Assembly: GCF_004363655.1 (NCBI RefSeq)
Contig: NZ_SNZH01000005.1
Span: 248,750 to 312,749, forward strand
Reading direction: 5' to 3'
DNA: 64,000 nucleotides
From: Tahibacter aquaticus
GTDB lineage: Bacteria > Pseudomonadota > Gammaproteobacteria > Xanthomonadales > Rhodanobacteraceae
Shown: piece after piece, positions 1 through 64,000 of the stretch
How the letters are laid out: each line of letters begins with the position of its first letter
Numbering within the stretch: the stretch's first letter is position 1
Notes under the pieces: generated by a model
What the model was told of the DNA's origin: nothing
The model's input: only the letters and a program-made list of their open reading frames with translations
The model's database searches: none
Made by a program: the position numbers and the translations under genes

Positions 1-1206
1 CGCGCCTTCGAACGCATGGCCGGCCTGCGCAGCGACGAAGCACGCGGCCACGACTGGCTGCGCGCGGTGCATCCGGACGACCGCGCCCGCGTCACGGCCG
101 ACTGGCAGGCCGCGGTACAGCACCGCCAGCGCTTCCAGTCGCGCCTGCGCTTTCGCCACGACAGCAACCACACCGTCTGGGTAGCCATGCAGGCCGCGCC
201 GCTGGTTGTCGAAGGCGAAATCACCGGCTATGCCGGCAGCATCGAGGACATCAGCGCACGCCACCTGGCCGAAGAGCAGCTGCGCCGCAACGAGCAGCGC
301 CTGCGCACCATCACCGACGCGCTGCCGGCAATGATCGCCTACGTCGATGCCGCACAGCGCTACCAGTTCGCCAACGTCGCCTACGAACAGGCCTATGCCG
401 GCGCGCGCAGCCTGGTCGGGCGGCACGCGCGCCAGGTGCTGGGCGAAGACACCTACCTGCGCCGGCAGCCGCATATCGAGCAGGCCCTGCACGGCGTACG
501 CGTTACCTTCGAGGACGAGGACGAACGCGAAGACGGCAGCTACGTCTGCCTGGAGTTGACCTATATCCCGCAGTGGGACGAGGAACGCCGCCAGGTGCTG
601 GGCGTGCACGTGATGGCACAGGACATCACCCGGCAAAAAGTGGAAGAAAAGCGCTGGATACAGGCGGCCGAGCGCGACAGCCTGACCGGCCTGTCCAATC
701 GTGCCGGCTTCCTGGTCCGGCTGGAACGCGCGCTGGCGCGCAGCCGCGACCAGCGTTCGCTGCTGGTGGTGCTGTATCTGGACATCGACCGTTTCAAGCA
801 GATCAACGACAGCCACGGCCATGCCGTCGGCGACGAAGTGCTGCGCATCTTCGCCCAGCGCCTGGGCACCGTGCTGCGGCCCTCCGACGTGATCGCTCGC
901 CTGGGCGGCGACGAGTTCACCGTGATCATCGAAGGCATGCGCCGTTCGCAATATGCCTCGGCCGCAGCAGCCAAGATCGTCGCGGCGATGCGCAAGCCGT
1001 TCCTGCTGGAGGTGCAGGGGCTCAGCCTGTCGGTCAGCACCAGCGTCGGCGTCGCCCTGGCCCAGAACGAAGCACAGCTCAGCGTGGCGCAGCTGCTGGA
1101 ACGTGCCGACGGCGCCCTGTACGAAGCGAAATCGGCCGGCCGCGACGGCTACCGCGTGCGCGCCGGCGACAATGCGGAAATGCAGAAAAAGCCGACGTCC
1201 GGGTAA
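1..1206 (+). CDS. PAS-PAS-GGDEF diguanylate cyclase, 5' end outside the window
   Basis: The reading frame is open at base 1, so the N-terminus lies outside the window; an internal ATG at 16 is only the first Met seen. The visible part carries the end of one PAS/PAC domain (HPDDR, then SIEDIS), a second PAS domain (about residues 95-210, ending DITRQK) and a complete GGDEF domain (about 225-385). The active-site loop is an intact GGDEF (ARLGGDEFTVI) and DIDRFKQIND matches the metal/nucleotide-binding strand, so c-di-GMP synthesis from two GTP is expected. No EAL domain follows. It converges with the receiver-kinase gene on the other strand, 162 bases away. Confidence 0.93.
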   Translation, partial: RAFERMAGLRSDEARGHDWLRAVHPDDRARVTADWQAAVQHRQRFQSRLRFRHDSNHTVWVAMQAAPLVVEGEITGYAGSIEDISARHLAEEQLRRNEQRLRTITDALPAMIAYVDAAQRYQFANVAYEQAYAGARSLVGRHARQVLGEDTYLRRQPHIEQALHGVRVTFEDEDEREDGSYVCLELTYIPQWDEERRQVLGVHVMAQDITRQKVEEKRWIQAAERDSLTGLSNRAGFLVRLERALARSRDQRSLLVVLYLDIDRFKQINDSHGHAVGDEVLRIFAQRLGTVLRPSDVIARLGGDEFTVIIEGMRRSQYASAAAAKIVAAMRKPFLLEVQGLSLSVSTSVGVALAQNEAQLSVAQLLERADGALYEAKSAGRDGYRVRAGDNAEMQKKPTSG

Positions 1207-1368
1207 GCCGCCGGCGCACCACGACGTCGGCGCATCGTATCAACAGCGAATCCGCACCAACGCAATTCGTCTACTTATCGTCGCCCTGGCGCTGCTACAC
1301 CTGCTCATCGCGCCGAGTCCTCCGGCGAAATCCGGCCGGAATCTATTGGGGAGTTACGAGACAGGACA

Positions 1369-2505
1369 TCAGACCTCGCCTTCCAGCTGGCTGCCCGGCG
1401 CGAAGCGTGGCAGGCGCAATTCGAATACGCTGCGGCCGTCCTGGTTGCGGGCGTGGATGTCGCCCGCATGCGCGTCGACGATCTGCTTGACGATGTACAG
1501 GCCCAGGCCCAGTCCTTCGCCGCGGGCGCGGTAACGTCCGTCGCGGAACGGCGTGAACAGCGCCGGCAGGGCTTCGTCGGGAATGGTGCCGCTGCTGCTC
1601 ACACGAATGGTGACGCTGTCCTCTGCCTGGCCCAGCAAAACCAGTTCGATGGTCGAGTCGCGCTCGCCGTGTTCCACCGCATTGCCGATCAGGTTGTTCA
1701 GCACCTGCTCGATGCGGTCCGAATCCCAATGGCCGCGCAGGTTGCCGGAAATCTCCAGCTGCAAGTCGCGCCGCGGCGCCATCACGTCGCGCTCGGCCTT
1801 GATCCGCGTGGCGACGATGCCGAGATCGGTATCGGTAGGACTGATCGCGATGCCGCCGGCCAGACGCGCCCGCGCCAGGTCGAGCAGATCGGCAATCATG
1901 CGGTTCATGCGCCAGCCGGTCTGCACGATCAGGTCGGCGCTGTTGCGCGTGGAGGCATCGTTGGAGCGCTGCAGAATGGAACCGGCAAAGATCATCGCGC
2001 TGAGCGGATTGCGCAGGTCGTGGCCAAGCACCGCAACGAACATCTCGTTCAACTGCAGGGTGCGCGTGCGCTGTTCCAGTTCGTAGGCCAGCTGGCGCTT
2101 CTGCCGGTGCAGCTGGAAGAACACCTCGGCCTTGCTGCGCAGCACGAACGGTTCGATCGGCTTGCCGAGGAAATCGACTGCGCCGGAGCCGTAGCCCTTG
2201 AACTGGCGGCGCGCATCGCTCAGCCCCGCGGTAAGGAAAATGATCGGCACATGCCGCGTGCGTTCGCTGCCGCGCATGAATTCGGCCAGTTCGAAGCCGT
2301 CCATCTGCGGCATCTGCACATCGAGCAGCGCCAGCGCCACGTCGTGGGCCAGCAGCAGCTCCAGCGCCTCGGCGCCGGAGCGCGCCAGCAACAACTCCAC
2401 ATCTGGACCTTGCAACAAAGCAGCAAGCGCCAGCAGGTTCTCTTCCAGGTCGTCGACCAGGAGGCATTTGACGCGCTCGCGCGCCAGCGTTTCGGGGCGG
2501 CTCAT
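1369..2505 (-). CDS. Receiver domain-histidine kinase fusion protein
   Basis: A 378-residue cytoplasmic protein with a receiver domain first (about 12-130; CLLVDDLEEN, phosphoacceptor Asp in LLDVQMPQMDG, Lys in FLGKPI). A histidine-kinase core follows: HisKA with VLGHDLRNPLSA near residue 165, then HATPase_c with N box LIGNAVEHG and G box GLGLGLYIVKQI. The reversed order (receiver before kinase) and lack of membrane segments suggest it receives phosphate or a signal from the upstream hybrid kinase. Its ATG overlaps the CheB stop codon by 4 bases (ATGA at 2502-2505), making it the last gene of a coupled four-gene operon. Confidence 0.92.
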   Translation of the reverse strand: MSRPETLARERVKCLLVDDLEENLLALAALLQGPDVELLLARSGAEALELLLAHDVALALLDVQMPQMDGFELAEFMRGSERTRHVPIIFLTAGLSDARRQFKGYGSGAVDFLGKPIEPFVLRSKAEVFFQLHRQKRQLAYELEQRTRTLQLNEMFVAVLGHDLRNPLSAMIFAGSILQRSNDASTRNSADLIVQTGWRMNRMIADLLDLARARLAGGIAISPTDTDLGIVATRIKAERDVMAPRRDLQLEISGNLRGHWDSDRIEQVLNNLIGNAVEHGERDSTIELVLLGQAEDSVTIRVSSSGTIPDEALPALFTPFRDGRYRARGEGLGLGLYIVKQIVDAHAGDIHARNQDGRSVFELRLPRFAPGSQLEGEV

Positions 2506-3092
2506 GGTTGTGCCTGCGTGGGCAGTGACTGGAACAGGGTCATGATTTCATCCAACGTCAGTACGTAATCGGCGGAAATGCGCTGCAGCGCCGATGCCGG
2601 CATGTTCGGCATGCGTGCGCTGGCGGGTTGCTGTACCACGGCCAGGCCGCCTTCGCGCTGGATCGCAGCGAGGCCTTCGGCGCCGTCGCCGCCGGCACCG
2701 GTCAGGATCAGGCCCAGCGCATGCTCTGCGTAGACCGCGGCGACGGACTCGAACAGCACAGTGACGGACGGGCGGGAAAACTCCACCGGATCGTCCATGG
2801 ACAGGGCCAGCTGCGGTCCCCGGTCGATCAGCAGGTGGTAGCTGGGCGGGGCGAAGTAGATGCTGCCGGGAACGACCGCGTCCTTGTCCATCACCTCGCG
2901 CACGCGCAGCGCGCACAGCGGCGCGAAAATCTCGCCGAGCAGGCTTTCGCGTTCGCGCGGCAGGTGGAGCACCACGAATACCGCTACCGGCAGCCCCGCC
3001 GGCAAGGCTGGCAGCACGTGCTTGAGCGCTTCCACGCCGCCGAACGAGGCGCCGATGGCGATGGCGTCGATACGCCGGCCAGGCCAGCTCAC
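2502..3092 (-). CDS. cheB: CheB-type protein-glutamate methylesterase, single domain
   Basis: Catalytic CheB domain only, about 196 residues, with no receiver domain. Ser of IGASFGG, His of VVLHLPRE and Asp of TGAGGDGAEG form the expected triad. The frame is open further upstream to an ATG at 3209, but I choose GTG at 3092. It overlaps the cheR stop codon in GTGA, the protein then starts MSWPGRRIDAIAIGASFGG as CheB catalytic domains normally do, and the extra 39 codons would lie inside cheR. The family hydrolyses methyl-glutamate in chemoreceptors; no receptor gene is nearby, so the substrate here is unknown. Confidence 0.9.
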   Translation of the reverse strand: MSWPGRRIDAIAIGASFGGVEALKHVLPALPAGLPVAVFVVLHLPRERESLLGEIFAPLCALRVREVMDKDAVVPGSIYFAPPSYHLLIDRGPQLALSMDDPVEFSRPSVTVLFESVAAVYAEHALGLILTGAGGDGAEGLAAIQREGGLAVVQQPASARMPNMPASALQRISADYVLTLDEIMTLFQSLPTQAQP

Positions 3093-3913
3093 AGGCCACC
3101 GGTCTTCTGGTAGATGCGGTCTTCCCGCACGAATTCGGCGAACGCATCGGCATGGCTGGAGAAACGCAGCGACTCGCGCAGGCCGATGCCGAGAAAACCG
3201 CGCCGGCACAGCGCTTCGTAGAACAGATCCAGCGCCCGGCTCTGCAGCGCACGATCGAAATAGATCAGCACATTGCGGCAGGACACCAGCTGCATCTCGG
3301 CGAACACGCTGTCGGTGGCCAGGCTGTGGTCGGAGAAAACGATGTGCTTGCGCAGGCTTTTGTCGAGGATGATGCGGTCGTAAGCGGCCGAGTAATAGTC
3401 CGACAGCGAGCTGCGGCCGCCGCTGCGGCGATGGTTGCTGGTGAAATCCGGCACCTTGGCCACGTCGTAGATACCCGCCTCGGCCCGGCGCAGCGCGTTC
3501 GGGTTGATGTCGGTGGCGTAGATGAGGCTGCGGTCGAGCAGACCTTCCTCGCGCAGCAGGATGGCCATGGAATAGGCCTCTTCACCGGTGCTGCAGCCGG
3601 CGATCCAGATTTTCAGCGACGGATAGGTGCGCAGCAGCGGGACCACTTTCTCGCGCAGGGCAAGGAAATAGCTGGGGTCGCGAAACATGTCGCTGACCTG
3701 CACGGTGAGGTATTCCAGCAGCTCGCCGAAGATTTCCGATTCGTGCAGCACGCGTCCCTGCAGTTGCGACAGCGAGGTGCAGCCGAAGCGCTGCATCGCC
3801 ACCTGCAGGCGCCGGCGCAGGCTGGCGCGGGCGTAGCTGCGGAAGTCGTAGTGATAGCTGTGGTAGATCGCCTCGACCAGCAGTTCCAGTTCCAGGTCCT
3901 GGGCGGATTCCAT
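3089..3913 (-). CDS. cheR: CheR-type protein-glutamate O-methyltransferase
   Basis: About 274 residues with the CheR N-terminal helical domain (YHSYHYDFRSYARASLRRRL) and the SAM-binding methyltransferase domain (IWIAGCSTGEEAYSMAIL; CRNVLIYFDR). It uses S-adenosylmethionine to methylate receptor glutamates in known family members. I place the start at ATG 3913 because an AAGGACGAGG stretch sits just upstream; an in-frame ATG at 3943 lacks such a site and would overlap the hybrid-kinase stop by 16 bases. It lies between the hybrid kinase and cheB in one operon, so methylation and demethylation enzymes are co-produced with the kinase rather than with a chemoreceptor. Confidence 0.9.
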   Translation of the reverse strand: MESAQDLELELLVEAIYHSYHYDFRSYARASLRRRLQVAMQRFGCTSLSQLQGRVLHESEIFGELLEYLTVQVSDMFRDPSYFLALREKVVPLLRTYPSLKIWIAGCSTGEEAYSMAILLREEGLLDRSLIYATDINPNALRRAEAGIYDVAKVPDFTSNHRRSGGRSSLSDYYSAAYDRIILDKSLRKHIVFSDHSLATDSVFAEMQLVSCRNVLIYFDRALQSRALDLFYEALCRRGFLGIGLRESLRFSSHADAFAEFVREDRIYQKTGGL

Positions 3914-3927
3914 GCGCGCCTCGTCCT

Positions 3928-7368
<3,441 letters not shown>

Positions 7369-7564
7369 GTATGCCCCTGTCGCCCGAACCGACACGATAA
7401 CGCCCGGCGCGAAAATACGTAAGCGCTTGAATACAAAACTTAAGCAAGCGCGAAAGGGGCCATAGCCGACGTGATGGCGGCGTGACGAAACGGTTGCAAC
7501 GGGCAGCACCTGCGCCACAGTGCGCAGGTGCTGCCCGTTGGGCAGGGGACGTCAGGCCTGCTGC

Positions 7565-8008
7565 CTATTCCTCGCGCCGGCCGGGGGCTCCGATACGCGA
7601 TGTGCTGCTGTCGCTGGCGACCGTGTCGCGGCGTGTACCGCTGCCGCTGTCGTCGTCTTCGGTTTCACTGCGCAGGCGGCGCTGGGCCGCGCCGCGCGCT
7701 TCGCCGCCGCGCCGGCCGATGGCGGCCATGTGTTCGCGGTTCTGGCTTACGGCTTCGCCGCCCTTGCGGCCGGCTTCGCGCGCCTCTTCCGAAGTGAATT
7801 CATGCGCCGTACCCCGCGCATGGGCAGCACGGCCGCCTTCGCTGGCGATGGCGCGCTGCCGGTTCTCGTCCATGGACGCGAATCCGCGCCGGCTGGTACC
7901 GCTGGGGCTGGCGCTGCCGGGACGGCTGGCGGAAGCCTGGCGTTCCTCGTCGGTGCGGTCGTTGGAGTCCTGGGTTTGCGGATTGCGCTGATCGTCGTTG
8001 GGATTCAT
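7565..8008 (-). CDS. KGG-repeat stress-induced protein
   Basis: About 147 residues, very hydrophilic and predicted disordered. Three glycine-rich KGG-type motifs (ASEGGRAAH, GRKGGEAV, GRRGGEARG) place it with the con-10/KGG general-stress proteins. I choose ATG 8008 because GGAGAG lies just before it; two earlier in-frame ATGs fall within or upstream of that site. Family members accumulate in stationary phase or desiccation but have no known enzymatic role. It stands alone between the signalling operon and a long gene-free stretch. Confidence 0.85.
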   Translation of the reverse strand: MNPNDDQRNPQTQDSNDRTDEERQASASRPGSASPSGTSRRGFASMDENRQRAIASEGGRAAHARGTAHEFTSEEAREAGRKGGEAVSQNREHMAAIGRRGGEARGAAQRRLRSETEDDDSGSGTRRDTVASDSSTSRIGAPGRREE

Positions 8009-9282
8009 TGCTCTCTCCATTGATATCTTCCGTCTTCGCTGCACCGCCCTAGTCTTGGTCGCGACAGAAGATCGATTTGCCGGGCGGCAGGTCAGCTACC
8101 GCAATGACCGTGCCAGCCGCGCTCTGCAGCAGACCTGGCGAATATTTCACTCCCTGCTAACGCCTGGGCCTACCGTCGCTTCCAGTCTCTGCAATAGAAC
8201 GCGAAGGCAATGTGGAGGCCGTCAAAAGAAATGTGGCGCGATTCGCCGATTGTGACTGGCGACACACGGCGTCACACTTTTGTACGCAGCCCGCTGCAGA
8301 AACACCAGCGGCATCATGCGCGGAATTGCAGAATTCCCCCGCTGTAAAAATTTCATAAAGTGTCGTAGGGCCCGTGGCCATGTCGTTCGCAAATCGGCGC
8401 TTCGCTTCGGCCGCATCGAAAACCGGCCGGCAGTTCATCTGACCGGCGCGCACAAAAGCGAAGAACCGCCGTCACCGCGATCTTGGCTGCGCATCCTGCC
8501 GCGCGGCGCACTGCCGGCAGAACCGACAGCGCCAAAGTCTGCTCGATGCGCGACTGCTGCCGACCGCACACAGGCGGGGGCCTTTTGCAGCGCTTCTCCG
8601 GCACGAGCCACTGTCATCGCGCCGATACCGGTGTGGCATAGCGCCGACTGCACAGCACTGCCGCATTGTTCCAACAATGGCACACTCACAATACGCCGCC
8701 ATCATTTTTGACCTGCGCCATACCCACGCGTAGCCGTTTTTGCGCTAAATAAGAACGCAAGAATCGATACCGGAAACGGTACCCGCCGCGATGGAGTCTG
8801 CATGCACACCTGCCACACTATCGAAATCACCAGGGCGACGCCGTGGTGTATCTATCGACTGCACGCCGCATCGCAGCCCTGATCGCGAGCCACCCGATAC
8901 TCATGACGCTGCGCTCTAGCGCAAATTCCCCTTTTTGGTGCCGCTGAAAAAATGCCTGCCAAAGCGTCGGCTGCTTGTTTTGTGCACAGCGTGCGACGTT
9001 CTGCGCGCAAAGCGGTCGCAGTGGTCGCCTGCCTACCCCATCGCAGACGGGTCTGTATTTTGCCTCGATCGGCGCATCGGGACTGGCCTGGCGCCGGGTA
9101 GCAGCCCGAACGGAACAGGAAATTCATCTGCCATGGCGTGGGCTGTTGAGCGCTAGCACAGCAAAAAGTTATCGGACAGCAAATACGCCTGTATTTTTTT
9201 CACGCTTGATTTGGGGTTCGTGAAAATTATGATCACCGCAAGGGAAGTGTTACCGGATTGCAAACTGGTGGAGGTTTTACCT
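8009..9282. other. Long stretch without a convincing gene
   Basis: About 1.27 kb with no reading frame showing a recognisable domain, plausible start site and typical codon use together. It is visibly more AT-rich in patches than its surroundings. The clearest structure is a 16-bp perfect dyad at 8664-8679 (CATTGTT CC AACAATG). The last 150 bases should hold the promoter of the NtrC-like regulator. I see no tRNA or terminator. Confidence 0.6.
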
Positions 9283-10626
9283 GTGCGGATGTCGTCCAAC
9301 CCGTCGTTGCTCATCGTTGACGATGACATCAGTTTCGTACGTGCCGCCGCGGAAATCGCCCGCAGCATTTCCTACGACATCACTGTCGCCGGCACGGTCC
9401 AGCAAGGGGAAATCTGGCTCAAGCGCGAAACCTTCGATCTGGCCGTGATTGATCTGTCCCTGCCCGACGGTTCCGGCCTGGAACTGGTACGTGCCTGCAC
9501 CAGATCCGGCACCGACGTTGTTCTCGTCACCGGCTACCCCAGCGTCGAAACAGCGGTCGAGGCGATACGTACCTCGCTGCTGGACTACCTGGTCAAGCCG
9601 ATAGAACCGGCACGTTACCGCGCACTGCTCGAAAGCGTGGCCAAGCGCCGCAGCTTGCCGCCGCCGGTTGCCGAACAGGGCTGGCACGGCCTGATCGGCG
9701 CGTCGCAGGCACTGGGCATGATGATCACGCAGATCCGCCGCGTCGCGCCGACCGATGCATCGGTGCTGATTCAGGGCGAAAGCGGCACCGGCAAGGAAAT
9801 CGTGGCGCGGGCAATCCACGCGGAAAGCCTGCGCACTGGCGCCTTTGTCGCGGTCAATTGCGGTGCGATGGAATCCGAACAACTGGCCAGCCAGCTGTTC
9901 GGCAGCGAAAGCAGCGACAGCGGCGAGGGCCACGGCATGCTGCCCGGCTATTTCGAGCAGGCCGCCGGCGGCACTTTGTTTCTCGACGAAATCGGCGAAA
10001 TGCCGATGCTGCTGCAAGGCCAGCTGATGCGCGCGCTGGAAAGCGGTGTCATTCGTCGCAATGGCGGTCGCAGCGACATCGGCATCAACGTCCGCGTGAT
10101 CGCCGCCACGCACTATCGCACCGATCGCGGTCACGGCAGCGGGCAATTGCGCGACGACCTGTTCTACCGCATCGGCGAATTCCCCATTGCCATTCCGCCG
10201 CTGCGCGAACGTTCCGACGACATCGTGCCGCTGGCCAACCTGTTCCTGTCGCATCTCAACCAGCGTCACGGCGGGCGCAAGTCCTTCACCGGCACTGCGT
10301 TGGAGCAATTGCGGCGTTTTTCCTGGCCCGGCAACGTGCGCGAACTGCGCAACGCGGTCAGCCGCGCCTACATCATGGCCGGCAGCGACACCATCGCCGA
10401 TCCGCTGGGACAGATCCGCATCACCACGCCGCTGGAAGAAACCCCGAGCACGCTGACCATTGCCGTCGGCACCACGTTCGAGGAAGTCGAACGGCGCATG
10501 CTGATGAAGACCCTGGAGTTCTTCGGCAACGACAAGACCAAGGCCGCCCGTGCCCTGGGTGTCAGCGTCAAGACCATCTACAACCACCTGGCCAAGTATC
10601 AGCAGAATCCCGCGCAAACCGGCTGA
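9283..10626 (+). CDS. NtrC-family response regulator lacking the GAFTGA loop
   Basis: About 447 residues: receiver domain (LLIVDDDIS; phospho-Asp in VIDLSLPDGSG; Lys in YLVKPIE), AAA+ sigma-54-activator domain (Walker A GESGTGKE, Walker B GGTLFLDEIGEMP, R-finger region FYRIGEFP) and a Fis-type helix-turn-helix (KTKAARALGVSVKTIYNHL). I prefer GTG 9283, 8 bases after TGGAGG; ATG 9289 and 9211 are possible. Between the LFG strand and the YFEQ segment, where activators carry GAFTGA, it reads SESSDSGEGHGMLPG, so the sigma-54 contact loop is missing. No partner kinase is adjacent. It may act with another sigma factor or as a repressor. Confidence 0.9.
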   Translation: MRMSSNPSLLIVDDDISFVRAAAEIARSISYDITVAGTVQQGEIWLKRETFDLAVIDLSLPDGSGLELVRACTRSGTDVVLVTGYPSVETAVEAIRTSLLDYLVKPIEPARYRALLESVAKRRSLPPPVAEQGWHGLIGASQALGMMITQIRRVAPTDASVLIQGESGTGKEIVARAIHAESLRTGAFVAVNCGAMESEQLASQLFGSESSDSGEGHGMLPGYFEQAAGGTLFLDEIGEMPMLLQGQLMRALESGVIRRNGGRSDIGINVRVIAATHYRTDRGHGSGQLRDDLFYRIGEFPIAIPPLRERSDDIVPLANLFLSHLNQRHGGRKSFTGTALEQLRRFSWPGNVRELRNAVSRAYIMAGSDTIADPLGQIRITTPLEETPSTLTIAVGTTFEEVERRMLMKTLEFFGNDKTKAARALGVSVKTIYNHLAKYQQNPAQTG

Positions 10627-10651
10627 TCTCCTGCGCTGGCGCCGGGAGATC
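10625..10651 (+). terminator. Hairpin at the end of the NtrC-like gene
   Basis: Perfect 7-bp arms GATCTCC (10625-10631) and GGAGATC (10645-10651) start within the stop codon. No T-run follows, so if it ends transcription it is not a standard intrinsic terminator. Confidence 0.35.
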
Positions 10652-10690
10652 GCCCCTGCGGCGCCTGGGTCGCCACGGTCGCAAACCGTG

Positions 10691-10777
10691 TGGCGAATTT
10701 GCTGCGCTCGTCGGCGCACTACCGGAGCACACCCCGCTTTCGTAGGGTGCGATGAGCACAGCGAATTGCACCGCGAG
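10691..10777. repeat. Inverted pair of an intergenic REP-like hairpin repeat
   Basis: The right unit (10741-10777, plus orientation) has stem GGTGC/GCACC around GATGAGCACAGCGAATT. The left unit (10691-10719) is a diverged copy in the opposite orientation. Similar units lie at 29311-29345 and 37851-37932. Between 10741 and 29311 the stem bases change together (GGTGC/GCACC to GGCGC/GCGCC), which supports selection on a hairpin. Confidence 0.6.
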
Positions 10778-10899
10778 GGGCGTCGATCGCTTCCGTCGCA
10801 AAAAAATAGCGATGCAATAAGCACCTCGGCGCGTGCCCCGGCAGACATCGTCATTTCCGTTCCGCTAGCATCGCCACACCCCAACTCCCCTGCCCTGCG

Positions 10900-11517
10900 A
10901 TGGAAGCCGAGCCCAGTCCCGCCTTCCCGCTGACCTCGACCGCCAGCCAGGCCACCGCGTTTCTGTATGTACTGCCCTGCCATGGGGAAGACCTGCTTAA
11001 GCTGGGCCATTCGCGCAATCCGCTGGCGCGCATGCAGTCGCTGCATCCCCGCTTCTACGAGTTCTTCGACACCGAGCACGCTTTCGCCGTGGAAACCGAG
11101 ACCGTGCGCGAGGCACGGGCGCTGGAAACGCGATTGGCACGACAGCTGCGCGAGCACCGTGCGCCGGCACCGCTGACGGTCAATGCGGGCGCCGGCGGTC
11201 ATACCGAGTGGTACCGCGGCGCCTATGCCACGCTGGAGGACGCAGCCGGCGAACTGCACGACCACGGCCATGTGCTGCACCGCCCCTTGCACGACTGGCT
11301 GCGCCAGCGCCTGTCCGCTCACGCCGAACTGCTGTTCAGCTGGACCGGGCTGCTGACGCCGCTGCAACTGCAGCAGCGTGGCACGGCGGCGCGCGCCAGC
11401 CTGGCACAGCGACGGGTCGCCGACGTGCTCGACGCCTATGTGGCGCTGCAGCTGGATCTGACGCGCTGGCTGCCGCAGCCGGTACTGGACTGGCACCGCG
11501 CCGCCAGCCTGCGTTGA
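10900..11517 (+). CDS. GIY-YIG/T5orf172-like nuclease-family protein
   Basis: 205 residues. The N-terminal half (about 20-115) reads FLYVLPC then DLLKLGHSRNPLARMQSLHP, a variant of the GIY-YIG arrangement with Tyr, Gly and the catalytic-type Arg, followed by a conserved Glu (EARALETRL) and a closing TEWYRG as in the T5orf172/Mug113 branch. The C-terminal half is helical with no domain I recognise. This branch is widespread on bacterial chromosomes and mostly uncharacterised; nuclease activity is inferred from the fold. It is monocistronic after a 270-base gap containing the REP-like repeat. Confidence 0.7.
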   Translation: MEAEPSPAFPLTSTASQATAFLYVLPCHGEDLLKLGHSRNPLARMQSLHPRFYEFFDTEHAFAVETETVREARALETRLARQLREHRAPAPLTVNAGAGGHTEWYRGAYATLEDAAGELHDHGHVLHRPLHDWLRQRLSAHAELLFSWTGLLTPLQLQQRGTAARASLAQRRVADVLDAYVALQLDLTRWLPQPVLDWHRAASLR

Positions 11518-11664
11518 AGCCCTCGCGCCGGCACCGCAGGGCGGGCTGGTCGGTATACAAGTTTCCATTGGCATAGCGATTGCTGCGTGCAGGGAATACT
11601 GCGTGTTCTGCTCGGCAATGCGATTCGCCAGCGACACCGTCCCTCGCACCACCAGGAGATCGCC

Positions 11665-12246
11665 ATGCGTACAACACGGATTGCCGCGACCGTCGTTCTT
11701 ACCCTCGCCGTCTGCAGCGCCGCCAGTGCGCAGAATCCCGCCAAAACACTCGACCCGCCCACGACACCGGCAGGCGCGCCGCAGCCGTCACCTGGCGACA
11801 GCGAGGCATTGAGCACGCTGAGTGCCGTCAACGAGCACGAAATCGCCAGTGCCGAAATCGCCCAGGGCAAGGCGCTCGGCAACGCGACACGGGAATACGC
11901 GCGCATGCTGCAGAAAGACCACAACGCCAACCTGGCCAAGGTGAAAGAACTCAGCCAGACCACGCGCACGCCGCTGGCCGAGAGCGCTGCGGTCAAGGCG
12001 ATGAAGGACAGCTCCGCTGCCGAACGCGAGCAGCTCGGCAGGCTCGACGGCAAGGCATTCGAGAGCGCCTATCTGCAGGCCATGATCGACGGCCATGCCA
12101 AGGTGCTGTCGACCATCGACCAGAAGCTGCTGCCGGCCGCCACCGATGCCGCCATCGCCACGCATCTGCGTAATACCCGCGAAAGCGTGAACCGGCATCT
12201 GAGCCAGGCCAGGAAGCTCAAGAGCGAACTGCCCAGCGGCGCGTGA
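11665..12246 (+). CDS. Exported DUF4142 protein
   Basis: 193 residues starting at ATG 11665, which has AGGAG 7 bases upstream; the frame is open earlier but without a site. A Sec signal peptide (TRIAATVVLTLAVCSAASA, then Q) is followed by a four-helix, ferritin-like DUF4142 domain (LSTLSAVNEHEIASAEIAQGKA; YARMLQKDHNANL). DUF4142 proteins are periplasmic or outer-membrane associated and often stress-regulated; no reaction is known. It sits beside the BON protein and close to the trehalose/cardiolipin genes, consistent with an envelope-stress role. Confidence 0.85.
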   Translation: MRTTRIAATVVLTLAVCSAASAQNPAKTLDPPTTPAGAPQPSPGDSEALSTLSAVNEHEIASAEIAQGKALGNATREYARMLQKDHNANLAKVKELSQTTRTPLAESAAVKAMKDSSAAEREQLGRLDGKAFESAYLQAMIDGHAKVLSTIDQKLLPAATDAAIATHLRNTRESVNRHLSQARKLKSELPSGA

Positions 12247-12334
12247 TCGGCCTTGCCCGCGCGCGCCAGCCGGTGCAGGCCGAGAGGCAACGATCCGTTC
12301 CGTCCGATCCCGACCACTCCGCAACGAGGTCCGC

Positions 12335-13210
12335 ATGAACCGCCACCGTAACGATCCACCTCTGCGCAGCCAGCGCGATGCATCTTCCCATCCGGGCTAC
12401 GGCACAGCCGATGAGGCGGGTACGTTGCACGACCGCCATGCCCGTGGCGACGACGAATTCGGCGCCCGCCCGCCTCGCGCCGGCAGCGCCTGGGACCGCC
12501 CGCGCCATGCTGCCGACGCGGACGACTACCACTATCCGCCGCAGGCACCAGACCGTTACGGCCGCGCACAAGCGCCGCGCAGCCATGCCGGCGTGCAGCA
12601 CGGCGCCTACGGCCGCTACGACGAAGACGATGCCCTGCCGCGCAGCATGCATGCCGCCGCGCGCGAGGAGTCGGGCTGGGGCTATGGCGACTATGACGCA
12701 GAGCGCGGCCTTGGCGGCAACGGCCGCCGCGACTGGCCGGGCGGCAGCCAGTCCTATGCGCAACCCGACCGCCAGCGCGGCGACTATCGCGCGCATTTCG
12801 GCCACGAGCGCGGCCATGGCCACGACTTCGGCTACATCGGAAGCGGTCTCGAAACCCAGTCGCAGGGGCCATCGCCGCGGCAGTCCGGCTACGCCGAAGC
12901 ACAAGGCGATGCCCGCCACGGCAGCGGTGCCTACGGCCGCCCGCGTGGCCGGCCCGGCGAAGATTTCCGCGGCCGCGGCCCCAAGGGCTATGTGCGCTCG
13001 GACGAACGGGTGCGCGAAGACGTCAGCCAACTGCTCAGCGACGATCCGCATGTCGACGCTAGCGATATCGACGTAGTCGTGCAGAACGGCAAGGTCACCT
13101 TGAGCGGCCAGGTCAGCGAACGCTGGGCCAAGCATCGCGTGGAAGACCTGTGCGAGCACTGCGCCGGCGTGGTCGAGATCGACAATCGCATTGGTGTAAA
13201 GCGCAATTGA
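12335..13210 (+). CDS. Low-complexity protein with C-terminal BON domain
   Basis: 291 residues. The first about 210 are rich in Arg, Gly, Tyr, Asp and His and probably disordered, with no signal peptide seen. The last about 70 form one BON domain (REDVSQLLSDDPHVDASDIDVVV, then VTLSGQVSERWAKHRVEDL), a phospholipid- or protein-binding module of osmotic-shock proteins such as OsmY. GAGG lies 6 bases before the ATG. A strong hairpin follows immediately, so transcription probably ends there. Confidence 0.8.
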   Translation: MNRHRNDPPLRSQRDASSHPGYGTADEAGTLHDRHARGDDEFGARPPRAGSAWDRPRHAADADDYHYPPQAPDRYGRAQAPRSHAGVQHGAYGRYDEDDALPRSMHAAAREESGWGYGDYDAERGLGGNGRRDWPGGSQSYAQPDRQRGDYRAHFGHERGHGHDFGYIGSGLETQSQGPSPRQSGYAEAQGDARHGSGAYGRPRGRPGEDFRGRGPKGYVRSDERVREDVSQLLSDDPHVDASDIDVVVQNGKVTLSGQVSERWAKHRVEDLCEHCAGVVEIDNRIGVKRN

Positions 13211-13217
13211 AGCAGTA

Positions 13218-13248
13218 GGCGGCACCCGGTTCGACACCGGGTGCCGCC
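13218..13248 (+). terminator. Strong hairpin terminator after the BON gene
   Basis: Perfect 13-bp arms GGCGGCACCCGGT (13218-13230) and ACCGGGTGCCGCC (13236-13248) with a 5-base loop, 8 bases after the stop codon. The run after it (gcttgcg) is not T-rich. The helix-loop resembles a tRNA acceptor plus T-arm; see findings. Confidence 0.55.
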
Positions 13249-13345
13249 GCTTGCGCAGCTCGCGGGGCAACCCCCGATAGCCACGCAAACAGCAGGCAAC
13301 CACTGTCGAGCGGGAAATCCGCTCTCGGCGTAGCCGGCGATTGCG

Positions 13346-14287
13346 TCAATCCACCTTGCGCCACCGCCCCATCAGCAGCAGGCCAGCTCCCGCCAGACTC
13401 AGCGGCAAAAGGTAATACGCTGCACGGTATACCAGTACACCGGCGACCAGCCGATGCGGGTCGCCGCCTGCCAGGCTCTTGACCAGCACATAGTCAAGCA
13501 CGCCCCAGCCGCCGGGTACGTGCGTCGCCGCGCCGGCCACCGCGGCGACCAGCAGGCTGCCCAGGGATTCGGCGTAGCCCGCCTGATCGCCCAGGGCGAG
13601 ATTCAGCAAGGCCCCCATCAGCGCCCAGTTCGACGCGGCCACACCAACCTGGGCCGCCGCTACCGGCCAGGGCGGAAAGCGGAAGACATGACCGCGCAGC
13701 CGCCACGTCTTGCGCGCGAAGCAGGCGCGGAAATACAGCGCCAGCACGGCGATCGCCGCCAGGCTGATCGCCCAGGCCAGCCCTGCTCCGGTCCAGCGCG
13801 CCAGCGCGCGTTCCGAACCCCACAGCGGCATCGACGTCAGCAGCAGCAGAAAGCCCATCCAGTTCGACGCCATGCTCAAGGCGATCAGGCGCGACACATC
13901 GGCCACGGCCACACCGTGCTGGCCGTAAAGGCGGTAGCGCATTGCCGCGGCACCGACCAGGCTGCCGAGATTCAGATTGCAGGCATAGCTGGTCATGGCG
14001 ATCAGCCAGACGCGCCAACGCGGCAAGGCCAGGCCGAGGCTGGCCGCGCCGATCACATCGAGCAGGCCGTATACCGCATAGCTGGTCAGCGCCACCCCGG
14101 CGATCAGCGCAATACTGCGCCAGGAACGGCGCTGCAAGGCCTCGCGCACGGCGTTCCAGTCGGTCTCGTGGGCAATATTCCACAACAGCCAGGCGGTCAG
14201 CGCCGCGAAAGCCAGCCACAGCAGGCGCAGGCCCCAGCGCTGCCAGCCCGGCCGCGGCGGCGCGGCGGCACTATCGATGGCTGCCAT
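13346..14287 (-). CDS. ybhN: YbhN/UPF0104 integral membrane protein
   Basis: 313 residues with about seven or eight membrane segments, of the lysylphosphatidylglycerol synthetase transmembrane-domain family (UPF0104). Typical motifs are seen: LNLGSLVGAAAMRYRLY and THVPGGWGVLDY. I place the start at ATG 14287 (MAAIDSAAAPPRPG), 17 bases inside the end of the cardiolipin synthase gene; ATGs at 14308 and 14311 are alternatives. In E. coli the same trio ybhP-ybhO-ybhN forms one operon, and the order here matches. A role in moving or modifying phospholipids is plausible but unproven. Confidence 0.88.
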   Translation of the reverse strand: MAAIDSAAAPPRPGWQRWGLRLLWLAFAALTAWLLWNIAHETDWNAVREALQRRSWRSIALIAGVALTSYAVYGLLDVIGAASLGLALPRWRVWLIAMTSYACNLNLGSLVGAAAMRYRLYGQHGVAVADVSRLIALSMASNWMGFLLLLTSMPLWGSERALARWTGAGLAWAISLAAIAVLALYFRACFARKTWRLRGHVFRFPPWPVAAAQVGVAASNWALMGALLNLALGDQAGYAESLGSLLVAAVAGAATHVPGGWGVLDYVLVKSLAGGDPHRLVAGVLVYRAAYYLLPLSLAGAGLLLMGRWRKVD

Positions 14288-15491
14288 GGCCGTCCATCGC
14301 CTGTGCATCATTGCCAGCTACCGGCTCTATTCGCGGCCGCGACGCAGGAATGCGTGCGGCCCAGCGTGGAAAATGGCGCAGGAAATGGAAGATCGCCACG
14401 CCGCTGACGACACGCCAGAAAGTACGCCGCGGCACGCGCGAGGCATCGATGCGATGACAGCCTTCGTCGATCAGGCGGCGCAGGCGCTCGCGCAAGATCT
14501 GTCCAAAGCCCTCGTCGTCGATCAGCACATTGGCCTCCAGGTTCAGCGACAGGCTCAAGGGATCGAGATTGCTCGAACCGACCGTAGCCCAGCGCCCGTC
14601 GATCACCGCGACTTTGGCGTGCAGCGGCCGCTCGCGGAATTCGCAGACACAGACACCGGCAGGCACCAGGTAATGGTAGAGCCAGCGTGCGACCACGGTG
14701 ACGATGGGTAGATCCGGATTGCCCTGTACGACGATGCTGACCGCGACGCCGCGCCGTGCCGCATTGCGCAGATCGCGCAGCAGGCGGTAGCCCGGAAAGA
14801 AATAGGCATTGGCGATCAGGATTTCCCGCTGCGCGGCGCGGATGGCGATGCGGTATTCGCGCTCGATGTCGGTGGGATGGCGGTGGTTGTCGCGCGTGAC
14901 GAAACGCACCGGCACGCCGTCGCGCAACGGTTGCGCTGCCGTCTCGCCCTGGCGCCGCTCGCGCCGCGTCTGCGGCGGATGCGCGGCACTGTAGGAACGG
15001 ATGGCGAACTGGGCGATCTGCTCGACCACGGGTCCATGCAGTTCCACAGCAAAATCGAGCAGCGACTTGGGCCCGGCACTGAGCATCTGGTCGACGCAGA
15101 AATTGATGCCGCCGACGAAAGCAATGCAGCCATCGACCAGCAGGATCTTGCGATGCAGGCGCCGGAACAGGTTAACCCGCATGCCGAACAGGCGCCGCCG
15201 CGGCGCATAGATATGCAGGCGCACGCCGGCCTGGGCCAGGCTGGCGCGATAGTCCTCGCTCAAGGGCTCGGAACCAAAGCCGTCAGCGAGAATGTCGATC
15301 TCCACGCCGCGCGCCGCTGCCGCCAGCAGCACCGCCTGTAACTGCCGGCCGACGTCGTCGTCGGCCAGGATGAAGGTTTCCAGATAGATGCGTGTCTGCG
15401 CCGCGGCAATCGCTTCGAATACGCGCGGAAAGAATTCCTCGCCGTTTTCGAACAGCTTCACGCGATTGCCATCCGACCAGCCCGGCCTCAC
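14271..15491 (-). CDS. clsB: Cardiolipin synthase, ClsB type
   Basis: 406 residues with two phospholipase-D domains. Both HKD motifs are intact: HRKILLVDG followed by VGGINF, and HAKVAVIDG followed by VGSSNLDPLS. There is no N-terminal pair of membrane helices, which separates ClsB from ClsA/ClsC. The family transfers a phosphatidyl group between phosphatidylglycerol and another lipid at the inner membrane. It starts with GTG 15491, overlapping the preceding stop codon in GTGA. Cardiolipin rises under osmotic stress in many bacteria, matching the neighbouring channel and trehalose genes. Confidence 0.92.
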   Translation of the reverse strand: MRPGWSDGNRVKLFENGEEFFPRVFEAIAAAQTRIYLETFILADDDVGRQLQAVLLAAAARGVEIDILADGFGSEPLSEDYRASLAQAGVRLHIYAPRRRLFGMRVNLFRRLHRKILLVDGCIAFVGGINFCVDQMLSAGPKSLLDFAVELHGPVVEQIAQFAIRSYSAAHPPQTRRERRQGETAAQPLRDGVPVRFVTRDNHRHPTDIEREYRIAIRAAQREILIANAYFFPGYRLLRDLRNAARRGVAVSIVVQGNPDLPIVTVVARWLYHYLVPAGVCVCEFRERPLHAKVAVIDGRWATVGSSNLDPLSLSLNLEANVLIDDEGFGQILRERLRRLIDEGCHRIDASRVPRRTFWRVVSGVAIFHFLRHFPRWAARIPASRPRIEPVAGNDAQAMDGHGSHR

Positions 15492-16291
15492 GGCTTCACC
15501 TCGGCCAGCAGCGGCAGATGATCGGACAGGTGTGGCCAGGGCAAGGCCGACAGCACACAGGCCGACTGCACCTGCAGGCCGCGCACGTAAATGCGGTCCA
15601 GCGGCAGCAGCGGCCAGCGCGCCGGAAACGTGCGCGGCGGCGATACGCCGGTGCGGGCAAAGGCCGACTGCAGCCCCGGCGCACCCAGTGCTGCATCGGC
15701 ACGGCCGCGCCAGTCATTGAAATCGCCGGCGACGACAAGCGGCTCGTCGGCCGGAATCTGCTGCGCCAGCTCGCTCAGCAATCGCAGCTGGCGCAGCCGG
15801 TGCGCCTCCCGCAGGCCCAGGTGCACGCAGATCGCGTGCAGGCGGCCCCACTGCGGCAGCTCCAGCACGCAATGCAGCAGGCCGCGCGGCTCCGGTCCCG
15901 GCAGCGAAATATCGTGGTTGCGTTCGCTGATTATGGGAAAACGCGACAACAGCGCATTGCCGTGATGGCCATGCGGATATACCGCATTGCGGCCGTAGGC
16001 AAATTGCGGCCACAAGGTATCGGCGAGAAATTCGTAGTGCGGCCCGGCCGCCTCGCCTGCACCGCGGCGGCTGTCGGCGCCGCTGACTTCCTGCAGGAAG
16101 ACGATGTCCGCAGCGCTGGTGCGCACCGCGTCGCGCAGCTCGCCCAGCATGAAGCGGCGGTTCCACGGCGCGAGACCTTTGTGCGTGTTGATGGTCAGCA
16201 CACGCACGGTGCTGGGCTGGGGCAAGGGCACGCCGTCATTGGCGGCCACATCCTCGCCGGACAACAGCGGCAGGGCGGCGGCGGTATTCAT
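15488..16291 (-). CDS. ybhP: Endonuclease/exonuclease/phosphatase-family protein, YbhP-like
   Basis: 267 residues from ATG 16291, which overlaps the MscS stop in ATGA. Conserved EEP-superfamily motifs are present: TINTHKG, IVFLQEV (Glu), GNALLSRFP, VVAGDFNDW (Asp, Asn) and LSDHLPLLAEV (Asp-His). The family uses a metal ion to cleave phosphodiesters in nucleic acids or lipids. Conserved linkage with clsB and ybhN argues for a phospholipid-related substrate, which is inference. The open frame continues far upstream inside the mscS gene, but only as a shadow. Confidence 0.88.
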   Translation of the reverse strand: MNTAAALPLLSGEDVAANDGVPLPQPSTVRVLTINTHKGLAPWNRRFMLGELRDAVRTSAADIVFLQEVSGADSRRGAGEAAGPHYEFLADTLWPQFAYGRNAVYPHGHHGNALLSRFPIISERNHDISLPGPEPRGLLHCVLELPQWGRLHAICVHLGLREAHRLRQLRLLSELAQQIPADEPLVVAGDFNDWRGRADAALGAPGLQSAFARTGVSPPRTFPARWPLLPLDRIYVRGLQVQSACVLSALPWPHLSDHLPLLAEVKP

Positions 16292-17601
16292 CGGCGCTCC
16301 CGGTTGCGATCCTGCTTGAGCAGATCCTGCTCGCCCAGTTCGCGCCGCGCCTCGGCAACGGCGTCGGCCACTGCCGCATCGGGCCTGGCCGCTGCCGGTG
16401 CGGTCGTTTCGCCCGCGCCGGGACGCGGCTTCGGCGAAGCGCTCGCCGCCGGTACCGGCTTGCCCGCCAGCGGCCTGGCGGCCGTCGCGCCATCGTTGCT
16501 CGCCACCAGGCGCATGGTCGGCGGACTGAAATCGACGCCCAGCCCTTTCAGATGCGCCCGCGCACGCCGCAAGGCCTCGCTGCGCGCCGCGCCGAAATTG
16601 CCCTGGCGCTGGTCGACCCAGGCGAGGAACTGCACGCGGATCTCCTCCCGCGTCGCTTCCATCAGCTGCACCGACGGCGCCGGCTCGGCCAATACGTCCG
16701 GCGTGTCCTTCACCGCCTGCAGGCCTTCGCGCATGACCACGCCCAGGTCCGCGCCCGGTTCCACCGACAGCACGAAGTCGAAACGGCGCCGGCCGTTGCT
16801 GGTGTAGTTGATCATCACTGCCTTGAACACCAGCGCATTGGGCAGGCTGAGCTGGTTGCCGTCGTAGGTCATCAGCAAGGTGGCGCGGGAATTCATGCCG
16901 ACTACCACGCCCTGGTGGCCGTCGATGGACACGTTGTCGTCCGGCGCAAACGGCCGGCGCAGGCTCAGCAGCACGCCGGCAATGTAATTTTCCAGAAGAT
17001 CGCGAAAGGCAAAACCCAGCGCGATGCCTGCTACGCCGGCGGAACCGAGCAAGGCCGCGGCCAGGGTCATCGCATCCATCACCTCCAGCGCAAACAGCAC
17101 GCCGAAGATCGCGCCGGCCAGGCGTATCGCCTGGCGGATCAGCTCGCCCACGAACGGATTGCTGCGTGCGCGCCGTCCTACCCAGGCACGCTGCGAAAGC
17201 CAGCGGCCGGCCCGCCAGCATGCCCAGATCACGAAGATCGCCACCAGCAGCAGCGGCGCCGAACCGACGATGCGCGACAGCTTCTGCGCGCTCACACGCA
17301 AGGTGGGAATGATGCGTTCCAGCGTGCTGGTACTCACCTCGATGCGATTGACGACCTGGCCGCCGTCGTTGTTCGCCTGGGCGATCTTCTCGGCCAGTTC
17401 GCGATCCGCCTCGCGCACGACCTTGCCTTCGAGGATCAGCACCTTGCCGTAGCGCTGCGATTCGACCCGGTCGAGGCCTGGCACTTCCTTCAGCACCGTC
17501 TCCGCGGTGGCCGTCCTGGCCGCTGTCTGCGCCAGCAGCGGACTGCTGCAACTCAGCGCCAGCAGCAGCGCGGCGAAGCCACTGCGCTCAAGCCAGCGCA
17601 T
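16288..17601 (-). CDS. Mechanosensitive ion channel (MscS family) with N-terminal BON-like domain
   Basis: 437 residues from ATG 17601, which has AAGGAG 7 bases upstream. A signal peptide (SGFAALLLALSCSSPLLAQ) precedes a periplasmic BON-like segment (about 35-90; KVLILEGKVVREADRELAEK, then VVNRIEV). Membrane helices follow, then the MscS pore helix/beta region (AALLGSAGVAGIALGFAFRD; RRPFAPDDNVSIDGHQGVVV). The final about 60 residues are Ala/Pro-rich. MscS channels release solutes when membrane tension rises. The start lies 14 bases inside the end of otsB, so trehalose phosphatase and channel are translationally coupled. Confidence 0.9.
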   Translation of the reverse strand: MRWLERSGFAALLLALSCSSPLLAQTAARTATAETVLKEVPGLDRVESQRYGKVLILEGKVVREADRELAEKIAQANNDGGQVVNRIEVSTSTLERIIPTLRVSAQKLSRIVGSAPLLLVAIFVIWACWRAGRWLSQRAWVGRRARSNPFVGELIRQAIRLAGAIFGVLFALEVMDAMTLAAALLGSAGVAGIALGFAFRDLLENYIAGVLLSLRRPFAPDDNVSIDGHQGVVVGMNSRATLLMTYDGNQLSLPNALVFKAVMINYTSNGRRRFDFVLSVEPGADLGVVMREGLQAVKDTPDVLAEPAPSVQLMEATREEIRVQFLAWVDQRQGNFGAARSEALRRARAHLKGLGVDFSPPTMRLVASNDGATAARPLAGKPVPAASASPKPRPGAGETTAPAAARPDAAVADAVAEARRELGEQDLLKQDRNRERR

Positions 17602-18397
17602 AGGGTTCTCCTTCGGCCAGCTGCCGCAGCCAGCGATCCACCGCGCGCGCATCGGCCAGCTGAAATGCCGCCGCTGCGGAAATGCGCGGACCGACCGCAA
17701 CAGCGAAGCCGCCCAGAGCGGATGCCGCGGTGAACATGTCTTCGTCGGTCACGTCGTCGCCGACCGCCACCGGGATACGGCCGGTAAACGGCGCCCGCTG
17801 CATCAGCCGCCACAGGGCCGAGCCCTTGTCGCTGAAACGCGTGGTGAATTCAAACACCAGGTGCCCGTCGAGCAGCCGCATCTGATCCAGCGTGTGGCCG
17901 AGTGGCAGCAGTGCCTTTCTCAAGCAGTCTGCACGGTCCCGGGCATGCCGATAGTGCAATGCGCACGAGCTGGGCTTTCGTTCCACCCAGGTGCCGGGCT
18001 CCTCCGCACTGAGTTTGTGCAGGGCCATTTCCGCTGCGACGAGTTGCGCCTGGAACGCGTTGTCGCGCAACTCGTCGGCGCGGCTGCCGTGCTCGCCGAC
18101 GCGCCACAGCGGCAGCGCACCGAGGATGCGTTCCAGGTCAGCACTGCTGCGTCCGCTCACTATGCACAGCGCACCGTCCAGCAACGTGCTCAGGCGTGTC
18201 AGCAAGGCATGCTGCGCGGGGTCCAGCGCTACCTGGGCGGGATCGTCCCGATAAGCGCACACCGTGCCGTCGAGATCGAGGAACAGCGCCCAGCTTCTGT
18301 CGCCAGGCAGTCGGGTCGGCGGCGCTGGCAGTGCAGCCATGCTCGCGTAATCGTCGGGTCGTGCAGAAACGGAAATTGCCGGGTGTTTCGCCAACAT
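17588..18397 (-). CDS. otsB: Trehalose-6-phosphate phosphatase
   Basis: 269 residues, a HAD-superfamily phosphatase. Motif I is FLDLDGTV, the motif around CIVSGRSS fits motif II, and [10 protein letters not shown] is motif IV. It removes phosphate from trehalose-6-phosphate made by OtsA. I choose ATG 18397 because GAAGGA lies about 7 bases before it; ATG 18340 is a weaker alternative. It is divergent from otsA with 138 bases between the start codons, so one control region probably serves both directions. Confidence 0.93.
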
Positions 18398-18535
18398 TGC
18401 GCATCCTTCGCCAAGGAACAGAGGCGGCGCCGCTTGCGCTCGCCGCTGTTGCGGACGAGTGCAGAAGCTGTGCCACAGTCCGCCATGGCACGCCACTTGC
18501 TCCGCTCTGCAGCGACTGCGGTTCAAGGAAGGCTG

Positions 18536-20013
18536 ATGGAAGCAATGACGATGTATCGCGACGACGCACCCGCGCCCGACGAGAATTACGCCAGCGGCAG
18601 CGGCCGGCTTATCGTCGTGTCCAATCGCGTGATGCGGCCCGGCGCGACCCAGGCCGGCGGACTGGCACAAGCCGTGCTCTGCCTGCTGCAGCACCGCGGC
18701 GGCAGCTGGATGGGCTGGAGCGGCGACATTTCCAACGACGACGCCGTGGCGGCGAGCCAGGATGGGCCTATCCGCTACGTCACCTGGGATCTGTCGCGGC
18801 AGGACTACGACGCCTATTATGCGGAATATGCCAATCGTACACTTTGGCCACTTTTACATGGCCGCACCGACCTCATGGCGTTCGAGCGTGCCGCGCTGCA
18901 AGGCTACCTGCGGGTCAACGAACGCTTCGCCGAACGCATAGCGCGAGAGGCCGGCCCCGACGACATCGTCTGGATCCACGACTACCACCTGATTCCGCTG
19001 GCTTCGCTGCTGCGCGCCCGCGGCCTGCGCAACCGCATCGGCTTTTTCCTGCACACGCCGCTGCCGGCGCCGCGCACCCTGGTCACCTTGCCGCAGCATC
19101 GCGCCATGCTCGGCCTGCTGTCCGCCTGCGACCTGATCGGCCTGCAGACCAGCAACGATGCACGCGCGATGCAGAACTACCTGATCGGCGAACTCGACGC
19201 CGTCGAAGAAAGCGACGGACTGCGCCTGCCCGGCGGCGAATTCACCCGCGTGCGGGTCTTTCCCATCGGCATCGATCCGCCCGCCCTGGCCGAAATGGCG
19301 CGCAGCGCGGAAAACGCACCGGAAACCCAGCAGCTGCGCAGCAGTCTGGGCCGCAGCAACCTGCTGATCGGCGTGGACCGGCTCGACTACTCCAAGGGCC
19401 TGCCGCAGCGCCTGCGCGCGTTTCGCCACTTGCTCGGCAACAACCCGCAGCTGTCGGGCAAGGCCACCTTTCTGCAGGTGACGCCGGAATCGCGCCGCGA
19501 AGTCAGCGAATACCGCCAGCTCAGCCGCGAGGTGCAGCGCCTGGTCGGCGACATCAACGGCCATCATGCAGCGCCGGCCTGGACGCCGGTGCGCTACGTC
19601 AATCGCGGCTACCCACATGGCGTGCTGGCCGGTTTCTACCGTCTTGCCCGCGTCTGCCTGGTGACGCCGCTGCGCGACGGCATGAACCTGGTCGCCAAGG
19701 AGTTCCTCGCCTGCCAGAACGGGCTCGATCCCGGCGTGCTGGTGCTGTCGGAATTCGCCGGCGCCGCCGAGGAACTGGGCGACGTGGCCCTGATCGTCAA
19801 CCCGTTCGATACCGAAGGCTGCTCGCGCGCGATGGCGCGCGCACTGGGCATGCCGCTGGAGGAACGCAGCGAGCGCTGGCGCGCCGGCATGCAGGTGCTG
19901 GAGCGCGGCAATATCCGCGCCTGGTGCGCCCAGTTCCTCGACACGCTGGCCCTACCGCCGCCAGCCGCGGCAATACCGGACGGCCTGGCCGCCACCGCAC
20001 CGGTGGCTCCGTG

Positions 20014-20014
<1 letters not shown>
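18536..20014 (+). CDS. otsA: Trehalose-6-phosphate synthase (GT20)
   Basis: 492 residues. GT20 signatures: IVVSNRV near the start, [30 protein letters not shown] and [17 protein letters not shown]. It joins glucose from UDP-glucose (or another NDP-glucose) to glucose-6-phosphate. ATG 18536 follows AAGGAAGG closely; in-frame ATGs at 18545 and 18551 are alternatives. The stop codon shares a base with the start of the trehalose synthase gene (TGATG), giving one operon. Confidence 0.94.
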
Positions 20015-23247
<3,233 letters not shown>

Positions 23248-23286
23248 ATTCCGCCGCTTCCCTGATAGCCGCAACGGAGATGCTCC

Positions 23287-23490
23287 ATGGCCACCACACC
23301 TGCACGCCCCCGCGATGCGAAAGACCCGCCGCAACCGGGCACCAACCCGGTCGCCGAACCCAGCGATAAGAAACAACAGCGCCAACGCCGCGCCGACGAA
23401 AACCTGGACAAATCCCTGCGCGAGACATTTCCCGCCAGCGACCCGATCTCGCCCTTCGTGCCGGCCGTGCCGCGCGAACGCAAGAACTGA
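23287..23490 (+). CDS. Small FPASDP-motif protein
   Basis: 67 residues, charged, no signal peptide or membrane segment. It contains LDKSLRETFPASDPISPF, the signature of a widespread family of small proteobacterial proteins with the core (E/D)xFPASDP, often found near stress and KGG genes. GGAG lies 8 bases before the ATG. Function unknown. It follows treS by 40 bases and may be cotranscribed with it. Confidence 0.75.
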   Translation: MATTPARPRDAKDPPQPGTNPVAEPSDKKQQRQRRADENLDKSLRETFPASDPISPFVPAVPRERKN

Positions 23491-23739
23491 GCGGCGGCGT
23501 AGTCGAAGCAGCGGCGCGGCACCGCCGAGCCGCCGCATCGCCGCGTCAGCCACGCACCGAAAAGCCGGCACGCAACAACGCCGCCGCCAGCCCGCGCACC
23601 CGCGCGCCAGACCTGCGCTACGCGATTGCCGCGGCCCAAGGCAGCGCAAGCGGCGCTTGCCTGGCACCGAAGCCGGCGGCAACCGCATCACGGTCTTGTG
23701 CCGCTGCCAGCCGGCGGCATCGCATGGCACTATCCGCGC

Positions 23740-24468
23740 ATGCCCAGTCCTCCCCGCCCACCGCGCGCCACGGCCGCGCGCAAAAGCGCCGCCAGCAAGC
23801 CGGCGCTGAGCCGCGAGCGCGTGATCGAGGCCGCGCTCGCGGAAATCGACGAGCGCGGCGTGGCCGCGTTCAATCTGCGCAACCTGGCCGAACGCCTGGC
23901 CGTCTACCCCACCGCGGTGTATTGGCATGTGCCGAACAAGACCGCGATCCTGGCCGAAGTCGTCGCCGTCGTGTTTCGCGACGTCGCGCCGCAGCAGCGC
24001 AAGAACGACGACTGGCGTAGCTATCTGCGCCGCCTGTTCCAGCGTTATCGCGAATCAGCGCGGCGGCATCCGAATGTGGCACCGCTGGTGGCCGCCCATC
24101 TGGTCGGCAATCTGCGTATCGATTTCGATTTCGTCGAAGGCGTACTCGCTGCGCTGAGCGCGGCAGGCCTGGCCGGCGCACGCCTGGTGGCCGGCTACAA
24201 CGCCGTCGTGGCGGCGCTGATCGGCTTCGTCATCCAGGAATTCTCGCCGCTGCCCGAGGCCGACACCGAGCAATGGCAGTCGGCGGTGCAGCAGCGCCTG
24301 CTCGGCGTGGATCCCGCTGCCCATCCGGTACTCGCCGCCAACCTGCCATTGCTGGCCAACAAGGCCTTCATCCTGCGCTGGCAGAACGGCAGCGAGGCAC
24401 CGCTGGACGATTCGTATGCCTCCTTCGTCGAGCAGGTGCTGGCCGGGCTGGAAAGCCTGCGCGAGTAA
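23740..24468 (+). CDS. TetR/AcrR-family transcriptional regulator
   Basis: 242 residues from ATG 23740. The N-terminal helix-turn-helix (VIEAALAEIDERGVAAFNLR, then LAVYPTAVYWHVPNKTAIL) is typical of TetR, and the helical C-terminal ligand domain resembles the TetR_C groups. There is no good ribosome site before 23740; an upstream in-frame ATG at 23626 is less likely because the intervening residues look non-coding. The next gene downstream is a secreted amidohydrolase, with two dyad elements between them, so that gene is the most likely target. Confidence 0.87.
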   Translation: MPSPPRPPRATAARKSAASKPALSRERVIEAALAEIDERGVAAFNLRNLAERLAVYPTAVYWHVPNKTAILAEVVAVVFRDVAPQQRKNDDWRSYLRRLFQRYRESARRHPNVAPLVAAHLVGNLRIDFDFVEGVLAALSAAGLAGARLVAGYNAVVAALIGFVIQEFSPLPEADTEQWQSAVQQRLLGVDPAAHPVLAANLPLLANKAFILRWQNGSEAPLDDSYASFVEQVLAGLESLRE

Positions 24469-24616
24469 GCGTCCACGCGGCAAGCACCGTCGCGGCCCTT
24501 GTACAGCGTTCAGCCTCATCGCACGGTTGCCCGATGACGCCGCATTCACTGCGGCTGCGACCGCAAGCTCTGGCTGCGCGTACAAAGTCGTGCCTGGGCA
24601 GCCAGCCAGCGGCGGC

Positions 24617-24658
24617 CTCGTGTCCTGTCTCTCAGATATTTTCGACACAGGACACGAG
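24617..24658. promoter_or_regulatory. 12-bp perfect inverted repeat upstream of the amidohydrolase
   Basis: CTCGTGTCCTGT (24617-24628) and ACAGGACACGAG (24647-24658) are exact complements separated by 18 bases. A TTGACA hexamer begins at 24661, directly after the right arm. No T-run follows, so a binding site or leader hairpin is more likely than a terminator. Confidence 0.5.
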
Positions 24659-24660
24659 AT

Positions 24661-24689
24661 TTGACAGCAGCAAATTGTACGATGTACAA
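24661..24689 (+). promoter_or_regulatory. Candidate -35 element and TetR-type operator
   Basis: TTGACA at 24661-24666 is a consensus -35 hexamer. The palindrome TTGTAC GAT GTACAA (24675-24689) covers the expected spacer/-10 area. A 15-bp dyad there is the size and position expected of a TetR-family operator blocking RNA polymerase. No perfect -10 hexamer is seen, so the promoter itself is tentative. Confidence 0.5.
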
Positions 24690-24719
24690 CGACACTGCCA
24701 TGCGAAGCGGGGAAGCCTC

Positions 24720-26714
24720 ATGCGTCATGCCTGCCTGATTGCCGTGCTGCTGTTCTCGAACGGCTTGCTTGCTGCCCCGGCGCGGCAAGACAGCTTCCTG
24801 ATGCTGGACAAGGTTGCCGGCCGCCAGACCGTCACGCAGCACAAAGACGGCAGCCTGCAGGTCGAGTTCGCCTATGACGACCGCGATCACGGCGACCAGC
24901 TCAGCGCCCGCTGGACGCTGGATGCCGCCGGCATTCCGCTGCATTACGAGGTCAGCGGACACAATTACATGAAGGCGCCGGTACGCGAGCAGTTTCGCCG
25001 CGAAGCCGGCAAGGCGAGCTGGCAAAGCCTGGACGGCAGCGGCAGCAGCGACAGCGCAGCCGCCGCCTTCTACCTGCCCGAAGATGCGCCGCCGGAATTG
25101 CTCGGCGTACTCGCCCGCGCCCTGCTGCAGGCCCCGCAGCAGAAACTGGCGCTGCTGCCCGACGGCCAGGCGCAGCTGCAGCGCGTCGGCAGCCTGACCG
25201 ACCGCAGCAACGGCGATCCGCGCGAACTGACTCACTACCGCATCAGCGGCCTTGGCTTTTCGCCGCAGTCGGTCTGGCTCGATGCCGACGGCACTGCGCT
25301 GCAGGCGTCGCCCTGGGTATCCACCCTGCCGCAAGGCCGCGAACCGCTGCGCGCCGCCCTGCTCGCCGCGCAGCGCGAGACGGAAACCGCCTGGCATGCC
25401 GGGCTGGCGCAGCGCCTGGGGCGCAAGCCGGCCGGCGACCTGCTGATCCGCAATGCGCGCCTGTTCGATCCCCGCGACGGTTCGGTCACTCCTGCCAGCA
25501 GCGTGCTGCTGCGCGGCGAACGCCTGCTGCGCGTCGCGCCGGGCGCGACTATCGACGCGGGCGCCGCGGAAATCCTCGATGCGCGCGGCCGTTTCCTGAT
25601 GCCTGGCCTGTGGGACAACCACCAGCATTTCGATGGCGTCGACGGCCTGCTCGACATCGCCAACGGCGTGACCAGTGCGCGCGACCTGGCCAACGACAAC
25701 GACGAATTCCTGCGCCGCGTCGCGCGTTTCGATGCCGGCACGGAAATCGGCCCGCGCGTGGAAAAGGCCGGCATGATCGACGGCAGCGGCAAATACGCCG
25801 GTCCTACGCCCATGCACGTGGACACGCCGGAGCAGGCACTGCGTGCGGTGGACTGGTATGCCGACCGCGGCTACGTGCAGATCAAGACGTACATGTCGCT
25901 CAAGCCCGAACTGGTGCCGCTGATCGCCGATCGCGCCCATGCGCGCGGCCTGCGCGTCAGCGGCCACGTGCCGGCCTTCATGTCGGCCGAGCAGTTCATC
26001 CAGGCCGGTGCCGATGAAATCCAGCATTTCAATTACGTGGTATTGAACCTGCTCTGGCCCGAGGTGAAAGAAACCACCTTGCAAAGCGAACGTTTCGGCA
26101 AAGTGGCCGAGCGCGCGCGCGATTTCGACCCGGCCCAGCCCCGCGTGCGCGCCTTCATCGATTTCCTCAAGCGCCGCCATGTCGTGCTCGATCCCACCCT
26201 GGGCCTGTTCGAAATGCGCCTGAGCGGCGACCCGCGCAAACCGGTGCCCGGACTGGAAACCGTATTCCCGCGCTTTCCGCCCAGCGTGCGCCGCGGCGCA
26301 CGCAGCGCCAGCTACGCCGTGCCCAAGGGCCAGGAAGCCGCCTACGCCGCTGCATTGCCTGCCATGTATAAATTGCTCAAAGCGCTACACGATGCCGGCG
26401 TGACCATCGTGCCCGGCACCGACGCCCTGGCCGGCTACCTGCTGCATCACGAGCTGGCCCTGTACGTGCGCGCCGGCATCGCACCGGCTGAAGTACTGCG
26501 CCTGGCCACGCTGACCTCGGCCGAAGTCATGGGTGTTGCGCACGAGCGTGGCGTGATCGGCAACGGCAAGCTGGCCGACCTGATCCTGATCGACGGCGAC
26601 CCGACCCGCAACATCGACGACACGCGGCGTATCGACCTGGTATTCAAGGGCGGGCGTATCTACGAGCCGGCGCAGATCGAGGCGGCATTGGGCATGACGG
26701 CAGGGCGGCAGTAA
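24720..26714 (+). CDS. Secreted amidohydrolase-superfamily protein
   Basis: 664 residues from ATG 24720, preceded by GGGGAAG. A signal peptide (HACLIAVLLFSNGLLAAPA) sends it to the periplasm or beyond. The first about 240 residues are a separate domain I do not recognise. The remainder is a metal-dependent amidohydrolase: HQH in LWDNHQHFDG, His in VSGHVPAF, His in DEIQHFNY and Asp in IVPGTDALAG, ending with the usual LADLILIDGDP strand. Relatives cleave imides, peptides or acyl amides; the substrate is unknown. Confidence 0.85.
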   Translation: MRHACLIAVLLFSNGLLAAPARQDSFLMLDKVAGRQTVTQHKDGSLQVEFAYDDRDHGDQLSARWTLDAAGIPLHYEVSGHNYMKAPVREQFRREAGKASWQSLDGSGSSDSAAAAFYLPEDAPPELLGVLARALLQAPQQKLALLPDGQAQLQRVGSLTDRSNGDPRELTHYRISGLGFSPQSVWLDADGTALQASPWVSTLPQGREPLRAALLAAQRETETAWHAGLAQRLGRKPAGDLLIRNARLFDPRDGSVTPASSVLLRGERLLRVAPGATIDAGAAEILDARGRFLMPGLWDNHQHFDGVDGLLDIANGVTSARDLANDNDEFLRRVARFDAGTEIGPRVEKAGMIDGSGKYAGPTPMHVDTPEQALRAVDWYADRGYVQIKTYMSLKPELVPLIADRAHARGLRVSGHVPAFMSAEQFIQAGADEIQHFNYVVLNLLWPEVKETTLQSERFGKVAERARDFDPAQPRVRAFIDFLKRRHVVLDPTLGLFEMRLSGDPRKPVPGLETVFPRFPPSVRRGARSASYAVPKGQEAAYAAALPAMYKLLKALHDAGVTIVPGTDALAGYLLHHELALYVRAGIAPAEVLRLATLTSAEVMGVAHERGVIGNGKLADLILIDGDPTRNIDDTRRIDLVFKGGRIYEPAQIEAALGMTAGRQ

Positions 26715-26793
26715 GGAATCTGTACAGCCATCAAAACCGGCGCGTGGCCTTCGCCCCACTCGGCGCGCGCGTGCCGGATGGCGGGTTTCGCCT

Positions 26794-26831
26794 TGACCCG
26801 CTCCACCCGGCTTCGCTGGGGGAGCGGGTCA
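26794..26831 (+). terminator. 11-bp perfect hairpin downstream of the amidohydrolase
   Basis: TGACCCGCTCC (26794-26804) pairs with GGAGCGGGTCA (26821-26831) across a 16-base loop. It lies 80 bases after the amidohydrolase stop. No T-run follows, so it is a candidate terminator or RNA-stabilising stem only. Confidence 0.4.
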
Positions 26832-26983
26832 GGCAGTACAGCGAGGCCTGAACGCGGTCTTTTCCGCGCAGCGGCTGCGCCAGCTTGCACCGCCTGGCAT
26901 CCGCACCGGAAGACAAGCATTCCCGCTCCATCGCCTCCATCCATAAAATTCGGCAAACAGCAAAGCAGGAATCGGCAAAACCA

Positions 26984-27166
26984 TCAAAACCTGACATTCA
27001 AGCTCAGCCAGAGATTGCGTGCCTTGTTGGTGTCGACGAAAACCGAATACATCTGCTGTTTTTGCGCGGCACCGCCGCGGCTGCCGGTTTCCAGGCCGAA
27101 GACGCCGTCTTCGCGTCGGCGCGCTACGCCGCCGACGGGCGTAACACAGGCACTGCGAAGCTCAGC
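26984..27166 (-). pseudogene. C-terminal remnant of a TonB-dependent receptor
   Basis: On the minus strand an open stretch without a start codon ends at a TGA at 26984-26986. Its last residues read YSVFVDTNKARNLWLSLNVRF, with REDGVFGLETGSRGG before that. The closing pattern RNLWLSLNVRF, ending in Phe, is the final beta-strand of TonB-dependent outer-membrane receptors. An in-frame stop at about 27167 and absence of any receptor sequence beyond it show that the gene body is gone. This is a relic, not a functional gene. Confidence 0.7.
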
Positions 27167-27523
27167 TCAGGCGGCGGGCCGCGGCGGCGGCGCAGGCCAA
27201 GCGTGGGATCGGTGCGTGGCGTGATGGCCCGGCACAGCCAGCGACTGCACGAGCTATCCGCTGCAGGGCGGATGCGCCCCTCCGAGACTGCGGACCGCAC
27301 ATCGGCAAGGGAGTGCGTTCACGACCACCGTCGCCTGGCCGAATCGTCCTGCCCGAGCCTGCCATACGCTTGCGCGGCCAGACCCCGGTCCGCCTACACT
27401 CGGCCCAGCTATCCACCCTCGGAAGCCCATGCGGAACCTACCGGCCAGCGCCACCTGCCACCCAGCCGCACCTGGCCATCTGCTGCAGTCCGGTCAGGCC
27501 TGCATCCCGGCAAAAACCTAGCC

Positions 27524-29209
27524 GTGGACCTGCGCGCCCGCCTCGCCCTGCTGTTTCTCGCCGCCGGCCTGCTGCTGGGCCTGAGCAATGTGCTGCTCTA
27601 CCGCAGCAACGACCGGCTGGTCGAGGACATGCGCTGGGTCATGCACAGCCATCTGGTGCGCAAGGAAATCGGTGCCGTCGAACTGGCCGCCCACGACATG
27701 AGCGCCAGCATGCGCGACCTTGTGCTGACCCGGCGCGAAAACGCCGTCAACGAATACGTCGATGCCCGCGAACGCATGCACGTGAGCGTGGAACGGGTAA
27801 AGCAGCTGGTCGCCGACCATCGCGCCCAAGGCGACAATGTGCAAAAACTCATCGCCTTGGCGGCAACCCGGCGCGAGACCATGGACCGCCTGCTCCATAC
27901 GCAGCAGCGCGATCCGGCTGCCGCGCTGTCGCTGATCAACCAGGGCAGCGACCGCGAAGGCATTGCGGATTTCACCGCCCTGATCCAGGCCATGCACGAG
28001 ATCGAGGGAAACCTGCTCGGCGAGCGCGAATCGGCCACCCGCGCCAGCGTCGCACGCACGCAGCTGTTGCTGGTCGTGGCAGCCGTTACCGCCATCGCCC
28101 TGCTCGGCCTGTGCCTGATACTGGTCTGGCGCGAACAGCGCCGGCGCCAGATCACCGAGGCCAGCCTGCGCGAAGCGGCCATTGCACTGGAAGCCGCGCT
28201 GACCGAATCGCGCGGCCTCTCCAGTGCGCTGCGCCAGCTCGGCGAAATGGCGGAAATGTTGCAAAGTTGCCAAAGCATATCCGAAGCCTACGCCGTCGCG
28301 CGGGCCACCCTGCCGGCCCTGCTCGGCGGCAGCGCCGGCACAGTACAGACCATCAACGCCTCGCAGAACCTGGTCGAGACCGCGCTGGAGTGGGGTGAAC
28401 CCGCCATCGCGCGGGAAACCCTGTTCGCACCGGAAGCCTGCCTGGCAATCCGCCGCGGCCAGCCCTATCCGCCGGCCGGGGCGCAGGTCGTACTGCATTG
28501 CCAGCACCTGCACGACAGCGCGGCGGCAAGCCCTGCGCAGTACCTGTGCGTGCCGCTCAGCGCGCAGGGCGCGGCGTTCGGCATCCTGCATGTCAGCTGC
28601 GCCGGCCCTATCGACGCCAGCCTGCGCCGCGACTGCATCGCCGCCGCCGAACAGCTGTCGCTGTCGCTGGCCAACCTGCGCCTGCAGGACAGTCTGCGCA
28701 CCCAGTCCATCCGCGACCCATTGACTGGCCTGTTCAATCGCCGCTACCTGGAAGCCTCGCTGCCGCGCGAACTGCAGCGTGCCGAGCGGCGCCAGTCCGA
28801 TCTCAGCGTACTGATGCTGGACATCGATCACTTCAAACGTTTCAACGACACCCAAGGCCACGATGCCGGCGATGCCCTGCTTGCCCAGGTCGGCGTGGTA
28901 CTGGCCCAGGTTGCGCGCAGCGAAGACATCGTCTGCCGCTACGGCGGCGAGGAATTCACCCTGGTACTGCTCGACACCGACCTGGACCAGGCACTGGGCC
29001 GCGCCGAACAGGTACGCCGGGCCATCGCAGCCATCGATGTGAGTCATCGCCGCGTCCACCTGGGCCGCGTCACCTGCTCCATCGGACTGGCCAGCTATCC
29101 TCCCCACGGCAACACGCCGGCCGATCTGATCGCCCGGGCCGACCGCGCGCTCTACCTGGCCAAGGAATCTGGCCGCGACCGGGTCGAGGCGGCGCGGGCG
29201 GTCGTCTAG
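27524..29209 (+). CDS. Membrane-bound GGDEF diguanylate cyclase
   Basis: 561 residues from GTG 27524, where the N-terminal membrane segment begins (ARLALLFLAAGLLLGLSNVLL). Then a periplasmic helical sensor of CHASE3 type (about 30-180), TM2 (LLLVVAAVTAIALLGLCLIL), a GAF-like domain (about 250-390) and GGDEF (about 400-555). The active loop is GGEEF (CRYGGEEFTLV), a functional variant, and DIDHFKRFND is intact. The product should be c-di-GMP. The start is uncertain: no clear ribosome site, and the frame is open upstream, but the upstream part overlaps the receptor remnant and looks non-coding. Confidence 0.87.
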   Translation: MDLRARLALLFLAAGLLLGLSNVLLYRSNDRLVEDMRWVMHSHLVRKEIGAVELAAHDMSASMRDLVLTRRENAVNEYVDARERMHVSVERVKQLVADHRAQGDNVQKLIALAATRRETMDRLLHTQQRDPAAALSLINQGSDREGIADFTALIQAMHEIEGNLLGERESATRASVARTQLLLVVAAVTAIALLGLCLILVWREQRRRQITEASLREAAIALEAALTESRGLSSALRQLGEMAEMLQSCQSISEAYAVARATLPALLGGSAGTVQTINASQNLVETALEWGEPAIARETLFAPEACLAIRRGQPYPPAGAQVVLHCQHLHDSAAASPAQYLCVPLSAQGAAFGILHVSCAGPIDASLRRDCIAAAEQLSLSLANLRLQDSLRTQSIRDPLTGLFNRRYLEASLPRELQRAERRQSDLSVLMLDIDHFKRFNDTQGHDAGDALLAQVGVVLAQVARSEDIVCRYGGEEFTLVLLDTDLDQALGRAEQVRRAIAAIDVSHRRVHLGRVTCSIGLASYPPHGNTPADLIARADRALYLAKESGRDRVEAARAVV

Positions 29210-29210
29210 C

Positions 29211-29312
29211 TTGTAATGGGGCGTGATCGGAACGCCGTGGTTCGCCCGCTGGGGTACCGGGTTGCAACGGGGCGTAACCGAAACGTGTTGTTTCGCCGGC
29301 CCGGGCACTGTG
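29211..29312. repeat. Diverged tandem duplication of a 51-bp unit
   Basis: 29211-29261 and 29262-29312 align without gaps over 51 positions, each starting TTG(T/C)AA(T/C)GGGGCGT. It directly follows the GGDEF stop codon and abuts the REP-like unit at 29311-29345. Confidence 0.6.
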
Positions 29313-29345
29313 CGGCGCAATTCGCTGCGCTCATCGCGCCCTGCG
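29311..29345 (-). repeat. Single REP-like hairpin repeat unit
   Basis: The reverse complement matches the unit at 10741-10775 at about 30 of 35 positions. Its stem is GGCGC/GCGCC, a paired change relative to GGTGC/GCACC. Confidence 0.6.
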
Positions 29346-29489
29346 TATGCGCCCAACGTTTGCGCGTGTCGGTTCCGCCTGCAACGTCGCGCTGCCCGCC
29401 GGCGTCCTGCCCTACGAGGCTATGCATTTGACGCAGGCAACCCGCAGGCCGATGCTGCCCACACCCCTGGCAACACAAGGAATATCGTC

Positions 29490-29897
29490 ATGTTCCGTCC
29501 GCTCACTATCGCGCTGGCGACTACACTCTCGCTGCTCAGCGTCGCCGCCGTCGCCGCCGACCGCAGCCCCGAAGCACGCCTGGCCAAGGCCATTGCCGGC
29601 CGTACCGAAGGCGAACCCGTGCGCTGTATCCGGCTGCGCGATATCCGTTCCACCCAGGTGATCGACAAGACCGCCATCGTCTACACGGTCGGCAGCACGG
29701 TCTATGTCAACACACCGTCCGGCGCTGCCTTCCTGCGCAGCGACTCGATACTCGTCACCGACACGCATTCGTCGGAACTGTGCGACATCGATACCGTCAA
29801 GCTGCTCGATTCGGGTACGCGCACGCTCATGGGCAGCGTGGGCCTGAGCAAGTTCGTTCCGTATACAAAACCAAAAAACAGCACGCCGGGGCAGTAG
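29490..29897 (+). CDS. Small secreted protein, DUF6491-like
   Basis: 135 residues from ATG 29490, with AAGGAA 9 bases upstream. Signal peptide FRPLTIALATTLSLLSVAAVAA; the mature part has two Cys (RCIRLRDIRSTQ and SSELCDID) and a beta-rich pattern with TVYVNTPSG. The motif RCIRLRDIRSTQVIDKTAIVY resembles the DUF6491 family of small xanthomonad periplasmic proteins. Function unknown. It is upstream of the rhomboid gene by about 140 bases. Confidence 0.7.
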   Translation: MFRPLTIALATTLSLLSVAAVAADRSPEARLAKAIAGRTEGEPVRCIRLRDIRSTQVIDKTAIVYTVGSTVYVNTPSGAAFLRSDSILVTDTHSSELCDIDTVKLLDSGTRTLMGSVGLSKFVPYTKPKNSTPGQ

Positions 29898-30039
29898 CGC
29901 AGCGCAGACGCCACGAGCCGGTCGCGCGAGGCACCGGGCGAGCCGTCAACTCGGCAGCGTGGCCGCCACCGCGGCGCAGCGGCCACCGCACAGGCTTTTC
30001 GATGGCAGAATCCAGGCCGGATTCGGCCGGAAATGCGCG

Positions 30040-30975
30040 ATGTTCTTTTTTCCCTACAAACTCGACGTCAGCCTCTACCGCATCCCGTTCCTGACGGCAT
30101 TCGTCTGCCTGCTCTGCTTCCTGACGTTTTCGCGCCAGATGTCGGCCGATTCCCATTACCTGCGCCGTATCAGCACTCACTGCGCCCAGGCGGTCGATCC
30201 CAATCTGCAGGCCATTCTTTCCAGCACCAGCGCCGACGGCGAGCATCGCGGCTGCGTGGAAAACCTGCTGCTGTTGCGCAGCGCCGATGCCCGCGAGGCC
30301 ACCATTGCCGAAATGGCGCGCCAGCGCAGCGATCTGAGTTTCTATGCCGACCCGGCCAAGGACATCGATTACAAATCCGCCAAGATCAGCAGCGGCTTCG
30401 CCGACTTTGAACGCGCCGTGCCGCCGCTGATGACCGACAAGCTGGCCTACGACCCCTCGCACTACGACGTGGTGCGCATGCTGACCTCGACCTTTGCTCA
30501 TGCCAGCTGGAGCCATCTGATCGGCAACCTGATCTTCTTTTTCATCTTTGCGTCTTTCGTCGAAAGCGCGATCGGCTACGTCTACTACCTGCTGGCTTTC
30601 CTGCTGATGGCCGTGACCTGCAGCCTCGCCTACAGCTACAGCGTCGGCTCTGCCGAGGGCGCGCTACCGACGGTAGGCCTTTCGGGCGTCGTCATGGGCA
30701 TGCTCGCGCTGATCACCACCTTGATGCCGACGGCACGCGTGCGCTGCCTATTCTGGTTTCTGATTTTTCTGCGCCGCTTCAGCCTGCCGCTGATCGTGAT
30801 CGCCCTGTGGTACGTAGGCTGGGATCTGTACGACCACTACGCCAGTGCCGGCCGCTCCACCATCAACTACGTGGCACATATAAGCGGCGCCGCCACCGGC
30901 GCAGTGCTGGGGCTGCTGTTCCGGCTGGTACATGCGGACCGGATGCGGGTGTTGAGTGCGGAGATGGAGCGCTGA
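30040..30975 (+). CDS. Rhomboid-family intramembrane serine protease
   Basis: 311 residues from ATG 30040. A first membrane helix (IPFLTAFVCLLCFLTF) is followed by a periplasmic-type loop of about 110 residues and then the six-helix rhomboid core. HASWSHLIGNLIFF supplies the H159 and N163 of the oxyanion region, the nucleophile is S215 in TVGLSGVVMG, and the catalytic His is H280 in YVAHISGAATG. It cleaves membrane proteins within the bilayer. The long insertion after TM1 is larger than in GlpG. Substrate unknown. Confidence 0.9.
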   Translation: MFFFPYKLDVSLYRIPFLTAFVCLLCFLTFSRQMSADSHYLRRISTHCAQAVDPNLQAILSSTSADGEHRGCVENLLLLRSADAREATIAEMARQRSDLSFYADPAKDIDYKSAKISSGFADFERAVPPLMTDKLAYDPSHYDVVRMLTSTFAHASWSHLIGNLIFFFIFASFVESAIGYVYYLLAFLLMAVTCSLAYSYSVGSAEGALPTVGLSGVVMGMLALITTLMPTARVRCLFWFLIFLRRFSLPLIVIALWYVGWDLYDHYASAGRSTINYVAHISGAATGAVLGLLFRLVHADRMRVLSAEMER

Positions 30976-31071
30976 GCGGTGGAAGTTGCACCTCCGGCAA
31001 TACCGGACAGCTAGTTAGTGAGCGCGAGGCAGCGAGGCTTGCCTCACCGTGCGAATTGCCCGATTTTTCCT

Positions 31072-31302
31072 CGCCGTTGAGCAAAAATTCGTCAGCGGAA
31101 GGCAAAAATCACGCTACGGAGGGGAGCTGGCCCCCTACGGAGCGCAATTGCGACGCTACGGAGAGCAAATTGTGCTCAACGGAGACCCAAAATGGCGCTC
31201 CGGAGGGTGACTGGCATGCTCTGGAGCGCAAAATTTGCCCAACGGAGCAGGCACGTTGCCCTCCGGAGCCTGATTTTTGCCTTGCGGAGTGTTGGCAGTA
31301 CA
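31072..31302. repeat. Array of 21-bp units with a conserved CNNCGGAG core
   Basis: Ten units begin at 31093, 31114, 31135, 31156, 31177, 31198, 31219, 31240, 31261 and 31282, exactly 21 bases apart without exception. Positions 1-8 are near-constant (CTACGGAG, CTCCGGAG, CAACGGAG; once CTCTGGAG, CAGCGGAA and TTGCGGAG); the other 13 differ, often with an A/T tract such as GCAAAATT or GATTTTTG. A weaker unit precedes at 31072 and possibly 31051. CTCCGGAG is a perfect palindrome. It fills the gap between the convergent rhomboid and porin genes. It is not a CRISPR: the repeat is too short and the spacers are only 13 bases. Confidence 0.85.
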
Positions 31303-31331
31303 TTTCTTGTATTTCGTACCGTGTTCTGAAA

Positions 31332-32687
31332 TCAGTAGCGGTACTGAGTCAGCAGCATGGCAAAATCCACATCATCGCCACCTGCGCGGCGGATGGCGGG
31401 TCCGGCCTGGTGACGGCTCAACTGCAGCGCGACATTGAACGACCGGCCGATACGCCAGGCCGCATCGACTACGTAGGCGCTACCGACACGGCGCTCGCGA
31501 TTGGCCAGGGTCTGCGGCAAGGCCACATAAGGCTGCAGATAGACGGCATCGGCGGTGTTCTGGCGCCAGCGTCCGATCAGGCTGGCCTTGAGGCTCAGCG
31601 TAGCCGTCGGCTGCACGCTGGCGCTGGCGCGCAGCACACGGGCATTGGCCCAGCTCATCAGGCCGCTTTCGTCGAAATAAGCACCTTTTGGAAATAGTGG
31701 ATTGAAGGTGCCCAGCGCACTGCCCGGCCTGCCGCTGTCGCCGGAACCGATGTCGTATTCCAGCGCATAGCGCGGCGACCAGGCCGCAGAAGCCGTATAG
31801 CCGGCAATCGCACTGAAGGCCCAGGCGCGGATAGTGCGCGGGCCCAGGTGTCCGCCCTGCCCCAGCGCTTCCATATCCAGATCGAAACCGGCACTGCTGC
31901 CTGCCAGGCGCAGGCCTGCGCTGTCGCGCCGCTCGCGGCCGCGGCTGCCGGCAAGCACGGCGCCATCACGGCGCAGGCCGAAATAGTAGGCATCGAAGCG
32001 GTAGCGCGAAGCCAGGTTCCGCGACAGATACACACCCTGGAAAGCCTGGCTGCGGTCGGTGGCATCGTCGAACGCACCAGCCGCGTAGGCAACCGGCCGC
32101 GTCGCGAACAGATCGACGGACAGGGCCGGCCTGCGCCAGCTCGCGCGCAGGCCGTCGAAGCCCTGCCGCACATTCGGCCCTTCGCGCACCGAGACGAAAC
32201 GCTGCAAGGGACTGAACATCAGTTCCTGCCGGCCCAGGCGCAGATTCAGCGACTTCGCCGTGTCGACAGCCATATCCAGGAACAGGTTCTGTACATCGCC
32301 GCGGTCGCTGTCGCTGACCGCCAGCGGCGCTTTCTTGCCGATCGCGTCCTCGCGCCCCAGCTGGGCGAACAGGCGCAGGCGCGGCGTGATATGCCAGTCG
32401 GCATGCACCAGCACGCGCTGCAAGGCGTAGCTATCGGCAACCCGGCCCAGGCCGTAGCGCGGTGCCGCCAGACTGTCCAGGCGCAGGCGCCATTCGCCGC
32501 CGAACGAGGCGAACGATTCATCGGACAGGGCAACGAACTTGTACGCCGGCGCGCGCGCGGGATCGTCGCGCAGCACGCTCCAGTCTTCCTCGAAACGCAG
32601 CAGGCGGAATGCCGGCAAGGCATCGGCCGCCATCGCCGTACCGCCGAGCACCAGCAAGCCCAGCGCGCCGAGCAGGCGGCGCTTCAC
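31332..32687 (-). CDS. Outer-membrane porin of the alginate-export family
   Basis: 451 residues from GTG 32687, overlapping the DoxX stop in GTGA. A signal peptide (RRLLGALGLLVLGGTAMAA) precedes a beta-barrel with alternating aromatic strands of the Alginate_exp family (RLGRQELMFSPLQRFVSVREGPNVR is the signature region), ending in QYRY. The AlgE-like barrel passes anionic polysaccharide, but this operon has no alginate biosynthesis genes, so the transported compound is unknown. It is the last gene of a seven-gene operon. Confidence 0.85.
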   Translation of the reverse strand: MKRRLLGALGLLVLGGTAMAADALPAFRLLRFEEDWSVLRDDPARAPAYKFVALSDESFASFGGEWRLRLDSLAAPRYGLGRVADSYALQRVLVHADWHITPRLRLFAQLGREDAIGKKAPLAVSDSDRGDVQNLFLDMAVDTAKSLNLRLGRQELMFSPLQRFVSVREGPNVRQGFDGLRASWRRPALSVDLFATRPVAYAAGAFDDATDRSQAFQGVYLSRNLASRYRFDAYYFGLRRDGAVLAGSRGRERRDSAGLRLAGSSAGFDLDMEALGQGGHLGPRTIRAWAFSAIAGYTASAAWSPRYALEYDIGSGDSGRPGSALGTFNPLFPKGAYFDESGLMSWANARVLRASASVQPTATLSLKASLIGRWRQNTADAVYLQPYVALPQTLANRERRVGSAYVVDAAWRIGRSFNVALQLSRHQAGPAIRRAGGDDVDFAMLLTQYRY

Positions 32688-33094
32688 GCGAGCGCGCTGC
32701 GGCGCCGGCGTGTCCCTTCGTACAGCGCCACCAGTACGAAACCGCCGATCAGGCCGATATGTTCGAGAAAGGCGTTCAGATCGCGAAAGCGGTCCATGCC
32801 GGTTTCGCGCCAGAACGCGTGGCCGATCAGCGTGGCGGCGAGGGTGAAGCCCGCCAGCGCCAGTGCGCCGCATGCCGCCTTGCGGCCTGGCGCGAACAGC
32901 ACCAGTGCCGAGCCGCCCAGCTGCACGGCAATCGTCGCCGCGGCGAACAGTGCCGCCGGCTGCAGGCCGAAATGCGCCTGCTCGGCCAGCGCGCCAGACC
33001 AGTCCAGCAGCTTGGCCACGCCGCTGTAGACGAAGGCCAGGCACAAGGCGGCGCGCGCCAGCCAGTACAGCAACGCCCTGCGTGCATCGTTCAT
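32684..33094 (-). CDS. DoxX-family membrane protein
   Basis: 136 residues with four membrane segments; LARAALCLAFVYSGVAKLLDW is the DoxX signature region. Members are subunits or relatives of quinone-linked oxidoreductases, but single DoxX proteins like this are mostly uncharacterised. Overlaps its neighbours by 4 bases on both sides (ATGA with DUF1275, GTGA with the porin), so it is strictly part of the operon. Confidence 0.85.
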   Translation of the reverse strand: MNDARRALLYWLARAALCLAFVYSGVAKLLDWSGALAEQAHFGLQPAALFAAATIAVQLGGSALVLFAPGRKAACGALALAGFTLAATLIGHAFWRETGMDRFRDLNAFLEHIGLIGGFVLVALYEGTRRRRSALA

Positions 33095-33798
33095 GCGGCT
33101 ACTCCACGCCCGCGGCAGCGCAGCAGCACGATCGCCAGCGCCAGCACGGCAATGCCGAGGGAAAAGAACGCCAGCAGCTGATACGCCACCGCGCCGGCCG
33201 CCGCGCCAATCGCAAAGGCCAGCAGCGGCGGCCAGAACTTGGCCAGGCGCGTGCGCATTGCGGCGCTATCACCACCGCGCGGGCCGAACCAGAGCTGGGT
33301 TGCGTCGGCGGCGAGCTGGGTCACGTTGCCGGTCATCACCGTCGTCGGCGGCAGCTCCGGCAGCAACAGGCGCGAAGCCGCGTTCTGCACGCCCATCGCC
33401 GCCACGCCGATCAGGCCGGCGGCAATCGCCAGCGGCTGGTCGGCGTTGCTGATCGGCAAGGCCAGCTGGCCGAGTACGCCGAAGCCGGTCAGTAACAGCA
33501 TCTGCGCCAGCACGACGACCGTCAGCGGCGTACCCCATTGCGGCCGGTGCCGGCCGACATAGGCCGTCGTCGCCATCACCGCGAGCAGGAATACCGGCAG
33601 CGCCAGCAGCTTGGCGATGACGCCGTGGCTGGGCCGGATCAGCGCCGCGCCAAGCAGGATGAAGTTGCCGGTCACGTGGGCGGTGAACAGACCGAACAAG
33701 GCAACAAATCCTACGCTGTCGACGAAGCCGGCGATAAAGGCCAGCAGCATGGCGTCGGTCGTGGTGGCGCTGGCGCGCACAGGCAGGCTGGCGTTCAT
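33091..33798 (-). CDS. DUF1275 (YoaK) family membrane protein
   Basis: 235 residues from ATG 33798, one base after the stop of the amidohydrolase gene. About six membrane segments; FIAGFVDSVGFVALFGLFTAHVTGN is the family signature, with a second TVMTGNVTQL. Topology suggests a transporter, but no substrate is established for the family. The 27 codons upstream in frame overlap the amidohydrolase gene and are not counted. Confidence 0.86.
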   Translation of the reverse strand: MNASLPVRASATTTDAMLLAFIAGFVDSVGFVALFGLFTAHVTGNFILLGAALIRPSHGVIAKLLALPVFLLAVMATTAYVGRHRPQWGTPLTVVVLAQMLLLTGFGVLGQLALPISNADQPLAIAAGLIGVAAMGVQNAASRLLLPELPPTTVMTGNVTQLAADATQLWFGPRGGDSAAMRTRLAKFWPPLLAFAIGAAAGAVAYQLLAFFSLGIAVLALAIVLLRCRGRGVAA

Positions 33799-33799
33799 T

Positions 33800-35641
33800 T
33801 CAGAACGCCCAGCAGGCGCAGCCCAGCGCGCCCCAGAAGCCGCCGGCATCGGCCAGGCCGCTGGCCGGCGCAGCGGCATGGCGATGCACCTGGCAGGCCG
33901 TGGCGGCGGGCATGCGCCGGTGCGCCTGCTGCGCCGCTTCGCTCTTCCAGTAGCGGCTGCCGAAATTCACCGGCGACCAGTCTGGCATCGCCGGCGGAAT
34001 GCCCGGATCCAGCGGCGCGAATTCGCCGGCCGCATAGACCACCTTGCCGTCGACCACGGTCAGCAGCGAGACGATCTGGCGTATGTCTTCCTCGGCTACG
34101 GCGAAGTAGTCGGCCGACAGCAGGGCGAAGTCGGCCAGCTGGCCGGTCCTGATCTGGCCCTTCAGTCCTTCCTCGTTGGAAAACCAGGTATTTGCGCGGG
34201 TATACAAATCCAGCGCCTCGTGGCGGTCCAGCGTATTGCTGGACGGATACAGGCTCAGCCCACCCAGGGTCTTGCCCGTGGTCAGCCAGTAAAGCGCGTT
34301 CCAGGGATCGTAGCTGGCGACGCGGGTGGCGTCGGTGCCGGCGCCGACCGGTACGCCGAGTTCGCGCATGCGCTTGAACGGCGGCGTGTGCGCCGCGGCC
34401 TGGGCGCCGTAGCGTTCGACGAAGTATTCGCCCTGGTAGGCCATGCGGTGCTGCACCGCGATGCCGCCGCCCAGGCGTGCAATGCGTTCGATATTGCGCT
34501 CGCTCACGGTCTCGGCATGGTCGAAGAACCAGTGGATGCCTTGCAGCGAAATATCCTTGTCCACCTTTTCAAATACATCCAGCGCGCGGCCGATGCTTTC
34601 GTCGTAGGTCGCATGCAGGCGCCAGGGCCAGCGCCGCTCGGCCAGCACCCGCACCACGCCTTCCAGCTCGCCCTCCATCGACGCCGGCAATTCCGGCCGC
34701 GGCTGGCGGAAATCCTCGAAGTCGGCGGCGGAAAACACCAGCATTTCGCCCGCGCCGTTGAGCTTGTAGAAATCGTCGCCCTGCTGATAGCGGTTGTTGC
34801 TGGTCCAGCGGGTGAAGTCGGCCAGTTCTTCCCTGGGTTTCTGCGTGAACAGGTTGTACGCAATGCGCAAGGTCAGCTGGCCGGCCTGGTGCAGGTCGGC
34901 AATCACCTGATAGTCGTCGGGGTAATTCTGGAAGCCGCCGCCCGCATCGATCACGCTGGTCACGCCCAGGCGGTTCATCTCGCGCAGGAAATGCCGTGTC
35001 GAATTGAGCTGGTAGTCGTAAGGCAGCTTGGGCCCCTTGGCCAGGGCCGAATACAGCAGCAGGGCATTCGGCTTGGCCAGCAGCAGGCCGCTGGGTTCGC
35101 CGTTGCCGTCCTTGACGATTTCGCCGCCGGGCGGATCTGGCGTATCGCGCGTATAGCCGGCGGCGCGCAGCGCTGCCGCATTGAGCAGGGCTCGGTCGTA
35201 CAAGTGCAGGATGAACACCGGCGTATCCGGTGCAGCCGCATTGAGTTCGGCCAGCGTCGGCAGGCGTTTCTCGGCGAATTGCTGTTCGCTGAAGCCGCCG
35301 ACGACACGCACCCACTGCGGTGCCGGGGTGCGCGCCACCTGTTCGCGCAGCAGGCGCATGGCATCGGCCAGCGAAGGCAGTCCGTCCCAGCGCAGTTCCA
35401 GGTTGTAGTTCAGACCGCCGCGGATGACGTGCAGGTGCGAGTCGATCAGGCCGGGAATCAGGCGCCGGCCGCGCGCATCGACTACCTGCGTCTGAGGGCC
35501 GGCCAGGGCCAGCACCTCGGCATCGTCGCCGACATGGACGAAACGCCCACCAACAACCGCCAGTGCCCGGGCCTGCGGCCGGCTGCTGTCGCCGCTTGCA
35601 ATACTGGCATTGTGCACAATCAGATCGGCGTGATCGGGCAT
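33800..35641 (-). CDS. YtcJ-like amidohydrolase
   Basis: 613 residues, of the amidohydrolase_3 group (YtcJ/AepA-like). IPGLIDSHLHVIRGG gives the HxH metal site, WRLHATYD and WFFDHAETV supply further His, and VGAGTDATRV the Asp. There is no signal peptide, yet the C-terminal about 30 residues (ending GALGCACWAF) are a hydrophobic Cys-containing tail typical of this subgroup. Substrate unknown. It starts 2 bases after the XapX stop. Confidence 0.87.
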   Translation of the reverse strand: MPDHADLIVHNASIASGDSSRPQARALAVVGGRFVHVGDDAEVLALAGPQTQVVDARGRRLIPGLIDSHLHVIRGGLNYNLELRWDGLPSLADAMRLLREQVARTPAPQWVRVVGGFSEQQFAEKRLPTLAELNAAAPDTPVFILHLYDRALLNAAALRAAGYTRDTPDPPGGEIVKDGNGEPSGLLLAKPNALLLYSALAKGPKLPYDYQLNSTRHFLREMNRLGVTSVIDAGGGFQNYPDDYQVIADLHQAGQLTLRIAYNLFTQKPREELADFTRWTSNNRYQQGDDFYKLNGAGEMLVFSAADFEDFRQPRPELPASMEGELEGVVRVLAERRWPWRLHATYDESIGRALDVFEKVDKDISLQGIHWFFDHAETVSERNIERIARLGGGIAVQHRMAYQGEYFVERYGAQAAAHTPPFKRMRELGVPVGAGTDATRVASYDPWNALYWLTTGKTLGGLSLYPSSNTLDRHEALDLYTRANTWFSNEEGLKGQIRTGQLADFALLSADYFAVAEEDIRQIVSLLTVVDGKVVYAAGEFAPLDPGIPPAMPDWSPVNFGSRYWKSEAAQQAHRRMPAATACQVHRHAAAPASGLADAGGFWGALGCACWAF

Positions 35642-35643
35642 GT

Positions 35644-35925
35644 TCAGGCTCCGGTTCTATCGCTGTGTGCCGCATCGGCAGTCCGCGCCGGCCGCTGCGG
35701 CAGCTGGCCGAACATATGTTCGCGGCAATCCTGCTTCACTTCCGACACGGTCGGCGTATCGCCGGCCAGCAGGCGCTTGGCCAGCGGCACCAGCTGTTCG
35801 CCGATCAGTATGCCGGCCAGGCCGACCAGGGCGATCACCGGCGGCGCCGGCGAACGCACGCTGAGCAGGCCGTAGATCACGCCGACCAGCACGCCGGCAC
35901 CCAGCGAAACCACATAGACATTCAT
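35644..35925 (-). CDS. XapX-domain (DUF1427) small membrane protein
   Basis: 93 residues with two membrane helices; VVSLGAGVLVGVIYGLLSVRSPAPPVIALVGL is recognisable as the XapX domain in two pieces (GAGVLVGVIYGLLSVRSPAP then PPVIALVGLAGILIGEQ). The hydrophilic tail carries a Cys and His (QDCREHMFG). XapX proteins recur beside YtcJ-like amidohydrolases and isochorismatase-family hydrolases, as here. No function is established. Confidence 0.85.
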   Translation of the reverse strand: MNVYVVSLGAGVLVGVIYGLLSVRSPAPPVIALVGLAGILIGEQLVPLAKRLLAGDTPTVSEVKQDCREHMFGQLPQRPARTADAAHSDRTGA

Positions 35926-35997
35926 TGCGATACCTGCGGCAGACGAAGCGATGGCCGGCGGCGCAATGCCGCCGGCAGTGACGGCGCAGCCGGGTGA

Positions 35998-36990
35998 TCA
36001 GCTCTTGATGAAGGCGAGGATGTCGGCATTGACCTCGTCGGCATTCACATTCGGCAAGGCGTGCGAGCCGCCCTTGTAGACCTTGAGCGTGCCTTTCTTC
36101 AGCAGCTTGACCGACTTCTGCGCGGCATTGGCAATGGGCACGATCTGGTCGTCGTCGCCGTGCAGCACCAGGGTCGGTATGTCGATCTTCTTCAGGTCTT
36201 CGCTGTAGTCGACTTCGGAAAACTGCTTGATGCAGTCGTACTGGCCCTTGAGGCCGCCCGCCATGCCCTGCAGCCAGAACGAGTCGATCAGCCCTTGCTG
36301 CTTCTTCGCATCCGGCCGGTTGAAACCGAAGAACGGGCCCGACGCCAGGTCGCGGTAGAAGCCGGACCGGTCCGCCAGCACGCCGGCACGGATCTGGTCG
36401 AACGCTTCCTTGGGCACGCCGTCGGGATTGCTCGCACTCTTCACCATTACCGGCGGCACGGCACTGACCAGCACGGCTTTGGACACGCGCGCGGTGCCGT
36501 GACGGCCGAGGTAATGCGCCACTTCGCCGCCACCGGTGGAATGGCCGACCAGCACGGCGTCCTTCAGGTCGAGCTTTTCGATCAGCGCGGCCAGGTCGTC
36601 CGCATAGGTGTCCATGTCGTTGCCGTCCCAGGGCTGGCCGGAACGGCCATGGCCGCGGCGGTCATGCGCGATGGCGCGGAAACCGTTGCTGGCGAAGAAG
36701 TAGCGCTGTGCTTCCCAGGCATCGCCGGTCAGCGGCCAGCCGTGGGAAAACACTATCGGGCGGCCCTTGCCCCAGTCGCTGTAGTAGATGGCCGTGCCGT
36801 CTTTGCTGCTGATCGTTGTCATGGACGTTTCCTTGCCGCGTTTCGGATGGGAGGGAGATGCAGGAGTGGCCGCGCCGGCCAGCAAGGGCCAGGCGATGCC
36901 GGCGCCGACGGCAGCGGCCGTCGCTGCCAGCAGTGCGCGCCGCTGCGCATCGATAGTGTCGCGTGCGTCGTCGTCGAGCGGTGTAGACAT
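35998..36990 (-). CDS. Alpha/beta hydrolase, non-heme chloroperoxidase-like, with Tat leader
   Basis: 330 residues from ATG 36990 (GAGG upstream). The leader contains [19 protein letters not shown], a twin-arginine-type signal. The body is a classic alpha/beta hydrolase: [12 protein letters not shown], nucleophile Ser in [13 protein letters not shown], Asp in [10 protein letters not shown], His in [10 protein letters not shown], like the cofactor-free haloperoxidase/esterase group. A second start at ATG 36822 (AAGGA upstream) would give the usual 274-residue cytoplasmic form beginning MTTISSKDG. It lies 38 bases after the isochorismatase-family gene. Confidence 0.88.
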
Positions 36991-37028
36991 GGCGATACCT
37001 CGCACTGTGGAAATCGCGGCGTTGTGCC

Positions 37029-37685
37029 TCAATGGCCTTCGCTGGCGCCGAACATGCTCTTGGCATAGATCACGCCCAGGCCGTAGGAGCCGCCGAACAC
37101 CTTGGCGATGCCGGTCGTGCTGTCGTAGCTTTCGCTGCGCGCCCAGTCGCGCTGCAGTTCGAGCAGGTATTGCAGCGCGGTCATCGGCTGGGCACCGGCC
37201 TGCACCATGCGCTCGATGGCGCGCCCATGCGCCTCGGCCGACACATCGCCGCAGGCATCGGCAATCACATACACCTCGAAACCCTGGTCCAGCGCCGACA
37301 GCGCCGGACCGACGATGCAGACCGAGGTCCACAGCCCGGCCAGCACGATGCGCGGCTTGCCGATCTCGTTGATACGGCGGATCACCGCCGCGTCTTCCCA
37401 GGTATTCATCGAGGTGCGGTCCAGCAGCGCCTGGCCCGGGAACGGCGCGGTGACTTCGCCGAACATGGGGCCGGAAAAACTCTTCTCGGCCACGGTCGTG
37501 AGAATGGTCGACACCTTGAAACTGGCCGCTGCGGCAGCGACGAGGCCGGCGTTGTTGCGCAACACGATGGCGTCGATCGAATGCGTGGCGAAAGCCATCT
37601 GTGACTGGAAGTCGATCAGGATCAGGGTGTGATCGGCCGGATTGAGCAGCAGCTTGCCGGGAGCAGCCGTAGCAACGGGGGACAT
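37029..37685 (-). CDS. Isochorismatase-family cysteine hydrolase
   Basis: 218 residues. The catalytic triad of the family is visible: Asp in [10 protein letters not shown], Lys in TVAEKSFSG and Cys in [13 protein letters not shown]. It is closest in appearance to the YcaC-like subgroup, whose substrate is unknown. AGGAG precedes the ATG by 9 bases. It is the first gene of the operon that runs through the alginate-export-type porin; the 340 bases upstream should contain the promoter and also hold a REP-like pair. Confidence 0.9.
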
Positions 37686-37850
37686 GCGCGATTCTCCTGC
37701 AGGGTCGGGACAGATGCGCCGGCACGCGGAGACGGATCGCCACGCCCAGCCGAGGCTGCCTACTTTGGCTGTCGCGACCGCCCTGGCCCATCCCGCTACG
37801 GGCAGAGTTTTCCTACCCGAAAGGGTGATTTACGCCGGCAGCGCGGCGGC

Positions 37851-37932
37851 GCCATTCGCCGTGCCCATCGCGCCTGGCACGCGGCGCGAATGCTTTCCGC
37901 AGGCTGCGACGAGCACCGCGAATGGCACCGTC
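37851..37932. repeat. Inverted pair of degenerate REP-like repeats
   Basis: The unit at 37898-37932 resembles 10741-10775 (CGCAGGCTGCGACGAGC, then GCGAATGGCACC). The unit at 37851-37880 is in opposite orientation (GCCATTCGCCGTGCCCATCG). The paired layout matches the copy at 10691-10777. Confidence 0.5.
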
Positions 37933-38029
37933 GAGGTGCCGGCCTTGGCGCATAGCCGCACTACCTGCGGCGCAGCGCAGCATGCCCGTCGCGCGCGGCA
38001 CGCTGCCCGCTTATGGACAAGTAGCATTG

Positions 38030-38662
38030 TCAGCGATCGAGAAAACCGCGCTTCACCGCCAGCGTCACCGCATGGGCGCGGTCGGACGCACCCAGCTTGA
38101 CCATGGCGCTCTGCAGCCGCGCCTTGACGGTGTCGTCGGCGACCGTGAGCTTCTCGGCGATTTCCTTGTTGGAATGGCCAGTCGCGACCAGCTGCAGCAC
38201 GGCCAGCTCGCGCCCGGTGAGCATGTCGGCACCGGCATGCAGTGCCACGTCGCTGGCCACTTCGGCGCTGAGCATGCCGCGCCCCTGCGCCGCGGCGCGG
38301 ATGGCATTGAGAATTTCCTCGCGCGTCGAGCTTTTCAGCAGATAGGCAATGGCACCCGAAGCCAGCGCCTTCTTCGCCCGCGCATCGCCGGGATAGGTGG
38401 TCAGCACGACGATGCGCGCGGCCGCATCCAGCGCGCGGATCTGCGCAATCGCCTGCAGCCCGTCCAGCAGCGGCATCTGGATATCCAGCACGCTCACGTC
38501 GGGCTGGCATTGCTGGAAGCGCGCTACCGCTTCGACGCCGTCGCCCGCCTCGCCCACCACGTCCATATCGCCGGCGCTTTCGATGGCGGCGCGCAGGCCA
38601 TCGCGCATCACCGGATGGTCGTCCGCCAGCAATACCCGAATCCGCACCACGTCCTTTTTCAT
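38030..38662 (-). CDS. NarL/FixJ-family response regulator
   Basis: 210 residues from ATG 38662, with TGGAGG 8 bases upstream. Receiver domain: LLADDHPVMRDGL, phospho-Asp in SVLDIQMPLLDG, Thr in VVLTTYPGD, Lys in YLLKSST. LuxR-type helix-turn-helix: LTGRELAVLQLVATGHSNKE, then TVKARLQSAMVKLG. It is divergent from the propeller-sensor kinase, 236 bases between start codons, and is the obvious partner of that HisKA_3 kinase. Confidence 0.93.
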   Translation of the reverse strand: MKKDVVRIRVLLADDHPVMRDGLRAAIESAGDMDVVGEAGDGVEAVARFQQCQPDVSVLDIQMPLLDGLQAIAQIRALDAAARIVVLTTYPGDARAKKALASGAIAYLLKSSTREEILNAIRAAAQGRGMLSAEVASDVALHAGADMLTGRELAVLQLVATGHSNKEIAEKLTVADDTVKARLQSAMVKLGASDRAHAVTLAVKRGFLDR

Positions 38663-38898
38663 CGACGACCTCCAGCCCGCGCAACGGCGGCGAGCCTGCC
38701 GTCTGAGAATGGACTGCACCGGCGCGGCGCCATCATGGTCGGGCGTTCGCGCCGGTTCAATGCCCAAACGGGTGAACCTGCGCCGTGCCTGCGTTGCACC
38801 TGCACCAAGCGGTCTGTACATTACTGCCGCTTCCACCGGCCGGCCGGACAGATGCGTCGCCACGATGCATTTCCGCCGCCGGCATATCCGGAGCCATC

Positions 38899-41800
38899 GT
38901 GAGCATGCCCGGCCCGCTGCGCCTTCTGCTGCACTGCCTGTTGCCGGCGCTGCTCGCAGGCCTCTGCACCACCGTCGCCGCAGCCGCACCCGAACGCCAG
39001 TTCCGCCACACCGCCTGGTCGGTGGAACGCGGAGCGCCGGCCGACATCTGGGCACTGGCGCAGGACCGCGACGGGTTTCTCTGGCTGGGCACCGGCAACG
39101 GCCTGTATCGCTTCGACGGCGTCGGCTTCGTGCGCCGCCTGCCGGCTGCCGGCGATACGCTGACCACGCGCAATATCACCGCCCTGCACAGCAGTGGCGA
39201 CGGCAGCCTGTGGATGGGTTTCTTCTACGGCGGTACTGCCGTGCTGCGCGGCGACACGCTGCAGCGCTATGGCAGCGCCGAAGGCTTTCCCGACGGCATG
39301 GTGCTGGCCCTGGCGCAGACCCGCGACGGACGCCTCTGGGCCGCCAGCCGCGGCGGCCTGGTGCGCTTCGACGGCCAACGCTGGCAGACCGTCGGCCGCG
39401 AGATGAACTATCCCGGCAAGCGCGCCGATGCCCTGCTGCTGGACCGCGACGGACGCCTGTGGGTGGCGACCGACGAAGCACTGGTCTTTCTCGACGCCGC
39501 TGGCACGCAGTTCGAACACAGCGGCATCGCCGTCGGCAAGGATGCCGCGCTGGCACAGGCACCCGACGGCAGGATCTGGCTGTCCGACGGCCTGTACGGC
39601 ACCCGGCCGCTGCCGGCCAGCGCCGCGGAGCCACCGCCGCCGCCACCGCCACGCACCCGCTTCGGCCAGGCCAAGCGCCTGCTGTTCGACCGGCAGGGCC
39701 GGCTGTGGGGATCGGACGCGAATCGCGGCGGCATCTACCGCGTCGCCGATCCGGCCCGCATCGCCGACGGCCAGTCGCTGCGCAGCGACGACGTCGACAG
39801 CTTCTTCGGCACCAAGGACGGCCTGACCTCGGACATCGCCGTGCCGCTGCTGCAGGACGCCGAAGGCAGCGTCTGGGCCGGCACCAACCTGGGCCTGAAT
39901 AGTTTCCATGTAAACAATGTCACATCGCCTGCCGAATTCCAGGCCATGGCCGACCTGAGCTTCAGCCTGGCCGGCGGCAATGGCGAGGTGTGGATAGCCA
40001 ACAACGGCAGGCTGGCGCAGGTAACGCGCGACGGCGTACAGGAAGTGCTGCGCGGACTGCCGCCCATCGTCGGTGCGCTGTACGACGGCGCCGGCCAGCT
40101 CTGGCTGGAAGAACCCGACGGCCTGCTGCGCTACCACGACGGCCGCCTGGACAAGGTCGCCCTGCCGCCGGCCACCACCACCGACGATATTCGCGCGCTG
40201 GCCGGCGACGGCCACGGCGGCCTGTGGGCGGCGTTTTCGCGCCATGGCATCCATCGCTGGAGCGAAGGCCGCTGGACAGCACTGCAAGCTGTCGCCGAAC
40301 TGCAGGGACGTACCCCGACCGCGCTCGCCAGCGATGCGGCCGGCGGCCTCTGGCTGGGACACGCGCGCGATGCGCTGGCCCGCATCGACAGCGGCGGCCA
40401 GCGCCTCTACGGCAAGGCCGACGGCCTCGCTGTCGGCCTGGTCAGCGTGATCGACGCCAGCTCGGCACAGGTACTGGTCGGCGGCGAAGCCGGCCTGGCC
40501 CGCCTGCACGGCCAGCGCTTCCAGAGCCTGCACCTCGACGATGCAGATCTGCTCAGCGGCATTTCCGGCATCGTGCGCCGCGACAACGGCGATCTCTGGC
40601 TCAACACCATCAACGGCGTGGTCCGCGTCGACGCCGCCGAAGCCGAGCGCGCCTTCGCCGATCCGGCCTATCGCGCCCACTACCGCCTGTTCGATTTCCG
40701 CGACGGCCTGCGCGGCGTCGCGCGCCAGGCCAGCATCACCGGCACTGCCGCGGTCGACGCCGCCGGCCGGCTCTGGTTCGTCACCAACCAGGGCGCGGCA
40801 TGGATCGCACCGGACGCCATCGCGAGCAACCAGCTGCCGCCACAGGTGCTGATCGAAAGCGTCGTCGCCGGCGGCGTGCGCCATGCCGCCCGCACCGCAC
40901 TGCAACTGCCGGCCGGCAGCACCAATCTGCGTATCGCCTATACCGCGACCAGCCTGGCCGCACCCGAGCGCGTGCAGTTTCGCTACCGCCTCGACGGCGT
41001 GGACGAACAATGGCAGGACGCCGGCAACCGGCGCGAGGGCTTCTATACCAACCTCGATCCGGGCCACTACCGCTTCCGCGTGATCGCCGCGAACGAAGAC
41101 GGCCTCTGGAACGAGCAGGGCGCCAGCCTCGACTTTCAGATCGCGCCACGTTTCTACCAGCGCGGCTGGTTCTATGCCTTGTGCGCCCTGTTCGCCCTGG
41201 CTGCGGCACTGCGCTTCTACTTCTGGCGCCTGCACCTGGCCGCGGAAAAGATCCGCCAGCGCTTCGCCGACCGGCTCGGCGAACGCGAACGCATTGCGCG
41301 CGACCTGCACGACACCTTGTTGCAGGGTATACAAGGTCTGCTGCTGCGCCTGCAGTCCCTTGCCGCCGGGCTGGCGCCCGACGACCCGCGCCGGCGCCAG
41401 CTCGACCAGGCAGTCGACCAGGCGCGCGTGATGCTGGTCGAAGGCCGCGACAAGATCGTCGCCCTGCGCGCCGGCGATACCGACAACGAAAGCTTTGCCG
41501 CCGCCGTGCGCTCGCTGGGCGCCAGTATCGCCGCGGCGCAGGCCGATCCCGCCCATTTCGACGTCAGCGTCAGCGGCAACGAACAGCCGATCTGCCCACC
41601 GGTCTGCGAAGAACTGCTCGCCCTGGTGCGCGAAGGCCTGCGCAATGCCTTCGTGCATGCACAGGCCGAACGCATCGCCGTTCTGGTCGCTTACGAGGCG
41701 CACACCTTGCGCGTACGCATCCAGGACGACGGCCGTGGCATTGCCGAGGAAATCCTGCGCCAGCGCCGCCGGGACGGGCACTGGGGCCTGGTCGGCATGC

Positions 41801-41928
41801 ACGAACGCGCCGAACGCCTGGGCGGCACGCTCAGCATCCGCAACCGCCAGGAAGGCGGCAGCGAAATCGTGCTGACAGTGCCGCGGCAGATCGTGTTCGG
41901 CGAAGGGGGGCGCAAACCGCTGCCCTGA
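38899..41928 (+). CDS. Two-component sensor kinase with periplasmic beta-propeller
   Basis: About 1009 residues from GTG 38899 (GGAG 5 bases upstream; ATG 38905 is an alternative). Signal peptide (LRLLLHCLLPALLAGLCTTVAAA), then Reg_prop propeller repeats to about residue 640 (DGFLWLGTGNGLYRFDG is typical), a Y_Y_Y domain (FRYRLDGVDEQWQDAG), one membrane helix (GWFYALCALFALAAALRFYFW) and a NarX-type kinase: HisKA_3 phosphoacceptor H804 in IARDLHDTLLQG, and HATPase_c (GLRNAFVHA; DDGRGI; HWGLVGMHERA). There is no C-terminal receiver or DNA-binding domain, so it signals through the divergent NarL-type regulator. Many such sensors respond to carbohydrates. Confidence 0.93.
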   Translation: MSMPGPLRLLLHCLLPALLAGLCTTVAAAAPERQFRHTAWSVERGAPADIWALAQDRDGFLWLGTGNGLYRFDGVGFVRRLPAAGDTLTTRNITALHSSGDGSLWMGFFYGGTAVLRGDTLQRYGSAEGFPDGMVLALAQTRDGRLWAASRGGLVRFDGQRWQTVGREMNYPGKRADALLLDRDGRLWVATDEALVFLDAAGTQFEHSGIAVGKDAALAQAPDGRIWLSDGLYGTRPLPASAAEPPPPPPPRTRFGQAKRLLFDRQGRLWGSDANRGGIYRVADPARIADGQSLRSDDVDSFFGTKDGLTSDIAVPLLQDAEGSVWAGTNLGLNSFHVNNVTSPAEFQAMADLSFSLAGGNGEVWIANNGRLAQVTRDGVQEVLRGLPPIVGALYDGAGQLWLEEPDGLLRYHDGRLDKVALPPATTTDDIRALAGDGHGGLWAAFSRHGIHRWSEGRWTALQAVAELQGRTPTALASDAAGGLWLGHARDALARIDSGGQRLYGKADGLAVGLVSVIDASSAQVLVGGEAGLARLHGQRFQSLHLDDADLLSGISGIVRRDNGDLWLNTINGVVRVDAAEAERAFADPAYRAHYRLFDFRDGLRGVARQASITGTAAVDAAGRLWFVTNQGAAWIAPDAIASNQLPPQVLIESVVAGGVRHAARTALQLPAGSTNLRIAYTATSLAAPERVQFRYRLDGVDEQWQDAGNRREGFYTNLDPGHYRFRVIAANEDGLWNEQGASLDFQIAPRFYQRGWFYALCALFALAAALRFYFWRLHLAAEKIRQRFADRLGERERIARDLHDTLLQGIQGLLLRLQSLAAGLAPDDPRRRQLDQAVDQARVMLVEGRDKIVALRAGDTDNESFAAAVRSLGASIAAAQADPAHFDVSVSGNEQPICPPVCEELLALVREGLRNAFVHAQAERIAVLVAYEAHTLRVRIQDDGRGIAEEILRQRRRDGHWGLVGMHERAERLGGTLSIRNRQEGGSEIVLTVPRQIVFGEGGRKPLP

Positions 41929-42219
41929 GGAACTTCCGAAAAGGTTTCCGCGCAGTCGCCCGTGCCCGCGGCCACCGGTCTGCACCACCCCGCCCGCCGC
42001 CTGCCTGGCGGGCGTCGGGCCACCCTGTTGCCTGAAAGAGGCTGCAACGGCAAAGCCAGATTCCAACCGGTCCGGCGGTTGCCCAACCCCGCCCAGTACC
42101 TGTTGCGCAGACGCCGGCAGCGCAGCGGCTGCGGCGAATCGGCGCGGGCCGCGCGCACCGGCAACGCAGCGCTATGCTGGCATCTCTCGCGGGCAGCCGG
42201 TGTGCACCTCACAAAGCCT

Positions 42220-42603
42220 ATGCAAACGAACCTGTTCTGCGCAGCGCTAGTGCTGCTGATGGTGGGAACAATCCACTCCATCCTGGGCGAATGGCTGATC
42301 TTCCGCCACCTGCGCACGGGCGGCATGGTGCCTGCCGCTGCCGCACCGCCGCTGCGCGAGCGTCACGTGCGCATTCTGTGGGCCAGCTGGCACATCGTTA
42401 GCGTATTGGGCTGGGCTTTCGCCGCGGTGCTGCTGCGCATGGCCTTTCCATCCGAGCCGCAGATACTTCAGGTATTTGTACAGAACGCCATCGTCATTTC
42501 CCTGGCGCTCAGTGCCCTGCTGGTACTGGCTGGCACGCGGGGCAGGCACCCCGGCTGGATAGGATTGCTGGCGGCGGCGGTGCTGGTGGCAGTGGGGTGG
42601 TAG
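42220..42603 (+). CDS. Small integral membrane protein
   Basis: 127 residues from ATG 42220, with four predicted membrane segments: TNLFCAALVLLMVGTIHSIL, ILWASWHIVSVLGWAFAAVLL, ILQVFVQNAIVISLALSALLV and WIGLLAAAVLVAVGW. GEWLIFRHLR and HVRILWASWH resemble a family of uncharacterised proteobacterial membrane proteins. No strong ribosome site is seen. Function unknown. Confidence 0.65.
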   Translation: MQTNLFCAALVLLMVGTIHSILGEWLIFRHLRTGGMVPAAAAPPLRERHVRILWASWHIVSVLGWAFAAVLLRMAFPSEPQILQVFVQNAIVISLALSALLVLAGTRGRHPGWIGLLAAAVLVAVGW

Positions 42604-42723
42604 CGGGGCACGGTTGCCTGGCGCATTTTCGCGGCAGTGGCATAGACGCCAGCAAACGCCGGCGCCCCGTCGTGCGGTGACTCGCTGCGCAGCGGCTTGG
42701 CTATCGGGGAGCGGAGCCGACTG

Positions 42724-42760
42724 CTTCCTCTCCTCCAAGCAAGGTCTGGAAGAGAGGAAG
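42724..42760 (-). terminator. 14-bp hairpin between convergent genes
   Basis: CTTCCTCTCCTCCA (42724-42737) and TGGAAGAGAGGAAG (42747-42760) pair with one exception, which becomes a G-U wobble in a minus-strand transcript. It lies 60 bases beyond the DUF3011 stop codon. No T-run follows. Confidence 0.45.
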
Positions 42761-42821
42761 TACAAGCAAGCCGGAACTGGCGCTGCAGCGCTGCTGCCAC
42801 ACGACTCCATCCGGCCATTCG

Positions 42822-43406
42822 TCAATACACCGCAAACTCCGCCCGACACCCGTTGCTGACCCACACCCTGCCCCGCTCCTGGCCCCAGCTGCGGCCATAG
42901 TCGCAAGGGGCGGAACTCAGCTGGCGATACACTTCCAGATGTCCACGATTGGGCGCATTGCAATAGGTGAACCGGTTGTTGTTGGATTCGCAGCGGAAGG
43001 TGCTGCGCGGATTGCCGCCATAGCCGGGCCGGTAGTCGTCGTAGCGGTCGCGATCCTTGTTCTTGTTGCTGGCGATGATGGCCGCGCCGACCAGGCCCAG
43101 TACGATGGCGCCAGCCACTGCATTGCTTTTGTCGGACGAGCCGGACGAACGTTCGCCGACACGGAATTCGGCGCGGCAGCCGCGATCGACCCAGATGCGG
43201 TTGAGGTCGAAACCCCAGGTATCGTTCTGCCAGCAGCCTTGCGAGCTGAGCTGGCGCGACAGGCTGACGCCGTTGCGGCCGTCGATGGGGCAACTGCGGT
43301 ATCTGCCGTCGCTGGATTCGCAGCGCACGGTTTCCGCCTGGCTGGCGGCAGTGACAAGCAGCAGTGCGGCAGCCGCCGCGGTGCTCAGAAGATCGGCGCG
43401 CTTCAT
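42822..43406 (-). CDS. Secreted protein with two DUF3011 repeats
   Basis: 194 residues from ATG 43406 (AGAGGAG upstream), overlapping the EF-hand gene stop in ATGA. Signal peptide LLSTAAAAALLLVTAASQA. Two DUF3011 modules, VRCESSDGRYRSC to WVDRGCRAEF and FRCESNNNRFTYC to WVSNGCRAEF, each with four Cys that could form disulfides. Between them is a Gly/Ala-rich hydrophobic stretch (NAVAGAIVLGLVGAAIIAS) that could be a membrane segment, so the protein may be anchored. DUF3011 has no known function. Confidence 0.83.
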   Translation of the reverse strand: MKRADLLSTAAAAALLLVTAASQAETVRCESSDGRYRSCPIDGRNGVSLSRQLSSQGCWQNDTWGFDLNRIWVDRGCRAEFRVGERSSGSSDKSNAVAGAIVLGLVGAAIIASNKNKDRDRYDDYRPGYGGNPRSTFRCESNNNRFTYCNAPNRGHLEVYRQLSSAPCDYGRSWGQERGRVWVSNGCRAEFAVY

Positions 43407-43822
43407 GGCTTGGACTCCTCTTGGGCTTTGCGGGCAGCGACAAAGGCATCGAGTTCGCCCGCTTCGAGCTGGCCGTCGCCATTCGTATCGAAGCGCTTGA
43501 ACGTGGCTTCCAGTTCGCCGCCGAAATCTTCCAGCGTGATCTTGTGATCGGATGCCTGCTCGCTGGCCCCAGCCAGCCATTCCTTGGGGAATTCCTTCGC
43601 GTCGAGCACGCCGTCGTTGTTCTTGTCGCGTGCGGCGAAGCGCCGCTGCATGGCATTGCGGTATTCCTCGAAACTGATCTTGCCGTCGCCGTTGCGGTCC
43701 ATACGCTGCAGCAGGCGCGAGCGCGTATCGCCCGGCTTGTCCGCGACAGCCTTGTCGGCGGCGATTGTTCCTGTCGTCCACAGCACCAGCGCGAAACCTA
43801 CCAGCACACTTCGATAAGCCAT
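43403..43822 (-). CDS. Secreted EF-hand calcium-binding protein
   Basis: 139 residues from ATG 43822 (GGAGG about 8 bases upstream). Signal peptide SVLVGFALVLWTTGTIAA. Three canonical 12-residue EF-hand loops: DRNGDGKISFEE, DKNNDGVLDAKE and DTNGDGQLEAGE, with all ligand positions filled, so Ca2+ binding in the periplasm is expected. Cotranscribed with the DUF3011 gene. Confidence 0.88.
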   Translation of the reverse strand: MAYRSVLVGFALVLWTTGTIAADKAVADKPGDTRSRLLQRMDRNGDGKISFEEYRNAMQRRFAARDKNNDGVLDAKEFPKEWLAGASEQASDHKITLEDFGGELEATFKRFDTNGDGQLEAGELDAFVAARKAQEESKP

Positions 43823-43961
43823 GGCCTGCCCTCCGCTTGGAAGTCGAATGAGTAAGGGAAGCGAGTACAGCATTGGAACGACTGACGTTGCTGCCGGCCG
43901 CGTCGATACGACGCGCCAGCGCACCGCCCGCATCATGGCATAGGCACGCAGCGGCAGTCGC

Positions 43962-45290
43962 CTACGGCGTCGCCGCGATGGCAGCGAGGATGCGGGCCAC
44001 ATCGGCCTGGGTAGTCGACCAATTGGAAAATGCCGCACGCACCGCCGCGCGGCCGAACAGCTGGGTCGGCGTCATGAAGACTTCGCCGCCGGCGTTCAAG
44101 GCCTGCAGCCAGGCATCGCGTGCCGCGGCATCGCCCTCCTTGAGGGCGAAGCAGACGATGTTCAGATGTACCCCGCCCAGCACGTCGAATCGTCCGCTCG
44201 CGGCCAGACCCTCGGCCAGCGCCTGCGCCTGGGCGCAGTTGGCCGCCACCCATTCGGCGATACCGGCGCGGCCGCGCGTCGCCATCACCATCCAGGCCGG
44301 CAAGGCGCGCAGGCGGCGCGAGTTCTCCGGGGTGAAATGCAGCGGGTCGGGATCGCTGCCCAGGTAGGCCGAACTGGCGGCGAAGATCTCCCGCTGCAGA
44401 TCCGGCCGCGAGGTATACGCGATCGCGCTGTCGTAGGGCACATTCAGCCATTTGTGCAGATCTACCGTGACCGAGTGCGCCCGTTCCAGGCCGCGCAGGC
44501 GCGCCGACAGCGTGGGCAGCAGACTGGCGAACAGGCCGAATGCACCGTCCACGTGCAGCCAGGCATCGTAGCGTTCGGCCAGGCTGGCCAAAGCGTCGAT
44601 ATCGTCGAAGTCGCCGGTATTCACTTCGCCCGCGCTGGCGACGACGATGGCCGGCCCGCGATGCTGCTGCAAGGCCGCTTCCAGCGCCGCTGTATCGACA
44701 GCGGTGCGGCCGGGCAACGTTGCCACGGCGCGGTACTGGCCCCGGCCTATGCCGGCAATCGCCATGGCCTTGAGGATGCTGGAATGGGCCGCACCGGCGA
44801 AAACCGTCGCGCGCTGGTCGGCTGTCTTGCGCGCCGCCCACTCCCGCGCCGTGACCAGGCCGACCAGGTTGGCCGCCGTCGCACCGCTGACGAACTGGCC
44901 GTGCATGCCAGCAGCGATGCCGAAGACCTGGGCGTAGGCGGCGACCGTCACGCTTTCCAGCTCTGCAGCGATCGAGCCTATGGCATTGGATACGTTCTGG
45001 TCCCAGGTGCTGACCAGCCAGTCTGCCGCCAGCGCTTCGGGCGTCACCCCGCCGGTGACGAAACCCAGATAGCGCGGGCCGGGCGAGGCCGACAGCCAGG
45101 GTGCGACGCGCTCGGCCAGCAGGGCCAGGGCGGCATCGAAACCGCCGCCGTCCGGCGGCGCCGGCGCAGCTGCCCGCTGCATCTGCGCCACGCGCCGTTG
45201 CGGCAAGTTGGCAAGGTGCGCCGCGGCAAGCTTGCTGGCGGCGGCAATGGCCTGGTCGAAAGACGGCAAGTCGGGCAAGAAATCCTCCAT
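43962..45290 (-). CDS. PLP-dependent group II decarboxylase-family enzyme
   Basis: 442 residues of the aspartate-aminotransferase fold, pyridoxal-dependent decarboxylase group (tyrosine/DOPA/glutamate type). PLP-binding lysine is in VDLHKWLNVPYD, the ring-stacking/Asp strand is LHVDGAFG, and FVSGATAANL is the phosphate loop. An early segment GPRYLGFVTGG matches the family substrate motif. The exact amino-acid substrate cannot be told. ATG 45290 lacks a Shine-Dalgarno and is preceded by an AT-rich stretch (45291-45312) that probably contains its promoter. Confidence 0.87.
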   Translation of the reverse strand: MEDFLPDLPSFDQAIAAASKLAAAHLANLPQRRVAQMQRAAAPAPPDGGGFDAALALLAERVAPWLSASPGPRYLGFVTGGVTPEALAADWLVSTWDQNVSNAIGSIAAELESVTVAAYAQVFGIAAGMHGQFVSGATAANLVGLVTAREWAARKTADQRATVFAGAAHSSILKAMAIAGIGRGQYRAVATLPGRTAVDTAALEAALQQHRGPAIVVASAGEVNTGDFDDIDALASLAERYDAWLHVDGAFGLFASLLPTLSARLRGLERAHSVTVDLHKWLNVPYDSAIAYTSRPDLQREIFAASSAYLGSDPDPLHFTPENSRRLRALPAWMVMATRGRAGIAEWVAANCAQAQALAEGLAASGRFDVLGGVHLNIVCFALKEGDAAARDAWLQALNAGGEVFMTPTQLFGRAAVRAAFSNWSTTQADVARILAAIAATP

Positions 45291-45669
45291 AAATTAACAA
45301 TTTTACTATTCCGGCGCACGCAATGCGCCGCCGGGCTGGCCGGGGCACGCCGCAGGCGCCCCGGACATCGGAATGTATCGCCATCAGAAAGCCCATGCCG
45401 GAATTCCGGTCGAACCCAGGCCCTCGCTGCGCCCCTGCTTCCCGCCATGCGACTTTGCTGGCGGGAACATGCCGATGCCGGGCTACGCCTGCGGCCTGCC
45501 CGGCCTCGCCGTTGTCTGCCGCCAGGCGGCTTCGCCAGCCGGGCACCCGCTGCGTCATTTTGTCGCTGCAAGCATTACAACCGGCTGGCGACGCGGTAAT
45601 TGCCGGACCAAAGCCGTAGCCATGCCGGCCTGCAGTCCGAGCCGTTCCTAGTCCTGTATAAGGGCCAAT
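45291..45669. other. Intergenic region between divergent PLP decarboxylase and terC
   Basis: About 380 bases. The first 20 are AT-rich and probably hold the decarboxylase promoter. The rest contains no reading frame I can support. The terC leader follows. Confidence 0.5.
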
Positions 45670-45775
45670 GGTAGTCTGCGCCGCAACCGCCCCGTGGCGG
45701 CCCCTACCCCATGTCCGACCTTTTGTCGCATCGACCCATGGCGACGGGGTACGGGCATCTCACCGTGCGGCAAGA
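45670..45775 (+). promoter_or_regulatory. Structured 5' leader of terC, possible metal-sensing riboswitch
   Basis: GGTAG (45670-45674) pairs with CTACC (45704-45708) enclosing CCGCC/GGCGG (45687-45691/45696-45700). A second hairpin GTACGG/CCGTGC (45749-45754/45763-45768) is followed by GGCAAGA and the start codon 8 bases later. TerC/YkoY genes are classic targets of the Mn2+-sensing yybP-ykoY riboswitch, and GGCAAGA occurs near the 3' end of that class, but its conserved GGGGAGUA is absent. Confidence 0.3.
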
Positions 45776-45783
45776 GAACGCTT

Positions 45784-46545
45784 ATGGAATCGCTAGCCAA
45801 TCCCGAAATCTGGATCGCCCTCGCCACGCTGACCGCACTGGAGCTGGTGCTGGGCATCGACAACATCATTTTCATTTCCATCCTGGCGGGCAAGCTGCCG
45901 CCGGAGCAACGCGACAAGGCACGCAAGCTCGGCATCATGCTGGCAGCGATCACCCGCCTCGGCCTGCTGTTTGCGATTTCCTGGATCGTCGGCCTTACCG
46001 CACCGATCTTCTCCGTATTCGGCCACGAGATCTCCTGGCGCGACCTCATCCTCATCGGCGGCGGCCTGTTCCTGATCGGCAAGGCCACGCACGAAATCCA
46101 CCAGAAACTCGAAGGCGCCACCGAAGACAATGCCATGGCTGCGGCAGCGACCTTCGGCAGCGTGATCGTGCAGATCATGATCCTGGACATCGTGTTCTCG
46201 CTGGATTCCATCATCACCGCCGTCGGCATGGTGGACGAGCGCTGGGTGATGTTCGCTGCGATCCTCATCTCCATCGTGTTCATGCTGCTGTTCGCCAAGG
46301 CCATCGGCGATTTCGTCGAACGCCATCCGACCGTGAAGGTGCTGGCGCTGAGCTTCCTGATCATGATTGGCCTGGTACTGATGGCCGATGGTTTCGGCCA
46401 GAAGATTCCCAAGGGCTATATCTACGCGGCGATGGCGTTCTCGGTCTTCGTCGAAATGATCAACCTGTGGATTCGCAACCGCGCCAAGAAGAAAGTGGAA
46501 CCGGTAAAGCTGCACGAGAAGTACAGCGACTCGTCGCAGACCTGA
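45784..46545 (+). CDS. TerC/Alx/YkoY-family metal-related membrane protein
   Basis: 253 residues from ATG 45784, about seven membrane helices. The two TerC acidic motifs are present: ELVLGIDNIIFI and IVFSLDSIITAVGM. Members export Mn2+ or help load metal on secreted enzymes. The protein is unfused (no CBS/CorC domains). A strong hairpin follows the gene. Confidence 0.9.
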   Translation: MESLANPEIWIALATLTALELVLGIDNIIFISILAGKLPPEQRDKARKLGIMLAAITRLGLLFAISWIVGLTAPIFSVFGHEISWRDLILIGGGLFLIGKATHEIHQKLEGATEDNAMAAAATFGSVIVQIMILDIVFSLDSIITAVGMVDERWVMFAAILISIVFMLLFAKAIGDFVERHPTVKVLALSFLIMIGLVLMADGFGQKIPKGYIYAAMAFSVFVEMINLWIRNRAKKKVEPVKLHEKYSDSSQT

Positions 46546-46572
46546 GCCCGGCGCCACGCTGCCTGCCACCCC

Positions 46573-46603
46573 AGCCCCGCCCGCGACGACAGCGGGCGGG
46601 GCT
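46573..46603 (+). terminator. Terminator after terC
   Basis: AGCCCCGCCCGC (46573-46584) pairs perfectly with GCGGGCGGGGCT (46592-46603), 7-base loop, followed by gtgcgtttcc. Located 27 bases after the stop. Confidence 0.65.
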
Positions 46604-46744
46604 GTGCGTTTCCCCCCGCCGCGCAGACAACACTGCCGGCAGCCGATTCGCCGGCGCGCGACTGCCCGCATTGACGCCTCGTTCATGTGTACCGGCTTTT
46701 CATGCACCGGCCAGGCACCTCGCCGGCCATAAAGGAGCTGCTGC

Positions 46745-47254
46745 ATGATCCTGAGCCCCCCTGCCATCCTCGCCCTGTCCCTGGTCCTGCCTGGCGGTGC
46801 CGCGACGGCGGCCGAAATCAGCAGTGACGATTCCGTCGGCACGCTCGACGCGCCGATCAGGGCCTACCTGGACAGGAAAGCCGCCGCCGAGTCCGCCGCC
46901 GGGATCTACGTGAGCAAGCTGGTCCGCGGCGATATCGACGGCAATGGCAAGGCCGACGCCTATGTGTCGTATTCGCTGGAAAGCGCCAGCGGCGGCAATT
47001 TCACCCTGCTCTACGAGGCCTTGTTCGTTGTTGAAAAAGACCAGCTGGTTTTCAAGGCCGAGCGCGACAACGGCAGCAGCGGCACGGCCCAGGGCGAAAG
47101 CTTCTCGCCCAAGCGCATCGAGGCGGGCAGGATTCTCGGCGAAATCCTCGCCTATGCGCCCGACGACGGCGCCTGCTGTCCCAGCATCAAGCGGGCGGCC
47201 AGCGTGTCCTATGCCGGCGGCAAGCTGGGCGCCGCGGTGAAAAAGGCCGACTGA
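46745..47254 (+). CDS. Secreted hypothetical protein
   Basis: 169 residues with AAGGAG 7 bases before the ATG. Signal peptide ILSPPAILALSLVLPGGAATAA. The mature part has a calcium-loop-like RGDIDGNGKADAYVSY segment and a CC pair (GACCPSIK). These resemble small periplasmic proteins with an FG-GAP-like repeat, but I do not recognise the family. It is followed by a bidirectional terminator. Confidence 0.75.
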   Translation: MILSPPAILALSLVLPGGAATAAEISSDDSVGTLDAPIRAYLDRKAAAESAAGIYVSKLVRGDIDGNGKADAYVSYSLESASGGNFTLLYEALFVVEKDQLVFKAERDNGSSGTAQGESFSPKRIEAGRILGEILAYAPDDGACCPSIKRAASVSYAGGKLGAAVKKAD

Positions 47255-47270
47255 GCCGCGACGCGGGGTT

Positions 47271-47302
47271 GCACCGTACGACAGAAGCACCGTACGACAG
47301 AA
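47271..47302. repeat. Exact 16-bp tandem duplication
   Basis: GCACCGTACGACAGAA occurs at 47271-47286 and again at 47287-47302, directly before the terminator hairpin. It looks like a recent slippage event. Confidence 0.9.
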
Positions 47303-47326
47303 AAGGGGCGCCGAAGCGCCCCTTTT
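47301..47326. terminator. Bidirectional intrinsic terminator
   Basis: AAAAGGGGCGC (47301-47311), loop CGAA, GCGCCCCTTTT (47316-47326), then cgtttcc. The A-run and T-run make it usable on both strands, between the plus-strand hypothetical gene and the minus-strand protease gene. Confidence 0.9.
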
Positions 47327-47357
47327 CGTTTCCTGCCGTTACCGCCCGGCTATCGGA

Positions 47358-50300
47358 TCAGCTATCGAAACCATTGGCGAAGATCGCGTCCGGCTGCGGT
47401 GCGGCGCAACCCTGCACCTTGATGTTGTCCACGTACCAGCCATGCGGCACACGGCCGATCGAGGTGTCGCTGGTCATGCGGAAGCGCAGCTTCACGGCCT
47501 GGCCGGCATAGGCGTTCAGATCCACCACTGAGCGCAGGTAGGCTTGCGGATCGCCGCACCAGCCCTGCAGGCCGACCGCGGGATTGTTGGCACCGATCGC
47601 GCCGTTGTACGGGTCGGTCAGCATGGCCGAGCCAGCAATCTGCGTGAAGATGCTGCCGCCGTCGGTGGAGATTTCCAGCAGGCCCGCATCCCAGCAGCCG
47701 CCGTTGCTGTTCGGCTCCATGGTCTGGTCGCTCTGGAACTGCAGGGTCAGCGGGCTTTGGCCGCTCGGCAGGTTGATGGTCGGCGAAACCAGGCGCTGGT
47801 CGGACACCACAACCGGATCCTGCGCCAGCCAGGCATTGCCCGTGCCGCCGTAAGGCCGCGCCGCGCTGATGGCCCAGTTGGCCGAGCCGCTGCCGGCGCT
47901 GGTGGTCCAGCCGTTGGTACCGTTCTCCACATCGTCGGAAAATACCGTATTGGCCACGCTGCCCAGGCCGCAGTCGCCCGGTGCGGCGACCGTGCTGAAC
48001 TGATAGACCGGCGAGTTGCTGCCGGCGCCGCAGACATTGTTCGCGCGCACACGCCAGTAATACGTCGAGCTGGTGGCCAGGTCCGTCGTCGGCGTGGCCG
48101 TGGTGTCGCTGCCGGTCTTGCTGAAGACAATAGTGGCAAAAGCCGCATCGGTCGCGACTTCGAGCACGTATTCCGAGGACTGTGCCGCCGCTGACCAACT
48201 GAAGGCCGGCCGCACGGCGACATTGGTCGCGCTGTTGGCCGGCGCAGTCAACGCCGCTGCTGCCGGTGCCGCCGTAGCGACGGTAAGCGACAGATCGCGC
48301 GAACGATTGCCAGCGGCCGAGGCCGACTGCAGCTGGAAGGTATGCGTACCCGCGGCGACCGCATTCAATGCACTGAGGCCGATGCTGGCCGAACCCGGCG
48401 GCACGACCGTAGCCGGCGTCACTGCACCGCTGGCGCCAGCGGGCAGGCTTGCCAGCGACAGGTTCACCGGCGTCGTATAGCCCATCACCGAGCCGATGCT
48501 GACAGCGTAGCTCGCCGTCGTCGTGCTGCTGGTACAGACCGCCTGCGCACTGACCGGCGTGGCTACGGAATAGTCCGGCTGCGATACGCAGTTGACGCAG
48601 ACCAGGGCGAAATCCTGGTCGGTCGCATCGCCGCTGTTGGGCAGCGCGTCGGAGGTGATATTCGCCGCCAGCACTTTCACGTTCAGCGCACCGGCCGCGC
48701 TGGCCGTGGCTGCGTCGAGCCAGACCGATTCGATATTGTTGCTCGCGTCGGCCGTGCCGCCGGTGGCGCTATAGCCGTTGCTGCCGAAGACATTGCCCCG
48801 GTAGGTGCCGGCGCCGGCACTGACCTGCAGATCGAGGTTGTTGTTCCAGGCCGGCGTATTGCCGCCGAGGCCGTGGCCCGGCGCGTCGGTGTATACCAAT
48901 ACCAATTGCACCGGCTTGGTCGTGTCAGCCGGCGACACGCTGAGGTTCCATTCTTCGCCCGTATTGTCGAAGGTGCGCGTGTTCTGGTCGTAGTACAGCA
49001 CGGCCGGGCTACCCAGCAGCCAGTCGGCGCGCAGGCGGCCCCAGCCCTGCTTGTTGTCGGGGCGATGGCCCATGGTGACGCCGTCGGCATCGGGGCGGCC
49101 GAACAGATCCTTGCTCGCCGCCACCAGCGCGGCCTTGATCAATGCCGCGCTGGGCGAGGCGCCGGCATGGCTGGAACGATACTTTTCCACGAATAGCGCC
49201 GCAGCGCCGGTCACCTGCGGCGAAGCCATGCTGGTGCCGCAGTTCATGCCGTAACCGGTGGCGCTGATGGTGGAATCCACGTAACAGCCTGGCGTGACGA
49301 GGTGCGGGATGCGGCGGCCGTCCAGCGCCGGGCCGTGGGCACTGTTGCTGGACAGGTCGTCGATGCCCGGGTCGATCGCACCGGAAGACGTCTGCGCCTT
49401 GGTCGAACCGACCGTGATCACGTTCTTGGCTTCGTCCGGCGAACCCTGCGAGCTGGTGCCGCCGTTGCCGTTCATGAACGACAGCACGTAGGTCAGCGGC
49501 TGGTCGCCGGCCACATCGGGCTTGGTATCGCGCGTGCCCACGTCGACCTGGCGCGTATCGGCGTCGTAGCCGCGCGGCGTGGAGCCCGGCCCCCAGCTGT
49601 TGCCGGACAGGTCGGCGCCGTTGTCGTTGGACTGGCGCATCAGCTTGAGCATGCCGCCGGCCTGGGTAAATGTGGGGTTGTATACCTGCTCGATCAGCTT
49701 GGCGCCGGGCGCCATGCCCTGGCCGCGCTTGAAGCCGTTGGCGTCGTTGGTGCCCGACGAGGCGTCGCCGGCCATGATGCCGGCAGTATGCGTGCCATGC
49801 GAACTGGTGGCGCTGCCGCCGCAGGTGTCGCCGGTGCAGGGCAGCATGCGGCCGACCAGGTCCGGATGGGTGTCGAAGATGCCGCCGTCGACGTTGGCGA
49901 TCTTCACGCCGTTGCCGTTCACGCCCATGGTGGTCAGCCAGGCCAGATAGCCCGGCACCGGCAGGTTGCTGGCGTTGAGATTGTTGGCCGTGATCTGGTT
50001 GGCCACTTCGGCACGCAGGCCGCCGTCGCGCGGTACCGGGTCCAGCGCGTAGACGCCGGGCAGTTGCGCCAGCTGGGTGATCGACGCGGCGGTGCCTTCC
50101 AGTTCGACGATGTCGAACTGGCGGTCGATCTGCACGCGCATGCCGCTTGTCGCGCCACTGCTGCGCAGCTCGGCGTCGCTGACCTGGGCACCGCGATAGA
50201 CCATGGCGCGCCACTGGGTTTCGCCACGGCGTTCGCCGTCGAGCACGTTGGCTATCTTGTATTCCGGCAGGAAGTCGCCGCTCCAGCGCACGGCGCCGAG

Positions 50301-50729
50301 GCTGCGGCCACGCTGCATGGCCACGTCGTCGGCCCAGACCACGTAGGCGAAGGGCGCGATGTATTGCACCGGCACGATGCCGTTGCTCTGCAGCGCCAGG
50401 AGCCAATCCTGCTTGGTTGGTCCGTCGAACTGGACCAGGCGCAGCGCCTTGCCCTTGCCGTAGGCGCTGGTACGCGCTGCCGCATCCACCGTGGGATCGA
50501 ATACGCGTCCGCCCAGATCCAGCGAATAGGTGGCGGCGCTATCGGCACCCAGGCCACTGTCGCGGACCCAGGCAAAGCTGCCGTAGTCGTGGACGACACT
50601 GGCACCCCGCGCCAGGGCCTGGGCAAGCTGCTGCTCGGGAACGGCGGCGAAATCGGCGGCGGCAGCGGCAGAAGTGGCAACGAATGCAGCAACAGCCAAC
50701 GCAAGAGCGGTGCGATGCGGTAGGGACAT
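47358..50729 (-). CDS. Large secreted subtilisin-like (S8) serine protease with C-terminal tail motif
   Basis: 1123 residues. Signal peptide (ALALAVAAFVATSAAAA), a propeptide-like region to about 240, then the S8 domain with Asp281 (ANVDGGIFDTHPDL), His311 (SSHGTHTAGIMAG) and Ser500 (NCGTSMASPQVTG). Asn in GNSWGPGS fits the oxyanion site. C-terminal region: a P-domain-like beta sandwich, a fibronectin-type segment (TNVAVRPAFSWSAAAQSSEY), and a jelly-roll module (DDVENGTNGW to VDNIKVQGC). The last residues are PDAIFANGFDS, shared with the dioxygenase-like protein at 51221-52063. Confidence 0.92.
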   Translation of the reverse strand: MSLPHRTALALAVAAFVATSAAAAADFAAVPEQQLAQALARGASVVHDYGSFAWVRDSGLGADSAATYSLDLGGRVFDPTVDAAARTSAYGKGKALRLVQFDGPTKQDWLLALQSNGIVPVQYIAPFAYVVWADDVAMQRGRSLGAVRWSGDFLPEYKIANVLDGERRGETQWRAMVYRGAQVSDAELRSSGATSGMRVQIDRQFDIVELEGTAASITQLAQLPGVYALDPVPRDGGLRAEVANQITANNLNASNLPVPGYLAWLTTMGVNGNGVKIANVDGGIFDTHPDLVGRMLPCTGDTCGGSATSSHGTHTAGIMAGDASSGTNDANGFKRGQGMAPGAKLIEQVYNPTFTQAGGMLKLMRQSNDNGADLSGNSWGPGSTPRGYDADTRQVDVGTRDTKPDVAGDQPLTYVLSFMNGNGGTSSQGSPDEAKNVITVGSTKAQTSSGAIDPGIDDLSSNSAHGPALDGRRIPHLVTPGCYVDSTISATGYGMNCGTSMASPQVTGAAALFVEKYRSSHAGASPSAALIKAALVAASKDLFGRPDADGVTMGHRPDNKQGWGRLRADWLLGSPAVLYYDQNTRTFDNTGEEWNLSVSPADTTKPVQLVLVYTDAPGHGLGGNTPAWNNNLDLQVSAGAGTYRGNVFGSNGYSATGGTADASNNIESVWLDAATASAAGALNVKVLAANITSDALPNSGDATDQDFALVCVNCVSQPDYSVATPVSAQAVCTSSTTTASYAVSIGSVMGYTTPVNLSLASLPAGASGAVTPATVVPPGSASIGLSALNAVAAGTHTFQLQSASAAGNRSRDLSLTVATAAPAAAALTAPANSATNVAVRPAFSWSAAAQSSEYVLEVATDAAFATIVFSKTGSDTTATPTTDLATSSTYYWRVRANNVCGAGSNSPVYQFSTVAAPGDCGLGSVANTVFSDDVENGTNGWTTSAGSGSANWAISAARPYGGTGNAWLAQDPVVVSDQRLVSPTINLPSGQSPLTLQFQSDQTMEPNSNGGCWDAGLLEISTDGGSIFTQIAGSAMLTDPYNGAIGANNPAVGLQGWCGDPQAYLRSVVDLNAYAGQAVKLRFRMTSDTSIGRVPHGWYVDNIKVQGCAAPQPDAIFANGFDS

Positions 50730-51220
50730 GTCTGGACCTTCGGAAGGGTTGAGGCAGCGCGACTCCCCTGCGTTTCGCGCACTGCTTTACGGCGATCCGC
50801 CCTGCCCCGGCGCGGCTGCCGAACATCCGATCATCCGAAATTTGCGGACGAAATCAACGGAGGAGTATGCATAGTCCATACGGCGTAGACGAAATCCGCG
50901 ATAACTAAGCCTAGAGGCGTAGTTATCGACGTATGGCAACGCGCAGGAACGCACAGGGCCGACTCCGATCCTGCGTCGTCCAGATGTTCCACGTCGCTGC
51001 GCGCGCCGACAATCATCGGGTGCAATGCATCGGAATCCGCCGCTTCGATCAGTTGCTCGGTCTGTTCGAACTGGTTTCTCGCCGCGCACAGCAACGCAAT
51101 CAGGCGAGGCCCATTGCAGTGCAGCAAGTCAGCGAAGAAACGCGGATTGGCGACGAATCGCAGCGAGGTATCGCAGCGAAAGACAGCGGAACTATTCACT
51201 GTTACTGGCGAGACAGGCCA
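50730..51220. other. Intergenic region with a 13-bp palindrome
   Basis: About 490 bases upstream of the protease gene. CGATAACTAAGCC (50899-50911) pairs with GGCGTAGTTATCG (50916-50928) except at one position, with a 4-base loop. A minus-strand frame at 50831-51199 with GTG start is open for 122 codons and has fairly normal codon use in its first two thirds, but it has no ribosome site and matches no family I know; I do not call it a gene. Confidence 0.5.
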
Positions 51221-52063
51221 CTAACTCTGGAATCCGTTGGCGAAGATCGCATCCGTCGGCTGCGCCGCCACGCCGACTTCCAGCACCGACAGCCAGCCGG
51301 CCGCGTTGTCGCCACTGGTCGTGGCCAGCTGCAGCACGCCGCCGTCATTGCCGAATACGTTGTCGCCATTGAGCGAAACGCCGTTGAGATTCTGCGTGCT
51401 GCCGGAGTAGCTGCCGCTCTGGGCATAGACCGTGCGGCAGGACGCCTCGGGCAAGGCCAGCTGCGAGGTTCGCACCGCGTTGCTGCCGGACACGGCCTGC
51501 GCCAGCGAGCTGTACACCTCGAAATGGATATGCGGCCAACGCCCCGGATAGCAGCCCGGAAAGATCGAGGTGAAGCTGACTTCGCCGGCGGCATCGCTCA
51601 CCTGCACGCCGCGCAGATAGTTCTGCCCCGATACGCCGGAGGAGTACATGGAATAGCCGCCGGCGGCATTGCAATGCCAGATGTATACCGCCAGCCCCTG
51701 CAGCGGCGCACAGCCGGCCAGGGTACTGACCAGCTTCAGGCGCACGGTCAGCAGTGTACCGGCGGCAGCGGCCGTGCCTGAGGAGCCGAAACTGGCGCGG
51801 ATGTCCGAACGCACGATGCCGCTCTGGGTCAGCACATTCGGCCCGTTGGTGCCGTCGCCGGGATACGGGCCGCCAGTTTCGGCGGGAATCAGCGCACAGC
51901 CGAAGGAACGCAAAGGCAGCGCAGCCAATGCAGCGGCGCCGCCCAGCGAACCGAGCAGGAAGCGGCGCCGGCGCAGCAGTTCGCGCTGCTGCAGTACGGC
52001 CAGGGTTTCGCCCAGGCTGGCGTGGGTGTCGGACAACATCGGCAGGGAGAGACGGCGGGCCAT
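51221..52063 (-). CDS. Tat-exported intradiol ring-cleavage dioxygenase-like protein
   Basis: 280 residues. A twin-arginine leader (RRRRFLLGSLGGAAALAALP) precedes a single intradiol-dioxygenase beta-sandwich: ETGGPYPGDG, VYIWHCNAAGGYSMY, and FPGCYPGRWPHIHFEVY containing a Tyr and the HxH iron ligands. Family members cleave catechols with Fe(III), but many secreted ones have unknown substrates. The protein ends PTDAIFANGFQS, like the neighbouring protease. Confidence 0.85.
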   Translation of the reverse strand: MARRLSLPMLSDTHASLGETLAVLQQRELLRRRRFLLGSLGGAAALAALPLRSFGCALIPAETGGPYPGDGTNGPNVLTQSGIVRSDIRASFGSSGTAAAAGTLLTVRLKLVSTLAGCAPLQGLAVYIWHCNAAGGYSMYSSGVSGQNYLRGVQVSDAAGEVSFTSIFPGCYPGRWPHIHFEVYSSLAQAVSGSNAVRTSQLALPEASCRTVYAQSGSYSGSTQNLNGVSLNGDNVFGNDGGVLQLATTSGDNAAGWLSVLEVGVAAQPTDAIFANGFQS

Positions 52064-52504
52064 GGCTAACCTCGGCAGAGTGCGGGTCTGGGTGGCGCGC
52101 CAGCGGCATCCGCACGCGGCGGCGCTGGCAGGCGCGGCAGCATCCCGTGCAGGCGGCCGCTGTAACGGCTGCCGCGCCTTGCGCGCAGGGAAACTGCAGC
52201 CACAACGCTAAGCCGCGATCGGCGAAAACCTGAGCAGGAACTGCGCAGAATTCTAGGAGAACACGACAGCACCACCGCCAGGCGCCACCGTCATCACAAA
52301 GGAATGTCTGCACAAGTGTTTATTGATCACTGTACCGGCATCACCACGATGGTCGCCGGCATGCCGAAGGAACAGCACATGCACAAACTTATTGCGGCAC
52401 TCGCCCTGGCCGGAATCGGCAACGAGCACCGCCAATTGCACCGCCGAGGCGGCGTAGACCGCTTGTGCCGCAGGGCCGTCCGGCGCGATGCCCTACGCTC
52501 GCGC
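52064..52504. other. Intergenic region with an orphan signal-peptide start
   Basis: About 440 bases between two minus-strand genes. On the plus strand at 52379 an ATG preceded by AAGGAA opens MHKLIAALALAGIG, which looks like a signal peptide, but the frame then loses any protein-like character. A one-base shift gives a short ATSTANCTAEAA and a stop near 52455. This may be the start of a decayed gene. Nothing else is supported. Confidence 0.4.
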
Positions 52505-53908
52505 TCAGATCGAGGCGCGGCGGAATTTCCTGCGCAGCGCAAATAGCAGCAATGCCGCCTGCGACGAGGCCAGCAGCAACAGCAGCGAGGACAGCACGGA
52601 GCCGCCCACGCCTGCCGGGTCCATCGGCCTGTCCTTCTGCAAGGTGGCGATCGACAGCGTCATGCCGAATGCGGCGACGAAATCCTGGCCCAGTACGGTC
52701 CAGTCTTCGGCCGATGCGGGCAGGCACAGGCACGGCGTGTAGTCGATCCGTTCCTTGCCGGTGCGGTAGTGCATGCCGTTGAGCAGGAACAGGCCGGAAA
52801 ACACCAGCAGCAAGGCCGCCATGACCAGCGCGGCACGCCGGTAGCTGGTGCCGTACACGCTGACGAAACGGTACAGCCAATACGTGTTGAAGTTGCGCAG
52901 GCAACGGCGCCAGCGCGAACTGGGCAAAGGCTCGGCCTGCAGCCTGGCCATTTCCATTTCGCCCATATGGAAGGCCTCGGCCAGCTCGTAGTTGCGCTTG
53001 GCCTCGAAGTTGAGCACGAGCTGGCGATAGTTCTCCGCCAGCCGTTCGCGTGCGCTGGCCGGCTCGCGTTCACGCAAGGCGCAGGGTTCGCTGCGCAGCT
53101 TCTCGCGCAGATCGATCTCGCCGCGCAGGCAGCTGCGGCCAGCCAGCTGTGGCCAGGTAACACGAGAGAAAACAAATTTCTCCATATTGGTACCGGCCAG
53201 CTGCGCACCGCTGAAATCCACATCGTAGAAACTGATGTTGGCCTTGTCGGTCACGCGCAGGTTTTCCATCCAGATCGTCGTTGCCTCGACGTCGACAAAA
53301 TAGATCGACGCCTTGTCCTGCAGCACGATATCGCTGAGCGTCAGATCGGGCAGCTCAAGCCCCAGCAATTCGAGGCTGGCCTCCTTTTCCAGCACGGATT
53401 CATACAGTTTCAATTCGCCCATGGCGACGCGGCCCAGATAGTCGGGCTGGCGGAAGGCCGGTGCCTTGATCGTGCAATCGCCGCGGATGCGGGAAAACCG
53501 CAGATCCACGCTCATAGGCTGGTCCGGCGCGACGGCAATCTCGAAGCCCTTGGCGAATTGACCCGAACGCAGCGACAGCCGGGCAATCGCCACGGGCCGG
53601 ATGACGACATGGTCGGCAAAGATGCAGTCGGCCAGGTCTACCGGCTTGCCGTTGCAGCGGATGCCGGTGGCGCTGAGCCGGCCGTCGAACTGGCATTCGG
53701 TGATCGACAGGCCGGCTTCGAAAACGCTGTCGTCCAGCCGCAGCGTCTTGGCAAAGCGCTTGCCCCGTATCGTCACGGCTTCGCTGAAATGCCGATTGGA
53801 AAAGTCCACTTCGCTGCCAAGCGCCACGCTTTCCGGCAGATCGCCCGTGTCCAGGGCGTCGAGCAGTTCAGCGGCGCTTGCGGCCCTCAACGCGATCGGC
53901 GCGGCCAT
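52505..53908 (-). CDS. Membrane-anchored protein with pentapeptide-like beta-helix domain
   Basis: 467 residues from ATG 53908 (GGAGG 7 bases upstream). Residues about 30-270 repeat short beta-strand units in the manner of a right-handed beta-helix (DLADCIFADHVVIRP; VDFSGAQLAGTNMEKFVF), weakly pentapeptide-like. Next is a helical segment (ENYRQLVLNFEAKRNYELAE) and three hydrophobic segments (RAALVMAALLLVFSGLFLLNG; QDFVAAFGMTLSIATL; GGSVLSSLLLLLASSQAALLLFAL) arranged like a two-helix ion channel with a re-entrant loop. I do not recognise a named family. A gated channel is a guess from the topology. Confidence 0.7.
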   Translation of the reverse strand: MAAPIALRAASAAELLDALDTGDLPESVALGSEVDFSNRHFSEAVTIRGKRFAKTLRLDDSVFEAGLSITECQFDGRLSATGIRCNGKPVDLADCIFADHVVIRPVAIARLSLRSGQFAKGFEIAVAPDQPMSVDLRFSRIRGDCTIKAPAFRQPDYLGRVAMGELKLYESVLEKEASLELLGLELPDLTLSDIVLQDKASIYFVDVEATTIWMENLRVTDKANISFYDVDFSGAQLAGTNMEKFVFSRVTWPQLAGRSCLRGEIDLREKLRSEPCALREREPASARERLAENYRQLVLNFEAKRNYELAEAFHMGEMEMARLQAEPLPSSRWRRCLRNFNTYWLYRFVSVYGTSYRRAALVMAALLLVFSGLFLLNGMHYRTGKERIDYTPCLCLPASAEDWTVLGQDFVAAFGMTLSIATLQKDRPMDPAGVGGSVLSSLLLLLASSQAALLLFALRRKFRRASI

Positions 53909-54150
53909 GAAAACCTCCCCTGCGACAGGCATTGCCGCGTACGGCATCGGTGCCGTCAGCGAACAGAACCTCTCACTGGCGTGGTAACACGCGACTGACC
54001 TGCAACGGCCGCGCGCTTCGCACGGCGGCTTCGCGTGCCGGCATGACAGCTTGGCCACGGACGGATCGCGCTGCGGTGTTGCGCAGGCGTCGGTGTCTTG
54101 CCCTTTGCGGGCACGGCCTGTCGCCAGACGCCGTACAGGACGCGCACCGC

Positions 54151-54450
54151 TCAGGCGCTGTCGATCTTCCTGAGCCGCATCGCCCCCAGCGGCACCAGCT
54201 GGCAGGCCAGTCGTGCCTTGGCATTGCCCGGCGCATAGATGTCCAGCGCTTCGATCTCCTCGGCCGACGGTGGCTCGGCCACGTCCCCCTCGCCTTCCAC
54301 TTCGATCAGGCACGTGCCGCACAAGCCGCTGCGGCAGCCGAACAGCAACGGCGAATTCTGCACTGTGAGGTGCAGCGGCAGGCAAGCGCGCGCCGGCAGT
54401 TCCTGCGCCGCGAAGCGCGTGCCGGGAAACTCGATGCGGACCGTGCTCAT
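54151..54450 (-). CDS. Plant-type 2Fe-2S ferredoxin
   Basis: 99 residues. Cluster ligands are CRSGLCGTC (C-x4-C-x2-C) and a fourth Cys in RLACQL. It would pass single electrons to an oxygenase. Its ATG at 54450 overlaps the stop of the AurF-like gene in ATGA, so it is the likely electron donor of that enzyme or of the membrane hydroxylase further upstream. Confidence 0.9.
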   Translation of the reverse strand: MSTVRIEFPGTRFAAQELPARACLPLHLTVQNSPLLFGCRSGLCGTCLIEVEGEGDVAEPPSAEEIEALDIYAPGNAKARLACQLVPLGAMRLRKIDSA

Positions 54451-55631
54451 GCCGGCTGGAAGCGTTTCAGCGCGGCGCGATTGCGCTGCAGATAGCGTTC
54501 GGCGCCATGCCGGCGCATATGCCGCATATCGCGGTTGGCCGCGTCCAGCCAGGCTACCGGCTCGACGAAGGCAGCATACGAATCGGCGGCTGTGCCGTGC
54601 GTCTGCAAGGCCGCATGCAGGCCAGCGGATTCCTGGCCGAAGCAGGCATGCAGCATGGCCACGGCTTCGCCCTGCTGCATGCCGAACACCTTGGACCTGA
54701 ACAATTTGTACAAGGTTGCATAGGTCGACGGGTCGTACCAGAAAATGCCGTTGACCACGACCGAGGCGTTGGCATGGTCGTCCTGGCAACCGGTCACGGC
54801 ACGGTTGACCACCCAGCGTTCGAACGCGCCGGGCGCGGCGATGGAGCGCGGCACTTCCAGGCCGACCACGCGCGAGGTATTGAAATGGAAGGATTCGTCC
54901 ATGAAATGGTAATAGCTGATGCGCGAGGGGATCGGCGCATTGTCCTTGTCCGCATGATCGAGGTAGTGACGCGACAGCTGGTGCTGGATCAGCTTGCCGT
55001 TGAGCGTGCGCAGGCCACGGATCAGCAGGTACTGGCTGGCCAGGAAGGCGTTGCTGGACGACATCAGCATGAATCCGCGTATCTGCAGCCGGCGCCAGAA
55101 ATTGCGCGCTGCCGTGGTATCGGCGTAGATCATGGTGTGGTCGAACAGGCTGCGCATGGGATAGGTGAACAGGCGCTCGCCGAACAGCTCGAACTCGACC
55201 GTTTCGCTGATTTTCTTGAATGCGTGGATATGCGCGCGCTCCTGGCGCGATTCCAGGTCGAGGTTGTCGCAGACCAGGCGGAAATCCTCCAGCGCGTAGA
55301 GGCCGGCGGCGGAAACCTGGTTGAGGAAAATCGTTGCGATCTCGGCCGAAACGATCTGCGCGTAGTAGGCCACCCAGTACAGCTGGTTCAGCACGACGCG
55401 CTGGGCCGCGCTGGCCTGGTCCCATAGCGGCGTGCCCCAGAGCAGGGAATGATTTTCCGGATTCCAGTACTCGTTGCGGCAGTCCGCGTAGACGAACTGC
55501 GCGGCCGCAGAATCGATCGCGTCGGTGTGGTCCTGCTCGCTGTTGCGCTTGAGGTTGAACTCCAGCTTGCGCACGGTGGACGCATCGTCGAGCAGGGACA
55601 GGGTTTGGTGCTGGGCTAGGCCGCTATGCAT
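54447..55631 (-). CDS. AurF-like diiron oxygenase
   Basis: 394 residues, mostly helical. The carboxylate/His pattern of the p-aminobenzoate N-oxygenase (AurF) family is largely present: E97 (SAEIATIF), E131-x2-H134 (QERAHIHAF) and H242-x3-E246-x2-H249 (YHFMDESFHF), with spacing close to AurF. The Glu expected about 27 residues before H242 is not apparent. AurF-type enzymes oxidise amines or hydroxylate beta-carbons. It is followed by its ferredoxin and preceded 3 bases away by a fatty-acid hydroxylase. Confidence 0.8.
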   Translation of the reverse strand: MHSGLAQHQTLSLLDDASTVRKLEFNLKRNSEQDHTDAIDSAAAQFVYADCRNEYWNPENHSLLWGTPLWDQASAAQRVVLNQLYWVAYYAQIVSAEIATIFLNQVSAAGLYALEDFRLVCDNLDLESRQERAHIHAFKKISETVEFELFGERLFTYPMRSLFDHTMIYADTTAARNFWRRLQIRGFMLMSSSNAFLASQYLLIRGLRTLNGKLIQHQLSRHYLDHADKDNAPIPSRISYYHFMDESFHFNTSRVVGLEVPRSIAAPGAFERWVVNRAVTGCQDDHANASVVVNGIFWYDPSTYATLYKLFRSKVFGMQQGEAVAMLHACFGQESAGLHAALQTHGTAADSYAAFVEPVAWLDAANRDMRHMRRHGAERYLQRNRAALKRFQPA

Positions 55632-55634
55632 GGT

Positions 55635-56354
55635 TCACCAGGGAAACAGGAATTGGCGCCAGGCGCCGGGCGCCGCGTTCAGGCCGTAGCGGCGCGGATA
55701 GGCACTCGCCTCGCGCGCGGTACCGAAACAGCGGTCCCACAGCATAAGGTTGGCGCCGTAGTTGCTGCCTGCGCCTTCCGGGCTGTGATGCAGATGATGG
55801 TGCCAGGGCGTGACCAGCAGCCGGCCCAGGCCGGCAGACACCGGCAGGCGCGAATGCCGCCACAGGTCGAGCGCGGCGGTCAGCCCGGCAGCGACGAAGA
55901 AACCATCGGGCGCATCGCAGAGAAAGCCGAGCAGTGGATTGAGCAACAGGTAGACAAACAGGAAATTGATCGCCAGCGCATTGCGCGAGGTGGCCCAGAC
56001 ATCGACCGTCGGCGAGGCATGATGGCAGCGGTGCATGGCCCAGAGAAACGGCACGCGATGGAACAGGCGGTGCTGCCAGTAGTAGAGAAAATCCACCACC
56101 ACGAAATTCAGCAGGAAGGCGCCGAACCAGCCCAGCGGCAGCACGCCCGCCAGGCCGGGCAGATGCTCGGCGAGCACGCGCGTGGCGATGAAGAAACCGG
56201 CCAGCGGCACCAGCACGCCCTGCACGGCCAGGCCAGCCAGGTTGAGCAGCCAGTCGGACCGTGCGTAGCGCAGTGCCGCCGGATCGCGCCGCCGCCGTTC
56301 CAGCCACGCCAGCAGCACGAAGGCGATCAGCGGCAGATACCAGCCCTGGTGCAT
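55635..56354 (-). CDS. Sterol desaturase/fatty acid hydroxylase-family membrane protein
   Basis: 239 residues with four to five membrane segments and the His clusters that bind the diiron centre: HRLFH, HRCHH and HHHLHH. The family hydroxylates or desaturates lipid chains. It starts 154 bases from the divergent DUF4440 gene and heads the minus-strand operon with the AurF-like oxygenase and ferredoxin. Confidence 0.9.
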   Translation of the reverse strand: MHQGWYLPLIAFVLLAWLERRRRDPAALRYARSDWLLNLAGLAVQGVLVPLAGFFIATRVLAEHLPGLAGVLPLGWFGAFLLNFVVVDFLYYWQHRLFHRVPFLWAMHRCHHASPTVDVWATSRNALAINFLFVYLLLNPLLGFLCDAPDGFFVAAGLTAALDLWRHSRLPVSAGLGRLLVTPWHHHLHHSPEGAGSNYGANLMLWDRCFGTAREASAYPRRYGLNAAPGAWRQFLFPW

Positions 56355-56508
56355 GCAATTAACGCCTCGATAACGTACGGCTGACGGCAATTGCCCGTAG
56401 TCGCCGCAGCATAGCGGCGCCGCGCGCGCCGGTGCAATCGGCGCCGATTGGGCAAGGCTGGAGCGAACAGGTATCCTCGCGCCATCTGGGACTGGGGAAT
56501 CGGCACGC

Positions 56509-57129
56509 ATGAAACGGATCGCGGCAACGGTGTGGACAGTAGTGCTGCTGGTGTGCAGCGGCGTGGCTTTTGCGCAGACCGCGCCAGCGGCGCGCGAAGC
56601 CGATCACGAGGCCTTGCGCGGCCTGATGCGCACGGCCAGCGAAGCGGTGAATACGCGCAAGTTCGACCTGCTGACGCCGCAACTGCACGCGGGCTTTACC
56701 GTGATTGCGGTGGACAATACCAAGCTGGTCGGCATCGAAGCGTTCCGCAGCTATTGGAACAAACTGTTCGACGGTGCCGATGCACCGCTGCTGTCGGTGG
56801 AAACCAAGCCGGCGGCGGACGAACTGACATTCTTCCTCGACGACAATGTCGGCGTGGTCTACGGCACCTCGCAGGACACCTACACCTTCCGCAAGAACGC
56901 CGTCTTCAAGCAGGGCGAGCAGCGCAGCATGACGACGCGCTGGAGCGCGGCCGTCGTCAAGGAAGGCGACAGCTGGAAACTGGTGAATGTGCATTTTTCC
57001 GCCAATCCCTTCGACAATCCGATGCTGCAGGCCGCCGCCGACACGGGCAAGCGCATGGCCGTACTGGCCGGCGTAGGCGGACTGCTGCTCGGTCTGCTGC
57101 TGATGGCCCTGCTGCGCCGGCGCCGCTGA
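56509..57129 (+). CDS. DUF4440/SnoaL-like protein with signal and C-terminal anchor
   Basis: 206 residues. Signal peptide (IAATVWTVVLLVCSGVAFAQ), an NTF2-like fold (EALRGLMRTASEAVNTRKFD; AAVVKEGDSWKLVNVHFS), then a C-terminal membrane helix (MAVLAGVGGLLLGLLLMALL) ended by Arg-rich residues. It should be held in the inner membrane with the domain in the periplasm. The NTF2-like family includes binding and isomerase proteins; no reaction can be assigned. First gene of the plus-strand operon. Confidence 0.8.
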   Translation: MKRIAATVWTVVLLVCSGVAFAQTAPAAREADHEALRGLMRTASEAVNTRKFDLLTPQLHAGFTVIAVDNTKLVGIEAFRSYWNKLFDGADAPLLSVETKPAADELTFFLDDNVGVVYGTSQDTYTFRKNAVFKQGEQRSMTTRWSAAVVKEGDSWKLVNVHFSANPFDNPMLQAAADTGKRMAVLAGVGGLLLGLLLMALLRRRR

Positions 57130-57152
57130 AACCCGGCGAACCTGGCTAGCTT

Positions 57153-59267
57153 ATGTACGATCTGCTGCTGCAAGGCGGCACGGTGTTCGATGGCAGCGGC
57201 GCTCCCGGGCGCCGCTGCGACATCGCCATTGCCGGCGGCCGCATTGCGGCGATGGCCGGGCAACTGGACGGACCCGCGCGGGAATGCCGCGACGTCTCCG
57301 GCCTGTGGCTGCTGCCGGGCCTGGTCGATATCCACACCCACTACGATGTAGAAGTGGAAATTGCGCCTGGCCTGGCCGAATCGGTGCGCCACGGCGTGAC
57401 CACGGTGGTCATGGGCAATTGCAGTCTTTCGCTGACTGCAGGCCGCGCCGAGGATCTGGCCGATATCTTCCTGCGCGTGGAAAGCCTGCCCGCCGAACTG
57501 GTGCGGCGCTGGCTGAGCCAGGCCGTTTCGTGGACAACGCCGGCCGATTACCTCGCCCATCTGGGCCAGCTCAAGCTTGGTCCCAACGTAGCGCCGCTGC
57601 TTGGCCACAGCGCCGTGCGGGTCGCCGTGATGGGGCTGGAGCGCGCACTGCGCGATACCGCCAGCGACAGCGAACTGCAGCAGATGCGCACGCTCGCACT
57701 GAGCGCGCTGCAAGCCGGCTGCTGCGGCATTTCCATCGACATGGTGCATTGGCACAAGGTCAGCGGTATCTACGCCGGCCGCTCGGTGCCTTCGCACTAC
57801 GCCGACCTGCGCGAATACCGCATGCTGGCCGCGCTCTGCCGCGAACGCGATGCGGTATTCCAGGTCACGCCCAACCCGCAGAAGCCGAGTTCCTTCCTGC
57901 GCATTCTCGCCATGGGCATGGGCCTGTTCCGCCCGCCGCTGCGCCTGACCGTGCTGTCGGCCATGGACATGAGCGACCACCCGGGCCTGTGGCGCGCGTT
58001 TCCGCTGGCGGCCTGGCTGGTCAATCGCGTGTTCGGCGGCAATCTGCGTTTCCAGGCACTGGGCGAGGCTTTCGTCATTCGCGGCGACGGTCCGCTGACG
58101 CCGTTCTTCGAGGAATTCCCCAGCGGCGTTGAACTCAACAGCGCCGCCGATGCAGCGGCGCGGCGTGCGCTCTGGGCCGATACGGCATTCCGCACGCGCT
58201 TCCGCCGCGACTGGCAGCGCCGCGGCCTGCGCACCTTCCATCGCGATCCGGCACGCATGCAGGTGCTGGCCTCGCCCGACCCGGCCCATGTCGGCCTGAG
58301 CATCGGCGAGATCGCGCGCCGGCGCGGCCACGATGCCACCGCCACGCTGATGGATCTGCTGGCCGAATACGATACCGCGCTGTGCTGGCAGGCCTGCAGC
58401 GCGAACGAGCGGCCCGGCGTGCTGCGCAAGCTGCTGGCACATGCGCATATCCTGCCGGGTTTTTCCGATGCCGGTGCACATTCGCGCAATATCGCTTTTT
58501 TCGACAGTGCGCTGAACCTGCTGCGCGAGGCCGCCATCAGCGGCTTCATGCCAATGGAAAAAGCCGTTGCCCGGGTCAGCGGCGAGGCAGCGCAGTGGTT
58601 CAATATCGACGCGGGCCGCCTGCGCGCCGGCGCACGGGCCGACCTGCTGCTGTTGCGGCCGCAGGCCCTGGCACAGCCCAGCCGCGTGACGGAAGTGGCC
58701 GACGCCTTGCTGCAGGGGGCGCCACGCCTGGTGCGCCGCGACGATGCCGCCGCGGTCGCCGCCGTGTTTATCGGCGGCGAGCAGGTAGTACGCGACGGCG
58801 AACCGCTGCCCCTGCTGGCAAGCCGCACGCTCGGCCAGGTGCTGTCGCCGCAACGCGTGCCGGCCGATGCCGCCGCCGCATTGGCACGCCATCGCAATCG
58901 CCTGGACGACGCCACGCTGGATCATCCGTTCCGCGACTACTGGGATATCTTCGTCTACAAGCACCAGGCGCGCGGCAATATCGCCCTGCACTGCCTCGGC
59001 GTGCTGCTGATGCACGGCAGCGTGGTGGCTGCCCTGCTCAGCGGGAATGCCTGGTGGCTGCTTGGCATCCCGCTGTCGCAAGCCAGCGGCCTGCTCGGCC
59101 ATCTGCTGTACGAACGCTCGCACGTGGACATGCGCGACCTGGTCTTTTCCTGGCGCGCGTCGCGTTGCCTCAATCGCCTGTTCGTGACGGTACTGCGCGG
59201 CCGCTATGCGCTCGAAGTACGCCGCGTGCGCGCGCTGTATGCGCAATTCCTGGCGGCGCAGTCCTGA
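57153..59267 (+). CDS. N-acyl-amino-acid deacylase fused to an Mpo1/DUF962-like domain
   Basis: 704 residues. The first about 550 are a D-aminoacylase-type amidohydrolase: DIHTHYD (H61, H63), metal Cys in VVMGNCSLS, and the catalytic Asp in GFSDAGAHS (near 439). Residues about 592-690 match DUF962/Mpo1: FRDYWDIFVYKHQARGNI, LHCLG, SGNAWWLLGIPL and GHLLYERSH, keeping the conserved His residues. Mpo1 is a Fe(II) dioxygenase of 2-hydroxy fatty acids in yeast. The fusion suggests release of an acyl chain and its alpha-oxidation, or coupling of the two. It shares a base with the next gene. Confidence 0.88.
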   Translation: MYDLLLQGGTVFDGSGAPGRRCDIAIAGGRIAAMAGQLDGPARECRDVSGLWLLPGLVDIHTHYDVEVEIAPGLAESVRHGVTTVVMGNCSLSLTAGRAEDLADIFLRVESLPAELVRRWLSQAVSWTTPADYLAHLGQLKLGPNVAPLLGHSAVRVAVMGLERALRDTASDSELQQMRTLALSALQAGCCGISIDMVHWHKVSGIYAGRSVPSHYADLREYRMLAALCRERDAVFQVTPNPQKPSSFLRILAMGMGLFRPPLRLTVLSAMDMSDHPGLWRAFPLAAWLVNRVFGGNLRFQALGEAFVIRGDGPLTPFFEEFPSGVELNSAADAAARRALWADTAFRTRFRRDWQRRGLRTFHRDPARMQVLASPDPAHVGLSIGEIARRRGHDATATLMDLLAEYDTALCWQACSANERPGVLRKLLAHAHILPGFSDAGAHSRNIAFFDSALNLLREAAISGFMPMEKAVARVSGEAAQWFNIDAGRLRAGARADLLLLRPQALAQPSRVTEVADALLQGAPRLVRRDDAAAVAAVFIGGEQVVRDGEPLPLLASRTLGQVLSPQRVPADAAAALARHRNRLDDATLDHPFRDYWDIFVYKHQARGNIALHCLGVLLMHGSVVAALLSGNAWWLLGIPLSQASGLLGHLLYERSHVDMRDLVFSWRASRCLNRLFVTVLRGRYALEVRRVRALYAQFLAAQS

Positions 59268-59866
59268 TGCAGCTGCCGGCGATCCGCGCAGGCCGCATCG
59301 GCCTGGCCCTGCTGCTCGGCTATCTGCTGTTCTGCCTGCTCTATCTGGGCAGCCACGCCTTGCGGCTGCAGCCGCCGGTAGCCTTGCAGCGCGGCAGCAT
59401 CGATGCGGCGATTCCCTTGCTGGACTGGTCGATCTGGATCTACCTGTCGCAGTTCCTGCTGCTGCCGCTGGCCATCGTCAAGGCGCGCGACGATGCCGAC
59501 CGTAGCCGCGTGTTCTACGCCTGCCTGCTCGCCACGCTGATCGCGGCCAGCGTATTCCTGATATGGCCTACCCAGCTGCAGCGCCCGGCTCAGCCGACAA
59601 CCGGGCTTACCGGCCTGGCCTGGGCACTGCTGTTCGCCCGCGACGTGGACGGCAACTGCTTTCCTTCGCTGCACGTGGCGCTGGCCACGCTATCGGGCCT
59701 GGCCCTGTGGCGGCGCGGCTGGCGCCTGCTGGCCTGCAGCTGGCCGGCGCTGATCGCCGTGGCCACGCTGACGACCAAACAACACGTGGTATGGGATACG
59801 CTAGCCGGCACGGCACTGGCTGTCCTCGCCTGGATCCTGACTCCCCGGCTTTTCCGCTATGACTGA
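59267..59866 (+). CDS. PAP2/inositolphosphoceramide synthase-like membrane protein
   Basis: 199 residues with about six membrane helices. PAP2 catalytic motifs: CFPSLHVALAT (C2) and TLTTKQHVVWDTLAG (C3), in the form found in AUR1/Ipt1-like PAP2_3 proteins. IPLLDWSIWIYLSQFLLLPL matches the family N-terminal part. Such enzymes move a phospho-head group onto or off a lipid. Start ATG 59267 overlaps the preceding stop (TGATG). Confidence 0.85.
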   Translation: MQLPAIRAGRIGLALLLGYLLFCLLYLGSHALRLQPPVALQRGSIDAAIPLLDWSIWIYLSQFLLLPLAIVKARDDADRSRVFYACLLATLIAASVFLIWPTQLQRPAQPTTGLTGLAWALLFARDVDGNCFPSLHVALATLSGLALWRRGWRLLACSWPALIAVATLTTKQHVVWDTLAGTALAVLAWILTPRLFRYD

Positions 59867-60629
59867 TGCCGCCGCGCCGATCCGCGCCCGCCTGATCGAA
59901 CATGCCGACATCACCGCGCTGCAGCGCGCAGAAATGTTCGCGCTGTACCGGCGCCATTTCGACGCCACCGATCGGGCACGCTTCAACGCCGACCTGGACG
60001 ACAAGCAGCTGGTGCTGGAAGTGCGCGACGACAGTGGCACGCTGCGCGGTTTTTCCACCGTTGCCTGCTACCGGCGCGAATTCGACGGTGTGCCGCTGCG
60101 CGTGCTGTTCTCCGGCGATACCGTAGTCGACGAAGGCAGCTGGGGCCAGCAGGCACTGGCCTTCGGCTTTATCCGCCTGGCTGCGCAGGTGCGGCAGGAA
60201 TCGGCCGAACCGCTGTACTGGCTGCTGATTTCCAAGGGCCACCGCACCTTCCGTTATCTGCCCACCTTCAGCCTCGACTACGATCCGTCGCCGCAACATG
60301 CGACACCGCCAGGCCGCCAGCGGCTGATGGATTTTCTCGCCCGCGACCGTTTTGGCGACGCCTACGATGCGCAGCGCGGTGTGATCCGTCATGCGGATTC
60401 GCACGGCCACCTGCGCGCCGACCTGGCCAGCGTGCCGCCTATCCACGCGCATCTGGCGGAAGTCACGTTCTTCCTCGAACGCAACCCGGGCTATGCCCGT
60501 GGCGAGGAACTGGTGTGCCTGTGCCGCATCGAGGCAGACAACCTGCGCCCGCTGGCGAGGCGCCTGTTCCTGTCCGCCCAGCGCGAAGCGCGGGATAGCG
60601 AATCGCCGCAACGGGCAGCGCAGGCATGA
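59859..60629 (+). CDS. GNAT-fold acyltransferase-like protein
   Basis: 256 residues, starting 8 bases before the end of the PAP2 gene. The N-terminal half (MFALYRRHFD; KQLVLEVRDDSGTLRGFST; VLFSGDTVVDEGSWGQQ) looks like a GNAT fold with an altered acetyl-CoA loop. The second half is less clear. No pathway-specific assignment can be made; in context an acyltransferase step on a lipid or amine is likely. Confidence 0.6.
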   Translation: MTDAAAPIRARLIEHADITALQRAEMFALYRRHFDATDRARFNADLDDKQLVLEVRDDSGTLRGFSTVACYRREFDGVPLRVLFSGDTVVDEGSWGQQALAFGFIRLAAQVRQESAEPLYWLLISKGHRTFRYLPTFSLDYDPSPQHATPPGRQRLMDFLARDRFGDAYDAQRGVIRHADSHGHLRADLASVPPIHAHLAEVTFFLERNPGYARGEELVCLCRIEADNLRPLARRLFLSAQREARDSESPQRAAQA

Positions 60630-61672
60630 GCGAGGCGCTGTTCAATCATCGCGAAGCCATAGCCGAAGGCTGGTACTGGCTGTGCGCCTCGCGGCAGATC
60701 CGCCGCGGCCAGGTGAAGGCGCTGCGCCTGCTCGGCCGCGACCTGGCCGTCTACCGCGGCGACGATGGCGAGCTGGTTGCGCTGGACGCGTATTGCGCGC
60801 ATATGGGCGCGCACCTGGCCGAAGGCCGCGTCGAGGGAAATAAACTCCGCTGCTTTTTCCACCATTGGCGCTATACCGCCGATGGCCGCTGCGACGATAT
60901 TCCCTGCCAGCCTGGCACGCCACCCGCCCGTGCCCAGGTGAAACGCTGGCCGGCCGCCGAGCGCTACGGCCTGGTCTGGATCTGGACCGGCACACATGCC
61001 GCCCACGCCGTACCCGAAGTACCCGAGCTGGCCGGCCTGCGCTGCCGCACGCTGCAGGTCAACCGCTTCCGCAAGAACTGCCATCCCAACGTGATGCTGA
61101 TCAACGCCATCGACGAGCAGCACTTCCGCAGCGTACACGGCCTGCCCGGCTCCATCCTGAGCATGCAGGCGCTGCCGCGCGACCGCGCGCATATCGAATT
61201 CCACAACAGCGGGCGCGTGCCGGCGACGCACTGGCTGGGACGCCTGCTCGGCCGCTGCTACCGCGATGCGCTGACCTACAAGCTCAGCTACTGGCACGGC
61301 AGCACCGGCTTCGTCACGCTGGGACCGGATTTCCTGCATTTCCACCTGATGTTCGCCCTGCACCGCGGCGACGACGGCGAAACCCAGGGCCAGGCCGTGG
61401 CAATCACACGCCGGCGCAGCGGCATCGCCGGCTGGCTGTTCGACCACGCCGTGCTGGCGCTGACGGCAGCCGTCGGCTGGTATTTCGCCCGCGGCGATAC
61501 GCGCGTATTCCAGAGCATTCGCTTCGACCTGCGCACGCCGATTGCCGCAGACAAGGCGGTACTCGCCTTCATGCGCCATCTCGACCAGCAGCCACGCGCC
61601 GACTGGGCCGAGCCGGCAGCGCATTCCACCCACCGGCGGCATCTGCATCGCGTAGGCGGCAAGCACGCATGA
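60626..61672 (+). CDS. Rieske non-heme iron oxygenase
   Basis: 348 residues. Rieske cluster: C57-A-H59 and C76-F-F-H79. The mononuclear iron site is in INAIDEQHFRSVHG (D163, H166, H171). The C-terminal part differs from aromatic-ring dioxygenases and has a hydrophobic helix (VLALTAAVGWYFA). These enzymes hydroxylate, demethylate, desaturate or N-oxidise substrates using a ferredoxin. ATGA overlaps join it to both neighbours. Confidence 0.9.
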   Translation: MSEALFNHREAIAEGWYWLCASRQIRRGQVKALRLLGRDLAVYRGDDGELVALDAYCAHMGAHLAEGRVEGNKLRCFFHHWRYTADGRCDDIPCQPGTPPARAQVKRWPAAERYGLVWIWTGTHAAHAVPEVPELAGLRCRTLQVNRFRKNCHPNVMLINAIDEQHFRSVHGLPGSILSMQALPRDRAHIEFHNSGRVPATHWLGRLLGRCYRDALTYKLSYWHGSTGFVTLGPDFLHFHLMFALHRGDDGETQGQAVAITRRRSGIAGWLFDHAVLALTAAVGWYFARGDTRVFQSIRFDLRTPIAADKAVLAFMRHLDQQPRADWAEPAAHSTHRRHLHRVGGKHA

Positions 61673-62508
61673 AACGCAAGGTTCTGATCACCGGCTGTTC
61701 CTCCGGCCTGGGCCTGGCCCTGGCGCGACAGCTGTCGCAGGACGGCTGGCAGGTACTGGCTGCGGTGCGCGACATCGCCCAGCGTCCGGCCGGCCTGCCC
61801 GACATCGAATTCCTGCCGCTGGACCTGGCCGACAGCGGCGCCATCGCACGCCTGGCGGCGCAGATCGACGAACTGGACTGCCTGGTCAACAACGCCGGCT
61901 ACGGCCTGGTCGGGCCGTTCTCCAGTTATACCTTGCATCAGATGCAGCATCAGCTACAGGTGAACTTCCTCGGCCCAGCCCAGTTGACCCAGGCCCTGCT
62001 GCCAGCCCTGCGCCGGCGCCAGGGGCGCGTCATCGTGCTGTCGTCGCTGTCGGGCGAAACCGGCCTGCCACTCAATTCGCTGTACTGCGCCAGCAAGTTT
62101 GCGCTGGAAGGCTGGGCCGAGTCGCTGGCCCACGAACTGCCGGCACAAGGCCTGCAGATAGCCCTGGTCGAACCCGGCGGCCGGCGCACGCGCTTTGCCG
62201 CCAACCTGCGCTGGGGCGAACAGACGCAGCAGCTTGCTGCGACGGAACAAGCGCAGCTGCGCGGCTATCGCGCCCTGCTGGCGCGCCTGCTGGCGCGGCC
62301 GGGCAAGGACGAGGGCGCCGTGATCGCGGCCATCGCCAGCCTGCTGCAGCGTGCACAGATGCCGCTGCGTACCCGCGTCGGCAGCGACGCGCAGAGCCTG
62401 CACTGGCTCAAGCGCCTGCTGCCGGAACGGCTGGCCCAGCGCCTGCTGGCAAGGCAATTCCGCACATTGCTGGCGGCCCCGGCCGACCGCAGCGAACCGC
62501 CCGCATGA
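61669..62508 (+). CDS. Short-chain dehydrogenase/reductase
   Basis: 279 residues from ATG 61669. Rossmann motif TGCSSGLG, NNAGYG, catalytic Ser (LSSLSGETG) and YCASK. The form resembles the 3-ketosphinganine reductase/17-beta-HSD-like SDRs acting on lipids. Starts and ends with ATGA overlaps. Confidence 0.9.
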   Translation: MKRKVLITGCSSGLGLALARQLSQDGWQVLAAVRDIAQRPAGLPDIEFLPLDLADSGAIARLAAQIDELDCLVNNAGYGLVGPFSSYTLHQMQHQLQVNFLGPAQLTQALLPALRRRQGRVIVLSSLSGETGLPLNSLYCASKFALEGWAESLAHELPAQGLQIALVEPGGRRTRFAANLRWGEQTQQLAATEQAQLRGYRALLARLLARPGKDEGAVIAAIASLLQRAQMPLRTRVGSDAQSLHWLKRLLPERLAQRLLARQFRTLLAAPADRSEPPA

Positions 62509-63389
62509 GCAGCTACGGCGACGGTCTGAACAAGGCCAGCGCGCGCCTGCTGCGCCGCCGCGCCGCCGCAGCCACGCCGCAGGGCGATGGCGCACTGTGG
62601 CCAGCGCAGCGCTTCGGCCTGGAACACGTCGACGCCTACGTCGCCGCACCGGAAGCTCTGCAGCGCCGCGTGCTCGACCACTGCAGCCTCGGCCTGCTGC
62701 GCGAATCCTGGCTGGTCGAACGCGGCGGCATGGAATTCTGCGCGCGCATGGTGCTGCTCAGCGACGATGCGCAGCAGCGCACGCTGTACAGCCTGATCGG
62801 CGCCGACGAGGCCAGCCACTACGCCTGGCTGCAGCCCTGGCTGCAGCAGACCGGCGATACGCTGGACCCGTTCAACGCTTTTATCGCCGACTGCCTGCGC
62901 GAAGCCACGCCGCAGCCACTGGCCTATCTGATGCAGGTGGTGCTGGAAGGATTCGGCATTGTCCACTATGCCGGCCTGGCCGCCGACTGCAGCGATGCTG
63001 CCCTGGCGGCGACGCTGCAGCGCATGGCCGAGGACGAGGCCTTGCACCACGCCGCCGGCCTGGCCGTGTTCGACCGCCGGCGCCTGAACGAACGCGAGCG
63101 CGGTTTCCTGCTTGATGCATCGTATACATTCCTCCAGATGATACGCAGCGGGCCGCAGGCTGTCGTCGCGGCGCTGGACGCGGCACTGGACGGCATCGAC
63201 GCGACAGCCATCGCCGGCGTGTTCGAAGCACTGGATGCCGCGGCGCAGACTGCGTCCAAGCTGGCACGCCTGCGCCAGCTGATGGCGCAGCCGGGCATGC
63301 ACTGGCTGGTCGATGCACTCGACGCACGCAATGCCTTCACGCCTGCCGCAACCGCCGAGGCGGCGCAGATCTACCGCTCGCTGCGCTGA
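62505..63389 (+). CDS. Ferritin-like diiron protein
   Basis: 294 residues, all-helical. The ligand pattern of a ferritin-like diiron centre is present: an early Glu (around 67-77), E102-x2-H105 (ADEASHYA), E148 (VVLEGFGIV) and E178-x2-H181 (AEDEALHHAA). It could be an oxygenase, oxidase or aldehyde-forming enzyme; I recognise no specific subfamily. Last gene of the plus-strand operon; its 3' end overlaps the GH3 gene of the opposite strand by 19 bases. Confidence 0.78.
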   Translation: MSSYGDGLNKASARLLRRRAAAATPQGDGALWPAQRFGLEHVDAYVAAPEALQRRVLDHCSLGLLRESWLVERGGMEFCARMVLLSDDAQQRTLYSLIGADEASHYAWLQPWLQQTGDTLDPFNAFIADCLREATPQPLAYLMQVVLEGFGIVHYAGLAADCSDAALAATLQRMAEDEALHHAAGLAVFDRRRLNERERGFLLDASYTFLQMIRSGPQAVVAALDAALDGIDATAIAGVFEALDAAAQTASKLARLRQLMAQPGMHWLVDALDARNAFTPAATAEAAQIYRSLR

Positions 63390-64000
63390 TCGCGCTGCAA
63401 GGCCGCGTGCAGGCGTTGCGCCTGCGACAGATCGGTCAGCAGGCTGCGGTCCTTGATGTCGCCCCAGGACATGCCCAGGCCCAGCCAGTGCGCCTGCACG
63501 CGTTCGCGCAGGTTGCGCGCCGCAAATACCTGCACCGGCGCCAGCTGTCCCAGTGCGCGTGCTTCCGCATAGCGCAGGGATTGCCGCAAGGCCTGGTCGA
63601 GGCGATCGGCCAGCATGCCGCTGTCGGCCACATCGGTCAGGCAGAGATAGAACGGCCGTCCCTGTTCCGGCTGCAGCGGCAGCAAGCTCGCAAAACCGGC
63701 CGCGGCGCAGACCTCGGCGAGTACTGTCGCGACAAATGCCTCGTCCAGCTTTTCGCCCACCAGGTCGGCTACGGCGTCGGCGCGCCCGATGAATTCCAGC
63801 AGTGGCACGTCGAGATAACGCCCGCCGACACGCACGCGGTCGCCCAGGCGGTAGCGCAGCAGGCCACCGGCCTGGGTCAGCAGCAGGGCGTACTCGCCGC
63901 CGTCATCGAGTTCGTGCAGCAGGCGGCAGTCGCCATCGGCTGTTTCGAATTCCAGGAACACTTCGTCGAGCAAGGGCACGCAGCCGCCGGCCGCGCACAA
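63371..64000 (-). CDS. GH3-like acyl amide synthetase, N-terminal part outside the window
   Basis: The last about 209 residues of an adenylate-forming GH3 protein. RYRLGDRVRVGGRYLDVP and FIGRADAVADLVGEKL are signature motifs of the family C-terminal half. GH3 proteins join amino acids to carboxylic acids by an acyl-adenylate. The start lies beyond base 64000. It faces the plus-strand operon and is probably part of the same pathway. Confidence 0.85.
   Translation of the reverse strand: MCAAGGCVPLLDEVFLEFETADGDCRLLHELDDGGEYALLLTQAGGLLRYRLGDRVRVGGRYLDVPLLEFIGRADAVADLVGEKLDEAFVATVLAEVCAAAGFASLLPLQPEQGRPFYLCLTDVADSGMLADRLDQALRQSLRYAEARALGQLAPVQVFAARNLRERVQAHWLGLGMSWGDIKDRSLLTDLSQAQRLHAALQRDQRSER

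Follow-up and report, generated by a model that had tools for sequence, protein, structure and literature searches.

The 64,000-nucleotide stretch of Tahibacter aquaticus DNA that was analysed (the window) ends within a unit of 13 genes, A to M (54151-66521 in extended window coordinates), which on balance probably directs the biosynthesis of a fatty acyl product that is amide-linked and multiply oxidised, a specialised lipid or lipoamide whose chemistry we infer. The core genes form one inherited set in which the expected catalytic residues are kept, and the GH3 amide synthetase accompanied the CylC-family protein B in every genome checked. The cluster adds a new, proteobacterial version to an unsolved pathway whose cyanobacterial form has already been published without a known product, as far as the available text of that paper goes. 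Since much of this set is found again in other phyla, the unit is more than a chance assembly, and the original prediction that the oxygenases and the acyl/amide enzymes act as one functional unit, pointing to an oxidised amide-linked lipid-like product, was supported.

All ten genes A–J (54151-63389) have intact, recognisable open reading frames, as does the GH3 gene that faces them, and the positions and family calls given for them earlier were confirmed, mostly with Pfam and, for G, by fold (Table 1). Extension of the sequence past 64000, which had been proposed, showed that the GH3 gene runs to 64894 and is followed by two further genes of the unit, the hexapeptide acyltransferase gene L and the second Rieske gene M; the Hexapep match of L (26.8 bits) is slightly short of the 27-bit Pfam cut-off. 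Neighbouring genes overlap by 4 bp at A/B, G/H, H/I, I/J and L/M, by 8 bp at F/G, by 1 bp at E/F and, convergently, by 19 bp at J/K; gaps of 3, 154, 23 and 2 bp separate B/C, C/D, D/E and K/L. Most genes do overlap, but "nearly all", as first described, was generous for 8 of 12 junctions. The hydroxylase gene C probably starts at 56354, which leaves the 154-bp divergent region between C and D. The base composition gave no sign of foreign origin (GC 67.2% in the cluster, 66.5% to its left, 64.8% to its right).

Table 1. Genes and other features of the 13-gene unit
Feature	Description	Coordinates	Strand	Evidence
A	plant-type [2Fe-2S] ferredoxin, 99 aa	54151..54450	-	Fer2 3.6e-7
B	CylC-family diiron protein, 394 aa, cluster marker	54447..55631	-	motifs and fold model
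C	membrane fatty-acid-hydroxylase superfamily, 239 aa from likely start	55635..56354	-	FA_hydroxylase 4.4e-26
Divergent intergenic region	154 bp, both promoters presumed here	56355..56508	.	layout
D	SnoaL-like protein, 206 aa, accessory	56509..57129	+	SnoaL_3 7.1e-7
E	amidohydrolase (N-acyl deacylase type)-Mpo1-like fusion, 704 aa, accessory	57153..59267	+	Amidohydro_3 1.8e-12, Mpo1-like 1.9e-6
F	PAP2_3 membrane phosphatase/phosphotransferase, 199 aa, accessory	59267..59866	+	PAP2_3 3.6e-12
G	GNAT-fold acyltransferase without family model, 256 aa, core	59859..60629	+	fold search
H	Rieske oxygenase 1, 348 aa, core	60626..61672	+	Rieske 1.2e-24
I	short-chain dehydrogenase, 279 aa	61669..62508	+	adh_short 1.5e-38
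J	ferritin-like diiron protein, 294 aa, core	62505..63389	+	Ferritin_2 2e-5
K	GH3 acyl-acid amido synthetase, 507 aa	63371..64894 (window ends 64000)	-	GH3 1.2e-22
L	hexapeptide-repeat acyltransferase	64897-65511 (past window)	-	Hexapep 3.7e-6
M	Rieske oxygenase 2	65508-66521 (past window)	-	Rieske 2.3e-22, VanA_C 4.5e-9

Largely the same gene set adjoins B in 59 loci from cyanobacteria, Melainabacteria, Accumulibacter, Bacteriovoracales and others. Two short peptide patterns, derived from three sequences closely related to one another, served to scan the collection for B; distant clusters were missed as a result, and a lack of hits in a group says little. Where the loci offered enough sequence, A, C, G, H, J and M were found near B in 33 to 35 of 36 and the GH3 gene in 29 of 36; all of A, B, C, G, H, J, K, L and M were seen beside B in cyanobacterial loci. 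Over all 59 loci, G adjoined B in 50, E in 21, I in 15, D in 10 and F in 7. The presence counts, those for the 36 loci included, were made with an overlap filter that missed some genes (D and L in L018). Unlinked genes in relatives, the condition named earlier as refuting the idea, were thus not the rule among the loci with enough sequence, and even with a split locus the genomes checked contain the core genes together.

Among 100 genomes sampled from one cyanobacterial order, B, K and M each had strong matches in the same 20 and in none of the other 80 (Fisher p 1.9e-21, uncorrected for kinship); the sample was centred on the known positive G491 and included a second known positive, G487. This co-occurrence holds in G527 and G487 despite the distance between the genes. 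G was present in 20/20 B-positive and 4/80 B-negative genomes of the sample, and J in 19/20 and 4/80. Weaker homologues are widespread (K at E ≤1e-6 in 49/100 genomes, M at E ≤1e-20 in 83/100), so it is the strong class that carries the 20/20 result. Several matches run across a stop codon, namely those of K in G506, of B in G499 and of J in 7/23 genomes. K was present in all nine B-bearing genomes checked, seven of which had no K in the examined B flank; within the window's genus it was found in 3/3 genomes with B and 0/5 without. A class-wide search returned B from the window genome only (1/369), which has one B match.

Gene B was poorly recognised by family models. The AurF Pfam profile matched the window protein only at E = 0.014, and 37 of 45 aligned B rows at E ≤0.01 (best 7.4e-7); NCBIfam gave nothing, and no PDB sequence matched at E ≤1. 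Its predicted fold (pLDDT 92) is of the AurF family by the best TM-scores. Nothing in the fold search reached E 0.001: ranks 1-2 by E-value went to stearoyl-ACP desaturases, whose TM-scores were poor (0.26 to 0.28), and CmlI (rank 3) and AurF (rank 5) reached 0.58 and 0.53 by target. The residues E97, Q130-E131-xx-H134 and H242-xx-D245-E246-xx-H249 are invariant in 59/59 rows, which comprise the window protein, 57 of the 59 loci (L019 and L065 were lost at ORF picking) and L011, the same gene as L018. B carries both ExxQExxH (E127, Q130, E131, H134) and HxxDExxH (H242, D245, E246, H249), the motifs used for annotating dimetal-carboxylate halogenases according to the available text of PMC12871659. 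An AurF-like N-oxygenase, yielding a nitro, hydroxamate or N-oxide product, would accord with the top TM-scores of CmlI and AurF among the PDB matches listed and with the frequent though weak profile matches. Yet AurF Asp135, adjacent to the ligand Glu, is replaced by Gln130 in 59/59 rows, the same change that separates CylC-type proteins, so a plain AurF enzyme was rejected and N-oxygenation is very unlikely. By motif, B falls among the CylC/NocO dimetal halogenases rather than the N-oxygenases, which corrects the earlier label "AurF-like".

B shares with CylC/NocO, as described in the accessible part of PMC12101540, the AurF-like fold, both motifs and eight of the nine essential active-site residues. 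Chlorination by B of the product or of a cryptic intermediate, which would overlap with rather than exclude the oxidised lipid-amide pathway, is thus a serious possibility that falls somewhat short of an even chance. Against it stands the ninth residue, E252 of NocO, whose replacement by Ala abolishes chlorination (PMC12101540, same part): the position is Gln216 in 59/59 B rows and Glu in 10/10 full-length CylC-type comparators, as mapped through these comparators (assigned by homology and motif), with NocO itself outside the alignment.

Further redox proteins of the unit keep their expected catalytic residues. Ferredoxin A retains Cys39, 44, 47 and 83 in at least 90% of 48 rows and is the probable electron donor for the oxygenases. 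Nine His of C are invariant in 49/49 rows, and E67, E72, E102, H105, E148, H154, E178 and H181 of J in 51/51; the best PDB sequence matches of J were designed diiron bundles, the remainder being likely chance. In H, C57, H59, C76 and H79 together with D163, H166, H171 and D309 are kept in at least 92% of a 49-row ortholog group. H and M belong to two of the three main Rieske groups in a tree limited to proteins of 300 to 420 aa. SdmA is the top NCBIfam match of both (82 bits for H, 72 for M, cut-off 600) and KshA the closest solved structure to H by sequence, which might suggest sterol or hopanoid modification, in which H and M would work like SdmA or KshA and C like a sterol oxidase. However, squalene-hopene cyclase exceeded its cut-off in only 3/15 cluster-bearing genomes, all cyanobacterial; hopanoids were rejected as a common substrate, and this explanation is barely credible.

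Among the amide and acyl enzymes, G had no Pfam match, and its predicted fold (pLDDT 91.5) resembles that of PDB entries for GNAT enzymes (E 4.6e-6 for the best match, TM 0.37 by query, 0.50 by target). K is closest in the PDB to JAR1 and other GH3 amide synthetases, whose substrates are not readable from sequence. Rieske oxygenases and amidohydrolases are often part of catabolic pathways, and the unit might serve the breakdown or detoxification of a lipid amide or an aromatic amide. This is quite improbable, given that the core holds an ATP-using amide synthetase and two acyltransferases, that the deacylase is accessory and that no additional gene family recurs in at least 10 of the loci.

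The OlsH/OlsI ornithine-lipid pathway likewise uses a GH3-type ATP-dependent amide synthetase on fatty acids, and oxygenase partners are not mentioned in the available part of its description (PMC12493201). K is not an OlsH orthologue, matching this N-acyl-ornithine synthetase at 51.7 bits against a cut-off of 620, and the 13 genes include no alpha/beta-hydrolase. They also gave no match to a carrier protein or an acyl-AMP ligase, in which they differ from the fatty-acyl CylC clusters; the substrates of characterised CylC homologues are fatty acyl in the passages available (PMC8406957, PMC12101540). A cyanobacterial sister cluster without a B match unites GNAT (65%), Rieske (38%) and GH3 (34%) genes in G528 and, by coordinates, the same three in G550, whereas in G505 the Rieske gene lies on another contig; desaturase genes occur in G528 and G505 and a glycosyltransferase gene in G528.

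The phospho-headgroup and sphingolipid-like logic first proposed is doubtful. The PAP2_3, Mpo1-like and fatty-acid-hydroxylase domains do look like sphingolipid enzymes, and F retains S134, H136, H173 and D177 in at least 90% of 6 rows. The dehydrogenase I scores 149 bits with KdsR (3-ketodihydrosphingosine reductase), whose cut-off is 400 and which ranks behind five general SDR models, and Tahibacter genomes have three alpha-oxoamine synthase matches apiece. Nevertheless, F and E are accessory, which weakens the basis of the idea, and the two parts of E are separate genes in Nostoc loci (e.g., L052). Alpha-oxoamine synthase matches occurred in 14 of 15 cluster-bearing genomes (one in 7, two or three in 7, none in 1), 0/15 exceeding the cut-off of TIGR01825, a model not specific to serine palmitoyltransferase. 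The original prediction had seen no serine palmitoyltransferase, and none is encoded among the 13 genes either. A sphingoid base is an unlikely substrate; on the synthase counts and the accessory status of E and F, a sphingolipid cluster was rejected as the main reading, and a membrane lipid built on a sphingoid base or ceramide analogue, with a phospho-headgroup placed by F, is improbable.

The statement that no described pathway has this gene set stands as regards the product, but cyanobacterial clusters of this kind have been published as an orphan class. According to the available text of Eusebio et al. 2021 (PMC8406957), the "Rieske-containing" clusters, whose product is not known, mostly have a single CylC homologue, two to four Rieske proteins and, in most cases, a sterol-desaturase-family protein, and deltaproteobacterial and Melainabacterial relatives were noted. 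The window cluster fits this class in its single CylC-family protein, its two Rieskes H and M and the fatty-acid-hydroxylase/sterol-desaturase-family protein C, and it shares a gene set with the cyanobacterial loci, the published clusters being compared by text description. It differs from that description in being gammaproteobacterial, with two Rieske genes, an extra SnoaL protein, the deacylase-Mpo1 fusion and PAP2; a further point set against the same text is the ATP-using GH3 synthetase in every genome checked here. The B-J-H-G block of G527, near priA and a GGDEF-EAL gene, fits the Synechocystis "PriA-containing" form in the text consulted, and this arrangement suggests that G527 is Synechocystis; in that genome, the GNAT ORF is preceded on its own strand by a fatty acid desaturase ORF, whose end lies 44 bp upstream.

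In the proposed pathway, a free fatty acid or simple derivative would be C-H-functionalised by B with electrons from ferredoxin A. B would either chlorinate, like CylC/NocO, or hydroxylate or desaturate, an option raised by the Gln where NocO needs Glu252. Further oxygen could be introduced by the two Rieske enzymes (H and M), by the ferritin-like J and by C, the membrane hydroxylase. K would use ATP to activate the acid and, with no carrier protein involved, would couple it to an amino acid or amine; acyl or acetyl groups would be added by G and L, while I would adjust a keto or hydroxy function. In the version of Tahibacter type, E might trim or remove the amide, its Mpo1 domain possibly shortening 2-hydroxyacyl chains, and F might move a phospho-headgroup. 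A literature search, largely of papers free of subscription, listed none that named a product for the cluster in title or abstract and turned up no published substrate or activity for its genes; for Tahibacter aminolipids it returned only a species description from another genus.

The unit, which is retained in several phyla, counts five predicted iron oxygenases or diiron proteins, and the literature found assigns no product to it. It is a testable system, with the core set defined, amide synthetase included, and with cultured cyanobacteria that carry the set. We offer tentatively, as a doubtful proposal, that the B clade as a whole consists of diiron enzymes that are not halogenases but carry out another, undescribed C-H chemistry, of which the Glu-to-Gln change is the mark, and that the product would be one undescribed oxidised lipid-amide class common to cyanobacteria (the Synechocystis-like genome included), Bacteriovoracales, Accumulibacter and Tahibacter. 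One residue divides B from a proven halogenase. Two-motif annotation tools (PMC12871659, in the portion available) would call the B clade a halogenase; should that label prove false, a large number of annotations would be in error.

The oxygenase-rich cluster described in the original prediction was confirmed in contig C5 of the 7.27-Mb Tahibacter aquaticus genome, where its ten genes are all present, as is the GH3 gene facing them. When the sequence was extended beyond position 64000, a hexapeptide-repeat acyltransferase gene (L) and a second Rieske oxygenase gene (M) were found behind the GH3 gene, so that the unit comprises 13 genes (A–M in the table), overlapping at 8 of 12 junctions. The order and orientation of all 13 genes were kept in one genus mate (G001) at identities of 66.5 to 83.3%; in another (G006) this applied to genes A–J, and K was placed on a different contig. 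Five window genes flanking the cluster were tested, and none had a match next to it in G001 or G006; hence, A and M were regarded as the borders. B and K occurred together in three of the eight genomes of the genus, and these three were the only carriers of B among 119 relatives searched. No second copy of the cluster middle was detected in the window genome with a 2-kb probe, the other matches (L002–L005) being 24 to 79 bases long.

Features of the Tahibacter cluster and of related loci (window coordinates unless a genome or locus is named)
Feature	Coordinates	Orientation
Thirteen-gene unit A–M	54151-66521	
Ferredoxin (A), CylC/AurF-like (B), membrane hydroxylase (C)		one strand
SnoaL (D), deacylase-Mpo1 (E), PAP2 (F), GNAT (G), Rieske (H), SDR (I), ferritin-like (J)		divergent from A–C
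GH3 (K), hexapeptide (L), Rieske (M)		facing D–J
Deacylase-Mpo1 fusion (E)	57153-59267	
Second Rieske protein (M)	L006:14258-15271	
Sister cluster without B (L121)	G528:C42:271000-290000	
GNAT and ferritin-like pair	G520:C1:1405787-1407493	

The observation was further extended by recurrence of the cluster in distant phyla. A collection holding one genome per species was scanned with two peptide patterns taken from the B alignment, giving 412 matches, 59 of which encoded a relative, in 59 loci. Cyanobacteria were the most frequent hosts; Melainabacteria, Accumulibacter, Myxococcales, Planctomycetota, four Bacteriovoracales and further proteobacteria made up the rest. The set is carried, for instance, by the cultured cyanobacterium Calothrix sp. 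PCC 7103 (L050). At distances of up to about 10 kb from B, genes A, H and J were each found in 52 of the 59 loci, C and G in 50, M in 48, and K and L in 38; a third Rieske group, absent from the window, was represented in 42. The remaining genes were rarer over the same distance (E in 21, I in 15, D in 10 and F in 7 loci). Restricted to the 36 loci of at least 21 kb, the counts were 35 for A and C, 34 for G, H and J, 33 for M, 30 for the third Rieske, 29 for K and 28 for L. Some loci held little except B, e.g., L031 (B with one Rieske gene) and the 3.5-kb L034 (B alone). Of nine B loci checked, seven lacked K in the examined flank, and K was present in the genome of all nine, L031 and L034 included. 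In Nostoc loci such as L052, the two domains of the window's deacylase-Mpo1 fusion are encoded by separate genes, an arrangement that supports a common role for them.

Co-occurrence was analyzed in 100 genomes of a single cyanobacterial order, the presence counts ignoring shared ancestry and a few of the matches reading through a stop. B was detected at E < 1e-180 in 20 genomes, and six others had only CylC-type relatives (1e-30 to 1e-86). K and M at E < 1e-150 were found in the same 20 genomes and in none of the other 80, the next best matches (1e-119 and 1e-88, respectively) coming from three genomes with a sister cluster. Weaker homologues of K (E up to 1e-6) and M (E up to 1e-20) occurred in 49 and 83 genomes, respectively, so the shared presence of B, K and M depends on the strong match class. 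G accompanied B in all 20 genomes and J did so in 19; each was also found in 4 of the 80 B-negative ones. In G527 the genes were scattered over three sites of one contig: the first combined B, G, H and J with a fatty acid desaturase gene, near priA and GGDEF-EAL genes, the second held M with A, and the third K. This layout agrees with an arrangement that PMC8406957 reports for Synechocystis only. In G487, 135 kb separated K from M, and B, G and J were found on different contigs from these. The co-presence of non-adjacent cluster genes points to a common function.

Gene sets without B were also noticed. The G528 sister cluster combined GNAT, GH3 and Rieske genes, its GNAT being 65% identical to a cluster GNAT; its surroundings encoded a UDP-glycosyltransferase and a fatty acid desaturase as well as a protein combining NQR2/RnfD, FG-GAP and UnbV domains. 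G505 had GNAT, GH3 and desaturase genes together and a Rieske gene on a separate contig (L125, L126). In G520, where B and K are missing and the Rieske matches are all weak (best 2.7e-28), cluster-type GNAT and ferritin-like genes are direct neighbours, perhaps as a remnant or sub-module.

The marker protein B has 394 aa. TM-scores of its predicted model (pLDDT 92) were highest against CmlI (0.58 by target, probability 1.00) and AurF; no match reached E 0.001 in the fold search, stearoyl-ACP desaturases being top by E-value. Both motifs of the dimetal-carboxylate halogenases, ExxQExxH and HxxDExxH, are present. According to PMC12101540, chlorination by NocO needs nine residues, conserved in 241 further homologues. 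Eight of them were present in all 59 B rows. The position of NocO E252, placed from spacing and homologues at 27 residues ahead of the initial His in HxxDExxH, was occupied by Gln216 in 59 of 59 rows of the window clade; G527 and G568 likewise had Gln in their B proteins. Glu stood at this spacing in all ten full-length CylC-type proteins of the same cyanobacterial sample. Judging from these alignments, B would differ from the CylC-type proteins by Gln instead of Glu at this position. The tree of 45 B proteins split into a side of 10 rows, where Tahibacter and Accumulibacter stood with alpha- and gammaproteobacterial and Melainabacterial rows, and a side of 35, where cyanobacteria and Bacteriovoracales were joined by a single planctomycete and a single gammaproteobacterium.

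The Rieske proteins, taken in at 300 to 420 aa, were divided into three main groups, with 49, 42 and 41 rows; six rows stayed outside at the finer cut, five of which merged into the second group at the coarser one. The window's proteins fell into the first and second groups. By sequence, the solved structures nearest to the group of M were those of the Rieske enzymes SxtDIOX (E 1.3e-27) and SxtT (2.4e-25).

K belongs to the ATP-using acyl-acid amide synthetase family and keeps the T-S-G-S stretch at 102-105, which makes activation of a free acid possible without a carrier protein. Its family, the desaturase neighbour in G527 and the two core acyltransferases suggest a fatty acyl amide product. 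K would activate a free acid with ATP, no carrier protein being required, and B, C, H, J and M may oxidise the resulting amide at several sites; in the Tahibacter type, E, D and F may decorate or trim it. In this scheme, the order of steps, the identity of the head group and the reaction catalysed by B are inferred.

Hopanoids were ruled out as the common substrate: of 15 genomes with the cluster, three, all from cyanobacteria, had a squalene-hopene cyclase match above the cut-off. A sphingoid base is also unlikely in this role: none of the 15 genomes had an alpha-oxoamine synthase match over the family cut-off, and below it seven had one match, seven two or three and one none. Such a base may nevertheless be used in Tahibacter, whose three genomes each had three matches.

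The cyanobacterial relatives represent a published orphan class (the 'Rieske-containing' clusters of PMC8406957), so this kind of cluster is already known. To the main text of the cited papers, the present analysis adds a proteobacterial variant carrying accessory genes, GH3 as a constant partner, the division of the Rieske proteins into three groups and the Glu-to-Gln change that separates B from the CylC-type proteins.
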